Shown here: positions 1-41,001 of the stretch, piece after piece | How the letters are laid out: each line of letters begins with the position of its first letter | How positions within the stretch are numbered: position 1 is the stretch's first letter | Origin: Ignavibacteriota bacterium | Lineage (GTDB): Bacteria > Bacteroidota > Ignavibacteria > SZUA-365 | Assembly (NCBI GenBank): GCA_016218045.1 | Contig: JACRFB010000023.1 | Location: forward strand, 1 to 41,001 | DNA: 41,001 bases | Direction: 5' to 3' | The notes under the pieces: generated by a model | Database searches by the model: none | What the model was told of the DNA's origin: nothing | The model's input: the letters and a program-made list of their open reading frames with translations, nothing else | Program-made: the position numbers and the translations under genes

Positions 1-141
1 AACAGCAGATACACTCCTCCGCGGAACACGAAGCCGCCGGAAGCACGGTATTCGAAGCCGGGATTAATGAAGCCGCGGCACGCCGAGACCTCTTCTGCTA
101 TAAATATTTTTTTTAATGATGCCTTACCGAAAACGCCTCCG
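1..141 (-). pseudogene. Host beta-barrel-like protein gene, distal fragment, disrupted by prophage
   Basis: On the minus strand this stretch reads without a stop, in codons whose lowest plus-strand positions are multiples of 3. It begins GGVFGKASLKKIF and continues with aromatic and glycine-rich text such as NPGFEYRASGGFVFRGG. When the prophage and one CTCCG copy are removed, it joins in frame to the fragment at 40861..41001. Alternating hydrophobic and polar residues with many Gly and aromatic residues suit an outer-membrane beta-barrel, but the family is not identified. The 3' end lies outside the window. The prophage should abolish its full-length product. Confidence 0.7.
137..141. repeat. 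Left copy of 5-bp target-site duplication (CTCCG)
   Basis: CTCCG here is repeated exactly at 40861..40865. The bases just outside the 5 bp differ (C before the left copy and A before the right copy; T after the left and C after the right), so the duplication is exactly 5 bp. This is the length made by Mu-type transposases. Deleting one copy together with the element restores the host reading frame. Confidence 0.93.
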
Positions 142-291
142 TATAAAAAGAGAGGTAGTTTGGCCAATGGGGAGTTAGTCAGATTTTGGCCGTAAGTGTC
201 GATATGGTAGGGATTTGCGGCGCATCAGAAGGTGTGGCCAGAATTTCCGTTTTTTATCGAAATAATCCGCAGGAAACAGGTGGTTTGGCCA
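142..291 (+). promoter_or_regulatory. Left end (attL) with four transposase-binding-site-like repeats
   Basis: Four same-direction copies of a motif close to AGGTRGTTTGGCCA are visible: L1 153..166 (AGGTAGTTTGGCCA), L2 178..192 (degenerate, core TTTTGGCC), L3 229..240 (AAGGTGTGGCCA) and L4 278..291 (AGGTGGTTTGGCCA). L3 and L4 share a further GAATTT downstream. L1 starts 11 bp inside the element end, the same distance as R1 from the right end. By analogy with the Mu L1-L3 and R1-R3 sites, these should be bound by the MuA homologue. Binding is inferred from the sequence pattern only. Confidence 0.85.
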
Positions 292-321
292 GAATTTGGG
301 AGGGTTTTAACGCTGTTTTAC

Positions 322-338
322 CGTGATTTTCCATCACG
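322..338 (-). terminator. Small hairpin downstream of repressor gene, weak terminator candidate
   Basis: CGTGAT at 322..327 and ATCACG at 333..338 can form a 6-bp stem just past the leftward repressor stop codon. There is no clear U-run on the repressor strand, so this is only a weak candidate. Confidence 0.25.
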
Positions 339-349
339 AAAACACCGGT

Positions 350-838
350 TTAGGCGTCAGGTGACAACTCGGACAGGTCGCTGATGTGTGTAACAGAGCC
401 GCGAATAGCGGCCAGTGTGACCTGCGCCTCGGAGATGATGGCCCGTAACATGACATCGTCCAAAGATTTTTGGTCTACCGGCTCACCGTTGTTCTCCCTA
501 ACAATACGTGCTGCCTGTGCAAGCTCGGTGGCGCGCTTCAAAATGCCCACGATTTCATGATTCATGGCACCTACATCGTGCAGCTGCTTGACCAAATCGC
601 CTAATTCCCCCATAGGCGCATTTTCCGGCGCGTTGCCGTACAGCAACCATTGCATATTCAGATCCGGGCATTTTTCAGCGACCAATTTTAGGTTGACGGT
701 CTTCCGCGTTCTCCATGCGGACACAGAACTTCTTGCCAAACCCATAAAACCGGCCAAATCATCATCTGTTTCGACATGAAGATAAGACTTCAGCCGAGAC
801 AGTACTGCATCGACATTTTTCAGCTTCGGGCTTGACAT
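350..838 (-). CDS. CI-type phage repressor with N-terminal helix-turn-helix
   Basis: The protein has 162 residues from the ATG at 838. An upstream in-frame start at 913 would run through the operator region into the neighbouring gene and is less likely. Residues about 10-70 match the bacteriophage CI repressor HTH pattern: LKSYLHVETDDDLAGFMGL, then a SSVSAWRTR recognition-helix-like stretch and NMQWLLYGN. The rest is helical and may mediate oligomerisation; no LexA-type Ser/Lys peptidase was recognised. It is the only leftward gene at the left end and diverges from the early operon, the position of Mu c. It should hold the early promoter off in the lysogen. No strong Shine-Dalgarno precedes this start. 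Confidence 0.85.
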   Translation of the reverse strand: MSSPKLKNVDAVLSRLKSYLHVETDDDLAGFMGLARSSVSAWRTRKTVNLKLVAEKCPDLNMQWLLYGNAPENAPMGELGDLVKQLHDVGAMNHEIVGILKRATELAQAARIVRENNGEPVDQKSLDDVMLRAIISEAQVTLAAIRGSVTHISDLSELSPDA

Positions 839-906
839 GCTAATTAATGCAACGTATATTGCGCTGGTTAATAAGACGTTTTGCAACGTAAGCGGAGCGA
901 GTGACA
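839..906. promoter_or_regulatory. Divergent repressor/early control region with operator-like repeats
   Basis: The gap between the repressor and the first early gene contains TGCAACGTA twice, at 848..856 and 882..890 (34 bp apart). Each copy sits in a small dyad: GCAA-6-TTGC at 849..862 and ACGTT-TTGC-AACGT at 876..889. These are reasonable operator candidates for the repressor or the early HTH protein. A GGAG at 894..897 serves the gene starting at 907. Promoter hexamers were not assigned with confidence. Confidence 0.55.
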
Positions 907-1176
907 ATGTCAACAGTAGAAAAAGAAAAAACGATAAGACTCACCCGCGCGGAATTGAGGCGCAGACCGTATCGAGGGATACTGTCTGAGATAGCGAAAG
1001 AGCGAGGGGTGACTCATTCAGCTATTCAGAACGCCCTGTGGCGAGACCGCAATGAGACAATTTGGAAGATACTCATTCAGAAGGTCGCTGCGCGGCGGAA
1101 CGCGTTGGAAATGAAGCGATCCCGCATAATAAACGCTGCACTCTCAACGGGAATAGATATTAGGGAGGCTGCATGA
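907..1176 (+). CDS. Small early DNA-binding protein, Ner-like position
   Basis: This 89-residue basic protein is the first gene of the rightward early operon. The ATG at 907 is preferred over the GTG at 901 because of the GGAG at 894..897. Residues about 20-60 (ILSEIAKERGVTHSAIQNAL and following) look like a helix-turn-helix. In Mu the gene here is ner, a negative regulator of early transcription, and a similar role is likely. The sequence is not close enough to Ner to claim orthology. Its stop overlaps the next start (ATGA). Confidence 0.7.
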   Translation: MSTVEKEKTIRLTRAELRRRPYRGILSEIAKERGVTHSAIQNALWRDRNETIWKILIQKVAARRNALEMKRSRIINAALSTGIDIREAA

Positions 1177-1592
1177 GCCGGTTCTATGGCGATGCTCGCA
1201 ATGCCAGCCGTGCCGTAGTTGAACGAATAAAGGATTCATACCGCCTGCGTTACGACGCCGAAGTTGCTCGCAGGATGGGTGTGTCTCCCGTGCGGTTCGC
1301 ACAATGGATGCACCGCGACAACATACCTTATAGGCTGATCGTTGCCAGCTTCCCTGAATTAGATCTCAATTACGCATTCCGGGGCCAACCGGCTGACGGT
1401 GCAGCATCTCCTAGCGGTGAAACGTTGGACCACTCGACACAAATGAGCAGCGGTGTGACGGTAGCATTGGAACACCTACCAGTGCACATCCAGGCCGCAT
1501 ACTGGCAGTGGGTGTTGGAGCGCCTGGAAGAAAAAAGGCCGGGATTCAAACATCCTGACGGGCCTAGAACCTGCAACCAACCTGCAACCTGA
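1173..1592 (+). CDS. Second small helix-turn-helix protein of the early operon
   Basis: The protein has 139 residues with AGGGAGG at 1162..1168 ahead of the ATG. Residues 20-65 contain a CI-like HTH (YDAEVARRMGVSPVRFAQWM, then LDLNYAFRG) resembling the one in the leftward repressor, so both may recognise related operators. The C-terminal half is not recognisable. The 3' end carries two copies of the AACCTGCAACC repeat, which sets the last residues. A cro-like or co-regulator role is possible but unproven. Confidence 0.65.
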   Translation: MSRFYGDARNASRAVVERIKDSYRLRYDAEVARRMGVSPVRFAQWMHRDNIPYRLIVASFPELDLNYAFRGQPADGAASPSGETLDHSTQMSSGVTVALEHLPVHIQAAYWQWVLERLEEKRPGFKHPDGPRTCNQPAT

Positions 1593-1705
1593 ACCTGCAA
1601 CCTAAAGCGAACCTGCAACCTGACGGTAACTCGCGTGAAATCAACGAACAAGAGCAGTAGACGCGCATCAGACGTATGGCTCAGTCGCGATGAAACCTGC
1701 AACCT
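1568..1705 (+). repeat. Five-copy AACCTGCAACC direct-repeat array at the transposase start
   Basis: AACCTGCAACC begins at 1568, 1579, 1592, 1610 and 1694, all on the same strand. The copies span the end of the upstream HTH gene, the intergenic gap and the first codons of the transposase gene. The core TGCAAC is shared with the operator-like repeats at 848 and 882. A protein-binding cluster (operator, or an enhancer like the Mu internal activation sequence) is the simplest reading. No hairpin explains the array. Confidence 0.7.
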
Positions 1706-3917
1706 GCTAGGAATTACACGGCAGGCACTGGATAAGCGACGGAAAAAGCCCGGAGTCTGCCACTATGTCACACGGCCGGTCGTCCGCCGAGGTGGACTGC
1801 AGCACGAATACGCACTCTCGAGTCTTCCCCTTGAAGCCCAGGCTAAGTACCATGCTCAGCAACTCGCGACCAAGGGCGCGACGATGGAGGATCCGGCGCA
1901 GCGGAACGATGTAGACCTGGGTCTCGAGCTCGAACGGTACATTTCCGAGCCCGAGTACAACCGCCGGAAAGCGGAACGGGACTTGATTCTAATGCAGGAA
2001 TTCGAAGGTCTCAACGGCAAGGATCTCGATGCTGCTGTAGCGGCGTGGAATAAGGCCCATGCAGATGATCCGCGCATGCAGACCAGCTCGCGATCAGTCC
2101 GCCGGATGCGGACGCAGCACCAGAAATATGGCGTAGAGGGGCTCCTCGCCAAATACGGAAGGAACCGGAACCGCAGTCTGGCGATCGAGGATCTAGGTCC
2201 ATTACAACAGCATGTGTACGCCAATTTTAAAACGAACTATTTGGATGATAGGAGCCCTTCGGCGGCTGCTTGCTGCCTCGCGGCGCAGGGACTTGCGATC
2301 GAAATTGCAGAGCGGATTGCCCCGGCGATGGTGCCAGATTTGCGCGCGCGATTCCCGCACGCCTCGACTTTCGTCCGTGCAATACACGCCGAACTCGGGG
2401 AGTCGCAGGTGTACCTGGCGCGTGCGGGCTACCAGGCGTGGAATCGCCGGTACGCCTCTCATATAGAACGTGACGACGCGGGCGTGGCGGCCGGCCGTGC
2501 GTGGATCTCGGATCATCACCAGCTCGACGAGATGTGGCTCGCGCGCCTGCGCGACGATGCGAATGTGCCGGCGGAACTCAGGCGCGCCCTGCAGGACGAC
2601 GCGGCGCTGTTCGATGGGACGCAACGGCGGCCGTGGCTCACCGTCTGGCGCGATTACAAGACGGGCCTGTGGCTCTCGTGGGAATGCCGGTTCTCGTCGC
2701 CGAATGCGCAGCGAGTCATGACCACTTTTGCTCAGGCGGTATTGCGGTACGGTCTGCCTGACGAGATCGTGATTGACAATGGAAAAGACTACCGCGCGAA
2801 GGACTTTGCCGGCGGACGGCTTAAGGTCGAGGTCGACGAGCGGACCACGAAATCGATGCTCGCCATCCTCGGAGTCAGGGCACGATTCGCCTGGCCGTAC
2901 CACGGGCAGAGCAAGGCGATCGAACGCGACTTCCGCACCTTCGACGGATGGAAGAGCCGGTTCACACCGGGGTACACAGGCAACAGCGCGGCGAACAAGC
3001 CGGAGTCTGCCGGATCGGCCGCGATGCGCCGGGCGCTGTTGTGTTACGACGAGGGGGTCGAGCTGCTGGATCAGTTTGTAAATACCATCCTCCACACGGC
3101 TGCCTCGAACGGGAAGAATATGCGCGGCCGCTCGCGCCTGCAGGCATGGGCGGAGGAGTTCCACGGCCTCCGCACGGTGACGCAGGAGTCGATCGCACTG
3201 CTGACGATGCGCACCACGCCGCCCCGTCTCATCGGCCGCAACGGTGTGATGATCAACGGCCGTAACTGGTACGCACCATGGATGGAGAAGTACAAGAGTA
3301 CGCGCGGCGGCATGCGGATATACCTGCGCGTGCCCGACGACGAGACGGCGGGCGAGGCCTGGTGCTTCTCGGCCGAGACTGACGAATACATGGGGCGTGC
3401 GCAGAGCGACATGTTCCGTGCACCTGGCCTGGCTGTTACAGAAGAGGAGAGCACCCGGGTCTCTGACGCGATTCGGCTCATGAAGGACACACACAATGCC
3501 GCGCGCGCAGCCGTGCGTCGCGACGGCGTCCCAGACGTGCGCGACGTACAGAGGCACATCGCGCGGGCGCTTGAATCAGGCGCTGTGCCGGCAGGACGGA
3601 CTGTGGAAGTGCGCGAGGCAGAGGGACTCGATCTGGCAGCGCATGCAGTGTCGCCCGAGGGTGTCATACTCGCGCATGCGGGTGAACGCGTGACGCCGGC
3701 GATTGCCGAGGCGCTACTGGCTGCAGGAATCACACACGTGCAGGTGGCGCCGGATCGCAGACAGATCCAGATCAGCGCGGCCGACCGCGCAATTGCCGAG
3801 GATGCGCAGATTCAGCGCACCGGCACATACGCATTCCCCGAGCCGCCCGAGAAACCGGCACGGCGCAAGTGGAGCACCTGGCGCTCGGACGAGGTCGGAT
3901 CAGGAGATGAAATATGA
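1635..3917 (+). CDS. MuA-type DDE transposase
   Basis: This 760-residue protein should catalyse strand transfer for integration and replicative transposition. The N-terminal 60 residues (VWLSRDETCNLLGITRQALD) form a Mu-type winged HTH that binds end or enhancer sites. The RNase H-fold core has acidic residues that fit the DDE triad: D293 in WISDHHQLD, D381 in IVIDNGKDY and E430 in KAIERDFRTF. A beta-barrel Mu transposase C-terminal domain follows near residues 520-600 (RNGVMINGRNWYAPWM). The basic, helical tail may contact MuB. The length is close to MuA (663) plus about 100 residues. It starts with GTG and has only a weak ribosome site, so translation may be limited. Confidence 0.93.
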   Translation: MKSTNKSSRRASDVWLSRDETCNLLGITRQALDKRRKKPGVCHYVTRPVVRRGGLQHEYALSSLPLEAQAKYHAQQLATKGATMEDPAQRNDVDLGLELERYISEPEYNRRKAERDLILMQEFEGLNGKDLDAAVAAWNKAHADDPRMQTSSRSVRRMRTQHQKYGVEGLLAKYGRNRNRSLAIEDLGPLQQHVYANFKTNYLDDRSPSAAACCLAAQGLAIEIAERIAPAMVPDLRARFPHASTFVRAIHAELGESQVYLARAGYQAWNRRYASHIERDDAGVAAGRAWISDHHQLDEMWLARLRDDANVPAELRRALQDDAALFDGTQRRPWLTVWRDYKTGLWLSWECRFSSPNAQRVMTTFAQAVLRYGLPDEIVIDNGKDYRAKDFAGGRLKVEVDERTTKSMLAILGVRARFAWPYHGQSKAIERDFRTFDGWKSRFTPGYTGNSAANKPESAGSAAMRRALLCYDEGVELLDQFVNTILHTAASNGKNMRGRSRLQAWAEEFHGLRTVTQESIALLTMRTTPPRLIGRNGVMINGRNWYAPWMEKYKSTRGGMRIYLRVPDDETAGEAWCFSAETDEYMGRAQSDMFRAPGLAVTEEESTRVSDAIRLMKDTHNAARAAVRRDGVPDVRDVQRHIARALESGAVPAGRTVEVREAEGLDLAAHAVSPEGVILAHAGERVTPAIAEALLAAGITHVQVAPDRRQIQISAADRAIAEDAQIQRTGTYAFPEPPEKPARRKWSTWRSDEVGSGDEI

Positions 3918-4249
3918 AGCACGATGATGTGGAATGGACGACCGCCATCAACACATGGATGCACTTCTCACTCTTGCGTGAAGCAGCGATCGATCCGCAC
4001 GCCGAGTGGTGGATTCGCACTCACATCACCCAATGGCTGAAACACGTCGACGCGGCGACGGCGCTGCTCCTGCTCGATATGATGCAGATGTGGGAGGACA
4101 TCCGTGAGTACTACAGTCAGTTCTATCAGCAGATACAGGACAACCTCATCGTGCCCGACACCCGTGCCGGACTCATGTCGATGAAAGATATCCGCGAGAT
4201 GCTTCGCGACATCGCCGGCACTCAAAACGTAGACGAAAATCTCCCATAA
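3914..4249 (+). CDS. Unknown 111-residue protein between transposase and MuB genes
   Basis: The ATG at 3914 overlaps the transposase stop and follows AGGAG at 3902..3906. The product is acidic, rich in Trp and Met and predicted helical (TALLLLDMMQMWEDIREYYS), with no signal peptide, membrane segment or known motif. Its place inside the transposition operon suggests an accessory role there. No family was recognised. A strong hairpin follows the stop. Confidence 0.65.
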   Translation: MKHDDVEWTTAINTWMHFSLLREAAIDPHAEWWIRTHITQWLKHVDAATALLLLDMMQMWEDIREYYSQFYQQIQDNLIVPDTRAGLMSMKDIREMLRDIAGTQNVDENLP

Positions 4250-4255
4250 ATAAGC

Positions 4256-4291
4256 GGAGGGCGCGCTGTTTACCAGGCAATCGCGCCCTCC
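4256..4291 (+). terminator. 10-bp perfect hairpin before MuB gene (attenuator/terminator-like)
   Basis: GGAGGGCGCG (4256..4265) and CGCGCCCTCC (4282..4291) pair perfectly around a 16-nt loop. No U-run follows, so it is not a standard intrinsic terminator. It may attenuate read-through from the transposase gene or protect an mRNA end, setting the MuA/MuB ratio. Confidence 0.45.
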
Positions 4292-4338
4292 ATCACACGA
4301 AACCGGACCCTTGCGGGACCGATCACAGGAGGAAATGT

Positions 4339-5256
4339 ATGGCAGACCTAACAAGCGATCAACTGCGAGCGGCATTCAACGCGCGCGTCGACAGGTGGGG
4401 CAAAGGCGCAGTCTCGCGTGCAGCAAAGAGCATAGGGTGCTCGGCGTCGGTGCTGTCGATGTGGCGCCAGGGCCGTTACGCGGGCGACAACGCCGGCGTC
4501 GACATAGCTGTCCGCGCCTGGCTCGAACGCGTCGATGAACGCGAATCAGTGCTGAGTGAGGAGCGCCTCCCGTTCCTGGACACGTCGATTGCGCGGGCCG
4601 TGTTCGAAGTGGCAAAGCGCGCACACGTGCACAGCGGGATGTACCTGGTGTGCGGCCCGAGTGGTGTGGGCAAATCGCGCGCGGTGCGCGAGTACGCGAT
4701 GCGCAACCCGGATGTGATCCTCGTCGAATGCCACCGCATGCTGCGCACACGTGAACTGATCGGCGATCTGCACCGCGCAGTAGGACTCGACGGCAAGGGT
4801 ACGGTGCATCACATGATGCGTGATCTGGTGGAGAAGCTGCGCGATAGCGGCCGCCTCATCATCGTCGACGAGGCGGAGAACCTATCGGCCGCATCCCTGG
4901 ACGAAGTGCGCCGCCTGCACGATTGGGCTGATGTGGGCGTCCTCTACGTCGGGCTCGAACGGCTCTACTTCAACCTGCGTCAGATGCGCGGCGACTTCGA
5001 GTACATCATCAACAGGATCCGCAATTACCGGCGGCTCGACAACCTCAAACCGGCCGACACGGCACTGTTCGTGAGCACACAGTTCGAACGGGGCAACGGC
5101 AGTGATGCGCTCACGAAAGCATATCACAGCGTGTCGCGTGGGAACGCCCGCGTGTTGCGTGATCTGATCTTCGATTCTCTTGAAGTGTCGCGGGTGAATA
5201 AAACCGCGGTGACGCGTGAGATGATCGAGGCGATTGCCGAGGAGGGGCGGGTCTGA
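4339..5256 (+). CDS. MuB-type AAA+ ATPase, transposition target-choice protein
   Basis: The protein has 305 residues (Mu B: 312) and a strong AGGAGG at 4328..4333. The N-terminal 60 residues hold a HTH (SRAAKSIGCSASVLSMW), as in MuB. The ATPase core shows Walker A G106-PSGVGKS-113 and Walker B LIIVDE (173-178). It should bind DNA in an ATP-dependent filament, deliver target DNA to the transposase and help provide immunity to self-integration. Its stop overlaps the next start. Confidence 0.93.
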   Translation: MADLTSDQLRAAFNARVDRWGKGAVSRAAKSIGCSASVLSMWRQGRYAGDNAGVDIAVRAWLERVDERESVLSEERLPFLDTSIARAVFEVAKRAHVHSGMYLVCGPSGVGKSRAVREYAMRNPDVILVECHRMLRTRELIGDLHRAVGLDGKGTVHHMMRDLVEKLRDSGRLIIVDEAENLSAASLDEVRRLHDWADVGVLYVGLERLYFNLRQMRGDFEYIINRIRNYRRLDNLKPADTALFVSTQFERGNGSDALTKAYHSVSRGNARVLRDLIFDSLEVSRVNKTAVTREMIEAIAEEGRV

Positions 5257-5591
5257 TGCTTATCCCTTACACCAAACCGGAATGGCTGCGCGCGCTGAAC
5301 GAGCAGCTCGTGCCCGAGGTGGATTTTGTGTTGGTGCGTCGCCAGGACCTGACAACTCTGCAGGCGGAGCTCGAACTATCACACCAGGTGGCGGAAACGC
5401 TTGGCCGTGAACTGGACTCGGCACGGGCGATGCTCGAAAGCTCGAGGCGTCATAGGCGCGCGCTGCTCGTCACCGTGAAGGGGCTGCGCAATACTGTCAC
5501 GCATCAGCGATTCCTCGCCCGACTCTCGTCGGACGCGATCCGCGAAGAGCGCCGCGCGGCACGCGAAGCTGCAAGCAGGCGAGGTGCATGA
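5256..5591 (+). CDS. Unknown coiled-coil protein of the early operon
   Basis: The 111-residue product is translationally coupled to the MuB gene (TGATG overlap) and has a purine-rich GGAGGGGCGG upstream. Residues 30-105 are a continuous charged helix rich in Arg, Glu and Leu, probably a coiled coil. No catalytic motif or family was recognised. Confidence 0.65.
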   Translation: MLIPYTKPEWLRALNEQLVPEVDFVLVRRQDLTTLQAELELSHQVAETLGRELDSARAMLESSRRHRRALLVTVKGLRNTVTHQRFLARLSSDAIREERRAAREAASRRGA

Positions 5592-6148
5592 TGCCCGACG
5601 AAGCAAAACTCATACAGCTCATCCACACGCTCCGCTCCAAGCTCGGCCTCGACGACGAGACCTACCGCGCGATGCTCGCCGGCTACATGGTGGCCCAGAC
5701 GCGCAGGCCCGCCGAGTCTTCGAAAAACCTCTCGTACAGGCAGCTCCAGGACCTCTGCAAAACACTCACTGACCGCGCCGTCGCCGCCGGCATCTGGACG
5801 CCATGGCAGGCGCGCGTCGACCGTGACCGGCTCGCATCACGCCCCACGATATTTGCCACCGACAGCCAGCTCGCGATGCTCGAGGGGATGTGGGCGCTCG
5901 TGTCGCGCCAGCCGGATCAGGAGTCACGAGAGCGGGCCTTTGACCGGTTCATACACCGGCGGTTTCACTACGGCGGCCTGCGCATGCTGCCGCGTCACGA
6001 AGTGTACAAGGTGGCACATGCGCTGCACGCGATGATCGAGCAGCTCACGCCGCTCACCGACGAGGAACGCGCCGAACAGGAAGCTGCGCTCGAGAGCGCG
6101 ATGGAGCTGATACGTGAGAGCAGGCGCAAGGGCAAGGTGCGCACATGA
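5588..6148 (+). CDS. gemA: GemA / Mu gp16-like protein (DUF1018)
   Basis: The 186-residue product starts IQLIHTLRSKLGLDDETYRA, the typical opening of the DUF1018/GemA family. It continues with the SSKNLSYRQLQDL segment that precedes the conserved basic region. Mu gp16 (GemA) is an early protein linked to modulation of host gene expression and DNA topology; the exact activity is not established. Its start overlaps the preceding stop and its stop overlaps the next small ORF, so it belongs to the early operon. Confidence 0.85.
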   Translation: MMPDEAKLIQLIHTLRSKLGLDDETYRAMLAGYMVAQTRRPAESSKNLSYRQLQDLCKTLTDRAVAAGIWTPWQARVDRDRLASRPTIFATDSQLAMLEGMWALVSRQPDQESRERAFDRFIHRRFHYGGLRMLPRHEVYKVAHALHAMIEQLTPLTDEERAEQEAALESAMELIRESRRKGKVRT

Positions 6149-6276
6149 TATGGCTCACACTCATTGCCGTCGTGGCCGCACTGGCAACGGTGGCTCGCAT
6201 CTACTCACTCGTAAAGCACGACGAAATCATAATGACACAATGGATGGAGAACCGAGATGCCACGACACACAGATGA
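6145..6276 (+). CDS. Small single-pass membrane protein (43 residues)
   Basis: The ATG at 6145 overlaps the gemA stop (ATGA), and the frame runs to 6276. It encodes MIWLTLIAVVAALATVARIY, one membrane-spanning helix, plus a short charged tail. Its last 20 bases overlap the next gene. Coupling to gemA and the clear hydrophobic helix support it as real, but its role is unknown. Confidence 0.5.
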   Translation: MIWLTLIAVVAALATVARIYSLVKHDEIIMTQWMENRDATTHR

Positions 6277-6748
6277 TCTGATCGCCGAAGGCGTGGAGCT
6301 CACGCGCAGGATCGCCGAGTTGCGGGCGCAGTTGTACCTGGTCACTAGCGAGCTGGAACCGCGATTCCCCGCGCAGAAGACACACGAGGAAATCGAATCG
6401 CCCGCCGGCCGCGCCGTGCGCACGGTGCGACGCGAATACATGGTCGCGCCCGGACGGCTCGCGGATCTGCGCGCACTGCTCGGAACGGCGTACGCACACA
6501 TGATCTCTGAGGAATACCCGATGACGCCCACGCGCGCGTTGCTTGATCTTATCAAGGACGAGCGCAGCATGATCGGCCAGAACATCCGCCGGCTCGGTCT
6601 GGTCGTCGCCGAGACAAAGCGCCCGATCGTGTTCCGTGCGCCGAACGGCGGCATGGTTGTCGGTGATGCGCAGGCGCCCATATCCTCGATCGGCCAGATA
6701 CTTGCGGCAGACGCCGCCAACGGAGTGGGCCGTGAAAACATCAATTGA
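6257..6748 (+). CDS. Unknown early-operon protein
   Basis: The 163-residue product follows GGAG at 6246..6249 at a suitable distance. It begins with a helical segment (RRIAELRAQLYLVTSELEPR), continues with an Arg-rich middle and ends in a possible beta region (PIVFRAPNGGMVVG). No known family, membrane segment or signal was seen. It lies in the early operon between gemA and the gam-type gene, a region that carries non-essential genes in Mu. Confidence 0.65.
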   Translation: MPRHTDDLIAEGVELTRRIAELRAQLYLVTSELEPRFPAQKTHEEIESPAGRAVRTVRREYMVAPGRLADLRALLGTAYAHMISEEYPMTPTRALLDLIKDERSMIGQNIRRLGLVVAETKRPIVFRAPNGGMVVGDAQAPISSIGQILAADAANGVGRENIN

Positions 6749-7028
6749 TCAGGCGCTGCGCGACCCGGCCGCGCGCGAGAACGGCGTGCGTGATGCTGCG
6801 CGCGTCGAGGCGGCTATCGCCGAAACCGTGACGTCGTTCGGCCGAGAACGCTACTTCGACACCTTCCACCTTTCGGAGTTGGCGGAGTACGTCCGCACGC
6901 GCTGCGGTACTGTGGCCCCGGATTCCGCGGGCCGCATCCTGCGCGCGCTTCGTAAACGCGGCGTGGTCGATTACCACGTCGTCTCCCGCGCGGAATCTCT
7001 CTACTGCATCACCCGCGTGGAGGACTGA
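6732..7028 (+). CDS. Small winged-helix-like protein
   Basis: The GTG at 6732 (VKTSIDQALRD) gives 98 residues and only a short overlap with the upstream gene. A longer ATG start at 6636 would lie deep inside that gene. The region FHLSELAEYVRTRCGTVAPD followed by RILRALRKRGVVDYHVVSR looks like a winged helix: helix, recognition helix, then a hairpin. A DNA-binding role is inferred. Its stop overlaps the next start (TGATG). Confidence 0.6.
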   Translation: MKTSIDQALRDPAARENGVRDAARVEAAIAETVTSFGRERYFDTFHLSELAEYVRTRCGTVAPDSAGRILRALRKRGVVDYHVVSRAESLYCITRVED

Positions 7029-7285
7029 TGAACGCCTGGGATCGCAACTCACCTCCGCCGCCGGCGAGCATACACAAGACGGTGTACGTGCTTGCCAGCG
7101 GCCGTCATTACGAAATCAGTTTCGGATTCGGCACTCCAATGTTCCGGTGCCGCAGATGCAGCCGTGTTTTGAAACAGCCATCCTGCCGCTGCTCCGGTGG
7201 CAGGATCTCGGGCGATGCTGTCGGTTCCGGCACCATCAGCCGATCAAACAATCGTTACACAAAACCAAGGAGATCTACCACATGA
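7028..7285 (+). CDS. Small zinc-ribbon-like protein
   Basis: The 85-residue product starts at the ATG overlapping the upstream stop and ends four bases into the gam-type gene. The segment FRCRRCSRVLKQPSCRC has four or five closely spaced cysteines (CxxC...CxC), which suggests a zinc knuckle. The tail is Ser/Arg/Asn-rich and probably disordered. No family was recognised, and tight packing between two coupled genes is the main support. Confidence 0.55.
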   Translation: MNAWDRNSPPPPASIHKTVYVLASGRHYEISFGFGTPMFRCRRCSRVLKQPSCRCSGGRISGDAVGSGTISRSNNRYTKPRRSTT

Positions 7286-7818
7286 CGACCACCACACCGC
7301 AGAGCAGCCAGTACTCAAACCTGCTGGATCTGCTCGCCTTGTTCACCGAGGGCACATCGCGTATCGCCGAACTCGAGCAGCGCGCCTCCGAGCACATGAT
7401 CGAGTTTCTGGACGAGATCCGGGCCGAGTATGCGCAGCTCCAGGCGAGCGTTGCCGAGGCGCAGGCCGCGATCGAATCTGCAGTGCTGCAGCATCCCGAG
7501 TGGTTTGCAGGCAAGTCGACGCTGCGCACGCCATTCGGCAGCGTGGCGAAGCGCAAGGCCACTTCGCTCGACATCCAGAAACCCGAACTGACCATCGCGC
7601 TGATCCAGCAGGACGACACACTCGACGACGCGGTATACCTGCGCGTGGTCGAGGGCGTGAACAAGGAGGCGCTGAACCTGCTCGACGACGCAACCCTGCG
7701 CCGACTGCGCGTGCGCCGCATCACCGAGGAGAAGCTCACCGTGAAACCGCTCAGCGTGTCGCTCGGAACGGCCGTCAAGGCGCAGGAGCAGGGCGACGAG
7801 GAACGCGCCGCAGCGTGA
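7282..7818 (+). CDS. gam: Gam-type host-nuclease inhibitor
   Basis: The 178-residue product starts at the ATG at 7282, which has AAGGAG about ten bases upstream. Residues 15-75 form a long charged helix (SRIAELEQRASEHMIEFLDE), then comes STLRTPFGSVAKRKATSLDI, the conserved Mu Gam motif. A C-terminal helical region follows. Mu Gam is a Ku-like protein that binds double-stranded DNA ends and blocks exonuclease attack. Here it should protect linear phage DNA after infection. Confidence 0.88.
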   Translation: MTTTTPQSSQYSNLLDLLALFTEGTSRIAELEQRASEHMIEFLDEIRAEYAQLQASVAEAQAAIESAVLQHPEWFAGKSTLRTPFGSVAKRKATSLDIQKPELTIALIQQDDTLDDAVYLRVVEGVNKEALNLLDDATLRRLRVRRITEEKLTVKPLSVSLGTAVKAQEQGDEERAAA

Positions 7819-7829
7819 GCACGCGTAGC

Positions 7830-8048
7830 ATGAATACACACTGTATCACGTGCCGGATGTGCGCCACGGTTATCCTGCTCCGCGGGGGATCAGCCGCGGC
7901 GCACATCACGTGCACCACGACGGGGGAACACCGGACGCACCTCATGCCCGGTGCCCGCCTCGACTGTCACAACACACGCGCCGGCGCGGAGTCGATCGAC
8001 ACCGAGATGCCGCCGGCGGATCCAGGTAACATAGACTCTCCGAGATGA
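7830..8048 (+). CDS. Possible small cysteine-rich protein
   Basis: The frame from the ATG at 7830 encodes 72 residues. It opens MNTHCITCRMC, with a later HITCTTTGEHRTH, giving Cys/His pairs that could bind zinc. No good ribosome site was seen. It fills the gap between the Gam gene and the next gene. Support is moderate at best. Confidence 0.4.
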   Translation: MNTHCITCRMCATVILLRGGSAAAHITCTTTGEHRTHLMPGARLDCHNTRAGAESIDTEMPPADPGNIDSPR

Positions 8049-8049
8049 T

Positions 8050-8637
8050 ATGGGACGCGACGAACAATTATCGTATGCGATGTCACTCACCGACCAGCTC
8101 CTTGCCGTGTGGACGAAGCTTGGCGGAAAACACGCCGAGTGGACCGAGCACAGCATACACGAGGCGCTGTACAAGCGAGGCCGTACCCTCACGCTGCACA
8201 CGGCGTTCACGGAGTACAACCAGGTGGAGCTGTCGAGATCGATCGGCATGATGAAGCGCAGGCTGGCCGAATATCAGAAGAAATGGAACACGCAGTGGAA
8301 GGCCGAGGCCGACGCCCGGCAGCAGCGCCTACTCGACGACGAGCTGACGCAGGACGAGTGCTACACCTATGATCAGGTGATGGAGTACATGGACGCGAAC
8401 GCGCGCACGGCGCACCCGGCACAACTGTTCGCCTACGAGCGGACCATCGGGCGCACGGCGTATTACAGGAAACGCGACAAACCGCTTGCTCTGTACGGCG
8501 AGCGCGAAGCTGATACCATTGCACGAGAGATGGCGGGCGGCCGCCGCATTGACGAGTTGTTCGAAGTGGTGCATGAAACGGGGCTTGGCCCTGCGATGTA
8601 TCGCGCGCTGTTCACATTTGCTTCGCGTGGCGAGTGA
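8050..8637 (+). CDS. Unknown 195-residue early/middle protein
   Basis: The product begins MGRDEQLSYAMSLTDQLLAV and is highly charged, with a helical middle (SIGMMKRRLAEYQKKWNTQW). No signal peptide, membrane segment or known catalytic motif was found. The start is preceded only by a weak GAG. Its stop lies just before the Mor-type gene, so the two are probably cotranscribed. Confidence 0.65.
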   Translation: MGRDEQLSYAMSLTDQLLAVWTKLGGKHAEWTEHSIHEALYKRGRTLTLHTAFTEYNQVELSRSIGMMKRRLAEYQKKWNTQWKAEADARQQRLLDDELTQDECYTYDQVMEYMDANARTAHPAQLFAYERTIGRTAYYRKRDKPLALYGEREADTIAREMAGGRRIDELFEVVHETGLGPAMYRALFTFASRGE

Positions 8638-8648
8638 CGGAGGTCCGT

Positions 8649-8969
8649 ATGGTGCATCCAGACATTCTCCGCAACGTGCGGATTGAAGATCTGCCCGATG
8701 GCGACGTACGCCGCATCGCCGAACGCTGCGGCCTCGAGGTGGCCTTGTCTCTCGTGGAGGGCTACAGCGGGCTCACGATCTACATTCCGCGAAACACGCT
8801 GCACGGTTTTGTGCGGCGCTATGTGCGTGAAAACCACCGGCGCCTTTCGCCAAAGGAACTGGCGCTGGCACTCAACGTGACGGTCTCGCATGTCTACTCG
8901 ATACTGCGGGAAAATGGAATGGCGCAGAATCAGGCATCGCTCTTTGAGAGCGAGGAAAAAGCCGCGTGA
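8649..8969 (+). CDS. mor: Mor/C-family transcription activator
   Basis: The 106-residue product starts at the ATG at 8649, with GGAGG just upstream (8639..8643). An in-frame GTG at 8634 is less likely. The dimerisation part (VRRIAERCGLEVALSLVEGY, then GLTIYIPR) and the C-terminal HTH (LSPKELALALNVTVSHVYSI) match Mu Mor/C proteins. Mu has two such proteins, Mor for the middle promoter and C for late promoters. Only this one is seen here, so it may activate the late operons directly. Confidence 0.85.
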   Translation: MVHPDILRNVRIEDLPDGDVRRIAERCGLEVALSLVEGYSGLTIYIPRNTLHGFVRRYVRENHRRLSPKELALALNVTVSHVYSILRENGMAQNQASLFESEEKAA

Positions 8970-8997
8970 AGCGGTAGATTGCGCCAATGACTTACCA

Positions 8998-9016
8998 CGC
9001 GTGAAGGGCTCACGCG
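8998..9016 (+). terminator. Hairpin between Mor-type gene and lipoprotein gene
   Basis: CGCGTGA (8998..9004) and TCACGCG (9010..9016) form a 7-bp stem with a 5-nt loop. No U-run follows. It may mark the end of the early/middle operon or shape the leader of the lipoprotein mRNA. Confidence 0.3.
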
Positions 9017-9046
9017 CGGAATGTACATCACAAATCGGAGTGCACC

Positions 9047-9541
9047 ATGAATCTGCAGAAAGGAACAACGATTCTCATTTGCGCATTAATCCTGGCTTCG
9101 TTTGCCGGGTGTTCAAACACGAAGGACTACGAGACTAATTCAAGGGCTGCACAGGATTTGATGAAGCTGTACGAGGCCGATCTCATTAAGCAGGCGGAAG
9201 AATATCAAGGCATCTGGGGCGCTGCGATCAGTTCTGGATATAAGGACTTTAATACTGAAATCAATGCACACAAGATGATGCTTGTTGCCGAAAAACGAGA
9301 CGTGACGGACGACCCGCGAAAGGCGAGAATCGACTCTCTCGTAAAGTCGCTTGCCGACGTGCCGTCTGGATCCGAGCAGCTGCACGGCAAGATCGCTGAG
9401 CTGTACGGACACCTCAACCAAATCTACGAGCTGGCCAAGTTCCCACGCGGAAACTTCAATTCATACACGTCAGAGATCAGAGAGATGGCCAGCGGGTTTG
9501 AGCGCCTGTGCAGTGAGGCCGACGCCTACTACAAGCATTGA
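9047..9541 (+). CDS. Small lipoprotein, likely accessory (moron-type) gene
   Basis: This 164-residue protein has a signal peptide ending in a lipobox (ALILASFAGC, Cys22), so it should be lipidated and anchored in the envelope. The mature part is helical and charged, with no known domain. GGAG lies upstream of the ATG. It has its own strong terminator and sits outside the replication operon, the pattern of a lysogenic-conversion gene. A superinfection-exclusion or outer spanin-like role is possible, but neither is shown by the sequence. Confidence 0.75.
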   Translation: MNLQKGTTILICALILASFAGCSNTKDYETNSRAAQDLMKLYEADLIKQAEEYQGIWGAAISSGYKDFNTEINAHKMMLVAEKRDVTDDPRKARIDSLVKSLADVPSGSEQLHGKIAELYGHLNQIYELAKFPRGNFNSYTSEIREMASGFERLCSEADAYYKH

Positions 9542-9592
9542 GATGGTCCCAGCTAATGCTGGAGTACGTCGAACATACCCGCTACAACGCAC

Positions 9593-9616
9593 ACAGCCCC
9601 CGGAGACGGGGGCTGT
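9593..9616. terminator. Strong intrinsic terminator between convergent genes
   Basis: ACAGCCCCC (9593..9601) and GGGGGCTGT (9608..9616) pair perfectly over 9 bp and are followed by TCTGTTAT. It sits between the rightward lipoprotein gene and the leftward thyX gene and could stop transcription from both sides. Confidence 0.85.
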
Positions 9617-9632
9617 TCTGTTATACACGCGA

Positions 9633-10247
9633 TCACAAATCGTCGAAAACCACGGGTATTTTATCGCGAAATTCTTCAAGCAGTGGAATCATCACTTCGC
9701 GCATTTGAGGATGAGCAGCCGGTGCTGTCCGTTGGCGCAAGATGGTTCGCCATTCTCTCAAATTTGCCGTAAGCATTATCTCGGTTTTCAGCGAATTCGG
9801 TAAGATGCTGCGGGCCATCTGTGGCTGAACTCCAAGCTCAATCATTCTCAAATACTGCTGCTCGATGGAACGCAGTGCCTCGCCCCATAGCCTTTGCGCG
9901 TCTGAATGCATGTGGCGCCGGGCGTCAATAAAGGTCAACTCACCCCCAAATTTGCCCTTCGAATAATTGCAATACCTGGTTGACTCTTGACTGAAAGAAG
10001 CTATTCGGTGACGAACGAGTTCATGACTCACGCCTCGGTCAACAACGAATCGTACGGTAATCGATACGTGTTCGATGACACTCTCATGGTGAGAGTCGAT
10101 GAGCATTCTGACGAAGGACGCGGCGGAATCCGCGGTGATGCGGTTTTCGGATTTGTAACACACCCTGCCACACAACTCGATATGGCGGAGCATGCTGAAC
10201 GCATCGATCGGCGTTACAATCTCGTACGATGCTGCGATGAGTTTCAT
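9633..10247 (-). CDS. thyX: Flavin-dependent thymidylate synthase ThyX
   Basis: The 204-residue enzyme starts at the ATG at 10247, with AGGTCG upstream on that strand. The hallmark ThyX motif RHRIASFSQESTRY spans residues 79-92 (R79, H80, R81, S84, S89, R91). HHESVIEHVSITVRF (53-67) is also typical. ThyX makes dTMP from dUMP with methylene-tetrahydrofolate and FADH2/NADPH, so it should boost the thymidine supply during phage replication. It is the last gene of the leftward accessory block. The length is near the family norm (about 210-250). Confidence 0.95.
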   Translation of the reverse strand: MKLIAASYEIVTPIDAFSMLRHIELCGRVCYKSENRITADSAASFVRMLIDSHHESVIEHVSITVRFVVDRGVSHELVRHRIASFSQESTRYCNYSKGKFGGELTFIDARRHMHSDAQRLWGEALRSIEQQYLRMIELGVQPQMARSILPNSLKTEIMLTANLREWRTILRQRTAPAAHPQMREVMIPLLEEFRDKIPVVFDDL

Positions 10248-10289
10248 TATTTTCGACCTGAAATAATGTTTGTGTGATTGGAGGTTGGT

Positions 10290-10610
10290 ATGCCCGAAGA
10301 ACATCAAAACGCGATGCTGGTCCTGTACCGATTTTCAGGCGGCGCACCGCGATCCAGCAAACTACTTCGTGTGCTGCATTCTGCTGTTTCGCGATATCAG
10401 GTCCTTTGGCCAGGCGCCATCGTGGTTGAGCACAACGGTGGCGCAACGGCTGTGTTTGAGGCGGTTAGAGGACACCTTGTTCTACGCGACCGGTTTTACG
10501 TGTTTCCGTTCAGTGCTGCGTGGGCCGGACAGGGAGATCCACGCGTGCATAGACGCATCGAGGAGCTCGAGTTTTGGCAAAGATCTGAGGCTACCGCCGG
10601 CGAAGAATAA
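10290..10610 (+). CDS. Small protein, possibly SinR/Cas2-like ferredoxin fold
   Basis: The 106-residue product starts at the ATG at 10290 with GAGG about eight bases upstream. It is the only rightward gene in this block and diverges from thyX. The pattern MLVLYRFSG..., then WPGAIVVEH, then DRFYVFPFSAAWAGQG recalls small SinR/Cas2-like proteins (strand, helix, strand, then DxxxVxxx near a WAG). This match is by eye only. It overlaps the 3' end of the leftward gene 10496..10978 tail to tail by 115 bp. Its function is unknown. Confidence 0.5.
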   Translation: MPEEHQNAMLVLYRFSGGAPRSSKLLRVLHSAVSRYQVLWPGAIVVEHNGGATAVFEAVRGHLVLRDRFYVFPFSAAWAGQGDPRVHRRIEELEFWQRSEATAGEE

Positions 10611-10978
10611 CGCCAAACAATGGCCGCTAGCTGGGCTTCCAAGGGGAAGTCGTCGTCGATTCGAGACAGTATGCCCGTGGTGATCAGGTCCTGATATTCC
10701 GTGCGCGACACAGCGATGTCGCGCGAGGGCGCAGCCCCGGCTGCGAGGGAGCCCAGATATTCGAGGTGTGTCATAGTCTTGCGCGCCTTTAGCTGCGCCA
10801 GGTATGAGTTCCGCCTCCAAGTTGGCCTGTGTTCGTGCGTGTACGTGCGAAACGCGCGGCCGCGACGTGAGCACAGGAATTTCAGCCAAGCGCTGTCCGC
10901 TCCGAGTCGCCGAGCGATCGGTTCAATGGTAAGCCTTGGTGTAAGCGGGACGCCGTGTAATTGAGGATTAAGAATCAT
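10496..10978 (-). CDS. Unknown leftward accessory protein
   Basis: The ATG at 10978 overlaps the upstream stop (ATGA), a typical coupled start, giving 160 residues. The protein is rich in Arg and Ala (LTIEPIARRLGADSAWLKFL) with a possible N-terminal HTH. The last 38 or so residues overlap the opposite-strand gene 10290..10610 and look low in complexity (NSSSSMRL). The original stop may have been lost and the C-terminus extended. No family was recognised. Confidence 0.5.
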   Translation of the reverse strand: MILNPQLHGVPLTPRLTIEPIARRLGADSAWLKFLCSRRGRAFRTYTHEHRPTWRRNSYLAQLKARKTMTHLEYLGSLAAGAAPSRDIAVSRTEYQDLITTGILSRIDDDFPLEAQLAAIVWRYSSPAVASDLCQNSSSSMRLCTRGSPCPAHAALNGNT

Positions 10979-11694
10979 GTAGCTTGGCCCTCCGAACACA
11001 CAAGGCGATTATTCGACTGTGCTGCTGAGACCGGCTTTGCAATATCCACGTCAACACCTTGAACAAATCCGTCGACGAACGACTGATCGGATTTCCCTTT
11101 ATTGATGCTGCGCTTCGATAGAGCGCCACCTAGATATTGATCCACGAAATTCACGAGCTTGGCATCGGCATGGACGACAATTCCTGTTTCATTATACCAG
11201 GCGCGATTCTGGGCGTCGAGCCGTTCGCTCACAGCACAGAAAAATCCGTGTAGAAACGCGCGGTGCCGTTCTATTTTACCGCGGCGCTTGATTCTATGCG
11301 ACAGCGACTTTTCGTAGATCGACCAACGCTGTTTCGCCACACGCATCAGATAGTCATGAACATATTCTGCAATGAGAATGTCGTGAGGTTTGCCGCAGTA
11401 AATCCAATCACAGCCCAGAACCTCCATCGCTCCTGTTGTTATTATTACCGGTATGACTTTGAAGTAGGCTTTCAACAAACTGAAGATCCACGGTTGCTCT
11501 ATCGGCCTGGATCGCCAGGTGCTACGATTGCATTGCTGTATTACAAATTCGGCCTGCGCAAGATCGCTGTCCGAAATGCCGTATTCTCTCTGCATCTCGC
11601 GTGCCTTGGCCAGAGCCAGGGACGCTTCGTGCTCATTGGGTGAACCCGCCAGCGCCAGCAATTTTCTGATTTTACCGATGATTGGGCTGGTCAT
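10975..11694 (-). CDS. DUF2786-type protein
   Basis: The 239-residue product begins IIGKIRKLLALAGSPNEHEA followed by LALAKAREMQREYGIS, the DUF2786 signature. The central part (KPHDILIAEYVHDYLMRVAK) fits the second domain commonly attached to it in phages. The family is frequent in phages and prophages but has no established activity. It lies in the leftward accessory operon and is coupled to the next gene downstream. Confidence 0.75.
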   Translation of the reverse strand: MTSPIIGKIRKLLALAGSPNEHEASLALAKAREMQREYGISDSDLAQAEFVIQQCNRSTWRSRPIEQPWIFSLLKAYFKVIPVIITTGAMEVLGCDWIYCGKPHDILIAEYVHDYLMRVAKQRWSIYEKSLSHRIKRRGKIERHRAFLHGFFCAVSERLDAQNRAWYNETGIVVHADAKLVNFVDQYLGGALSKRSINKGKSDQSFVDGFVQGVDVDIAKPVSAAQSNNRLVCSEGQAT

Positions 11695-11698
11695 TTCG

Positions 11699-12073
11699 TC
11701 AGCCGGGAAACTCTAGTTCAATGAGTACCTGACCATCACAGTGCAGCTCATATACAGCTGGCAATGGGGCGTTTCGTACTGCGATGCGCGTATCGTCGCC
11801 GTACGTCTGCGCCAAGACGCGCATGTCGCCTAAGGTTTTTAACTGCCCAAGACGGCGACGCAGACAGCTATTGTGGAAAACAGCAGAACGTAGCGCAGTG
11901 CGGCCTCTGCGGTGTTTAACCAAAAATTGCTTCTGATTGTAACTGCACTCGTCAGCCAGCTCGGCGATGAGGGCGTCGATTAGAAGCACTAGATAATTTT
12001 CCGTTGCAGTGCCGCCATGCTCGCGAACATTCTGCGCGATTTCCGTGCATCGTTTCAGATCTTTCGGCGTCAT
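11699..12073 (-). CDS. Unknown leftward accessory protein
   Basis: The ATG at 12073 is chosen because GGAGG lies six or seven bases upstream; an in-frame GTG at 12079 is inside that site. The 124-residue product starts MTPKDLKRCTEIAQNVREHG and ends with a beta-rich stretch (PAVYELHCDGQVLIELEFPG). No known motif was seen. Close spacing to both neighbours supports an operon. Confidence 0.6.
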   Translation of the reverse strand: MTPKDLKRCTEIAQNVREHGGTATENYLVLLIDALIAELADECSYNQKQFLVKHRRGRTALRSAVFHNSCLRRRLGQLKTLGDMRVLAQTYGDDTRIAVRNAPLPAVYELHCDGQVLIELEFPG

Positions 12074-12075
12074 GT

Positions 12076-12786
12076 TCACCTCCGCAGATCGAGAAGACTG
12101 TTGATTCCCTGGTCGAGGATCTCTCCCTGGACGTCACGGTCTAATGCGCGAAACGCCGCGATCATGGCGTCGGAGTCAGTGAACACAAACCGCAGGAGTT
12201 CGTCCTCAGTGCGCGGGACACCGAAGCGCTTGGTAAATCGCGCTACGTCGGCAAGCTGCTCGCGCGTCAGCCGGCCCTTGGGGGCTGTTGCGGCCCGCTC
12301 CTCTGCGGCCTCTGCGTCTCGCCTACGTTTCGATCGAATCGTGCGTTGCAGGGTTTTGCGTTCGTCGTCGTCGTGATGCACGGGCGCCAGGTCTGCGATG
12401 TCGTGCGATTCAAGCAGCAACGGATCGTGGCGCTCTTCACCTGCGAGCAGTCGCTGCGCGTCGGCGTACGCCTTTACGTGCTGTAGTGTGAGCGTGCGAT
12501 CGCTCTCGGGCGTTGAGGCGTTGAACGACACGGCGGCAATTGCATCGCCGATCTGGATGAGCTGTTGCACACGCCGGTAGCTGATAGATGTTTTTTCGCA
12601 CCAGCTTCGCATGCTTTTGTAGCCCTCGGCGGTGTACAGTTCCTGGCGACTGATATTCCAGAACACCTTCGCCTTTACGTACGTGCCGATGTTTACGAAA
12701 TCGATGCTTGCCTGCAGGTCCTTCAACTCCTTCTTAAGGAGCTGTTTTGCAGTTTTAAAATCGGCAGTTTGGACAGCGGTTTCCAT
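12076..12786 (-). CDS. Putative HTH-containing accessory protein
   Basis: The 236-residue product starts at the ATG at 12786 with a strong AAGGAG upstream. The segment AEGYKSMRSWCEKTSISYRR then VQQLIQIGDAI resembles a KfrA/DUF3102-like DNA-binding helix bundle. The C-terminal part is highly charged (RSKRRRDAEAAEERAA). It is the first gene of the leftward accessory operon, just downstream of a perfect palindrome, so it may regulate that promoter. The exact family is unknown. Confidence 0.6.
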   Translation of the reverse strand: METAVQTADFKTAKQLLKKELKDLQASIDFVNIGTYVKAKVFWNISRQELYTAEGYKSMRSWCEKTSISYRRVQQLIQIGDAIAAVSFNASTPESDRTLTLQHVKAYADAQRLLAGEERHDPLLLESHDIADLAPVHHDDDERKTLQRTIRSKRRRDAEAAEERAATAPKGRLTREQLADVARFTKRFGVPRTEDELLRFVFTDSDAMIAAFRALDRDVQGEILDQGINSLLDLRR

Positions 12787-12809
12787 AAAATTTCTCCTTG
12801 TTTAAAATT

Positions 12810-12823
12810 GGCGTAATTACGCC
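12810..12823 (-). promoter_or_regulatory. Perfect 14-bp palindrome upstream of accessory operon, operator candidate
   Basis: GGCGTAATTACGCC is a perfect dyad lying about 24 bp upstream of the ATG at 12786, close to where a promoter for the leftward accessory operon should be. A dimeric repressor site is likely, perhaps used by the HTH protein it precedes. Confidence 0.5.
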
Positions 12824-12843
12824 GTATTGACCGATTTGCCTTG

Positions 12844-12873
12844 AAAAGTGACGAAATTTATTTCGTCACTTTT
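12844..12873. terminator. Intrinsic terminator of the leftward head operon (bidirectional form)
   Basis: AAAAGTGACGAAA (12844..12856) and TTTCGTCACTTTT (12861..12873) form a 13-bp stem with a 4-nt loop. The A-rich start and T-rich end on both strands give terminator form in either direction. It lies just past the stop of the gpG-type gene and before the accessory-operon promoter. Confidence 0.85.
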
Positions 12874-12904
12874 GTGTCGTGCAGGGAAAATAAATTCCCC
12901 CGGT

Positions 12905-13423
12905 TCATGCCTCCGCGATCAGCGCGCCTATCTCCTCGATGTCCTCGTCTTGGACCACGATAAAAGGTCTCGCGGGGATGGGTATGGGATGCGGCGCGGT
13001 GAACTGCACGCCCGGTGGGTAGTTGCCGTCCTTTCGCAGGAATTTCGCCATGCCCCCTTCGCCGATGATGTAAGGCGTTCCGCCCGGGTGCTGGATTGTC
13101 CCGCCGTATTGATGGATGGCCGCATATACCAGATGTGACGACATGATCACCGACAGGCCGTCTACGCGCGCGTCGATCGACGCAGCGAGCGCGCCTTTAT
13201 CCTGCAAAACACCACGCGAGTGCGGGCGTTTTGTCGGCTGCCACTTGAGCGTACCGCCCGCCGGCTGGCCGTCAGGTCCCATACTGTAACGGCCTCCTGC
13301 CTGGAAGTTTTTCTCCACCGATCGCACAAGCACCTGTGCGATGACCGGCATGAGGGGGGCCGGATCCAGCACGCGCTCGATTGCCGCGAGCAGCTCGGTT
13401 GTATCAATCGTGAAGGCTTCCAT
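12905..13423 (-). CDS. Phage virion morphogenesis protein (Mu gpG-like, tail completion)
   Basis: The 172-residue product shows the conserved pattern of the phage virion morphogenesis family: SVEKNFQAGGRYSMGPDGQP, then VYAAIHQYGGTI and finally IPARPFIVVQ. In related phages this protein completes the neck or tail joint. It is the last gene of the leftward head operon and is followed by a strong terminator. Confidence 0.88.
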   Translation of the reverse strand: MEAFTIDTTELLAAIERVLDPAPLMPVIAQVLVRSVEKNFQAGGRYSMGPDGQPAGGTLKWQPTKRPHSRGVLQDKGALAASIDARVDGLSVIMSSHLVYAAIHQYGGTIQHPGGTPYIIGEGGMAKFLRKDGNYPPGVQFTAPHPIPIPARPFIVVQDEDIEEIGALIAEA

Positions 13424-13429
13424 CGCGCG

Positions 13430-13807
13430 TCAGTTCAGCGCCTTAAGCAGCAGCGAGAACGTGAGTCCGCGGGCGATTGCAGAGATCGCGATGAGGCCCA
13501 GGAACATGATGGTGACATCGCGCAGTGGCTTGGCGCGCCTGTCGAGTAATGTAGTTGCGCCGAGCAGGCCGAGCGCCGCAACGGCTGCACCGAACTTGTC
13601 GGCAGTATTGTGTATCGTCTGCACGACGTGCCATCCATCGTGCGGGATCCAGTCGGCATACCATGGCCAGTGAGGCGCGCGATATGCCATGTCTACGAGC
13701 CCCGTGGGCTGCCATCCGTGCTGAAATGCCTGCAGCTCGTAGTCGGAGAACGAGCCAAGAGCAAGCAGGACAAAGCCAATGATGATGATGTAAATAGTCT
13801 GCTTCAT
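13430..13807 (-). CDS. Small multi-pass membrane protein in the head operon
   Basis: The ATG at 13807 (MKQTIYIIIIGFVLLAL) is chosen because GGAGG precedes it; the longer frame upstream lies within the neighbour. The 125-residue product has about three hydrophobic segments near residues 4-20, 70-90 and 95-118. Holin or superinfection roles can be imagined but nothing diagnostic is present. The overlap with the upstream gene (ATGA type) shows coexpression. Confidence 0.65.
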   Translation of the reverse strand: MKQTIYIIIIGFVLLALGSFSDYELQAFQHGWQPTGLVDMAYRAPHWPWYADWIPHDGWHVVQTIHNTADKFGAAVAALGLLGATTLLDRRAKPLRDVTIMFLGLIAISAIARGLTFSLLLKALN

Positions 13808-14229
13808 GCTACCTCCATAATCTCCTGCACAACAGCGTCTCGCGCCGCGCGCAGGTGCAGGAGCCGCGCTGGCAGGTTCTGTTCCATCGCTGCTGCAAGG
13901 ATCTGCGCGAGCGCCACGGCGCGCTGCGCACTGAGTCCGAACAGCGACACGAATTCGTTCAGCGTGATGTGGCAATCAAACGCATCCATCTGCAGTGCCG
14001 GCTGATGCCTGTATCCGTTTTCGACAGCCAGGATCTGTTTGTCGATGTACGCGACGGCTTTGTTCAAATCGCGTGTGGCGTCGGGTGTTTTGTCACCTGC
14101 GCGTACGATGTACTGGAACGCCGCCGAGAGCATGAAGTCGAGCCCCCGCGCGCCGATAAAATCCCAGACCTGCACGTTGCCGCGCTGGTAGTAGGACGGG
14201 CTGAACTCAGATGACGTTGTGTTTTCCAT
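13804..14229 (-). CDS. DUF3310-containing protein
   Basis: The 141-residue product starts at the ATG at 14229 with AGGAG upstream. Residues 10-60 (SPSYYQRGNVQVWDFIGARG, then FQYIVRAGDK and DLNKAVAYIDKQI) match the DUF3310 family, sometimes annotated as a phage nucleotide kinase-like protein without direct proof. The C-terminal half is helical and unrecognised. The gene interrupts the head genes and is preceded by a highly structured leader (14251..14341). Confidence 0.8.
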   Translation of the reverse strand: MENTTSSEFSPSYYQRGNVQVWDFIGARGLDFMLSAAFQYIVRAGDKTPDATRDLNKAVAYIDKQILAVENGYRHQPALQMDAFDCHITLNEFVSLFGLSAQRAVALAQILAAAMEQNLPARLLHLRAARDAVVQEIMEVA

Positions 14230-14250
14230 GACTCTCCTGTAAGTTGGATC

Positions 14251-14341
14251 ATGCTCCGGTGACACGGTGAATCTTCCGGCCGTAGGCGCCTTAACAAGGC
14301 TGACCGCTATGCGAGAGAATGGAAGTACTCGCCCGGAGCAT
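14251..14341 (-). ncRNA. Cloverleaf-like structured RNA candidate with kissing loops
   Basis: A 9-bp closing stem (14251..14259 with 14333..14341) encloses three arms. On plus-strand numbering these are ACGG/CCGT (14264..14267 with 14280..14283, 12-nt loop), GCCTT/AAGGC (14288..14292 with 14296..14300, 3-nt loop) and GCGAG/CTCGC (14311..14315 with 14328..14332, 12-nt loop). The two 12-nt loops carry CTTCC (14273..14277) and GGAAG (14321..14325), which can pair. Read leftward, it ends about 12 nt before the ribosome site of the DUF3310 gene, so a cis-regulatory RNA fits best. It does not fit a standard tRNA. Confidence 0.5.
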
Positions 14342-14344
14342 TTA

Positions 14345-15625
14345 TCATTCCTCTTGCCGCTCGAATACCACCGTACCTCGTTTCCGCACACGCGCGACAT
14401 CCTGTGCGTCGGTTTTTCTGAACGAGCGCAGATAGACGGCGCTTCCGTCCTTTGTGCCACGCGCGACGGCATGGTACCACACTTCCCCTGACCGTGTGAA
14501 GATGAGCGTATCTGCGCGTTCACGAATCACGACGTCGGGATCGCCGATGATTACCGGCAAAGCACGGTAGTCGTCCGGCGTCATTTCTGGATGCTTCACC
14601 GCCTGTTCGGCCACTGTTTCAGACGAGAGCAGCACGCTGTTCGTTTGAACGCCGATCGCCTTTTGCAACGCTTTGGACATGATCGCGGCGGTTACATTAC
14701 CACTGCCCTTACCTTCAAGAAGGCGGTTAAACACCACACTGTTTGCCACGTCAGTGACAAATGCAGCGGCCAAACGGCTATCCTTCCCGCGCAGATCCGG
14801 CTGCCAGTCGACACTGCCAGGATTGTAACTGAATCCCGGCCCGGTGCTGTACACCTCGTCCCCGATCTTGAGAGTCGCCACCGTGCGCAGCTCGCCAGTG
14901 CGCTCACTCACAAGTACTTCGGATTCGCCCAGGGCGCCCTCGCTCGTGGAGACCTCGAGGTTGTCTCGTTTAAGTTCACGCGCGCTGAGGGACGAGACGC
15001 GCGATCGGCAATTCCAGTGGTTCGGCGGGTACATCACCGACCAGATCGGATCGTCGTAGCGGTACACACGGCCGTTGATTCCGGCGCAGATCGTGGTGGT
15101 GCGTTCGTCGCCCGGGTTGTTGTACTGCCAGTACGGCCGCTGCTCCGCAACTTCTACCATGCGCCGATAGCGGCCTGCATTCAGCGCCGACTGCATGTTC
15201 ATGCGATAGATTGTGCGCAGCCGATGCGGTGCACCAAGGAGCGGCGGCCGTTTGTCTGCCGGCGTAATCTGAGCGCCGCTCGCGTCAGTGGGGAACGGCA
15301 CGCCGTGCTCGTCGACGAGTTGCCCCTGATCATTACGCGGCCAGGATCTGCCCCACCATCCGGCAAGTTTTAAAAACGGTTCAAGCGATCGCTGGAATTT
15401 ATCGAGCGAAATCCCGTCTGACACAGCACGGTCAACCATCTGTCGTATGCCTTCGAGCACGTCGAGGTTCATTGCCTTCGCGACAGTGAATGCGCGAGCC
15501 TGAGACTCCTGCCACACGTCACGCCAGTCGTATCCGACGGCATAGCCCTTCGCGCGCAAAAACTCCACCGCCTTTTCCGGTGGAAGACGAAATGCGACCT
15601 GTAACAGATCGGCGGCCGGCGGCAT
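14345..15625 (-). CDS. MuF-type head morphogenesis protein with C-terminal nuclease-like domain
   Basis: The 426-residue product has a Mu gp30/SPP1 gp7 core around residues 60-215, ending in the typical YPPNHWNCRSRV. Residues 330-420 (LLSSETVAEQAVKHPEMTPD, ALPVIIGDPDVVI, WYHAVARGTKDGSAVYLRSF) resemble the phage Barnase-EndoU-ColicinE5/D-RelE-like (PBECR) nuclease domains known at MuF C-termini. MuF proteins are minor capsid components bound to the portal. A nuclease tail could be carried in the virion and delivered with DNA, though it might also act only in assembly. No separate immunity gene was recognised next to it. Confidence 0.85.
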   Translation of the reverse strand: MPPAADLLQVAFRLPPEKAVEFLRAKGYAVGYDWRDVWQESQARAFTVAKAMNLDVLEGIRQMVDRAVSDGISLDKFQRSLEPFLKLAGWWGRSWPRNDQGQLVDEHGVPFPTDASGAQITPADKRPPLLGAPHRLRTIYRMNMQSALNAGRYRRMVEVAEQRPYWQYNNPGDERTTTICAGINGRVYRYDDPIWSVMYPPNHWNCRSRVSSLSARELKRDNLEVSTSEGALGESEVLVSERTGELRTVATLKIGDEVYSTGPGFSYNPGSVDWQPDLRGKDSRLAAAFVTDVANSVVFNRLLEGKGSGNVTAAIMSKALQKAIGVQTNSVLLSSETVAEQAVKHPEMTPDDYRALPVIIGDPDVVIRERADTLIFTRSGEVWYHAVARGTKDGSAVYLRSFRKTDAQDVARVRKRGTVVFERQEE

Positions 15626-16035
15626 CAGTTTACTACCAGGCTCTGCAGCGAGGTCGAGCCATCGCCGCGGTCGATTCTGTACCCGGGGCTTGCCAGGTCG
15701 GTGCGATCAGGACAGGCGACGCGCACGCGCGCCGAAACGAGATACAATATGCCTGGCAACGGATCCGGCAGGTTGATGACACGTGCAAGCCGGCGACGTT
15801 CAAGACGCACGCCGCCGATCTCGCGCACGTCTGCCACCTCCTCCACAACGCGAGCCACACGGCCGCACGGTTCGAACGTGCGCGAACCCAACACGATGTC
15901 ATGCGCGGTACAGTTGATGAACACCGATCGCGACGGGTGCGGTGTGTCGTGCGCAGCACCTCGTTTTGCGCGTGTGGCGCGCGCCATGCGGTGCTTTGGC
16001 TGTTTCGCCTTCTGCCACTTCGGCCGTTTACGCAT
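15625..16035 (-). CDS. Small phage protein with conserved VNLTPH-like domain
   Basis: The 136-residue product starts at the ATG at 16035 with GGGGAGG upstream. After a basic Lys/Arg-rich first 35 residues comes FINCTAHDIVLGSRTF, then NLPDPLPGILYLVSARVRVA and PDRTDLASPGY. This resembles a small beta-rich protein that is widespread in phages and has no known role. The basic extension could bind nucleic acid. It overlaps both neighbours by a few bases. Confidence 0.65.
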   Translation of the reverse strand: MRKRPKWQKAKQPKHRMARATRAKRGAAHDTPHPSRSVFINCTAHDIVLGSRTFEPCGRVARVVEEVADVREIGGVRLERRRLARVINLPDPLPGILYLVSARVRVACPDRTDLASPGYRIDRGDGSTSLQSLVVN

Positions 16036-17524
16036 CCTGCCTCCCCTGCATCTCCGCGAGGAAGTACATCATTGCGATCGTCTGCTGCAGGCGCTCGGTA
16101 TCCATGTCGGAATAGACAGAAGCGAGGCCGTCCTCGACCTCACGGTACGACCGGGCACGTTTCACAAAATCGATGACGGGCTGCACCGCTGGTGCGATTT
16201 GCTGCTGGAGATCTGCGTCGGCAAACGTGTCCAGCATTGCGTCCACCGCGGCCTGATCCGGGAACGTGCCCGGCTCCGCAAACGTGGCGGGCGTTGCAGG
16301 TGTGGCGCCCGCCGGCTTCTCCTCAATCTGCTCGTCGTCGAGGTAATATGCGCTGGTGAAATACGACCGCGTCAAGCGCAGACCAGATTTATCCAGCGCG
16401 GTCGAAAGTTTATCGTCGCGCTCGGCCAGGTCCTTGTCCACATCGCGGCGTTCGTACAGCATGAGCGATGGTGACTCCTGCGTGTTCCAGTTCACCTCAG
16501 CGATCCATCGCAGTATCGTATTCATCCCCTTCTCAATCTGACGCGCCAGTGCGAATGCTGCGCTGTTGAGGATGCTCTCGCCGGTCTTGCTCGACGCATA
16601 CCCTCCCCCATTGTCCGAAACATCGGACGTCATCGTCTGATGAATGATCGAGAGCGAGATCTCGTCGTTGAGGAATGAGAGGAACGAGCGGTGCGCCTCG
16701 CCGCCGCCCTTGATGTCCACCTCCATTGTCTCGTACGACTGCGTGTCGGTGAGGACGAGTACTGCATCCTGGATCATGCGCTGCCCGGCGCTGAGCGCCT
16801 GCGACCGCTCGGTGTCTGTGGCGGATGCCGGCACCTTGATCATCACATGCGGGACGCCGAATTTCTCCACGAATAGTAACCAAAACTTGATACCACCGCG
16901 CTTGAATGTGACAGGCCAGAATGCGCCGGACAGGGCGCCGATCCCGTACGGATTGTCGTACGAGGCATCGATGGCTGCAAATAGAAAGTTTTTCGTCGCC
17001 GGATCGATGGGTATGCCGTCGCGGTTGTCCTTCGTGAAGTACTTCCACCATGTGTTTGGATCGTACGCGAACCACTCCTGGGGTTTGGCAAGCGCGACCT
17101 TGGGCATGATCAGGTTGCCACGCACGGTCTGCTGCCAGGGAATCTCGAACGGCTGATAGCCGTGATTCCAGGCCTCAACGTATCCGTCGATGAACGACTG
17201 AAAGTCAAAGTCGCGCAGCCACTCGACGCACTCCCGCTTGTAACGGTTCTTTGAGCGCCCGCGGTCGAGGTCCCATTCCAGCGCCTTTACCGCCGACGAC
17301 AACTGCTGCGTACAGGCGCGTACCATGGCATCGTAATACAGGGTGCGGTACACATCGATCTTCCGCCCTGCCTTGCGTAGAATTTCGTCGGGATTTGGCA
17401 GGTACGCCATGCCCGACGACATGTCGCGCACGGCTGCCATCGTCACGATCTCATCTTCCGACGGGCGCGCCGGCGGGACCTCCACAAAGTGGTGGTCGTC
17501 GAGCCACAGCTTGACATTACTCAT
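16028..17524 (-). CDS. Portal protein, Mu gp29-like (DUF935)
   Basis: The 498-residue product is the expected length for a DUF935 portal. Diagnostic stretches include ALEWDLDRGRSKNRYKRECV, AWNHGYQPFEIPW, FVEKFGVPHVMIKVP and MTSDVSDNGGGYASSKTGES. It should form the dodecameric channel at the capsid vertex through which DNA is packaged and ejected. It lies directly downstream of the terminase gene in the leftward operon. Confidence 0.92.
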   Translation of the reverse strand: MSNVKLWLDDHHFVEVPPARPSEDEIVTMAAVRDMSSGMAYLPNPDEILRKAGRKIDVYRTLYYDAMVRACTQQLSSAVKALEWDLDRGRSKNRYKRECVEWLRDFDFQSFIDGYVEAWNHGYQPFEIPWQQTVRGNLIMPKVALAKPQEWFAYDPNTWWKYFTKDNRDGIPIDPATKNFLFAAIDASYDNPYGIGALSGAFWPVTFKRGGIKFWLLFVEKFGVPHVMIKVPASATDTERSQALSAGQRMIQDAVLVLTDTQSYETMEVDIKGGGEAHRSFLSFLNDEISLSIIHQTMTSDVSDNGGGYASSKTGESILNSAAFALARQIEKGMNTILRWIAEVNWNTQESPSLMLYERRDVDKDLAERDDKLSTALDKSGLRLTRSYFTSAYYLDDEQIEEKPAGATPATPATFAEPGTFPDQAAVDAMLDTFADADLQQQIAPAVQPVIDFVKRARSYREVEDGLASVYSDMDTERLQQTIAMMYFLAEMQGRQDA

Positions 17525-17537
17525 ATAGACCTCATGC

Positions 17538-18932
17538 TTAGTCGATGTATCCGCTCAGGAGTGATGCCGCATCGGACGGCACGGATCCATGCACCTGCGG
17601 TGGCGTAAGCGGGTCGCCGCCATCGGATGCGTGCACCGCCAGAGCCGCAGCCCAAAAGTCGTCACCGTGGCCGGTGAGATCGTCCTCGGCCGCATCAAAG
17701 CGCACATTGCCAGCCGCTGTCACGGTCCGCCGTATGGAGTGAAACGATTCGCGGATGCGGTCGATTGGAGGAACCAGAAGACGGCGATCCTCCATGCGGT
17801 TGCGCAAGCGCGATGCGAGATCAGCTTTGACAGGGTTGGTGAAGTTCACGGCCTCGACACGTGTGCGGCCGTAATCCGTCACTGCGTCCTCGGCCAGTTC
17901 GGTGCCCATGCCACTGGAATCGATACACGCTCTGCGAAGCCGCGGATGTGCAAGCAGAGGCCACAGCATTGCGCGCTGCTGCCGAAACGGGGTGTCATGC
18001 ATGGCGATTACGAGGCGGGTCACCAGAATGTCGGCCGTACGCTCCACCACGTATATCACAGCCAGATGCCTGCGACGAGCAACGTCGTAGCCCAGGTACA
18101 GATCGCCGGTCGCCGGCAGCGCGCGCGCCGCCTCCTCGGTCATCCTGCTCTCGCCGTCATTCCACAACAAGTCGAGGGGCGCCTCGCAGCTCGCATACAT
18201 ATCATAGGGAATAAACGCCGTCGATTCGTCTTGCGGCTGGCAGCAGTATTCCTGCAGCCACACAGATTCATCGCCCACACTTGCGCGCTCACCCGCAATC
18301 CACTGTGCGCGTTCCTCCTCCGTCGTAGGCCGCCGCATGATCTTATCGACCAGTCCGTCGGCCACTGCTTGCTGAATATCGACGCTGTGCAGAGACCAGG
18401 GCAACTCTCCGCGCCGCGATCGTTCGACGAATCGGTTGAATAGGGAATTGCGCCCGTTATGAGTGGAGAACACGCGGAGGGGGAATCCCCACGTGATGGT
18501 CGGGCGGGCAGCAGCCCACATAGCCGGCGCGTCGTCGTGCCAGGCAAACTCGTCCAGTATCACCTTGCCGCCCTTCGACCTAAACCCCTTGGGGTTCGAA
18601 CTCAGAGCGTGGATCCGAGAACCATTGGTAAACTCGATCGAGAACGCTTTGATGTCGCGGTCATGATCTATTACCACCTGCCCCAGGTCTCGCGCGACAA
18701 TGTCGAGCGCGCGCGCCCAGTTACCGCAATAGATGATGTACTCTCGGGCTGCCGATTCGTCAGCGCTCGAGAACCATACCGCCGGATACAGCCCCTGCGC
18801 CTGATCCCGCACATCCTCCCAGCTCTGCGCATACGTCCATCCGATGCGCCTGCTCTTCTCGGCGATCTTGATGCGCGAGGTGTCGTCCAGCCATTTGCGC
18901 TGGTACGGCAGGAACAGTGAGGGTGCGCTCAT
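17538..18932 (-). CDS. Terminase large subunit, Mu gp28-like
   Basis: The 464-residue product has an atypical N-terminal ATP-binding segment (IAEKSRRIGWTYA, about 24-35), a Walker B KVILDE (123-128) and a C-terminal RNase H-like nuclease. Candidate metal ligands are D283 (LGYDVARRRHLAV), D338 (CIDSSGMG) and D424/D425 (GHGDDFWAAALA). It should power headful packaging and cut DNA. In Mu-type phages it cuts in flanking host DNA, so packaged molecules carry host ends. It overlaps the small-terminase gene by four bases. Confidence 0.93.
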   Translation of the reverse strand: MSAPSLFLPYQRKWLDDTSRIKIAEKSRRIGWTYAQSWEDVRDQAQGLYPAVWFSSADESAAREYIIYCGNWARALDIVARDLGQVVIDHDRDIKAFSIEFTNGSRIHALSSNPKGFRSKGGKVILDEFAWHDDAPAMWAAARPTITWGFPLRVFSTHNGRNSLFNRFVERSRRGELPWSLHSVDIQQAVADGLVDKIMRRPTTEEERAQWIAGERASVGDESVWLQEYCCQPQDESTAFIPYDMYASCEAPLDLLWNDGESRMTEEAARALPATGDLYLGYDVARRRHLAVIYVVERTADILVTRLVIAMHDTPFRQQRAMLWPLLAHPRLRRACIDSSGMGTELAEDAVTDYGRTRVEAVNFTNPVKADLASRLRNRMEDRRLLVPPIDRIRESFHSIRRTVTAAGNVRFDAAEDDLTGHGDDFWAAALAVHASDGGDPLTPPQVHGSVPSDAASLLSGYID

Positions 18933-19360
18933 TGTGCGGGCGGTTTTGGCGATTCAAGTCCCAGTTCCTCCATCGCTTTACGCAGCGCTTCTGGACTCGG
19001 CACACCGTTTTGCGCAGGAGTGTCTGCCGGCGGCGCGGAAATCTCCTCGTACTTGCGAGCGCGCTCTGCGCCGGCCCCGTACGAGAGCAGAAACGAAAAC
19101 AAGTGCCGCGGCGGAACCTCGTTGCGCTGGAGCATGTCCTCGATAATAGCCGCACAGCGTACGGCGATCTGAGCAATACGGTTGGAGATGGCGGCATCCG
19201 TCCCGAGGACGCGGGCGCGCTTTTCGTCCCAGCCGCCGGCGGACTTCCAATTGCGCACGGTTTTCTCTGCAACACCGAGCCGGGCTGCGATATCGGCCAC
19301 GTTCATGAGCTGCTCGACGTAGAGCTGCTCAGCCGCGGGCACGAGTTCAGGCTTAGCCAT
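18929..19360 (-). CDS. Small terminase subunit candidate (DUF1804-like)
   Basis: The 143-residue product begins with a HTH (LMNVADIAARLGVAEKTVRN) followed by WKSAGGWDEKR, as in DUF1804 proteins of Mu-like phages. A helical region and a Pro-rich tail ending LGLESPKPPAQ follow. Its place immediately upstream of the large subunit supports DNA recognition for packaging. Confidence 0.78.
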   Translation of the reverse strand: MAKPELVPAAEQLYVEQLMNVADIAARLGVAEKTVRNWKSAGGWDEKRARVLGTDAAISNRIAQIAVRCAAIIEDMLQRNEVPPRHLFSFLLSYGAGAERARKYEEISAPPADTPAQNGVPSPEALRKAMEELGLESPKPPAQ

Positions 19361-19598
19361 ACAGCTCGCCCTCCAGATCGTCGATCAGTTGGGTGGCGTG
19401 GCGCAGCTCGCCCTGGAGCACAGTCAGCCTGGCGAGCGCGACCTCGGCCTCGTCAAGTCTGAGGTCCAATGGTTCGGCGAATGGATCGACGAGCGACTGC
19501 ATACGCGCGACGAGAGATCGTATCTCGAGAGTGATCCGGTCGCGTTTGCTCTTCTCGATGGTCAGCTTGCCTGTCAGGATGGCGCGGCGTTCGTTCAT
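19353..19598 (-). CDS. Small coiled-coil protein, Mu gp26-like position
   Basis: The 81-residue product is one long amphipathic helix pair (AILTGKLTIEKSKRDRITLE, later LDEAEVALARLTVLQGEL). GGGAG precedes the ATG at 19598. It occupies the place of Mu gp26, a small gene before the terminase genes, but sequence alone does not prove orthology. Confidence 0.6.
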   Translation of the reverse strand: MNERRAILTGKLTIEKSKRDRITLEIRSLVARMQSLVDPFAEPLDLRLDEAEVALARLTVLQGELRHATQLIDDLEGELYG

Positions 19599-19987
19599 GA
19601 TTTGACTCCCAGATCAATGACGAGGCGTTTGGTTTCGTCGACAGATTTCTCGAGCGAGTGGAGTTTGCCGTCCATGCTGGACGAGATAGCGGTCTGGCTG
19701 TTGAGGGCGTCGAAAATACGGGTTACCGTCTCGTAGTCCCGCGCCTGCTCGGCCTCCTGCATGCGAAAGGCGCGGTCGCGCTCCTCGCGCATATCCTGCC
19801 GCTGCACGTTGCGCTCCTCCGAAAGCGCGGCCATCTGCGACTGTCGCTCCTCTCGGAGCATGGTCATGAGCCGTTCGAGGGTCGCTGTCCACATCCGCTG
19901 CTGAAACCACCACATGACAAACACGATCGCGCCGTATCCGCCGTACTCCAGCAGTTTTCCTATCCAGGTGGGAACGCCCTCTACCAT
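19595..19987 (-). CDS. Membrane-anchored coiled-coil protein, gp25-like (DUF2730-type)
   Basis: The ATG at 19987 (MVEGVPTWIGKLLEYGGYGA) with AGGCGG upstream is preferred to a longer frame reaching into the control region. The 130-residue product has one membrane helix (YGAIVFVMWWF) and a long charged coiled coil rich in Glu, Arg and Met. This is the layout of the DUF2730 gp25-like proteins of Mu-like phages. A spanin-like role is an alternative. It is the first gene of the leftward late operon. Confidence 0.65.
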   Translation of the reverse strand: MVEGVPTWIGKLLEYGGYGAIVFVMWWFQQRMWTATLERLMTMLREERQSQMAALSEERNVQRQDMREERDRAFRMQEAEQARDYETVTRIFDALNSQTAISSSMDGKLHSLEKSVDETKRLVIDLGVKS

Positions 19988-20345
19988 TGCCGCCTCATCG
20001 TTATGTGATTGGATCACCGGCGGTCCACGCGAGATAACCCGGCGTGAAACCGAATCCGATTGGTGGTACAAACATCGGGTCAACGCCCCTTCAGAGATTA
20101 ATCAACTGACGATGAAACGCCGCGAGGCTATACGAATAGATTTGCACCATCAAAACGCCCGCAGGCGTCCACCGGCAGCGTAACTGCCGTTTCGGACATG
20201 CAGCCCACGCTTAGTACCCTCAAAACCGCGTTTAACTCGTTCACTGCACGTTTAAATACTCCGCACCCGAGTCGTAACACGCCGAAACGCACCACGGGCC
20301 TCTAAACGCCAAATCCTGGCAAAATCACTTTTCGGAACATCAGCT
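19988..20345. promoter_or_regulatory. 358-bp divergent late control region
   Basis: No convincing gene lies here. It separates the leftward head operon from the rightward capsid/tail operon and so should hold both late promoters. Visible elements are two adjacent hairpins (ACGCC/GGCGT at 20155..20168 and CGGCAG/CTGCCG at 20173..20189) and CGTTTAA repeated exactly 20 bp apart at 20229 and 20249. A related TAAACG lies in reverse orientation at 20304..20309. These repeats could be sites for the Mor/C-type activator. Promoter hexamers were not assigned. Confidence 0.5.
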
Positions 20346-21386
20346 ATGATCATCCCGTTTTTTACTACAGGCACACACACCGATTCTGCGGGTAATACCC
20401 ACACGATCACCGGGGAGGAGCTCGACCGTCGGGCGAGACTGTATAACGAGCAGCGCCAACACGAGGCGCCGGTGGTCGTTGGACACCCGCAGACCGATGC
20501 GCCAGCGTACGGCTGGATTGAGCGCGTGCGCCGCGACGGCAACACTCTGGTGGCTGAGGTGCGTGACGTGCAGCCGGAATTCGCGGAAGCGCTGGCGCGC
20601 AAGCTGTGGAAGAAGGTCAGCGCAGCGTTCTATCCCGACGGCCTGCTTCGACATGTGGGATTCCTCGGCGCGCAGCCGCCCGCAATCAAGGGATTGCCGT
20701 CGTTCCAATTCGCAGCGCCCGCAGGCGAAACCACCGAGTTCGAATTCTCGGAGCCGCTTAGCGATCGCGAACGCTGGATGTGGAACTCCGTGCGACGCAT
20801 CCTGAGCGGTTTGCGCGATCACCTCCTCGTTACGGAAAAGGACGAGCAAAAAGTGAACGCCATCATCGCGCCGTGGGATCTCGAGGCCCTGATCCCGCCC
20901 ACGGAGACGCCGGCAGTGAATTCCTACAACGAACCACACAAAGGAGCATCCATGCCCCCAACAACGCCCAGCGTTGAGGAGCTGCAGACGCAGCTCGCCG
21001 ACGCACAGTCGAAACACGAGGCTGCAACCGCGCGCATCCAGCAGCTCGAGGCGCAGTTCGCCGAACAGCGAACCGCGGCCGCGCGTGACCGCATCGCCGC
21101 GTTCTTCGCGAGCCCCGAGATTGCTCGACGCGTGACGAGCGAGACGGAACGTGCCACGCTCACAAACGTGCTGTTGTCGCTGCAGAACGCGACCGAGAAA
21201 GTCGAGTTCGCCGAGGCCGACGGTACGAAGGTGCAGCTGTCGCAGGCCGACGCGCTGATGCGCACCATCGCGGCGCGCCCGCCCGTTGTCGAGTTCGCTG
21301 AACGCGTGACCGCTGGCGCGGCGCCGGAACACCAAACGGAAGTCGACGCCGCGAAAGCTGCCGCGAAGAAGTTCAGCGAGCGCTGA
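20346..21386 (+). CDS. Mu I-type capsid maturation protease with fused scaffold
   Basis: The 346-residue product has an N-terminal protease domain of the Mu gpI family: EAPVVVGHPQTDAPAYGWIE, then KVSAAFYPDGLLRHVGFLGA and PPAIKGLPSFQF. The C-terminal third is a charged coiled coil typical of scaffolds. It should guide procapsid assembly and then cleave scaffold and head proteins. The ribosome site before 20346 is weak. A strong internal start at 20952 can make the scaffold alone. Confidence 0.88.
   Translation: MIIPFFTTGTHTDSAGNTHTITGEELDRRARLYNEQRQHEAPVVVGHPQTDAPAYGWIERVRRDGNTLVAEVRDVQPEFAEALARKLWKKVSAAFYPDGLLRHVGFLGAQPPAIKGLPSFQFAAPAGETTEFEFSEPLSDRERWMWNSVRRILSGLRDHLLVTEKDEQKVNAIIAPWDLEALIPPTETPAVNSYNEPHKGASMPPTTPSVEELQTQLADAQSKHEAATARIQQLEAQFAEQRTAAARDRIAAFFASPEIARRVTSETERATLTNVLLSLQNATEKVEFAEADGTKVQLSQADALMRTIAARPPVVEFAERVTAGAAPEHQTEVDAAKAAAKKFSER
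20952..21386 (+). CDS. Nested in-frame scaffold protein (Mu Z-like)
   Basis: An in-frame ATG at codon 203 of the protease gene is preceded by AAAGGAG at 20940..20946, a stronger site than that of the full gene. The 144-residue product (MPPTTPSVEELQTQLADAQS) is a coiled coil with the alternating Gln/Glu/Ala pattern of scaffolds. Mu makes its scaffold Z in the same way inside gene I. Expression is inferred from the start site only. Confidence 0.75.
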   Translation: MPPTTPSVEELQTQLADAQSKHEAATARIQQLEAQFAEQRTAAARDRIAAFFASPEIARRVTSETERATLTNVLLSLQNATEKVEFAEADGTKVQLSQADALMRTIAARPPVVEFAERVTAGAAPEHQTEVDAAKAAAKKFSER

Positions 21387-21452
21387 CAGCGCTCGCTGAT
21401 AGCGGCCCGCTTGGCCAACTGCTGACTACAACATCACTCATAGGAGCATGCA

Positions 21453-21797
21453 ATGAGCAAATCGCTCGGACTCACGGAATCGACGCTCGCCGGCAGCAAT
21501 CTGCTGGGCGGCGATCACCCCACGGTCACCCTGCCCATCACCCTTGTGAGCGGCCAGAATTTGACCGCCGGCACAGTGCTCGGGCGCATCACTGCGACCG
21601 GGAAGTTTACCGCCTACGACAACACCGCCGTCGACGGCAGCGGCACCGCCGTATGCATCCTCGGTGAGGACTGCGACGCGTCGGGTGGCGACGAGAAGAC
21701 GTTCGCCTATTGGCACGGCGAGTTTCTCGAGTCGGCGCTGACCGGCTGGGACGCCAACGCCGCACTCGATCTCGAGAAGGCGATCTGGGCCAAATAG
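21453..21797 (+). CDS. Capsid decoration protein, lambda gpD-like
   Basis: The 114-residue product has AGGAGC before the ATG. The order LPITLVSGQNLTAGTVLGRI, TGKFTAYDNTAVDGSGTA, then ILGEDCDASGGDE is the head decoration (HDPD) fold. It should trimerise on the expanded capsid and stabilise it. It sits between the protease/scaffold and the major capsid gene, as in lambda-type modules. Confidence 0.9.
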   Translation: MSKSLGLTESTLAGSNLLGGDHPTVTLPITLVSGQNLTAGTVLGRITATGKFTAYDNTAVDGSGTAVCILGEDCDASGGDEKTFAYWHGEFLESALTGWDANAALDLEKAIWAK

Positions 21798-21845
21798 CCC
21801 TGCTGACCACGACACCACGCAATCACAGACAGAGAGCACACACCC

Positions 21846-22859
21846 ATGATCTCCCAGTACACCCCGCGGTTCTTGACGACCGCGATCAATGAAATCAAGC
21901 CGCCGAAGCGACGGCTCTTGGACCGCCTGTTCCCGGTGCGCCGGGAGTCCATGGCGGAATACGCCGATATCGAGATCGTCACAGGGCGCCGTAACCTGGC
22001 GCGATTCGTGGCACGCGGCCGCGAAGCGGCGGTGCGCGAGAAGGGCGGCCGGAAAATCGTGACGTTCCGCATCCCGTCGATTCGCGAGAAGATGCCGTTT
22101 CGCGCCGCCGACGTGTTCAAGGCAGTGGCGCGCGGCGCTTCGCCGTTCGTGTCCTCCACCGCGGAGCTGAAGGCATCGTTGGACAAGGAGGTTCTGTTCC
22201 AGCTCCAGGAGTTCCGTTTCTCGTTCGACCGCACCAAGGAGTGGCTTGCGGCTCAGGCCGCAAAGGGTTCGTTCACGATCACGCTTGACGACGGCGATCT
22301 CACGGTCGATTACGGCGTGCCCGCAGCGAACAAGCCTGTGCTCGCCGGCGCGGCAAAGTGGAACTCGGGATCCGCGGACCTCGACATCCTTCAGCAGATC
22401 CGCTCCTGGAAACGCCTCATCAGCCAGGGCTCGGGCTACACCGCAACCGATGTCACGCTCGGCAGCAACGCGGCCGACGCATTCCTCGCCGACGAGCGCG
22501 TGCGCAAGCTGCTCGACGCGAACAACCTGCGCGTCGGCACGCTGGATCTCACCGGCGATGCCGAGTACATCGGCACCTTCGCAGGGCTGCGCTTCTGGAC
22601 GCACGAGGAACAGTACACCGACGCCAGCGGCAACGCCCAGGACTACGTCCCTGCAAACGTCGCTATCGTCAGCTCGAACGCCCCGAACGCGTTCTGGCAC
22701 GGCCCGGTCGACGACCTCGAGGCGAATTTCGGCACGTTCGAATTCTTCTCGAAGCAGTTCGAGCTGAAGGACCCGTCGACGGTCATGCTGCTCGTCGCCA
22801 CCGCGCCGCTGCCCGTCATCCACCACAGCAGTTCGCTCGTCTACGCAACGGTGCTCTGA
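21846..22859 (+). CDS. Major capsid protein, lambda gpE-type
   Basis: The 337-residue product carries family features of major capsid protein E: ARFVARGREAAVREKGGRKI, then FRIPSIREKMPF, a central DLTVDYGVP and SADLDILQQIRSW. It ends VIHHSSSLVYATVL. The length matches gpE (341). It builds the HK97-fold shell with the decoration protein next to it. Mu itself uses gpT, so this head module is of a different lineage. Confidence 0.88.
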   Translation: MISQYTPRFLTTAINEIKPPKRRLLDRLFPVRRESMAEYADIEIVTGRRNLARFVARGREAAVREKGGRKIVTFRIPSIREKMPFRAADVFKAVARGASPFVSSTAELKASLDKEVLFQLQEFRFSFDRTKEWLAAQAAKGSFTITLDDGDLTVDYGVPAANKPVLAGAAKWNSGSADLDILQQIRSWKRLISQGSGYTATDVTLGSNAADAFLADERVRKLLDANNLRVGTLDLTGDAEYIGTFAGLRFWTHEEQYTDASGNAQDYVPANVAIVSSNAPNAFWHGPVDDLEANFGTFEFFSKQFELKDPSTVMLLVATAPLPVIHHSSSLVYATVL

Positions 22860-22862
22860 CCT

Positions 22863-23051
22863 GTGACGACCGTGCGCATTACCGGCAACGTTGTAGGCTT
22901 CACCGCAGACGCTGAAGGCCTCGCTCTCATTGACGAGAGCGAGGCGCAGCGTTTGGTGGAGCTGGGCGTTGCCGTGATTGTTGACGCGCCTGAGCGCCGC
23001 GCTCCAAAGGCAGCGCCTGCGAAGAATTCCAAACGCAAAAGGCGGAGCTGA
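22863..23051 (+). CDS. Small basic head-region protein
   Basis: The 62-residue product starts with GTG four bases after the capsid stop. It is a short beta/alpha piece (VRITGNVVGFTADAEGLALI, then EAQRLVELGVAVIV) with a basic Lys/Arg tail (KNSKRKRRS). Comparable small genes follow capsid genes in many siphophages. Its function is not known. Confidence 0.55.
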   Translation: MTTVRITGNVVGFTADAEGLALIDESEAQRLVELGVAVIVDAPERRAPKAAPAKNSKRKRRS

Positions 23052-23056
23052 GGGAA

Positions 23057-23497
23057 ATGGCCTACGCATCGCGCACCCGCATTATCGAGACACTTATCCC
23101 TGCCGGGGATATGTCGCTGCTCCTGGACGACGAGGTGGCTGACAACAACACCGTGACCTCTGCTCGGTTCGACGCGATCTGCCAGGCGGTAGACAACGAG
23201 CTCAACGCCATGCTGCGCGGCCTGTACGCAGTGCCGTTTTCAGAGGTGCCGGATCTGCTGGGGCGTATCGCTGACGCCAAGGTCGCTTATATGATGTACG
23301 GCCGTCGCCCTACACCAAAACCCGACAACATCACGGACGCCAACGCTTGGGCCGAAAAGCGGCTGGCTGACGTGCTCGCCCGCCGCGTACAGCTCACCGA
23401 AACGGCGTCGTCGCCCGTGCGTACACCGCCCCCCGTCGCATCCAAAAAGGATACGGACAGGATTTTCACCCAGGACATGTTGGACTCGATGCCGTGA
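23057..23497 (+). CDS. Head-tail connector, Mu gp36-like (DUF1320)
   Basis: The 146-residue product starts MAYASRTRIIETLIPAGDMS and continues with ICQAVDNELNAMLRGLYAVP and LLGRIADAKVAYMMYGRR, all typical of DUF1320. AGGGAA lies directly before the ATG. Proteins of this type are head-completion adaptors linking portal and tail. Its stop overlaps the next start. Confidence 0.88.
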   Translation: MAYASRTRIIETLIPAGDMSLLLDDEVADNNTVTSARFDAICQAVDNELNAMLRGLYAVPFSEVPDLLGRIADAKVAYMMYGRRPTPKPDNITDANAWAEKRLADVLARRVQLTETASSPVRTPPPVASKKDTDRIFTQDMLDSMP

Positions 23498-23925
23498 GTG
23501 CGTACGTATCCGCATTGGTTGATGCAATCGTGGCGCGCGTCCAGGAATCACTTGGCAGCGCGGCCTCGGTGGTCGCATTCCCCGACGCGCCGGAATCGTA
23601 TCCAGTAGTGCACCCTCAATGCTCGGTCCTGGTGCAGTACCAGGGCTCGTCGTATGTGCAAGCTGGGCCATTGACACATAAGCGCACTGCGCAGTTCGAT
23701 CTGCACATCCTTACGCCTGCGTTGCATGGATCTGCAGGCGCGGGTAAGTATATCGCCGAGGTTCTCGCATCTGTGTGCGGGTGGTCCCCGTCGAAGGGCT
23801 GTGGACGATTTGTGCCTGTTGCCGACGGGTATCTCACGCGTCTGTCTTCAGGGCTCTGGCAACACTACGTACGCGTGCGCACGCTCGTCCCCTATTATGG
23901 CCAATCCACAAAATCTGAGGTATAA
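23494..23925 (+). CDS. Tail-completion type protein, Mu gp37-like (DUF1834)
   Basis: The 143-residue product starts with GTG overlapping the previous stop. The segments VVHPQCSVLVQYQGSSY, KRTAQFDLHILTPALHG and WQHYVRVRTLVPYYG fit the DUF1834 family. It should act at the neck or tail terminator. Placement after the gp36-like gene matches Mu order. Confidence 0.82.
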   Translation: MSAYVSALVDAIVARVQESLGSAASVVAFPDAPESYPVVHPQCSVLVQYQGSSYVQAGPLTHKRTAQFDLHILTPALHGSAGAGKYIAEVLASVCGWSPSKGCGRFVPVADGYLTRLSSGLWQHYVRVRTLVPYYGQSTKSEV

Positions 23926-23926
23926 A

Positions 23927-24406
23927 GTGAAATCTTTCATTCTTCTGACCATCCTTTTTGCGTGCCTGGCACTCGCAGTCCCCGCTGCCGAGGCGCAGGT
24001 GTACACGGTGGCCGACACATTCGCGTTGTCTGGGGGGTTCCCTGGAGACGGCATCGGCAAGGACACGCTGCAGCAGACAGGGGAGAACGTCTCGACTCCA
24101 CGACTCGACTCGTTGCATGCTTTTCTGGAACACAGTGATTCGATCAACGTGGTTATTCTGGCGTCTCCTGTACACGCCGGCATATTCCAAACGGAGGCGC
24201 AGATCCTTGCTGACACTGTGCGTGTAAAGGCCGCAGCTAAAACGAAGGCGGGCACAATCGGTGTTACCTACCAGGAACTGAAACAGGCGTTTGCCGGGGC
24301 TGTGCCTCCAACGCTTCGGTTCTTCCAGTATGTCTACCGCCGCGGCACCGGGAAAAATACAGACGGAGGCAGCGCTGTGATGCTCATCAAGGAGATCACG
24401 CACTAA
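23927..24406 (+). CDS. Exported protein of unknown function
   Basis: The GTG at 23927 with TGAGG upstream gives 159 residues. An ATG at 23897 lies inside the previous gene. The N-terminus (VKSFILLTILFACLALAVPA, then AEAQ) is a Sec signal peptide with predicted cleavage at AEA/Q. The mature part alternates sheet and helix (SINVVILASPVHAGIF) and matches no family I know. It is the first of several exported products placed between head-completion and tail genes. Confidence 0.65.
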   Translation: MKSFILLTILFACLALAVPAAEAQVYTVADTFALSGGFPGDGIGKDTLQQTGENVSTPRLDSLHAFLEHSDSINVVILASPVHAGIFQTEAQILADTVRVKAAAKTKAGTIGVTYQELKQAFAGAVPPTLRFFQYVYRRGTGKNTDGGSAVMLIKEITH

Positions 24407-25017
24407 TGCGTCAGCGGCTGTTATACGCGCTCATCGGCGCACTGCTTAGCGGTGCGGCGGTATATGTCGGTCAGTCCGGTTGCGACAATCCTCCCGCAAC
24501 CGGACTGCCGGCCGGCGCGTACTCTGTGGCCTCGCAGACGCGTGCCGAGATCAACATCGACAGCATCCGCGCAGAGCTGGAGGTCGAGCTGCGCGCGGAG
24601 TTGCGTCCCGAGGTGCGGTATGTACGAATACGGGAGCCGCGTGGTTCGGATTCGCCGGCTGTCGCCGATTCGTCTATCGTCGACACGGGCGTTGTTGCCC
24701 AGGCCACTATGCACGCGGAAGGCTCGGCGGCGCTGGCGGAGCGCGATTCGTACATCCGCGAATTGCACGATCGCATAGACCAGAGCGAACGTATTCGCGA
24801 CATCATTGCGGTCGCTGAAATCAGTCAGCCTGACTCGGTGCGCGGCGGCCGTTTTTCCGCGCACCTGGAATTTTCCATGCGCGACGTGGAGTTCCGCAAC
24901 GTCGCGATCAGCTACGAAGCACCAGCGGATCCGTGGTACAGCAGCGTCAGCGAGTATCTGCCGTACGTAGCGGCCGTGATGGGTGTAGTCAAACTCACGT
25001 ACGACATCATCAAATAG
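24406..25017 (+). CDS. Membrane protein with periplasmic coiled coil, inner-spanin-like
   Basis: The 203-residue product has an N-terminal hydrophobic anchor (LLYALIGALLSGAAVYVG) and a charged helical middle (RAEINIDSIRAELEVELRAE; AERDSYIRELHDRIDQSERI). Near the C-terminus is a second hydrophobic stretch (LPYVAAVMGVVKLTYDII). It is coupled to the gene before it and lies next to a holin-like gene and the endolysin. A spanin role is plausible by layout. No outer-spanin partner was confirmed. Confidence 0.55.
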   Translation: MRQRLLYALIGALLSGAAVYVGQSGCDNPPATGLPAGAYSVASQTRAEINIDSIRAELEVELRAELRPEVRYVRIREPRGSDSPAVADSSIVDTGVVAQATMHAEGSAALAERDSYIRELHDRIDQSERIRDIIAVAEISQPDSVRGGRFSAHLEFSMRDVEFRNVAISYEAPADPWYSSVSEYLPYVAAVMGVVKLTYDIIK

Positions 25018-25025
25018 GATCAGTC

Positions 25026-25505
25026 ATGAAGACCATCGTCATGCTCAACCGTTTCGGCCGCGCGGCCATGATGTTCGCGCTTGCCGCATTCATTGTCACA
25101 AGCATTCTTGCGATCCCCGCCTCGGCGCAAACCGCCGCGGACTCGCTGTCCAGTGTGCCCACCGTCGTCACTGTCGATGTTTCGAAAATCAAATCGATTG
25201 GTGATGTGCTGCCCCTCGCGCTCGCGTTGCTGACCCCCTTTCTTATCGGGCTTACGAAATCCGTGCTGACCGTGCGCCGGCGCCAACCCGACGGCACGTA
25301 CGTCGACGAACTTCCCGCCTGGTTCCCGAAGTGGCTGCCACTCGTGCTTGCCCCGGTGGTGCCGTTTTTTGTGACGTGGATTGCGTCTCTCGCGGGCGCG
25401 CAGACAGCGTCGCCCCTGGCTGCAGTGTTGCTGGGCGCTCTCTCGGTTTACCTGCGTGAGATCTGGGATCAGATTCGTAAATCGCGCGCATCAGCCGCCG
25501 TCTGA
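25026..25505 (+). CDS. Holin-like membrane protein with cleavable signal peptide
   Basis: The 159-residue product begins with a signal peptide (MMFALAAFIVTSILAIPASA, then Q). It continues with hydrophobic segments PLALALLTPFLIGLTKSVL, WLPLVLAPVVPFFVTWIASL and PLAAVLLGALSVYL, and ends in a basic tail (REIWDQIRKSRASAAV). Size, topology and place before the endolysin suggest a holin. The ASA/Q signal site is unusual for one. Confidence 0.6.
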   Translation: MKTIVMLNRFGRAAMMFALAAFIVTSILAIPASAQTAADSLSSVPTVVTVDVSKIKSIGDVLPLALALLTPFLIGLTKSVLTVRRRQPDGTYVDELPAWFPKWLPLVLAPVVPFFVTWIASLAGAQTASPLAAVLLGALSVYLREIWDQIRKSRASAAV

Positions 25506-25506
25506 C

Positions 25507-26017
25507 ATGGGCACCATTCGGGCAATCTTTGGCCGGGACCATGTTGGCTGGGCGCTGATAGTCTGCGCTGCAGTGCTGGCTCCGCTTGTGTTGATGTATC
25601 AACACGCTGCTACTGCAGTGGTGTTTGCGTCAATGCTGTTCACTGCCTTCGACTTGTGCGGATTCAAGCATGTTCTAAACGACGGGCACGGTGCCATGCC
25701 TACCGCGTATTACCGCATCATGCAGGGGGGCGTTTCAAGTTGTGCTGTACTTCGCGATCTGGCAGGTCGCCGGCGCGAGAGCGCTTGCAGCCACCGCGCT
25801 TGTGTGGTGGACCGGTGGTTGCGACTTGCTCTACTATTTCCTCGGTAGATATCCGCTGTGGACCAAGAGCTGGACCTGGCTGTGGTGGACCCCCGGCGGC
25901 CTGCTCGCACTGGCCGGTGCATCGGGCAATCGTGACCGTATGTGGTATCCGTTGTGGGCAGTCATTGTGCAATCTGCTGCAGGGCTTGGCCTGGCGGCAT
26001 GGATAATCTGGAGGTGA
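25507..26017 (+). pseudogene. Membrane protein gene with frameshift at a G6 run
   Basis: The frame from the ATG at 25507 encodes a membrane protein (WALIVCAAVLAPLVLMYQHA, AVVFASMLFTAF) up to YYRIMQGG. It then turns into low-quality sequence ending at 25848. The +1 frame, continuing to 26017, carries the expected rest: QVVLYFAIWQVAGARALAAT, then WWTGGCDLLYYFLGRYPLW and a final membrane helix. The switch point is GGGGGG at 25725..25730; with five Gs one coherent protein of about 170 residues results. It may be a mutation, a sequencing error or programmed slippage. It lies within the lysis cassette. Confidence 0.7.
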
Positions 26018-26018
26018 T

Positions 26019-26693
26019 ATGCTGCTCCTGGGACATCATCCGAATGCTGAAGACCTCGAGGCTGAGGCAGGCCTTCGCGAGATTCGCGCGATGTATGAAT
26101 CGCTGCCGCATGATCTCGATACTGTGCGCACGGCGTACCTGCACACGTGTGACGCGTTCGTCGGCGTGCATGAGGTCGGCTCATCGAACAGTTCGTACTG
26201 GGTAGACAAGTTTCTGAATGCCCTCGGACTCGATGCAGGATTATCCTGGTGTATGGCGCTTGAGCAGTTCAAACTGCGGTTTGTGGCCTCCATCTGGGAC
26301 TTGCCGGATCTGATGGCGTTCAATAGTGGCGGGACTCAGGCATGCTACATGTATTACGAGAAGCGCGGCATGGTTTTTACGGATCCGGCGCGCTTGTCTT
26401 TGTGCGATCAGGTCATCTGGCGCAACGGCCTTACGGCGCACGGCCACGTTGGTGGTACATATCGGATCCAGTCGCAGACGTCAGGGCTGATCGTGACGAC
26501 GAACGAAGGTAACACCTCGACGGACGAGAAAACTCCCGGCCGCTGGCGAGACGGCGGGACGTGTGTCAATAAGGAATGGCGGGCTGATAAGTGGGGCAAG
26601 TGGGGCCAGCCGCGCAATCCCGGCCGATATGTACGTGGAGCAATCTCGTTCGAGATGCTCTACCTCGACGCAATAAAGCGCAAGGCGGCGTGA
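26019..26693 (+). CDS. Endolysin candidate, CHAP/NlpC-like cysteine peptidase-amidase
   Basis: The 224-residue product has GGAGG ahead of the ATG. It carries HEVGSSNSSYWVDKFLNALG, then a catalytic-type SWCMALEQF (C78), a histidine-bearing AHGHVGGTYRI (H141/H143) and a polar TTNEGNTS (N162). This matches Cys-His-Asn peptidoglycan hydrolases of the CHAP/NlpC-P60 kind. No signal peptide is present, so release through a holin is expected. Membrane-protein genes lie directly upstream. Confidence 0.8.
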   Translation: MLLLGHHPNAEDLEAEAGLREIRAMYESLPHDLDTVRTAYLHTCDAFVGVHEVGSSNSSYWVDKFLNALGLDAGLSWCMALEQFKLRFVASIWDLPDLMAFNSGGTQACYMYYEKRGMVFTDPARLSLCDQVIWRNGLTAHGHVGGTYRIQSQTSGLIVTTNEGNTSTDEKTPGRWRDGGTCVNKEWRADKWGKWGQPRNPGRYVRGAISFEMLYLDAIKRKAA

Positions 26694-26694
26694 T

Positions 26695-26979
26695 GTGGAA
26701 CTCTCGATCGTCCATGATACCGCGACGGGATGGCAGCTCGCACGGCAGCGCAGGCACGAGGAAACCGTGTCAACGCCGGCGACAGAAATCACCATCGAGC
26801 ATGCCATCGATTATCGGTATCCGAAGGTCGACTGCTACGACGCCGCCGGATACCTCGTGCCGCCGTCGCGCATCCTGGAACTCGAGTGCGGCGAGCATTC
26901 GCCGGTCACCGCGAATCGGTATTTCGTGCGCATCATTTTTGCTGATGCTTTTTCTGGCGTCATCGTTTTGCACGACTGA
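26695..26979 (+). CDS. Unknown small protein between endolysin and fibre genes
   Basis: The GTG at 26695 follows the endolysin stop by one base and gives 94 residues (VELSIVHDTATGWQLARQRR). The middle and end are beta-rich (TEITIEHAIDYRYPKVDCYD; NRYFVRIIFADAFSGVIVL). No family was recognised. The 3' end overlaps the start of the next gene in another frame. A small virion or chaperone protein is possible. Confidence 0.55.
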   Translation: MELSIVHDTATGWQLARQRRHEETVSTPATEITIEHAIDYRYPKVDCYDAAGYLVPPSRILELECGEHSPVTANRYFVRIIFADAFSGVIVLHD

Positions 26980-28690
26980 TGCCCATGCGCAGATCGCGTT
27001 CGGTGGTGGTGTGAAACGCATCACATTGGCCCGTCGTGATAGCGTGGCTGTCGATACGCTGTGGCTGCTGCAGTATTGGCTGCGTTCGAAGATCGACAGT
27101 GCGATCGCCGCAAATCCCGCTGCTGCAGATTCGTTGTTCGGCAGGCGACCGCATGATTGGAATGCGTCACAGCGGTGGCGCGATACTCTCGCAGCTGCAG
27201 AGACGGCAATCCCGTGGTCATTCCAGGAAATGGATACCACGCTCGCATGGTGGGCACTGACGTTGACGGCCAACGAGTGGACGAATGGACCGGCTGGCTC
27301 TCCGAACTACACCGATCGCGTGATGCGCTTCGGATACAACATGGAGCGCGACGATCTCTCCGAACCGTCTATCGGTCAGCAGTATGAATCGAAGTACTAC
27401 AACAGTAAGTGGATGATGGAATGGCATCTGGCGACCGTCGGCATCGACGGCACAAACCACCGTCCACTGTCGGCAACGTTTGATCGATACCGTGGGCACA
27501 TGCTCGAGCTGACGGTCGAGTCACGCGTCACCGGCTTTCGCGGCGATGGTCATGGAGAGCCGTGGCTGTACCTGGATGCAGACGATGATTCGACGTCGCC
27601 GGGTGTCGGGAGCGTCAAACTCTTGAACGGATCAACACTCCAGGCCGCAGATCCAAACGTGAGTATCGTCAACGCCTCGAACAACAGCACGATCCAGAAC
27701 GTGATATCGACGGGCGGCAATACGCAGCTCTACTTCGGTTCGTCTGGTTGGACTGACCTGAACCTGCAGGCCGGTACGAAGACTTTCACGCTGAACTACG
27801 CCGGCATCATTTCACAGAACATCTTCGTGGCCACCGATGCCTCAGATACGACCGGCGTGTTGGGCTTTAATGAATATGGATGGTTGAGGAAACGTTGGCT
27901 TGTGACGATAGGCCAGGTCAACGCACGCGTGTCAGCGGGTCTGGATTCGGCGTTTACTCAGACTGGCGGGCGCCGGCTCAACGTTGCAAATCTGTCTCAC
28001 GGGTCAAACGGCCAGTACCTGGTGATGTTTGGCGGGGCCCCATCGTGGGTCACGCCGTCGTGGGCGACGGCAGGTAGCATTGCAGACTCGATACGCGAGC
28101 TGCTTGACGGCACGCGGAAATTCCATCACTCACGGATTGATTTTACAGGTTACTCGTCCGGGTTATCCGCGGACAGCGTACGGCGGCTTGGGCGCCAGTA
28201 CATCGCGCCCATGGCACAGATGACGTTCTGGAATACGAGCGATACGGCGGCTCTCAGGTTCTTTCACGCAGACGCGGCGGGCGGTGTGAATACTGGTCCT
28301 GGATCCTCGGCGCTGCTGTTTCATGCTCCGTATCCATTGGTGATTGACCGCATGGTAATCACCCATAGTCGAGACACATCCACCACGGCGCGCAGGCGTG
28401 ATACCCTCGTAACGTTCACGCTACGGGATTCAATACCACAGGGCGCAGCCGTATACGTCTACTACGCAGGATCGGCGGTGTCGACGGTGTACAACGGCAG
28501 CGGCCTGCAAATCGTTGGCATGGGGTACAAGGCTCTAAACGACCTCAATACGTTCTATTTCGTAGGTCAAAAAATACAGGTACCGCTGATAGTGCCGAAC
28601 ATGCTGATGTCTCGTCGAGGTGTTCGTGACCAGGACTGGCTGTCGTGCACGGTGTCGTTTATCGAAAAAGTCCCGGGGTTAATATACTGA
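26945..28690 (+). CDS. Large exported beta-rich protein, fibre/adhesin-like
   Basis: The frame is open further upstream, but the ATG at 26945 (or TTG at 26939) places a signal peptide, LFLASSFCTTDAHAQ, at the N-terminus with an AHA/Q site. The 581-residue product is rich in Thr, Ser, Gly and Asn. It contains a possible carbohydrate-binding or jelly-roll-like region (YRGHMLELTVESRVTGF) and fibre-like text (GRRLNVANLSHGSNGQYLVM). No family assignment is safe. A receptor-binding or surface-exposed role is likely by composition and position. Confidence 0.6.
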   Translation: MLFLASSFCTTDAHAQIAFGGGVKRITLARRDSVAVDTLWLLQYWLRSKIDSAIAANPAAADSLFGRRPHDWNASQRWRDTLAAAETAIPWSFQEMDTTLAWWALTLTANEWTNGPAGSPNYTDRVMRFGYNMERDDLSEPSIGQQYESKYYNSKWMMEWHLATVGIDGTNHRPLSATFDRYRGHMLELTVESRVTGFRGDGHGEPWLYLDADDDSTSPGVGSVKLLNGSTLQAADPNVSIVNASNNSTIQNVISTGGNTQLYFGSSGWTDLNLQAGTKTFTLNYAGIISQNIFVATDASDTTGVLGFNEYGWLRKRWLVTIGQVNARVSAGLDSAFTQTGGRRLNVANLSHGSNGQYLVMFGGAPSWVTPSWATAGSIADSIRELLDGTRKFHHSRIDFTGYSSGLSADSVRRLGRQYIAPMAQMTFWNTSDTAALRFFHADAAGGVNTGPGSSALLFHAPYPLVIDRMVITHSRDTSTTARRRDTLVTFTLRDSIPQGAAVYVYYAGSAVSTVYNGSGLQIVGMGYKALNDLNTFYFVGQKIQVPLIVPNMLMSRRGVRDQDWLSCTVSFIEKVPGLIY

Positions 28691-29046
28691 TGAAAACCGT
28701 GTTGATGCTGGTAGTGATGTGTGCCACTCTATGTGCACAGACTACAGTCGAGAGCGTTCCGTACGAGCAGGACAACGACTCGCGTATCTCACTGCGCGGC
28801 ACACGATTCGTGTTCACCGACTTGGCGGGGCTCGTCCAGATTGGACCGGATGACAGTGCTACTGTGTCGATCGACGGGCTGACGTCCACAGATTTTGCGA
28901 TTGTGTCGTATGCCAACCGCGGCCCCGTGCTGCAGGCCGCCGAGGAGCCAAACGTCGGGTGGGCGATCTGGCAGGATGGCATACTCACCGTATACGGTCG
29001 TAATGACAGCTACGTGCTGTACCTTATTCTAAGGGTTTTGCAATGA
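28690..29046 (+). CDS. Small exported protein, fibre-operon partner
   Basis: The ATG overlaps the upstream stop (TGATG), giving 118 residues. VLMLVVMCATLCAQ is a signal peptide with an LCA/Q site. The mature part is beta-rich (SRISLRGTRFVFTDLAGLVQ; VGWAIWQDGILTVYGRNDSY) and could be a small beta-sandwich. No family was recognised. Tight coupling to the genes on either side suggests they act together. Confidence 0.6.
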   Translation: MKTVLMLVVMCATLCAQTTVESVPYEQDNDSRISLRGTRFVFTDLAGLVQIGPDDSATVSIDGLTSTDFAIVSYANRGPVLQAAEEPNVGWAIWQDGILTVYGRNDSYVLYLILRVLQ

Positions 29047-30740
29047 AGCATCTGCTGATTGTTCTGGCGCTGCTGGTGGCGGTGATAGATATGGCCGCTC
29101 AGCCTCGCATCTGCCGTATCACAGGCGAGCTGCGCTTGATTGATGGATCAGTGGCCGCCGGGGCTCGTCTGCGAATATCGCGGCTGCGTCCTGCCGGATC
29201 TACGACATACCAAGTGCTCACGAAGCCTGTTGAGGACACCGCGGATGCGAACGGCATTATCGCAATCGACGTAATCGCAAATAGCGTCATCAGCGTGTGG
29301 TCACCTGACAGATTTCCTGCAAACGGGTATCCTACCTCGGCACCAGGGATTGATTTGGTAGTACCAGATGCAGACGCTGCAGTGCTTGGGGCGTTGTCGC
29401 CGGCTCCAGCTCTTCCGTCGTACACTGCAGTCCTCGGGCTGCCCATTATGGTGAAACATGGCAGCGATTCCGCCCTGGCTCGATCCGTCGTATTTACAGG
29501 ATCAGGCGTGGGCAGCGTACTCTTCGATGCATGGACCGCCACCGTCACGATCACCGGCGGCGCTGGTGCTGCGGACACGAGCGGGACGTGGTTCAATACC
29601 GCCCACACGCGCATGGAGCAAACGGACGCAGCGATTGCTGCTGCCGCCGTTGCAGCACAAGGCACTGCAGATGCAGCCGGCGCCGCGGCGGCCACCGCGC
29701 AGAGCACTGCAGACGGTGCGGCGAGCGCAGCAGCCACTGCGCAAAGCACCGCAAATGGAGCGGCGAGCGCGGCGGCCACCGCGCAGAGCACTGCAGACGG
29801 CGCGGCGAGCGCAGCAGCCACTGCGCAAAGCACCGCAAATGGAGCGGCGAGCGCAGCGGCCACCGCGCAGAGCACTGCAGACGGTGCGGCCTCAACGATC
29901 TCTAGTCACGCGGCGAATACAAACAATCCGCACTCGGTCACGGCTGCACAGGTGGGAGCGCCGACAACCTCGACGTTCATTGCGGAACAGGCATTGAATG
30001 CGAACGAACACGCGGCGCTGCGCGACTCCTCTAGGGGCTGGCGCACCTTTGTACGTCCTGCGGCGCTTGATACATGCATCGATGTTGACAGCTCGACTGC
30101 AGGGCTGTATGTACTCTCCATCAACATTGACTGCATCCGAGACAGTGGCCTGTTGGGTCCAATGCTGGATAAAATGTATGCACGTTCAGGAGGCAGCGCA
30201 ACTCTTCCGGACTCGGTGCACGCAGAGATATTCGCGTCCGACACGAGCGGCGGCTGGTTTATCGACAGTTGCTACGTATATCGCAACCAGGTGTTCGTGC
30301 CGCGCGGATCGGCAACATATAAACTCGGCTGGGTAGAGTACACGGTTTCAATCACAAACCAGATGAGCGGCAAGCCGTATTTCGAGATCGACGTTGCGGC
30401 GGACACATCAAACGGTTGGTATCTCACGGGCTGCGGCGAGGCGACGATAAGCAGCCCGGCAAGTACTACGAACAACTGCCGAGGAAAATACGGTTTCGGC
30501 AACGGCGACGCCTACGTGGTGACAATGTATGTTGGGAATGCGGGCCGCAACCCCACCCCGACGATGGTGTTTTACCAAACCGGGACCGCGACTTGGAACG
30601 CACGCCGCACACTGCGCGTATCAACTACCGGAGCCAACATCTACGACGGCATGACGATGACGATCCGAATCGAGGTCGCCGGGACAAACACGTCCACGGG
30701 AACCATGTACGCAACAATTCGACCAGGGAGAGGTGCATGA
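29043..30740 (+). CDS. Long fibre protein with signal peptide and Ala-rich repeats
   Basis: The 565-residue product begins with a signal peptide (MKHLLIVLALLVAVIDMAA, then Q). A small Ig-like or carboxypeptidase-regulatory-like domain follows (ICRITGELRLIDGSVAAGAR). Residues 217-286 are five 14-residue repeats of the type ATAQSTADGAASAA, probably a helical stalk. Then comes NTNNPHSVTAAQVGAPTT, a motif common in tail fibres, and a C-terminal beta domain of about 240 residues, the likely ligand-binding head. The signal peptide is hard to reconcile with cytoplasmic virion assembly. Confidence 0.72.
   Translation: MKHLLIVLALLVAVIDMAAQPRICRITGELRLIDGSVAAGARLRISRLRPAGSTTYQVLTKPVEDTADANGIIAIDVIANSVISVWSPDRFPANGYPTSAPGIDLVVPDADAAVLGALSPAPALPSYTAVLGLPIMVKHGSDSALARSVVFTGSGVGSVLFDAWTATVTITGGAGAADTSGTWFNTAHTRMEQTDAAIAAAAVAAQGTADAAGAAAATAQSTADGAASAAATAQSTANGAASAAATAQSTADGAASAAATAQSTANGAASAAATAQSTADGAASTISSHAANTNNPHSVTAAQVGAPTTSTFIAEQALNANEHAALRDSSRGWRTFVRPAALDTCIDVDSSTAGLYVLSINIDCIRDSGLLGPMLDKMYARSGGSATLPDSVHAEIFASDTSGGWFIDSCYVYRNQVFVPRGSATYKLGWVEYTVSITNQMSGKPYFEIDVAADTSNGWYLTGCGEATISSPASTTNNCRGKYGFGNGDAYVVTMYVGNAGRNPTPTMVFYQTGTATWNARRTLRVSTTGANIYDGMTMTIRIEVAGTNTSTGTMYATIRPGRGA
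29691..29900 (+). repeat. Five 42-bp tandem repeats in the fibre stalk
   Basis: Units start at 29691, 29733, 29775, 29817 and 29859. Each encodes 14 residues, with Asp or Asn alternating at one position (STADGAAS, STANGAAS), so units 1, 3 and 5 and units 2 and 4 resemble each other most. This is an 84-bp higher-order period. Copy number could change by recombination or slippage and alter stalk length. Confidence 0.9.
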
Positions 30741-30781
30741 TGAAAACTATTAGAAAATTTAACCTGATGGAGAAGCTATGA
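30737..30781 (+). CDS. Possible 14-residue leader peptide
   Basis: An AT-rich mini-ORF (MMKTIRKFNLMEKL) overlaps the fibre stop and the next gene's start (ATGA). AGGGAGAGG lies upstream. It may couple translation of the small membrane-protein genes. Evidence is only position and ribosome site. Confidence 0.3.
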   Translation: MMKTIRKFNLMEKL

Positions 30782-30972
30782 ATCACGACACTTTAAAAAC
30801 CGCACTCGATGCGCTGATCTCCCGCGCCGACACGCTTGCATCCAACGCAGCACCGCATGGCATGATTGTCGACGTCCCTTGGTGGCTCGGCCCCGCGTTG
30901 CTTGTTGGCGTTGTTGCGGTTGTCGGCTTGGTCGCGCTCTTCTCGTCCTGGGCCTGGCGAGGTTTTCCATGA
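30778..30972 (+). CDS. Small membrane protein (64 residues)
   Basis: The ATG follows ATGGAGAAGCT. After an amphipathic first half (MNHDTLKTALDALISRADTL) there is one membrane helix (WLGPALLVGVVAVVGLVALF) and a short tail. It pairs with a second small membrane gene directly downstream. Holin, antiholin or exclusion roles are possible; none is shown. Confidence 0.6.
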   Translation: MNHDTLKTALDALISRADTLASNAAPHGMIVDVPWWLGPALLVGVVAVVGLVALFSSWAWRGFP

Positions 30973-31130
30973 TAAGCCATCTCCTGCAGCTATTGATGCT
31001 GCACGGCGGCGATTTTAAGCCCCTGATTGGGTTCTTGGCAGTGGCCGCTGTCGCTGTTGTACTCATCCTGCTGGGCGCCGGATGGGGGATCGTGAAACTC
31101 ATCAAGTTTCTCAGGAGTCGTCATGGCTGA
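30969..31130 (+). CDS. Small membrane protein (53 residues)
   Basis: The ATG at 30969 overlaps the upstream stop (ATGA). A single membrane helix (IGFLAVAAVAVVLILLGAGW) is followed by a basic end (KLIKFLRSRHG), so the C-terminus should stay in the cytoplasm. It probably acts with the preceding membrane protein. Confidence 0.55.
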   Translation: MISHLLQLLMLHGGDFKPLIGFLAVAAVAVVLILLGAGWGIVKLIKFLRSRHG

Positions 31131-31164
31131 CGAGAAGAGCCGGAGTAAATATGTCAGCCGTTGA
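31123..31164 (+). CDS. Possible 13-residue peptide
   Basis: The mini-ORF MADEKSRSKYVSR has a strong AGGAG at 31113..31117 before its ATG and overlaps both neighbours. It may be a translational coupler for the gene starting at 31151. Support is limited to the start site. Confidence 0.25.
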   Translation: MADEKSRSKYVSR

Positions 31165-31345
31165 ATATGACGCCAAGATCACAGCGAGCGATATTCTGGA
31201 CGCTGAGCTGCAGGACTTGCGCGATGCATTGCCGGACTGTACAACGACAGCGTTGCAGCAGGCGTATGTAGCACTTTGCAGTATCAGAGATCCTGAGCGT
31301 ACCGGCGTCATTGCTGTTGAGCTTGCGCGGCGCGCAAACAACTGA
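31151..31345 (+). CDS. Small acidic protein upstream of the tail tube gene
   Basis: The ATG at 31151 with GGAG upstream gives 64 residues (MSAVEYDAKITASDILDAEL). It is helical and acidic with no membrane segment. No family was recognised. Its position just before the tube gene suggests a tail or capsid accessory role. Confidence 0.5.
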   Translation: MSAVEYDAKITASDILDAELQDLRDALPDCTTTALQQAYVALCSIRDPERTGVIAVELARRANN

Positions 31346-31385
31346 CACGTCATAACATCCAAACAGACCACACAGGAGCAACACC

Positions 31386-32039
31386 ATGGCACAGCGCACC
31401 CCCGCCGAGATTGCACAGGAGCTGTATATCAACGGCAACAACTTCGCCATTATCTATCCAATCACGTCTGCTTCGGGCACGTTGACACTCGGCACGCCGC
31501 TGCCGTTTGAAGCGCTATCGGAAACGAGCATCAAGGATCCGATGTCGACCGGTAAAACCGAGTACATCCAGGCCAATCTCGACAACGGCGTGACCGTGGA
31601 GGCGAAGAAGGTGACGAAAGTTGTTGATGCCGCCACGGGCGCTGAAAAGGTTGGCGGCGGCGGCGACAATGTCCCGACTATCAAATTCACGCACTACGAG
31701 GCATCGAAGGACAAGCTCGCAGCCGTAAAGGCGCTGCAGGATGATTACGTGCTCGTCTGTGTGGGCCTCGGTGACGACGCCGCGGATGCCGCAGACGTGG
31801 CAGTGGCAGTACTGCTCGGCAAGATCACAAGCGATATCGAGCGGTCAACCAAGGGCAACGAGATGGTGAGCTGGCCGGTCGAAGTCCAGGGCGAGACGAT
31901 CGCCGGCATCACGGCCGGAACCGTAACAACATGGCTCACCACGATCACCCCGCTCGGCGCCGACGCTGCAATCACCATCCCCGCGTTGACAACAGGCGAC
32001 GTTGTGACGCTGGCCACCGGCGTCATGCTGTACCTCTAA
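31386..32039 (+). CDS. Major tail tube protein candidate
   Basis: The 217-residue product has a strong CAGGAG before the ATG, as expected of an abundant structural protein. It combines a beta-rich N-terminal domain (NNFAIIYPITSASGTLTLGT) with a Gly/Asp loop (GAEKVGGGGDNVPTIKF) and a C-terminal region that may be an extra surface domain. No tail-sheath gene is present next to it. Assignment rests on size, expression signal and place at the head of the tail genes. Confidence 0.6.
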   Translation: MAQRTPAEIAQELYINGNNFAIIYPITSASGTLTLGTPLPFEALSETSIKDPMSTGKTEYIQANLDNGVTVEAKKVTKVVDAATGAEKVGGGGDNVPTIKFTHYEASKDKLAAVKALQDDYVLVCVGLGDDAADAADVAVAVLLGKITSDIERSTKGNEMVSWPVEVQGETIAGITAGTVTTWLTTITPLGADAAITIPALTTGDVVTLATGVMLYL

Positions 32040-32123
32040 CGGTTACGGTCAAAACACGTCGTGGCGGGCTTTCGTCAGATATCGACATTTTATGAGGACG
32101 GTTACGGTACCGTAACCGTCCTC
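32039..32123 (+). promoter_or_regulatory. 30-bp perfect palindrome plus upstream arm copy, attenuator-like
   Basis: Positions 32094..32123 form a perfect dyad with 15-base arms (GAGGACGGTTACGGT and its complement) and no loop. A further copy of ACGGTTACGGT lies at 32039..32049, right at the previous stop codon. The right arm can therefore pair with either left copy, and the longer hairpin would enclose the GTG start at 32061. This could control translation of the large tail gene. Confidence 0.6.
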
Positions 32124-34421
32124 TTTGTCGTCGCCGATACCTACGATGACCTTTTCGCCACGGCCGCCCATCCTGACATAGACGTCGTCCAACTTAAGAC
32201 GACGAAGAAAGATCTCGACCTGCAGGCAGGTGTGCAGGCAGAGGACGAGTTGACGTTCACCCTGGACGAGGCGTCCGCATCTGGAGCTGCTGATTCAAAC
32301 GCAGTCGCGTTTATCCTCGACGCCCGCGACGCTGCAGTACTGCGCTACGTTGCCCTGTTTGTCAATCCAGTGGATCCAGACGCACCAACAAACGATGAAG
32401 CTGAATTCACAGGCGTCATCCGTCCTGAGTTTCACGCTACGGACAGCGTCTGGTCCGGTGGGCAGTGGAGCGAATCTCCCAGCCCCGTCCGTGTGTGGGA
32501 TGTTACAGCGCGGCCGTTCTGGGCTGACATCCTCGAAAGTGTCCCGCTCAAAGATCTGATCTACGGCAATGCCACAACGGGCGTGTCTGCCGCATTCAAT
32601 ACCGCCTGGGAGACTGCGTGGGTCGCGGACCGTATGGGGTACTTTCGCGATACATCCAGCGGTCGCGAAGCCCTGTGGGGATCCATCACCTCGGTCAATG
32701 CTGCGCTTGAGTCGCTGTGTGCGGCACTGGCAAACGGCCTACAGGTACTTGGTCGCGGCACGTATGCCATCAGCATCGTCAACTCAACGTGCGGATTCAG
32801 AATTATCCCGCAGCGCATTGCGTACTGCAAGCGACTGGGTGGCGGCTATGGTCGGTATGCCTATGCGAAAGATTCGTCGAACACAAAAGTGTATCGCGTG
32901 CGCTCAGACGACGCCTTCGAGCCGATGTTGGGCTGGCCTGCTGGTTGGGTCCCCAGCGCGCTGAGTAACACCCATCTGTACTGCCAGTATCAGCTGGTAA
33001 AGCCCAGCATCGTCGACAAAAAGGACGTGTACTCTCCTCCAGGCACCAACGCCCAGGCAATCGCGTTTGAGCGTTACGACAATTTAGCCGAGCTGATCTA
33101 TGCCGTTGCTTTTGCGTTGGGCATGTACGTGCGGTTTACCTACATAGGCAGTTCGGATTTGCAGATCGAATTTGTTCCGCGCGCCGGCGTATCGCAGCAC
33201 CGCGTATGGTTGAGAGATGCGACAAAGGCGGACCTGGACACGTCGCCGATGGATCCTGACGACGATAAGCAGTTTTACGGAGCTGCAAGCGGACTCGCTG
33301 GAGAGGGTGGGCACTATATCTACGATGCGATCAACGGGGTGTACAAGTTGAATGACGAGTGGCGGGATGCAAAGCGAGAAGGAGATCAGCTCTTGTTCTC
33401 GATCGGCATTCCGTTCCGGTCGTTCAAGCCCGGGTATGCCGCTGACGGAGAAAATTGGTCCGATGTCTTGTTGCCCCACAACGCACGGTTCTACAACGGC
33501 GGCGCTGCTGTCACGACACATCCAGCCGAGTATTACGATGCGAAGGGTTCATGCACGACTCTGTTTTGTCGCACAGCCGCAGTAGGCGATACAGATACAA
33601 CGGTAGAGCATGGGCTCAACGGTACCGACGATGTGATTGAGCCGGTGGGGCTTATCGGCGTGCGTGTCTCCGGCGTGTATGACTACTGGTTTGACACCTT
33701 GGAAAGCTACGTCTCCTGGCTCATCGATCGCGACGGTGCCTTCTATAAGACCGAATACAGCATTGATGTGCCGTACCTCTGCAGCTGGAGAAAGAGTGCC
33801 GACGGTACGCACCCCGACGACGACGGCGGCCGCGGCCGAATCCTGAATCTGGCGCTTGGCTGCGAATACGTTCAGGATGGTGTGGAGTACGTCGTCGTTG
33901 GGATTGAACGCGATTGGGCGGTGCGCTCGACGCGGCTGCGGCTGCAAAACATTGACCGCTTCGCATTCGGCGAGCCTGATAATCCTGCGACGACCGATGG
34001 CAGCGTCCCAGCGCTTGCGGACGGCGGCGATGGGTACCAGGCGACTCTTACCCGTGAGTGTGTTGCAGGAGAGGCTCTGGCTCAGGGTGACGTTTTGTAC
34101 ATGGCTGCAGATGGTGCGCTGTACCGTGCGACAGCGACCGATGCAGTGTACGGACGTATCGTGGGCGTGGCGGCTCATGCCGCCGCAACCGACGAGGTTG
34201 TATCGGTGCTGCTGCCGCCGTCCATATGCGACTCGTTGGCGTACGCGTTTTCGTCCGGCGATCGCTTATATCTGAGGACAGGTTCGCCGAACGTGTCTTC
34301 ATCGCGGCTCGCTTCCAACACTGGCACCGAAAATCTTTTCCTTGAGCTTGGGACTGCGCTCAGTCCTGCGTCATTTCGCTTCGAGCTCGGAGAGCAGTTC
34401 GTATTTCCTCCAACATTTTGA
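32061..34421 (+). CDS. Large tail-tip or hub-like protein
   Basis: The 786-residue product starts with GTG and has no clear ribosome site. The first part contains a domain with ISTFYEDGYGTVTVLFVVAD and acidic beta text. The middle is rich in aromatic residues and the C-terminal 120 residues (ECVAGEALAQGDVLYMAADG) look like a fibre or decoration-type beta domain. Position and size fit a tail-tip/hub or distal-tail protein. No domain can be named securely. Confidence 0.6.
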   Translation: MAGFRQISTFYEDGYGTVTVLFVVADTYDDLFATAAHPDIDVVQLKTTKKDLDLQAGVQAEDELTFTLDEASASGAADSNAVAFILDARDAAVLRYVALFVNPVDPDAPTNDEAEFTGVIRPEFHATDSVWSGGQWSESPSPVRVWDVTARPFWADILESVPLKDLIYGNATTGVSAAFNTAWETAWVADRMGYFRDTSSGREALWGSITSVNAALESLCAALANGLQVLGRGTYAISIVNSTCGFRIIPQRIAYCKRLGGGYGRYAYAKDSSNTKVYRVRSDDAFEPMLGWPAGWVPSALSNTHLYCQYQLVKPSIVDKKDVYSPPGTNAQAIAFERYDNLAELIYAVAFALGMYVRFTYIGSSDLQIEFVPRAGVSQHRVWLRDATKADLDTSPMDPDDDKQFYGAASGLAGEGGHYIYDAINGVYKLNDEWRDAKREGDQLLFSIGIPFRSFKPGYAADGENWSDVLLPHNARFYNGGAAVTTHPAEYYDAKGSCTTLFCRTAAVGDTDTTVEHGLNGTDDVIEPVGLIGVRVSGVYDYWFDTLESYVSWLIDRDGAFYKTEYSIDVPYLCSWRKSADGTHPDDDGGRGRILNLALGCEYVQDGVEYVVVGIERDWAVRSTRLRLQNIDRFAFGEPDNPATTDGSVPALADGGDGYQATLTRECVAGEALAQGDVLYMAADGALYRATATDAVYGRIVGVAAHAAATDEVVSVLLPPSICDSLAYAFSSGDRLYLRTGSPNVSSSRLASNTGTENLFLELGTALSPASFRFELGEQFVFPPTF

Positions 34422-34432
34422 CAGGTATCCTC

Positions 34433-34705
34433 ATGGCACAGTTCACACCATCGATTGGCCGCATCGTTATATTTGTCCTGGACAACGGCATGCAGCGTCC
34501 AGCAATCATCACGTCCGTGGTCGATAATACGACTGTCAACCTCGCGGTCATGACAGACATCCAGGACTCTCTGCCGTGTCCGCTGCTCGTGCTCAACGTT
34601 GAAGCCGGCACGGCGCGCCGCCAGTGGAGCGTACCAACAGCCCAGTCAGCAGTACGGTCGACGCCGGCGCCGGCGACCAAGTCCGAAACGCAGGACGAGA
34701 AGTAA
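34433..34705 (+). CDS. Small tail-region protein
   Basis: The ATG at 34433 gives 90 residues (MAQFTPSIGRIVIFVLDNGM). The first 65 residues form a compact beta unit and the tail is Pro/Thr/Ser-rich (STPAPATKSETQDEK). No family was recognised. It is closely spaced within the tail operon. Confidence 0.55.
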   Translation: MAQFTPSIGRIVIFVLDNGMQRPAIITSVVDNTTVNLAVMTDIQDSLPCPLLVLNVEAGTARRQWSVPTAQSAVRSTPAPATKSETQDEK

Positions 34706-34708
34706 CTC

Positions 34709-35083
34709 GTGGTGCGGCTGCGCTATACGAACGGAGCGACGACTACTACGGAGCTGTTCCGTGAGCTGTCGCTCATCATGCTGCCAGAAACAACACGGCA
34801 GCAGTCGACAACGTTGCGCGGCCGACTGGTTGACCACCTGCTTGCACATCGGCGGGTATGGACACTGACCATAACCACCGAAGGCGCGATCAATGACGTT
34901 CTCTGGGTGCTCGATTTCTGGACAGCCGAGGTGCGGGAGATCCAGTATCCGTACGACGCGAACGACGCGGTGAACTGGATCCAGGTGCGTACGGCCGACG
35001 GCCGTTGTCCGATCACGTTTCGTGACGACATCGTATTGTTTCCCGAGACAGGCCTCGAGCTATTTGCAGTGGAGCCATCGTAA
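34709..35083 (+). CDS. Tail-region protein of unknown role
   Basis: The 124-residue product starts with GTG three bases after the previous stop. It mixes sheet and helix (VRLRYTNGATTTTELFRELS; TLTITTEGAINDVLWVLDFW) and ends DIVLFPETGLELFAVEPS. Its stop overlaps the next start (TAATG). A small tail-tip or baseplate-type subunit is likely from its position only. Confidence 0.6.
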   Translation: MVRLRYTNGATTTTELFRELSLIMLPETTRQQSTTLRGRLVDHLLAHRRVWTLTITTEGAINDVLWVLDFWTAEVREIQYPYDANDAVNWIQVRTADGRCPITFRDDIVLFPETGLELFAVEPS

Positions 35084-35589
35084 TGCCGCCGCCGGTTGAT
35101 TTTGTCTACCGCGACATCGATGAGTGGCGCGACATGCCAATGCATCGGCTGGTTCTCCGCGGCAAGGATAATCAGGATCTGTTTCACTTCTACCATTTGC
35201 GCCAGGGGTCGACGTGGGACATCCAGCCGGTCACTGCGCGCGGTATGTACGGCGATACGCGCACGTGCGGTTGGTTGTTCGAGGCGCGTGCACTAGTGCT
35301 GCAGAACACGTTCGAGCAGATGGTATATGATCTGGACGCCTACATGGGACGCGCGTGGGATGCGTTTGTGATTCTCAAACCCGACGCCTCGCAAGAGCAC
35401 GGCCGGCTGGTATCGATCTGGCTCGCAGATCCCGTCGGCGTAACCTGGGCACCCGTGCAGTCCGAGGGCAGACCGTCGTTTGAGGTGCGAGTAACGAAGG
35501 CGCTGACCTCGTTGTATCAACCGACCGGAATGACCGGCACGGACCACCTCTGGAATGAGGATACACTGCTGGTGAATGATCCAGCGTAG
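35083..35589 (+). CDS. Tail-region protein, possible distal tail subunit
   Basis: The 168-residue product begins MPPPVDFVYRDIDEWRDMPM and is rich in aromatic residues (LFHFYHLRQGSTWDI). Beta text continues to FEVRVTKALTSLYQPTG. Size and composition could suit a distal-tail or minor tube protein. No confident family match was made. Confidence 0.6.
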   Translation: MPPPVDFVYRDIDEWRDMPMHRLVLRGKDNQDLFHFYHLRQGSTWDIQPVTARGMYGDTRTCGWLFEARALVLQNTFEQMVYDLDAYMGRAWDAFVILKPDASQEHGRLVSIWLADPVGVTWAPVQSEGRPSFEVRVTKALTSLYQPTGMTGTDHLWNEDTLLVNDPA

Positions 35590-35597
35590 GAGGATTT

Positions 35598-36110
35598 ATG
35601 GTGGGACACGAAGAACGCGGCGGCATGTTGGTGCGCGATTTCACGGTCGAGGGCGCGACGTATCGCTACGACATGGAACTCATCACGCTCGAACAGGCTA
35701 ACATGGCCGCGGAGGTTTTGTACTACAAGCGAGCGATGCTCGAAAAGCCGGCAGCGCACGTCGCGCAGATGCTACGTGCGGGCGGTGGCGATTATCTGCT
35801 TCGCGCGTTCGCCTATACGTTGCGGCGCATCGATGCCGACGGGAAGCCCGCGCCGTTTTCCGACCAGGAATACGAGCGGGCGCTGCAGGATGTGCGCACA
35901 ATGAGCGTCCGCACACACGCCGATGTGGAGGCCTGCGTGAGTGATTTTTTTACGCGTTTCGGGCTGGAGTCCGTCGCGCGAACAGTGCTATCGCGAGCCG
36001 ACGAAGTACGCGTGGATCTGGCCGATCTCATCGCATCGCTCGGATCGAATCTCGCACAGATCAACGCCGCGGAGCGGCCCGCCGCCTCTTCGAACGCGAC
36101 GGAGTCATGA
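35598..36110 (+). CDS. Tail assembly chaperone candidate
   Basis: The 170-residue helical product has AGGAGG before its ATG. Text such as MELITLEQANMAAEVLYYKR and LLRAFAYTLRRIDADGKPAP resembles tape-measure chaperones, which precede the tape measure gene in siphophages. The small gene at 36107 could be its partner, but no slippery sequence like the lambda G/T site is evident at the overlap. Confidence 0.55.
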   Translation: MVGHEERGGMLVRDFTVEGATYRYDMELITLEQANMAAEVLYYKRAMLEKPAAHVAQMLRAGGGDYLLRAFAYTLRRIDADGKPAPFSDQEYERALQDVRTMSVRTHADVEACVSDFFTRFGLESVARTVLSRADEVRVDLADLIASLGSNLAQINAAERPAASSNATES

Positions 36111-36277
36111 GGACTCTGTACGATGATGGCACTCTCAGGCTGCGGCTGTCTGATGCGCGGCGCGACCCGTTGGTTGCCCTTGTCGCGCAGAACGATCCGC
36201 TGCGGATGGCGGATGCCCGGCGAACGCTCTGGTACGATGCAATCAGTGGGATCGAATATCTGATGGAGTCGATGTGA
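36107..36277 (+). CDS. Small protein between chaperone and tail genes (56 residues)
   Basis: The ATG at 36107 overlaps the upstream stop (ATGA) and follows GGAG. The product (MRTLYDDGTLRLRLSDARRD, then DPLRMADARRTLWYDAISG) is compact and charged. Its length and position match a second chaperone piece made as a separate protein rather than by frameshift. The function is inferred from position. Confidence 0.6.
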   Translation: MRTLYDDGTLRLRLSDARRDPLVALVAQNDPLRMADARRTLWYDAISGIEYLMESM

Positions 36278-36663
36278 CAATCAGCGAACGTGATGCGACA
36301 GACAAAGTGCGCGATTTTCTCAACGCGTGGCGACTGCGTGATTGGGCTGCGATGGCGCGCACAATACAGCTCACGCCGGCGTCGCATCATGGTGGCCGCC
36401 TAGCGGATTACCTTCGTACCTGGTTCTCGCCGCGCATGCTGGTCTCATATTCTATCGAAGACACGGTCATCTTCTCGGACTGCATGATGGAGATACGTGT
36501 GCTGATCAAGTACCTGCACCCCGGCACGCCCGGACGACGAGTAGAGCTGCGAGTCAACACGATTTGTGAACTCGCGCCGTACACGCCTGCAGGTGGTGAA
36601 GTGCCTGGCGGCGTCTGGGGTGTAAACCCCGCCAGCGCGTTGCGCGAATATGTGGTGACGTGA
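36274..36663 (+). CDS. Unknown protein before tape measure, possible NTF2-like fold
   Basis: The 129-residue product starts with GTG overlapping the previous stop. VRDFLNAWRLRDWAAMARTI resembles the first helices of NTF2-like proteins. Later strands (SYSIEDTVIFSDCMMEIRVL; RRVELRVNTICELAPY) fit the same fold. The match is by pattern only. It lies directly before the tape measure and overlaps it by a few bases. Confidence 0.55.
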   Translation: MTISERDATDKVRDFLNAWRLRDWAAMARTIQLTPASHHGGRLADYLRTWFSPRMLVSYSIEDTVIFSDCMMEIRVLIKYLHPGTPGRRVELRVNTICELAPYTPAGGEVPGGVWGVNPASALREYVVT

Positions 36664-39600
36664 TGCCTGAACTTCCAGTAGTTGTCACGTTCTCTCCCGC
36701 ACTCGATGTGGCGCGCCTAAATGTTATGATCATGGCGCTTAAACGCGCATTGGGACCTCTCGGGCAGGAAATCAAACCGATCGACGGAGATGCCCTTGCC
36801 GCAGAACTGCGCCAGGTACAGAAGGCGGCAAAAGATGCTGGTGAGGAAATCGACCGCACTGATGAAAAGCTGAACACGCCAGCGGCTGCTGGAAGCGGCG
36901 TGCCGGGAGGCAGGGCCTTTCAGTTCAACCAGCTCTATCAAAGTGTGACGGCCGTCAGCTCCGCGGTGCAGGATCTGAGCGCACCGTTTACCGCACTCGA
37001 TACTCAGGTGAAGAATATCGGTACGCTTGGAGTCGAGAATTTTGAGGCGTACGCCGACCTGGCGATAGACCTCTCGACTCGCGTGCCTGACTCTGCCGCC
37101 GCGATCGCTGCAGGTGTATACGACGCAATCGGTGCCGGCGTCACGGGCACGCAGGAGGAGATCATCTCGTTTGTCGAGACGGCATCGAAGATGGCCGTCG
37201 CCGGCATGAGCGACACGCAGAGCGCTGTCAACGGTCTCACCTCGGTGATGAACGCGTACAAGCTGCCTGCGACCGACGCTGCACGCGTGAGCGACATATT
37301 CTTCGGCGCCATCAACGTTGGAAAGACGACACTGCCGGAAATGAACGCCAGTCTGGCAAACGTGATTCCCGCGGCGTCGGCCGCCGGCGTCGTGTTCGAA
37401 GAAGTCGCCGCGATGATCGCACAGATGACATCGCTCGGCGTGCCCACAAGTCAGGCTACTACTCAGATTCGATCGGCGATAGTGGAGCTGCAAAAACCGG
37501 CAGGACCTCTGGCATCTGTCATGAACTCAGTCGGTCTAAACGCAGCGAACATTGGAGAGGAGATCCGTCGGAAGGGCCTTATTCCGACTCTGCAGAAGGT
37601 CGAGAAAGCCGCCGCGTCGATGGGCCTGTCGATGACGCAGGTGTTCAGTAGCAGCGAGGCCGCCTCGGCCGCGCTGCTCGTAACAGGAGAAAACGCATCA
37701 CGCGCGAATTCCACTTTTGACGCCGTGCAGCTCCAGGTCAAAGCCAAGGCCTCGCAGCAGGCGTTCGCCGTCGCGTCCGAAGGGATCGAGGTACAGGCGA
37801 AGATCACACTCAACAAAATTCAGTCGTATTTCATGGGCGCGTTTGATGTGATAGGCGGTGGCGCGATATCGGCGGCCAACACAGTCGCTTCGCTCGCGCC
37901 AACGCTCACGGCCATCACAAGTCTGAAGTCCATCGTACCCGACTCGGCAATCACCTCGCTCAAGGTGGCTCTCGACACCAAGGCACTGCCGGCGATTCAG
38001 AAGATTGCGCCTGCGTTGTTCACCGCTAGTGCAGGCGGGAAGCTCGCATTTGCTGGTCTCAGTAAGGCGGCTGTGGCGTTCGCTACAAATCCTGTGTTTC
38101 TCACCATTGCCGGTATTGCCGCCGTGGTGACTGCTACAAAGCTTTTGACCGATGCGCTGAATGAAACGGCGGCAGAGCGTGCGGCCGAGACGAATGAGCA
38201 GCTCAAATTCACTCAGCAACAAAAGGCCGAGACCGAGTCACGTATGGCGCAGGTCGAAAGCACTGAGGCGTTGGCATGGGAGTACGTGCACCTGGCAAAA
38301 CAAGTCGAGGCGTCGGGATTGAGTGCGGAGGAGGCCGCGTCGAAGAAAGAGCGGCTCAGCCAAATAACAGAGCAGCTCAACGGACAATATCCGGGTGTCA
38401 TTAAACGGACTGGCGATCTCGCCGATAACCTCGACGCCGTCAAGAAGCTCGCGGCCGATTCAGCTTCGAAGATCGACGACCTGCAGGGATCGTTGGACCG
38501 GCTGAGTCAGGCTGAGCAGGATCTATTGAAGCTGCAACTTCAAGACCAGGTCGACGTGGCCGCGGAAGATATTGAGAATATGATGACCGAGATCATCAAC
38601 GATTCTCAGGGTTTCATGGAGAACAAAGCGGCTGATATTGGCGAATGGCTGGGCCTCGGTTCCGCTGGCCGTGTGAGCGCACAGCAGTTTGTAAAGAGCT
38701 TCACCCTCGAGATGCAGGACGCAAAAAACGGTGCCGAGTTGGCCGATGCATATGACGCAGTAAGGAAGCGTATTGCAGACTCCGGCGCAGAACCCGAACA
38801 GGTGCGCCAGTTGACGGCCCTTGCGGCGAAGTACCACCAGGCTCGTTTGCAGCAACTCTCGAGTGAAAAGCAAAAAGAGGAAGAGACAGGCGCTGCTGCC
38901 GTACAGAAAAAACAGGAAGTGCTGACCGTTGGTGGGCGTATCGCTGAGATTGAAGCACAGATCAAATCAATAGAAGAACAGCGCGCGAAAATTCCGTTTC
39001 TATCGGTTGACCGAATCAAGCAACTGGCATCCCTGGACTCACAACGCGCGGCTCTTCAGAAGGAACTGGAGCAACTCCAGGGTAAAAACACGAAAAGCGG
39101 CGAGTCGGCCTACGACCTCGCCAAGAAGAAGCTCGACACAGAACTGCGCACTCTGACCAATGAGGAGAAACGTGCGCAGGTAGTGCGAGAATCACGCAGG
39201 CTGGACGAAGGACGCAAGCGCACGGCCGAGGACGAACTCGCTGATGCGACCGCACACCGTGGTGTACTGGCGCAACAGCTTGAGCTTGAAAATAGGCGCC
39301 TCGCCACCGCTCGAAAATACAAGGACGGCGCAAAGGATGTGGAGGGCATCCAGGCGCGCATCCAGGAAATCAACGTCGACATTGCGGCCCAGGAAAACAC
39401 TATCAAAGAGGCACAGGCAGGCGTGCTCGAGGATGCGCGAGACCTGGCTCAGAAGATCCGCGACGAGCGTCTGGCCGTAATCGAATTTGAGGTGGGCCTC
39501 GGATTGGCGAACAACACGGCCATCGTGGCAGAGATCGGCCGCCAGCTCGCTGAAATCAACCAGGAGGTTCTGCAGGCACAGACCGCCGGTAACTCCGATC

Positions 39601-40727
39601 TCGTCGACGAGCTGCAGGCTAAAATGCGTGATCTCTACCAGAGACAGTATGACCTGGCACGCGAGGCTGCAGACCGCGAGCGCGACTTGCTGAATGATAA
39701 AATGGAGCGTGAGGCCGCGGCAATGCAGGCACGGCTCGACCGCGAACGCGCATTCTTCGATCGGCTGGTGGAGCTGCAGGAGCGGCTGGGCACAAAATCT
39801 CTGGATCTACAGTCCGATGATCGCCTGGCCGCGCTCGATGCGCAGAAGAAACGCGAACTCGACGCCGTGGGGGATAGCGCCGAAGCGAAGGAGCAGCTCG
39901 AACGCGTCTTTGCGGCTCGTCGTGAGGCGGTCGAGGAAGAGATCGCACGCAAGCGCCAGGTTCTGCAGGCGCGTATTGCCGGGCAGCAGGCGGAAGCCGA
40001 TCGTGTCCAGGCTGTGCGGAAGCTTGAGGCTGATCGTGCACGAAAAGCAGCGGAGCTGGCCACGTTAGCGCCCGGATCTCCCGAGGCCGAAAAGGCACGT
40101 CGCGATCTGGCCGAGATCGAAGGCGCCCTGAGCGAAAAGGCTGATTCGCTCAACGGGATTATGGAAACCATGAGTGCGGGATTCAGCGATGCCATGGCTG
40201 GCCTATTCTCGGGCGACCCGGAGGCGATGCGTGAGTCGGTTCGTGGTACGATGTCCATGATTGCCGGCATCCTCGAAAACCTTGCTGCGGCGGCCATCGA
40301 AAAAATGGTGTTGGACTGGTTGCTAATTGACCCTGCGTCCGCAGCTCTGCCGTTCTGGGTTAAGCTAGGAGTAATACCCATGATAAAGGTGGCGGCACGC
40401 GGGCTGGTAGGTGGTCTGTTGGGTCCAGTCCTGGCGCAGCTAGCCAGTTTTGCGTCGGGCGGCCGTGTGGACGAGCCGACTGTAGCTGTTGTTGGCGACG
40501 CAGCAAGGGCCGGCATGTCGCGCAACACAGAATGGATTTTCCGCGACCAGGACATCGAGGCGTTACAGGCGGCGCAGGCGGCTACGATGTATTCGCTCCT
40601 GCGGTCAGAATTTGCTATGTTGCGCAGCGCGATCGACCAGATCAACGGCCGCTTCGTTCTGACCGGCGAACAGATCCGTGTCGCGTCTGACCGTAACCGC
40701 GCTCGCCAGCGTCAACGGTACCGCTAA
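36663..40727 (+). CDS. Tape measure protein, TP901-type
   Basis: The 1354-residue product uses the ATG at 36663, overlapping the previous stop (TGATG). Residues about 100-340 match the TP901-type tape measure core (STRVPDSAAAIAAGVYDAIG; ATTQIRSAIVELQKPAGPLA). Hydrophobic segments lie near 395-425 and 475-495 and again near 1205-1265 (GGLLGPVLAQLASF). Very long charged coiled coils fill about 500-620 and 730-1170. At about 0.15 nm per residue the tail would be near 200 nm. It sets tail length and may form part of the DNA ejection channel. It is the last gene of the prophage. Confidence 0.92.
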   Translation: MPELPVVVTFSPALDVARLNVMIMALKRALGPLGQEIKPIDGDALAAELRQVQKAAKDAGEEIDRTDEKLNTPAAAGSGVPGGRAFQFNQLYQSVTAVSSAVQDLSAPFTALDTQVKNIGTLGVENFEAYADLAIDLSTRVPDSAAAIAAGVYDAIGAGVTGTQEEIISFVETASKMAVAGMSDTQSAVNGLTSVMNAYKLPATDAARVSDIFFGAINVGKTTLPEMNASLANVIPAASAAGVVFEEVAAMIAQMTSLGVPTSQATTQIRSAIVELQKPAGPLASVMNSVGLNAANIGEEIRRKGLIPTLQKVEKAAASMGLSMTQVFSSSEAASAALLVTGENASRANSTFDAVQLQVKAKASQQAFAVASEGIEVQAKITLNKIQSYFMGAFDVIGGGAISAANTVASLAPTLTAITSLKSIVPDSAITSLKVALDTKALPAIQKIAPALFTASAGGKLAFAGLSKAAVAFATNPVFLTIAGIAAVVTATKLLTDALNETAAERAAETNEQLKFTQQQKAETESRMAQVESTEALAWEYVHLAKQVEASGLSAEEAASKKERLSQITEQLNGQYPGVIKRTGDLADNLDAVKKLAADSASKIDDLQGSLDRLSQAEQDLLKLQLQDQVDVAAEDIENMMTEIINDSQGFMENKAADIGEWLGLGSAGRVSAQQFVKSFTLEMQDAKNGAELADAYDAVRKRIADSGAEPEQVRQLTALAAKYHQARLQQLSSEKQKEEETGAAAVQKKQEVLTVGGRIAEIEAQIKSIEEQRAKIPFLSVDRIKQLASLDSQRAALQKELEQLQGKNTKSGESAYDLAKKKLDTELRTLTNEEKRAQVVRESRRLDEGRKRTAEDELADATAHRGVLAQQLELENRRLATARKYKDGAKDVEGIQARIQEINVDIAAQENTIKEAQAGVLEDARDLAQKIRDERLAVIEFEVGLGLANNTAIVAEIGRQLAEINQEVLQAQTAGNSDLVDELQAKMRDLYQRQYDLAREAADRERDLLNDKMEREAAAMQARLDRERAFFDRLVELQERLGTKSLDLQSDDRLAALDAQKKRELDAVGDSAEAKEQLERVFAARREAVEEEIARKRQVLQARIAGQQAEADRVQAVRKLEADRARKAAELATLAPGSPEAEKARRDLAEIEGALSEKADSLNGIMETMSAGFSDAMAGLFSGDPEAMRESVRGTMSMIAGILENLAAAAIEKMVLDWLLIDPASAALPFWVKLGVIPMIKVAARGLVGGLLGPVLAQLASFASGGRVDEPTVAVVGDAARAGMSRNTEWIFRDQDIEALQAAQAATMYSLLRSEFAMLRSAIDQINGRFVLTGEQIRVASDRNRARQRQRYR

Positions 40728-40765
40728 TCGCCCGCCTGTCATTATGTCAGACGAAAATCACAGTT

Positions 40766-40860
40766 ACAGGCCACTATAATGATCGTTTTTTGCAGGTTTT
40801 GGCTGCTCGGTCTTGGCCAAACCAGGTGCAAAACGTGGCCAAACTAGGTGCGCCGTTATA
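40766..40860 (-). promoter_or_regulatory. Right end (attR) with transposase-binding-site-like repeats
   Basis: R1 (40836..40849, TGGCCAAACTAGGT) and R2 (40814..40827, TGGCCAAACCAGGT) are inverted copies of the left-end motif. R1 lies 11 bp from the end, matching L1. A degenerate copy in the left-end orientation is seen at 40792..40805 (GCAGGTTTTGGCTG). The outermost bases TTATA mirror TATAA at the left end. No gene lies between the tape measure stop and this site. Confidence 0.85.
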
Positions 40861-40865
40861 CTCCG
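40861..40865. repeat. Right copy of 5-bp target-site duplication (CTCCG)
   Basis: This copy is identical to 137..141 and abuts the inverted terminus TTATA. It belongs to the host gene sequence and forms the Gly-Gly codons at the join. Confidence 0.93.
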
Positions 40866-41001
40866 CCCGCGATGTACGGCGATATGTTACTCTCGGTCAG
40901 ATATAAACGCGCACCGGCGCTGAAGAACAAGAGACTCGCATCCGACCCGCCCAGTGCGGCGAAACCTCCTTCGAGACCCAAACGCGGAAACACCATCCGC
41001 T
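40861..41001 (-). pseudogene. Host beta-barrel-like protein gene, proximal fragment, disrupted by prophage
   Basis: On the minus strand, from 40999 downward, the frame is open: RMVFPRLGLEGGFAALGG, SLLFFSAGARLYLTES and SPYIAGG. It continues in frame into 1..141 once the prophage and one CTCCG copy are removed. Alternating beta-strand text with Gly turns suggests an outer-membrane barrel. The 5' end is outside the window, so the family remains open. Confidence 0.7.

Follow-up and report, generated by a model that had tools for sequence, protein, structure and literature searches.

What is the compact, cloverleaf-shaped element that lies between the gene for the MuF minor head protein and a DUF3310 gene in a 41,001-nt stretch of DNA from an Ignavibacteriota bacterium (contig JACRFB010000023.1; hereafter, the window)? 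An earlier note on this DNA had described a perfect 9-bp closing stem with three arms, two of them with mutually complementary loops, and had offered a cis-regulatory RNA, a tRNA mimic and a packaged RNA as possible identities. This architecture stands: the closing stem and the arms are present in the sequence where they had been placed, CTTCC and GGAAG are exact 5-nt complements in the loops of the first and third arms, and the element indeed lies between the two genes, 3 nt from the MuF stop codon and just upstream of the DUF3310 gene. The features of the locus are as follows.

13804..14229, minus strand: DUF3310 gene, located between the RNA and gpG
14217..14245, plus strand: candidate promoter of the RNA, TTGTGT-N17-TAAGTT, ending 5 nt 5' of the RNA
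14251..14341, plus strand: whole element, a tRNA-shaped RNA (class I), scoring 62.7 bits (E ~8e-13) with model R1 and 63 bits with model R2, both built without the window
14251..14259, plus strand: acceptor stem, 5' side, forming a perfect 9-bp helix with 14333-14341
14264..14283, plus strand: D-arm, with a 4-bp stem (ACGG/CCGT) and a 12-nt loop, TGAATCTTCCGG
14273..14277, plus strand: CTTCC in the D-loop, pairing with GGAAG of the T-loop
14288..14300, plus strand: equivalent of the anticodon arm, with a 5-bp stem and a 3-nt loop, without an anticodon loop
14311..14332, plus strand: T-arm, with a 5-bp stem (GCGAG/CTCGC) and a 12-nt loop, AGAATGGAAGTA
14321..14325, plus strand: GGAAG in the T-loop, partner of CTTCC at 14273-14277
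14333..14341, plus strand: acceptor stem, 3' side, pairing with 14251-14259
14345..15625, minus strand: MuF (gpF) minor head protein gene, convergent with the RNA (Pfam Phage_Mu_F, 3.6e-20)
14348..14683, minus strand: PBECR3-like predicted RNase domain at the MuF C-terminus (Pfam PBECR3, E 0.2), the proposed partner of the RNA

In relatives, gpG usually follows the RNA directly, at the place taken in the window by the DUF3310 gene, and we therefore regard the latter neighbour as incidental. The start region of the DUF3310 gene overlaps the candidate promoter of the RNA.

Relatives were not easily reached by similarity, as nucleotide searches with the element against phage and plasmid records returned nothing useful. 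A terminase search of bacterial genomes led to a Mu-like prophage on a contig of a Candidatus Aminicenantes metagenome-assembled genome (L035), which carries a related element directly 3' of the MuF gene, with stems and loop-loop pairing changed together. A motif pattern run over viral contigs yielded 11 more true members; L038, L041, L048, L050, L051 and L052, which match the motif pattern only, were left out. Model R1, which finds the window, was built from eight members in minus-strand orientation. Among named phages, Mannheimia phage 3927AP2 carries a class I element (L158, 1984-2093, minus strand; 45 bits), and Haemophilus phage SuMu carries its element after MuF on the minus strand (L163), with a T-loop, TTCGAG, as in true tRNA. 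In Rfam, the window element has no meaningful family match, and the RNA family is therefore overlooked by annotation pipelines.

Folding energy alone makes a moderate and ambiguous case for structure: the window element has a z-score of -3.1 for the minus strand, compared with -1.6 for the plus strand, whose minimum-energy fold differs from the cloverleaf. Comparison is far more informative. Across 25 aligned members, 98.6% of the cells in the stems and the loop-loop helix are paired, 19 of the 27 pairs of the four stems and this helix show changes on both sides, and the covariation score of 0.494 (0.137 in shuffles, at most 0.086 when slid) was reached by none of 500 shuffles; because the alignment was fitted to the stems, these counts lean towards them, and the margin is large. 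Among relatives, the acceptor stem displays double changes in all 8 modelled pairs, and the stem of the anticodon arm varies with compensation. The loop-loop helix varies at a single pair within the 25 rows, the variant being the window with CTTCC/GGAAG, where most relatives have CTCCC/GGGAG. Four further versions come from L120, from class II elements (see below) and from phage SuMu, so that six are known: CUCCC/GGGAG, CUUCC/GGAAG, CUGCC/GGCAG, CUCGC/GCGAG, CUGGA/UCCAG and CUCGA/UCGAG. An alternative pairing present in some members, ACGCG/CGUGU, fails in L036 and in the window and was dropped. The earlier note had proposed a covariance model search and a survey of compensatory changes, and both are strongly positive, in the stems as well as in the loop-loop pairing. 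The comparison of sequences thus confirms the cloverleaf as a real structure; that it arose by chance, with which the modest plus-strand z-score would agree, is a negligible prospect given the shuffles and the hits by independent models.

On which strand is the RNA made? The minus-strand reading of the element, which was also the initial assumption for model R1, is overturned by wobble pairs and promoters. Cells of the stems that depart from Watson-Crick pairing favour A-C on the MuF strand, and hence G-U on the opposite one, by 9:1 (p 0.02; the count excludes one invariant position bordering the D-stem), placing the RNA on the strand opposite MuF. Sigma70-like promoters precede the RNA in most relatives, e.g., TTGACA-N17-TAATGT in the Aminicenantes prophage, TTGACA-N17-TATATT in L039, and TTGATT-N17-TATATT in both L152 and Mannheimia phage 3927AP2, and the mean promoter score is 7.5 on the RNA strand versus 0.2 on the other. 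The candidate promoter in the window is weak (p 0.095) and has the geometry of the strong promoters of relatives. Orphan genes, among them L168 with its terminator-like hairpin (see below), indicate the same strand. For the family, it is therefore well supported by sequence that the RNA is read from the strand opposite MuF, i.e., the plus strand of the window, where the promoter itself is weak.

This orientation bears on two further explanations. The element could be a cis-acting structure in the minus-strand MuF-gpG mRNA that controls the translation, decay or processing of the neighbouring genes, as its location between two late genes and its better minus-strand z-score would allow; the 9:1 excess of wobble pairs for the other strand, the promoters found there, the tRNA-like relatives on that strand and the orphan copies without MuF-gpG genes described below render this improbable. 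The cis-regulatory RNA suggested in the earlier note loses ground for the same kind of reasons, because the element is opposite to the MuF-DUF3310 transcript, has promoters in relatives and recurs as orphan genes away from MuF. Alternatively, a cis-encoded antisense RNA might repress MuF or a neighbour through the late mRNA, to whose F-G junction it is complementary, the fold serving only for stability. The compensated stems and loop-loop pairing point instead to selection on shape, orphan copies have no such target, and the loss of the RNA together with a catalytic histidine, considered below, would not be predicted, so that we find the antisense explanation quite improbable.

Read on the plus strand, the element follows the plan of a tRNA, with an acceptor stem, a 4-bp D-arm, an equivalent of the anticodon arm, a 5-bp T-arm and pairing between D-loop and T-loop, but it has no anticodon, since only a short loop closes the anticodon arm. 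The motif TTGTTAA, in which an Asn anticodon loop had been seen, is found on the minus strand of the middle arm; the Asn reading fails, because the RNA is on the other strand, a loop of 3 nt caps the 5-bp stem of this arm, and the short loops of relatives are unrelated. In the window, neither ARAGORN nor Rfam RF00005 reports a tRNA, and class I falls outside the tRNA model. Class II elements (L067, L078, L129, L142 and L153) have the acceptor stem and the D-loop/T-loop pairing in common with class I and, as read by eye and by a complement check, an extra 3' hairpin whose loop complements another loop. MuF proteins with C-termini of the phage Mu type are accompanied by different tRNA-like elements that share this location and orientation, several with -10-like boxes, and three of these loci (L122, L091 and L075) exceed the Rfam tRNA cut-off, their anticodon arms again being capped, as they are in all classes, with short caps in relatives. 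Terminator-like hairpins are present in L112 and L117, and also in two loci with a PBECR2-type end, L102 and L127.

In L075, the gap that follows MuF contains three consecutive tRNA-like elements (3855-4163, minus strand), one of which ARAGORN calls tRNA-Lys despite a 3-nt loop on the anticodon arm. L102, L127 and L070, in which the MuF ends are of the PBECR2 type, have, on the opposite strand, a short structured element preceded by a promoter, in two cases with terminators; these are possibly further RNA classes.

Acceptor stem, D-arm, T-arm and D-loop/T-loop contact are thus shared with tRNA, as is the ability of some Mu-type relatives to score as tRNA, whereas the 7-nt anticodon loop of tRNA is missing and five base pairs join the D-loop to the T-loop. 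Of the three options in the earlier note, the tRNA mimic is the one that finds support, as a tRNA plan without an anticodon. A phage tRNA, intact or decayed, that replaces a tRNA cut by a nuclease or by host defence would account for the Mu-type loci above the Rfam cut-off. It is very improbable all the same, as every class lacks the anticodon loop, ARAGORN reports none in the window, and compensated stems speak against decay.

If the RNA mimics tRNA, what does it serve? The adjacent MuF protein of the window combines a MuF domain with a variable, toxin-like domain at the C-terminus, the toxicity being putative, and different C-termini sit on related MuF N-termini. Against PBECR3 (PF18812), the C-terminal domain of the window scores 12 bits, with a curated cut-off of 30 bits; relatives reach up to 1.4e-7, and L046 scores 31.8 bits. 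The AlphaFold2 model of the domain (pLDDT 94) aligns best with chains of BrnT, the colicin D tRNase, CDI toxins and RelE, at Z-scores of 5 to 6.8, all below 8; ToxN is absent from the list of fold matches, which says nothing either way. From profile and model together, we predict a BECR-type RNase fold of the colicin D/RelE type.

To compare RNA and domain, 80 MuF loci were retrieved by the N-terminal MuF domain, blind to both the RNA and the C-terminus. Counted over 76 complete MuF loci, and without counting L072 (17 bits), which has a PBECR2-type end, as class I, the class I model matches 9 of the 15 loci with a PB3 domain and none of the 61 without (p 4e-8). The other six PB3 loci carry class II (four loci), a divergent class I element (L073) and another promoter-led structure (L064). 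Retrieval by the C-terminal domain added 20 loci, nine of them contigs not met before, and class I or class II RNA follows MuF in all 20. On a tree of the N-terminal MuF domain, the 11 rows of class I require 11 changes, the same number as with random labels. Of nine independent pairs with differing domains, eight show a parallel difference in the RNA and none an opposite one (p 0.008). Domain and RNA therefore move together, the body of MuF not being predictive of the RNA, and sequence comparison supports well a partnership in which the RNA follows the type of C-terminal domain rather than the MuF lineage.

The state of the domain matters as well. MuF proteins shorter than 350 aa, without a C-terminal domain, are followed by gpG after at most 11 nt in 18 of 20 cases. 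Where Mu-type domains have a histidine motif, the gap measures 86-341 nt and contains a tRNA-like element in 13 of 13 loci; where the motif is lacking, the gap is at most 10 nt and the element absent in 9 of 9, a comparison that comprises no more than four independent pairs, which all agree in direction. L081 and L098, with a different motif at the histidine position, have a gap with a promoter. Phage Mu itself lacks the histidine motif and has neither a gap after MuF nor an RNA, and its domain is independently called inactive in a passage of Iyer et al. 2017 (PMC5512222). There are exceptions: L068 has an 80-nt gap without a C-terminal domain; PBECR2 loci are mixed; and in Alteromonadaceae phage B23 (L156, 1948-2222), a PB3-like MuF end is followed by a gap of 273 nt that contains no recognised member of these RNA classes, be it an exception or a further RNA class. 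Presence where the RNase domain looks intact and absence where it looks broken suggest that the RNA probably restrains a toxin of the phage's own.

Orphan copies extend the picture beyond phages. Among 394 other genomes from the phylum of the host, the RNA model detects them in five, with neither MuF nor a PB3 domain encoded within ~1.5 kb, and a profile search found no PB3 domain in the five genomes. The orphans in L164 and L165 have a strong promoter, and that in L168 (1501-1604), near an ORF with an HSDR_N domain (type I restriction), is followed at once by a terminator-like hairpin and a T-rich run. Others, in L166 with L169 (genome G220) and in L167 (genome G332), stand at the end of repeat arrays that resemble CRISPR, with the repeat ATTTCAATCCTCATCCGCCCCGGAGGGCGGATGCGAC and a period of ~72 nt. 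These copies (L166, 1201-1293 and 1501-1596; L167, 1501-1593) are near-identical, although the two bacterial genomes belong to different families, and one of the genomes has two of them 300 nt apart. Separately, a viral contig (L044, 214-299) carries a copy with a lengthened acceptor helix after lysis-like genes, and the PB3 domain is absent from the sequence stretch around it.

The orphans help to weigh another explanation, that the RNA works together with the MuF nuclease domain, be it as guide, activator, substrate or co-packaged molecule, carried into the virion or the next host. Pairing of RNA and domain, and loss of the RNA with the catalytic site, are equally expected for such a partner; however, orphans in genomes without the domain would have nothing to serve, and host-type promoters suggest expression apart from the late operon, which makes a working partner unlikely.

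We consider it likely, with some reserve, that the element is an immunity (antitoxin) RNA that mimics tRNA and would counter a phage RNase, inhibition being the inferred step. As such, it would be a small plus-strand RNA gene, probably read by the host RNA polymerase from its own sigma70-type promoter, and the dedicated partner of the MuF-terminal RNase domain. The domain may attack tRNA or a tRNA-like target, and the RNA would bind it as an uncleavable decoy, so that the producing cell and lysogens would be protected up to the point at which the virion carries the toxin away; cells in which the RNA alone is retained may be protected from such phages. More tentatively, and as a possibility that we would not yet call probable, virion-borne nuclease toxins may in general be restrained by convergent, anticodon-less tRNA mimics, with matched swaps of toxin and RNA, loss of the RNA with the catalytic site, and protective orphans in bacteria, some next to CRISPR-like repeats. 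If true, this would be, as far as known, the first immunity to a polymorphic toxin provided by RNA instead of protein, by means of tRNA mimicry, and would explain both the unannotated gap of ~100 nt after many MuF genes and its absence in phage Mu. The role of MuF C-terminal domains would also become directly testable, since the proposed antidote points to the likely class of substrate.

How does this arrangement compare with known systems? With phi29-type packaging RNA, complementary loops are the only likeness, and no Rfam match was obtained. The proposed logic, with a structured RNA as the restraint on an endoribonuclease from a neighbouring gene, is that of type III toxin-antitoxin systems (ToxIN, CptIN and TenpIN). 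The antitoxin RNAs of type III systems are tandem repeats upstream of the toxin in the same operon, whereas the RNA described here is tRNA-shaped, single-copy and encoded downstream of the toxin gene on the opposite strand with promoters of its own, and a phage head protein contains the nuclease as one of its domains, which is modelled as BECR type. Colicins D and E5 and CDI tRNase toxins, which provide the best fold neighbours of the MuF domain, are countered by immunity proteins; for the MuF domain, immunity is proposed to come from an RNA similar to the likely substrate. MuF polymorphic toxins, consisting of MuF and a variable C-terminal toxin-like domain, nucleases included, were described by Jamet et al. 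2017 (PMC5576092), who sought small downstream immunity proteins, where we find an RNA gene on the other strand before the next structural gene. PBECR domains are presented in part of the text of Iyer et al. (PMC5512222) as predicted metal-independent RNases fused to MuF, a part that describes no associated RNA, whereas here the presence of the RNA follows the catalytic motif. A search of a collection of openly accessible papers for MuF-linked or tRNA-mimic antitoxin RNAs returned nothing relevant. That an RNA may restrain an RNase is a broad idea already known, and we know of no toxin-immunity pair with a tRNA-shaped RNA. To our knowledge, the novelty lies in the type of RNA, in how it is arranged and in its partner, and gene order, strand and RNA architecture depart from the definition of type III systems.

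Follow-up and report, generated by a model that had tools for sequence, protein, structure and literature searches.

Tail fibres are taken to assemble onto phage tails in the cytoplasm; why, then, does a prophage of a Bacteroidota bacterium carry fibre-like genes whose predicted products begin with export signals? The window, the whole stretch of DNA analyzed here, is contig C23 (41,001 b) of a 4.77-Mb genome and contains a Mu-like siphophage prophage with clear PHROG matches for MuA, MuB, terminase, portal, protease, a head protein, and head-tail genes. The context of the locus is set on one side by the Mu-like major head protein (21846..22859, +; phrog_29, E=1.5e-60). On the other side lie a gene at the tail-tube position (31386..32039, +), which directly follows the fibre cluster as in relatives, a 786-aa tail protein past the tube gene (32061..34421, +; genes of 780-804 aa take the matching position in relatives), and the tape measure protein (36663..40727, +; phrog_991, E=2.4e-41), the large last gene of the prophage before the contig end at 41001. 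Both window ends (1-150 and 40800-41001) resemble pieces of a host outer-membrane beta-barrel gene and look like the two sides of a gene interrupted by the prophage. The early region encodes a predicted lipoprotein (9047-9541) with a leader ending FAG/C (slashes mark predicted cut sites throughout). No relatives turned up when viral contigs were scanned with the head protein, the 26945 product, and the 32061 protein, or when phage records were scanned with the 29043, 26945, and 32061 products.

A hand-written rule, calling for a hydrophobic leader, a small residue at -1, and Gln at +1, was applied to all ORFs of at least 80 aa in the six frames of the window (n=192). Exactly five pass, at 23927, 25026, 26945, 28690, and 29043, and one 7-kb late-gene block contains them all. 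Their leaders are MKSFILLTILFACLALAVPAAEA/Q (SP1, 23927, GTG start), MKTIVMLNRFGRAAMMFALAAFIVTSILAIPASA/Q (SP2, 25026), MLFLASSFCTTDAHA/Q (SP3, 26945), MKTVLMLVVMCATLCA/Q (SP4, 28690), and MKHLLIVLALLVAVIDMAA/Q (SP5, 29043). Under a first-order Markov null, 78 of 14,811 ORFs (0.53%) pass, so that about one is expected against the five seen; the scan and the clustering together rule out a chance origin. Of the 33 cut sites predicted in 279 kb of the host genome, 19 (58%) have Gln at +1, over a background of ~3%. This bias matches the Q-rule of Bacteroidetes signal-peptidase-I substrates, which carry Gln after the cut site (PMC5837995), and the phage leaders therefore fit their host; leader and bias are alike in the two settings, although the rule was described for cellular proteins rather than phage fibres. 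Genuine Sec/signal-peptidase-I signals tuned to a Bacteroidota host are thus the best explanation of the five predicted leaders. The SP3 leader is the weakest, being very short and lacking both a positive n-region and a clear ribosome-binding site, and that of SP5 has an unusual Met at -3. None of the five products has a lipobox (Cys at +1), Gln occupying +1 in each, and SP3, SP4, and SP5 match no Pfam family at E up to 1, type IX C-terminal sorting domains included.

The first two leaders belong to the lysis cassette. SP1 (23927..24406, +; leader ending AEA/Q), a predicted exported protein, heads it, and its position in G404, a different prophage from the same host family, is occupied by another leader protein (ATA/Q). 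Next in line is a spanin-like protein (24406..25017, +) that has membrane segments at both the N and the C terminus, assigned by sequence and position in a layout that is the same in G404. It is followed by SP2 (25026..25505, +; ASA/Q), whose G404 homologue is 36% identical and has the leader EAAA/Q; two further membrane segments beyond the leader make it holin-like rather than a soluble exported protein. The cassette also includes a second two-TM protein (25507..25848, +) and a putative leaderless endolysin (26019..26693, +), assigned by sequence and position and matching nothing in Pfam or PHROG.

The remaining three leaders lie on a tandem cluster, the sole fibre locus found in the window prophage, behind a small fibre-adaptor-like protein without a leader (26695..26979, +). 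The C-terminal part of this adaptor candidate is 27% identical to the protein directly upstream of the leader-bearing fibre of G404 and is also recovered by profile. SP3 (26945..28690, +; AHA/Q), a long fibre-like protein, overlaps the end of the adaptor gene with its start; SP4 (28690..29046, +; LCA/Q) is a small cluster protein; and SP5 (29043..30740, +; MAA/Q) is tail-fibre-like, with coiled-coil repeats, a NNPHSVTAAQVGA motif, and PHROG tail fiber matches down to E=5.6e-6 that fall mostly across its repeats. SP3 and SP4 have no tail fiber PHROG match. AlphaFold modeling of SP5 alone yields a mean pLDDT of 42, with the coiled coil as the sole confident part. The cluster sits between the lysis and tail-tube genes, as fibres do in ten relatives. 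A preliminary description of this DNA had named the same five leaders and A/Q cut sites, all of which are present where it placed them. Its assignment of the signal peptides to the Q-rule, with three on tandem fibre or beta-rich proteins, and its suggestion of export are supported by the sequence; the assignment of SP1 and SP2 to the lysis cassette is a correction to it.

SP3 also has homologues with full A/Q leaders and fibre-like repeats in host contigs, C70 of its own genome and one from G405, a genome of the same family, on which no phage genes were seen. Leader-bearing fibre-like proteins therefore need not be virion parts. A scan of the genome collection with the host-type homologue matched its own record only. 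Host-encoded exported proteins at L018:662-3046 and L019:6669-9161 combine A/Q leaders and long DSL repeats with a C-terminal domain that matches phage tail-fibre PHROGs, and a Bacteroidota genome encodes a secreted protein (L066:949-2292; LQA/QVGINTTSP) matching a phage tail-protein family.

A head-protein profile search of the class recovered related prophages in 17 genomes, the window's included; none of the other 16 belongs to the host's own family. The region from lysis to tail-tube genes is readable in ten of these prophages (G389, G196, two in G674, G575, G595, two in G532, G669, and G647), all from other host families. Fibre-type genes occupy it in all ten without a leader, while the lysis cassettes of these relatives do include leader proteins. 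The fibres of the Mu-like siphophage relatives in G389, G196, G674, G575, G532, and G669 thus share the window's locus but not its leaders, which identifies the locus as a fibre locus and the leaders as a feature of the window phage.

Within the host family, fibres of two further phages do carry such leaders. In G404 the fibre gene comes behind those for the tape measure and a hub-like protein; its product has the leader LAA/Q, matches PHROG families for virion structural proteins (2.4e-18) and tail proteins (1.5e-13), and resembles annotated tail proteins of cultured phages. The fibre of a podophage-like contig, G407, has the leader ASA/Q. Whether relatives keep the leaders, a check put forward in the preliminary description, accordingly has two answers: they are kept in these unrelated phages of the same host family and missing from the Mu-like prophages of other families. 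Alternative starts that skip the leader were considered and rejected for G407, in which no in-frame start falls between leader and conserved domain, all those ahead of the domain being inside the leader or before it; several leader genes do have start codons past the leader. Disulfides as a reason for export proved uninformative, since a Cys pair is common to G404 and G407 but the leaderless 32061 protein has 10 Cys. Host sequence is duplicated on both flanks of the G404 prophage (G404:C1:2711000-2750999; L022/L023), which suggests its integration boundaries, and the head-gene region of the podophage-like contig encodes a 222-aa protein with a leader ending AQA/Q (G407:C22:14858-15526).

Fibre leaders are rare but recurrent in IMG/VR. 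Among loci with a common fibre motif, about 4 of 72 fibres have one (L133, L098, L102, and L106), and a second fibre query found no convincing fibre leader in 79 loci, both samples being non-dereplicated and including ORFs that end at a contig edge. The L133 fibre has the leader AFS/Q and a consensus ribosome-binding site, AAAGGAGG. In L098, L102, L106, and L167, leaders are present on both the fibre and an adjoining protein of ~190 aa, and lysis genes come next after this pair in L102, L106, and L167. The lysis region of L167 also includes, adjoining the leader-bearing fibre genes, a gene (L167:7356-7793) whose thioredoxin-like product (WCKPC) starts with a hydrophobic leader. L149 encodes homologues of both proteins (48% and 44% identical) without leaders, and the start of each nearly coincides with the mature residue of its leader-bearing counterpart, a pattern to be expected of a mature fibre that functions whether or not it is exported. 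No other comparison argues as strongly as this on/off pair that the predicted leader adds a function to a fibre that already works; the leaders are modular and probably used. Read from the sequence, then, are the leaders, their match to the Q-rule, their locus, their recurrence, and their on/off switching in a related group.

The best reading, to which we assign a probability of roughly 0.4, is that the fibres are exported by Sec, cut at A/Q, and attached to virions at lysis. The export, cleavage, trimer formation, and virion attachment that we infer would proceed as follows. Late in infection, SP3, SP4, and SP5 would be made as precursors and pass through Sec; cleavage at A/Q would expose a Gln that is probably turned into pyroglutamate, and the mature fibres would fold in the periplasm. 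Heads, tails, and the leaderless adaptor (26695) would meanwhile assemble in the cytoplasm, until lysis proteins encoded by the same phage open the membrane, bringing the two pools together and letting the fibres bind virions. Joining to the virion is favored because the fibre locus is filled by these genes, a search of the window prophage turned up no further candidate for a fibre, and a single fibre type occurs in leader-bearing as well as leaderless form. Several points count against it. Sec export would take the fibres away from the cytoplasm, where tails are built; the 32061 tail protein could be the true receptor-binding protein; SP3 combines a weak start with a weak leader; and the homology of SP3 and SP4 to known fibres is weak or absent. 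To our knowledge, no tailed phage has been shown to acquire fibres that were exported by Sec.

Nearly as likely a destination is the host surface, where the exported fibre-like proteins, as something other than virion parts, might bind the host's own receptors or act as adhesins. Receptors would thereby be masked on the infected cell and its debris, superinfection blocked, and progeny kept off dead cells, or the lysogen surface would be altered. Export itself is in keeping with such a role, as are the lysis-gene neighborhood, the host-encoded, leader-bearing SP3 homologues, and the secreted fibre-like protein of host type that another Bacteroidota genome encodes. There are also precedents. The T5 superinfection-exclusion protein Llp is a phage-encoded envelope export (PMC9586334), although it is a small lipoprotein rather than a fibre, and the window's five products are free of a lipobox. 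PblA and PblB of Streptococcus phage are tail-like proteins on bacterial surfaces; pneumococcal PblB has a putative signal peptide, whereas that of S. mitis reaches the surface via lytic induction (PMC4508584). Their hosts, however, are Gram-positive, and they have no known homology to the window fibres. Porphyromonas gingivalis phages of the proposed family Nixviridae encode Q-rule leader proteins of unknown function (PMC10367356), while three of those in the window prophage lie in the fibre module. Weighing against a surface role, the proteins take up the sole fibre locus identified in the window prophage, and in G404 the position where fibres are canonically encoded; ordinary fibres stand at the window's locus in relatives; L098 and L149 are leader-bearing and leaderless versions of a single fibre type; and the window proteins have no lipobox and match no Pfam family, type IX sorting domains included.

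It is improbable that the leaders have no part in export and are instead hydrophobic N-termini that stay uncut and tether fibres to the tail or a membrane, or products of overlapping frames. In three unrelated phages the coding sequence for the fibre leader (SP3 and the first fibres of G404 and G407) does overlap the 3' end of the gene upstream, in the +1 frame, and places the cut site no more than ~16 nt from that gene's stop; the SP3 leader is atypical, and that of L102 is more like an uncut anchor. SP4, SP5, and L133, however, have leaders even though each starts at the stop of the gene upstream or just beyond it, which rules out an overlapping-frame artefact as the general cause. Moreover, A/Q recurs across unrelated leaders though Gln makes up ~3% of residues, and the host homologues of SP3 carry full leaders. 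Least probable of all is a degenerate prophage with host secreted-protein genes as cargo of no phage function: the SP3 relatives found in the host family are host-encoded, but the head, tail, lysis, and transposition genes retain intact reading frames, and the same pattern occurs in two other phages and several IMG/VR phages.

If periplasmic maturation and joining at lysis hold for the window prophage, they may extend further. We tentatively propose, from the sequence comparisons, a class of tailed phages that would mature their receptor-binding fibres outside the cytoplasm, using Sec, folding in the periplasm, and joining only at lysis, and that would switch to and from this route by gain or loss of leaders on the whole fibre module. 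The open-access papers searched contain no report of Sec-exported tail fibres except the predicted signal peptide on pneumococcal PblB, and phage DGR target proteins, in a survey of them, were reported to be without signal peptides (PMC6199706).

Host-tuned export signals thus occur on fibres in separate IMG/VR lineages and, within one host family, in three or more phages that are unrelated to each other, and the host-recognition parts of the window prophage probably leave the cytoplasm rather than joining the virus there. Either the last steps of building some virions would then take place beyond the cytoplasm, or phages would be exporting copies of the proteins they use for recognition, and either outcome would change views of phage assembly and receptor competition, in Bacteroidota and beyond.
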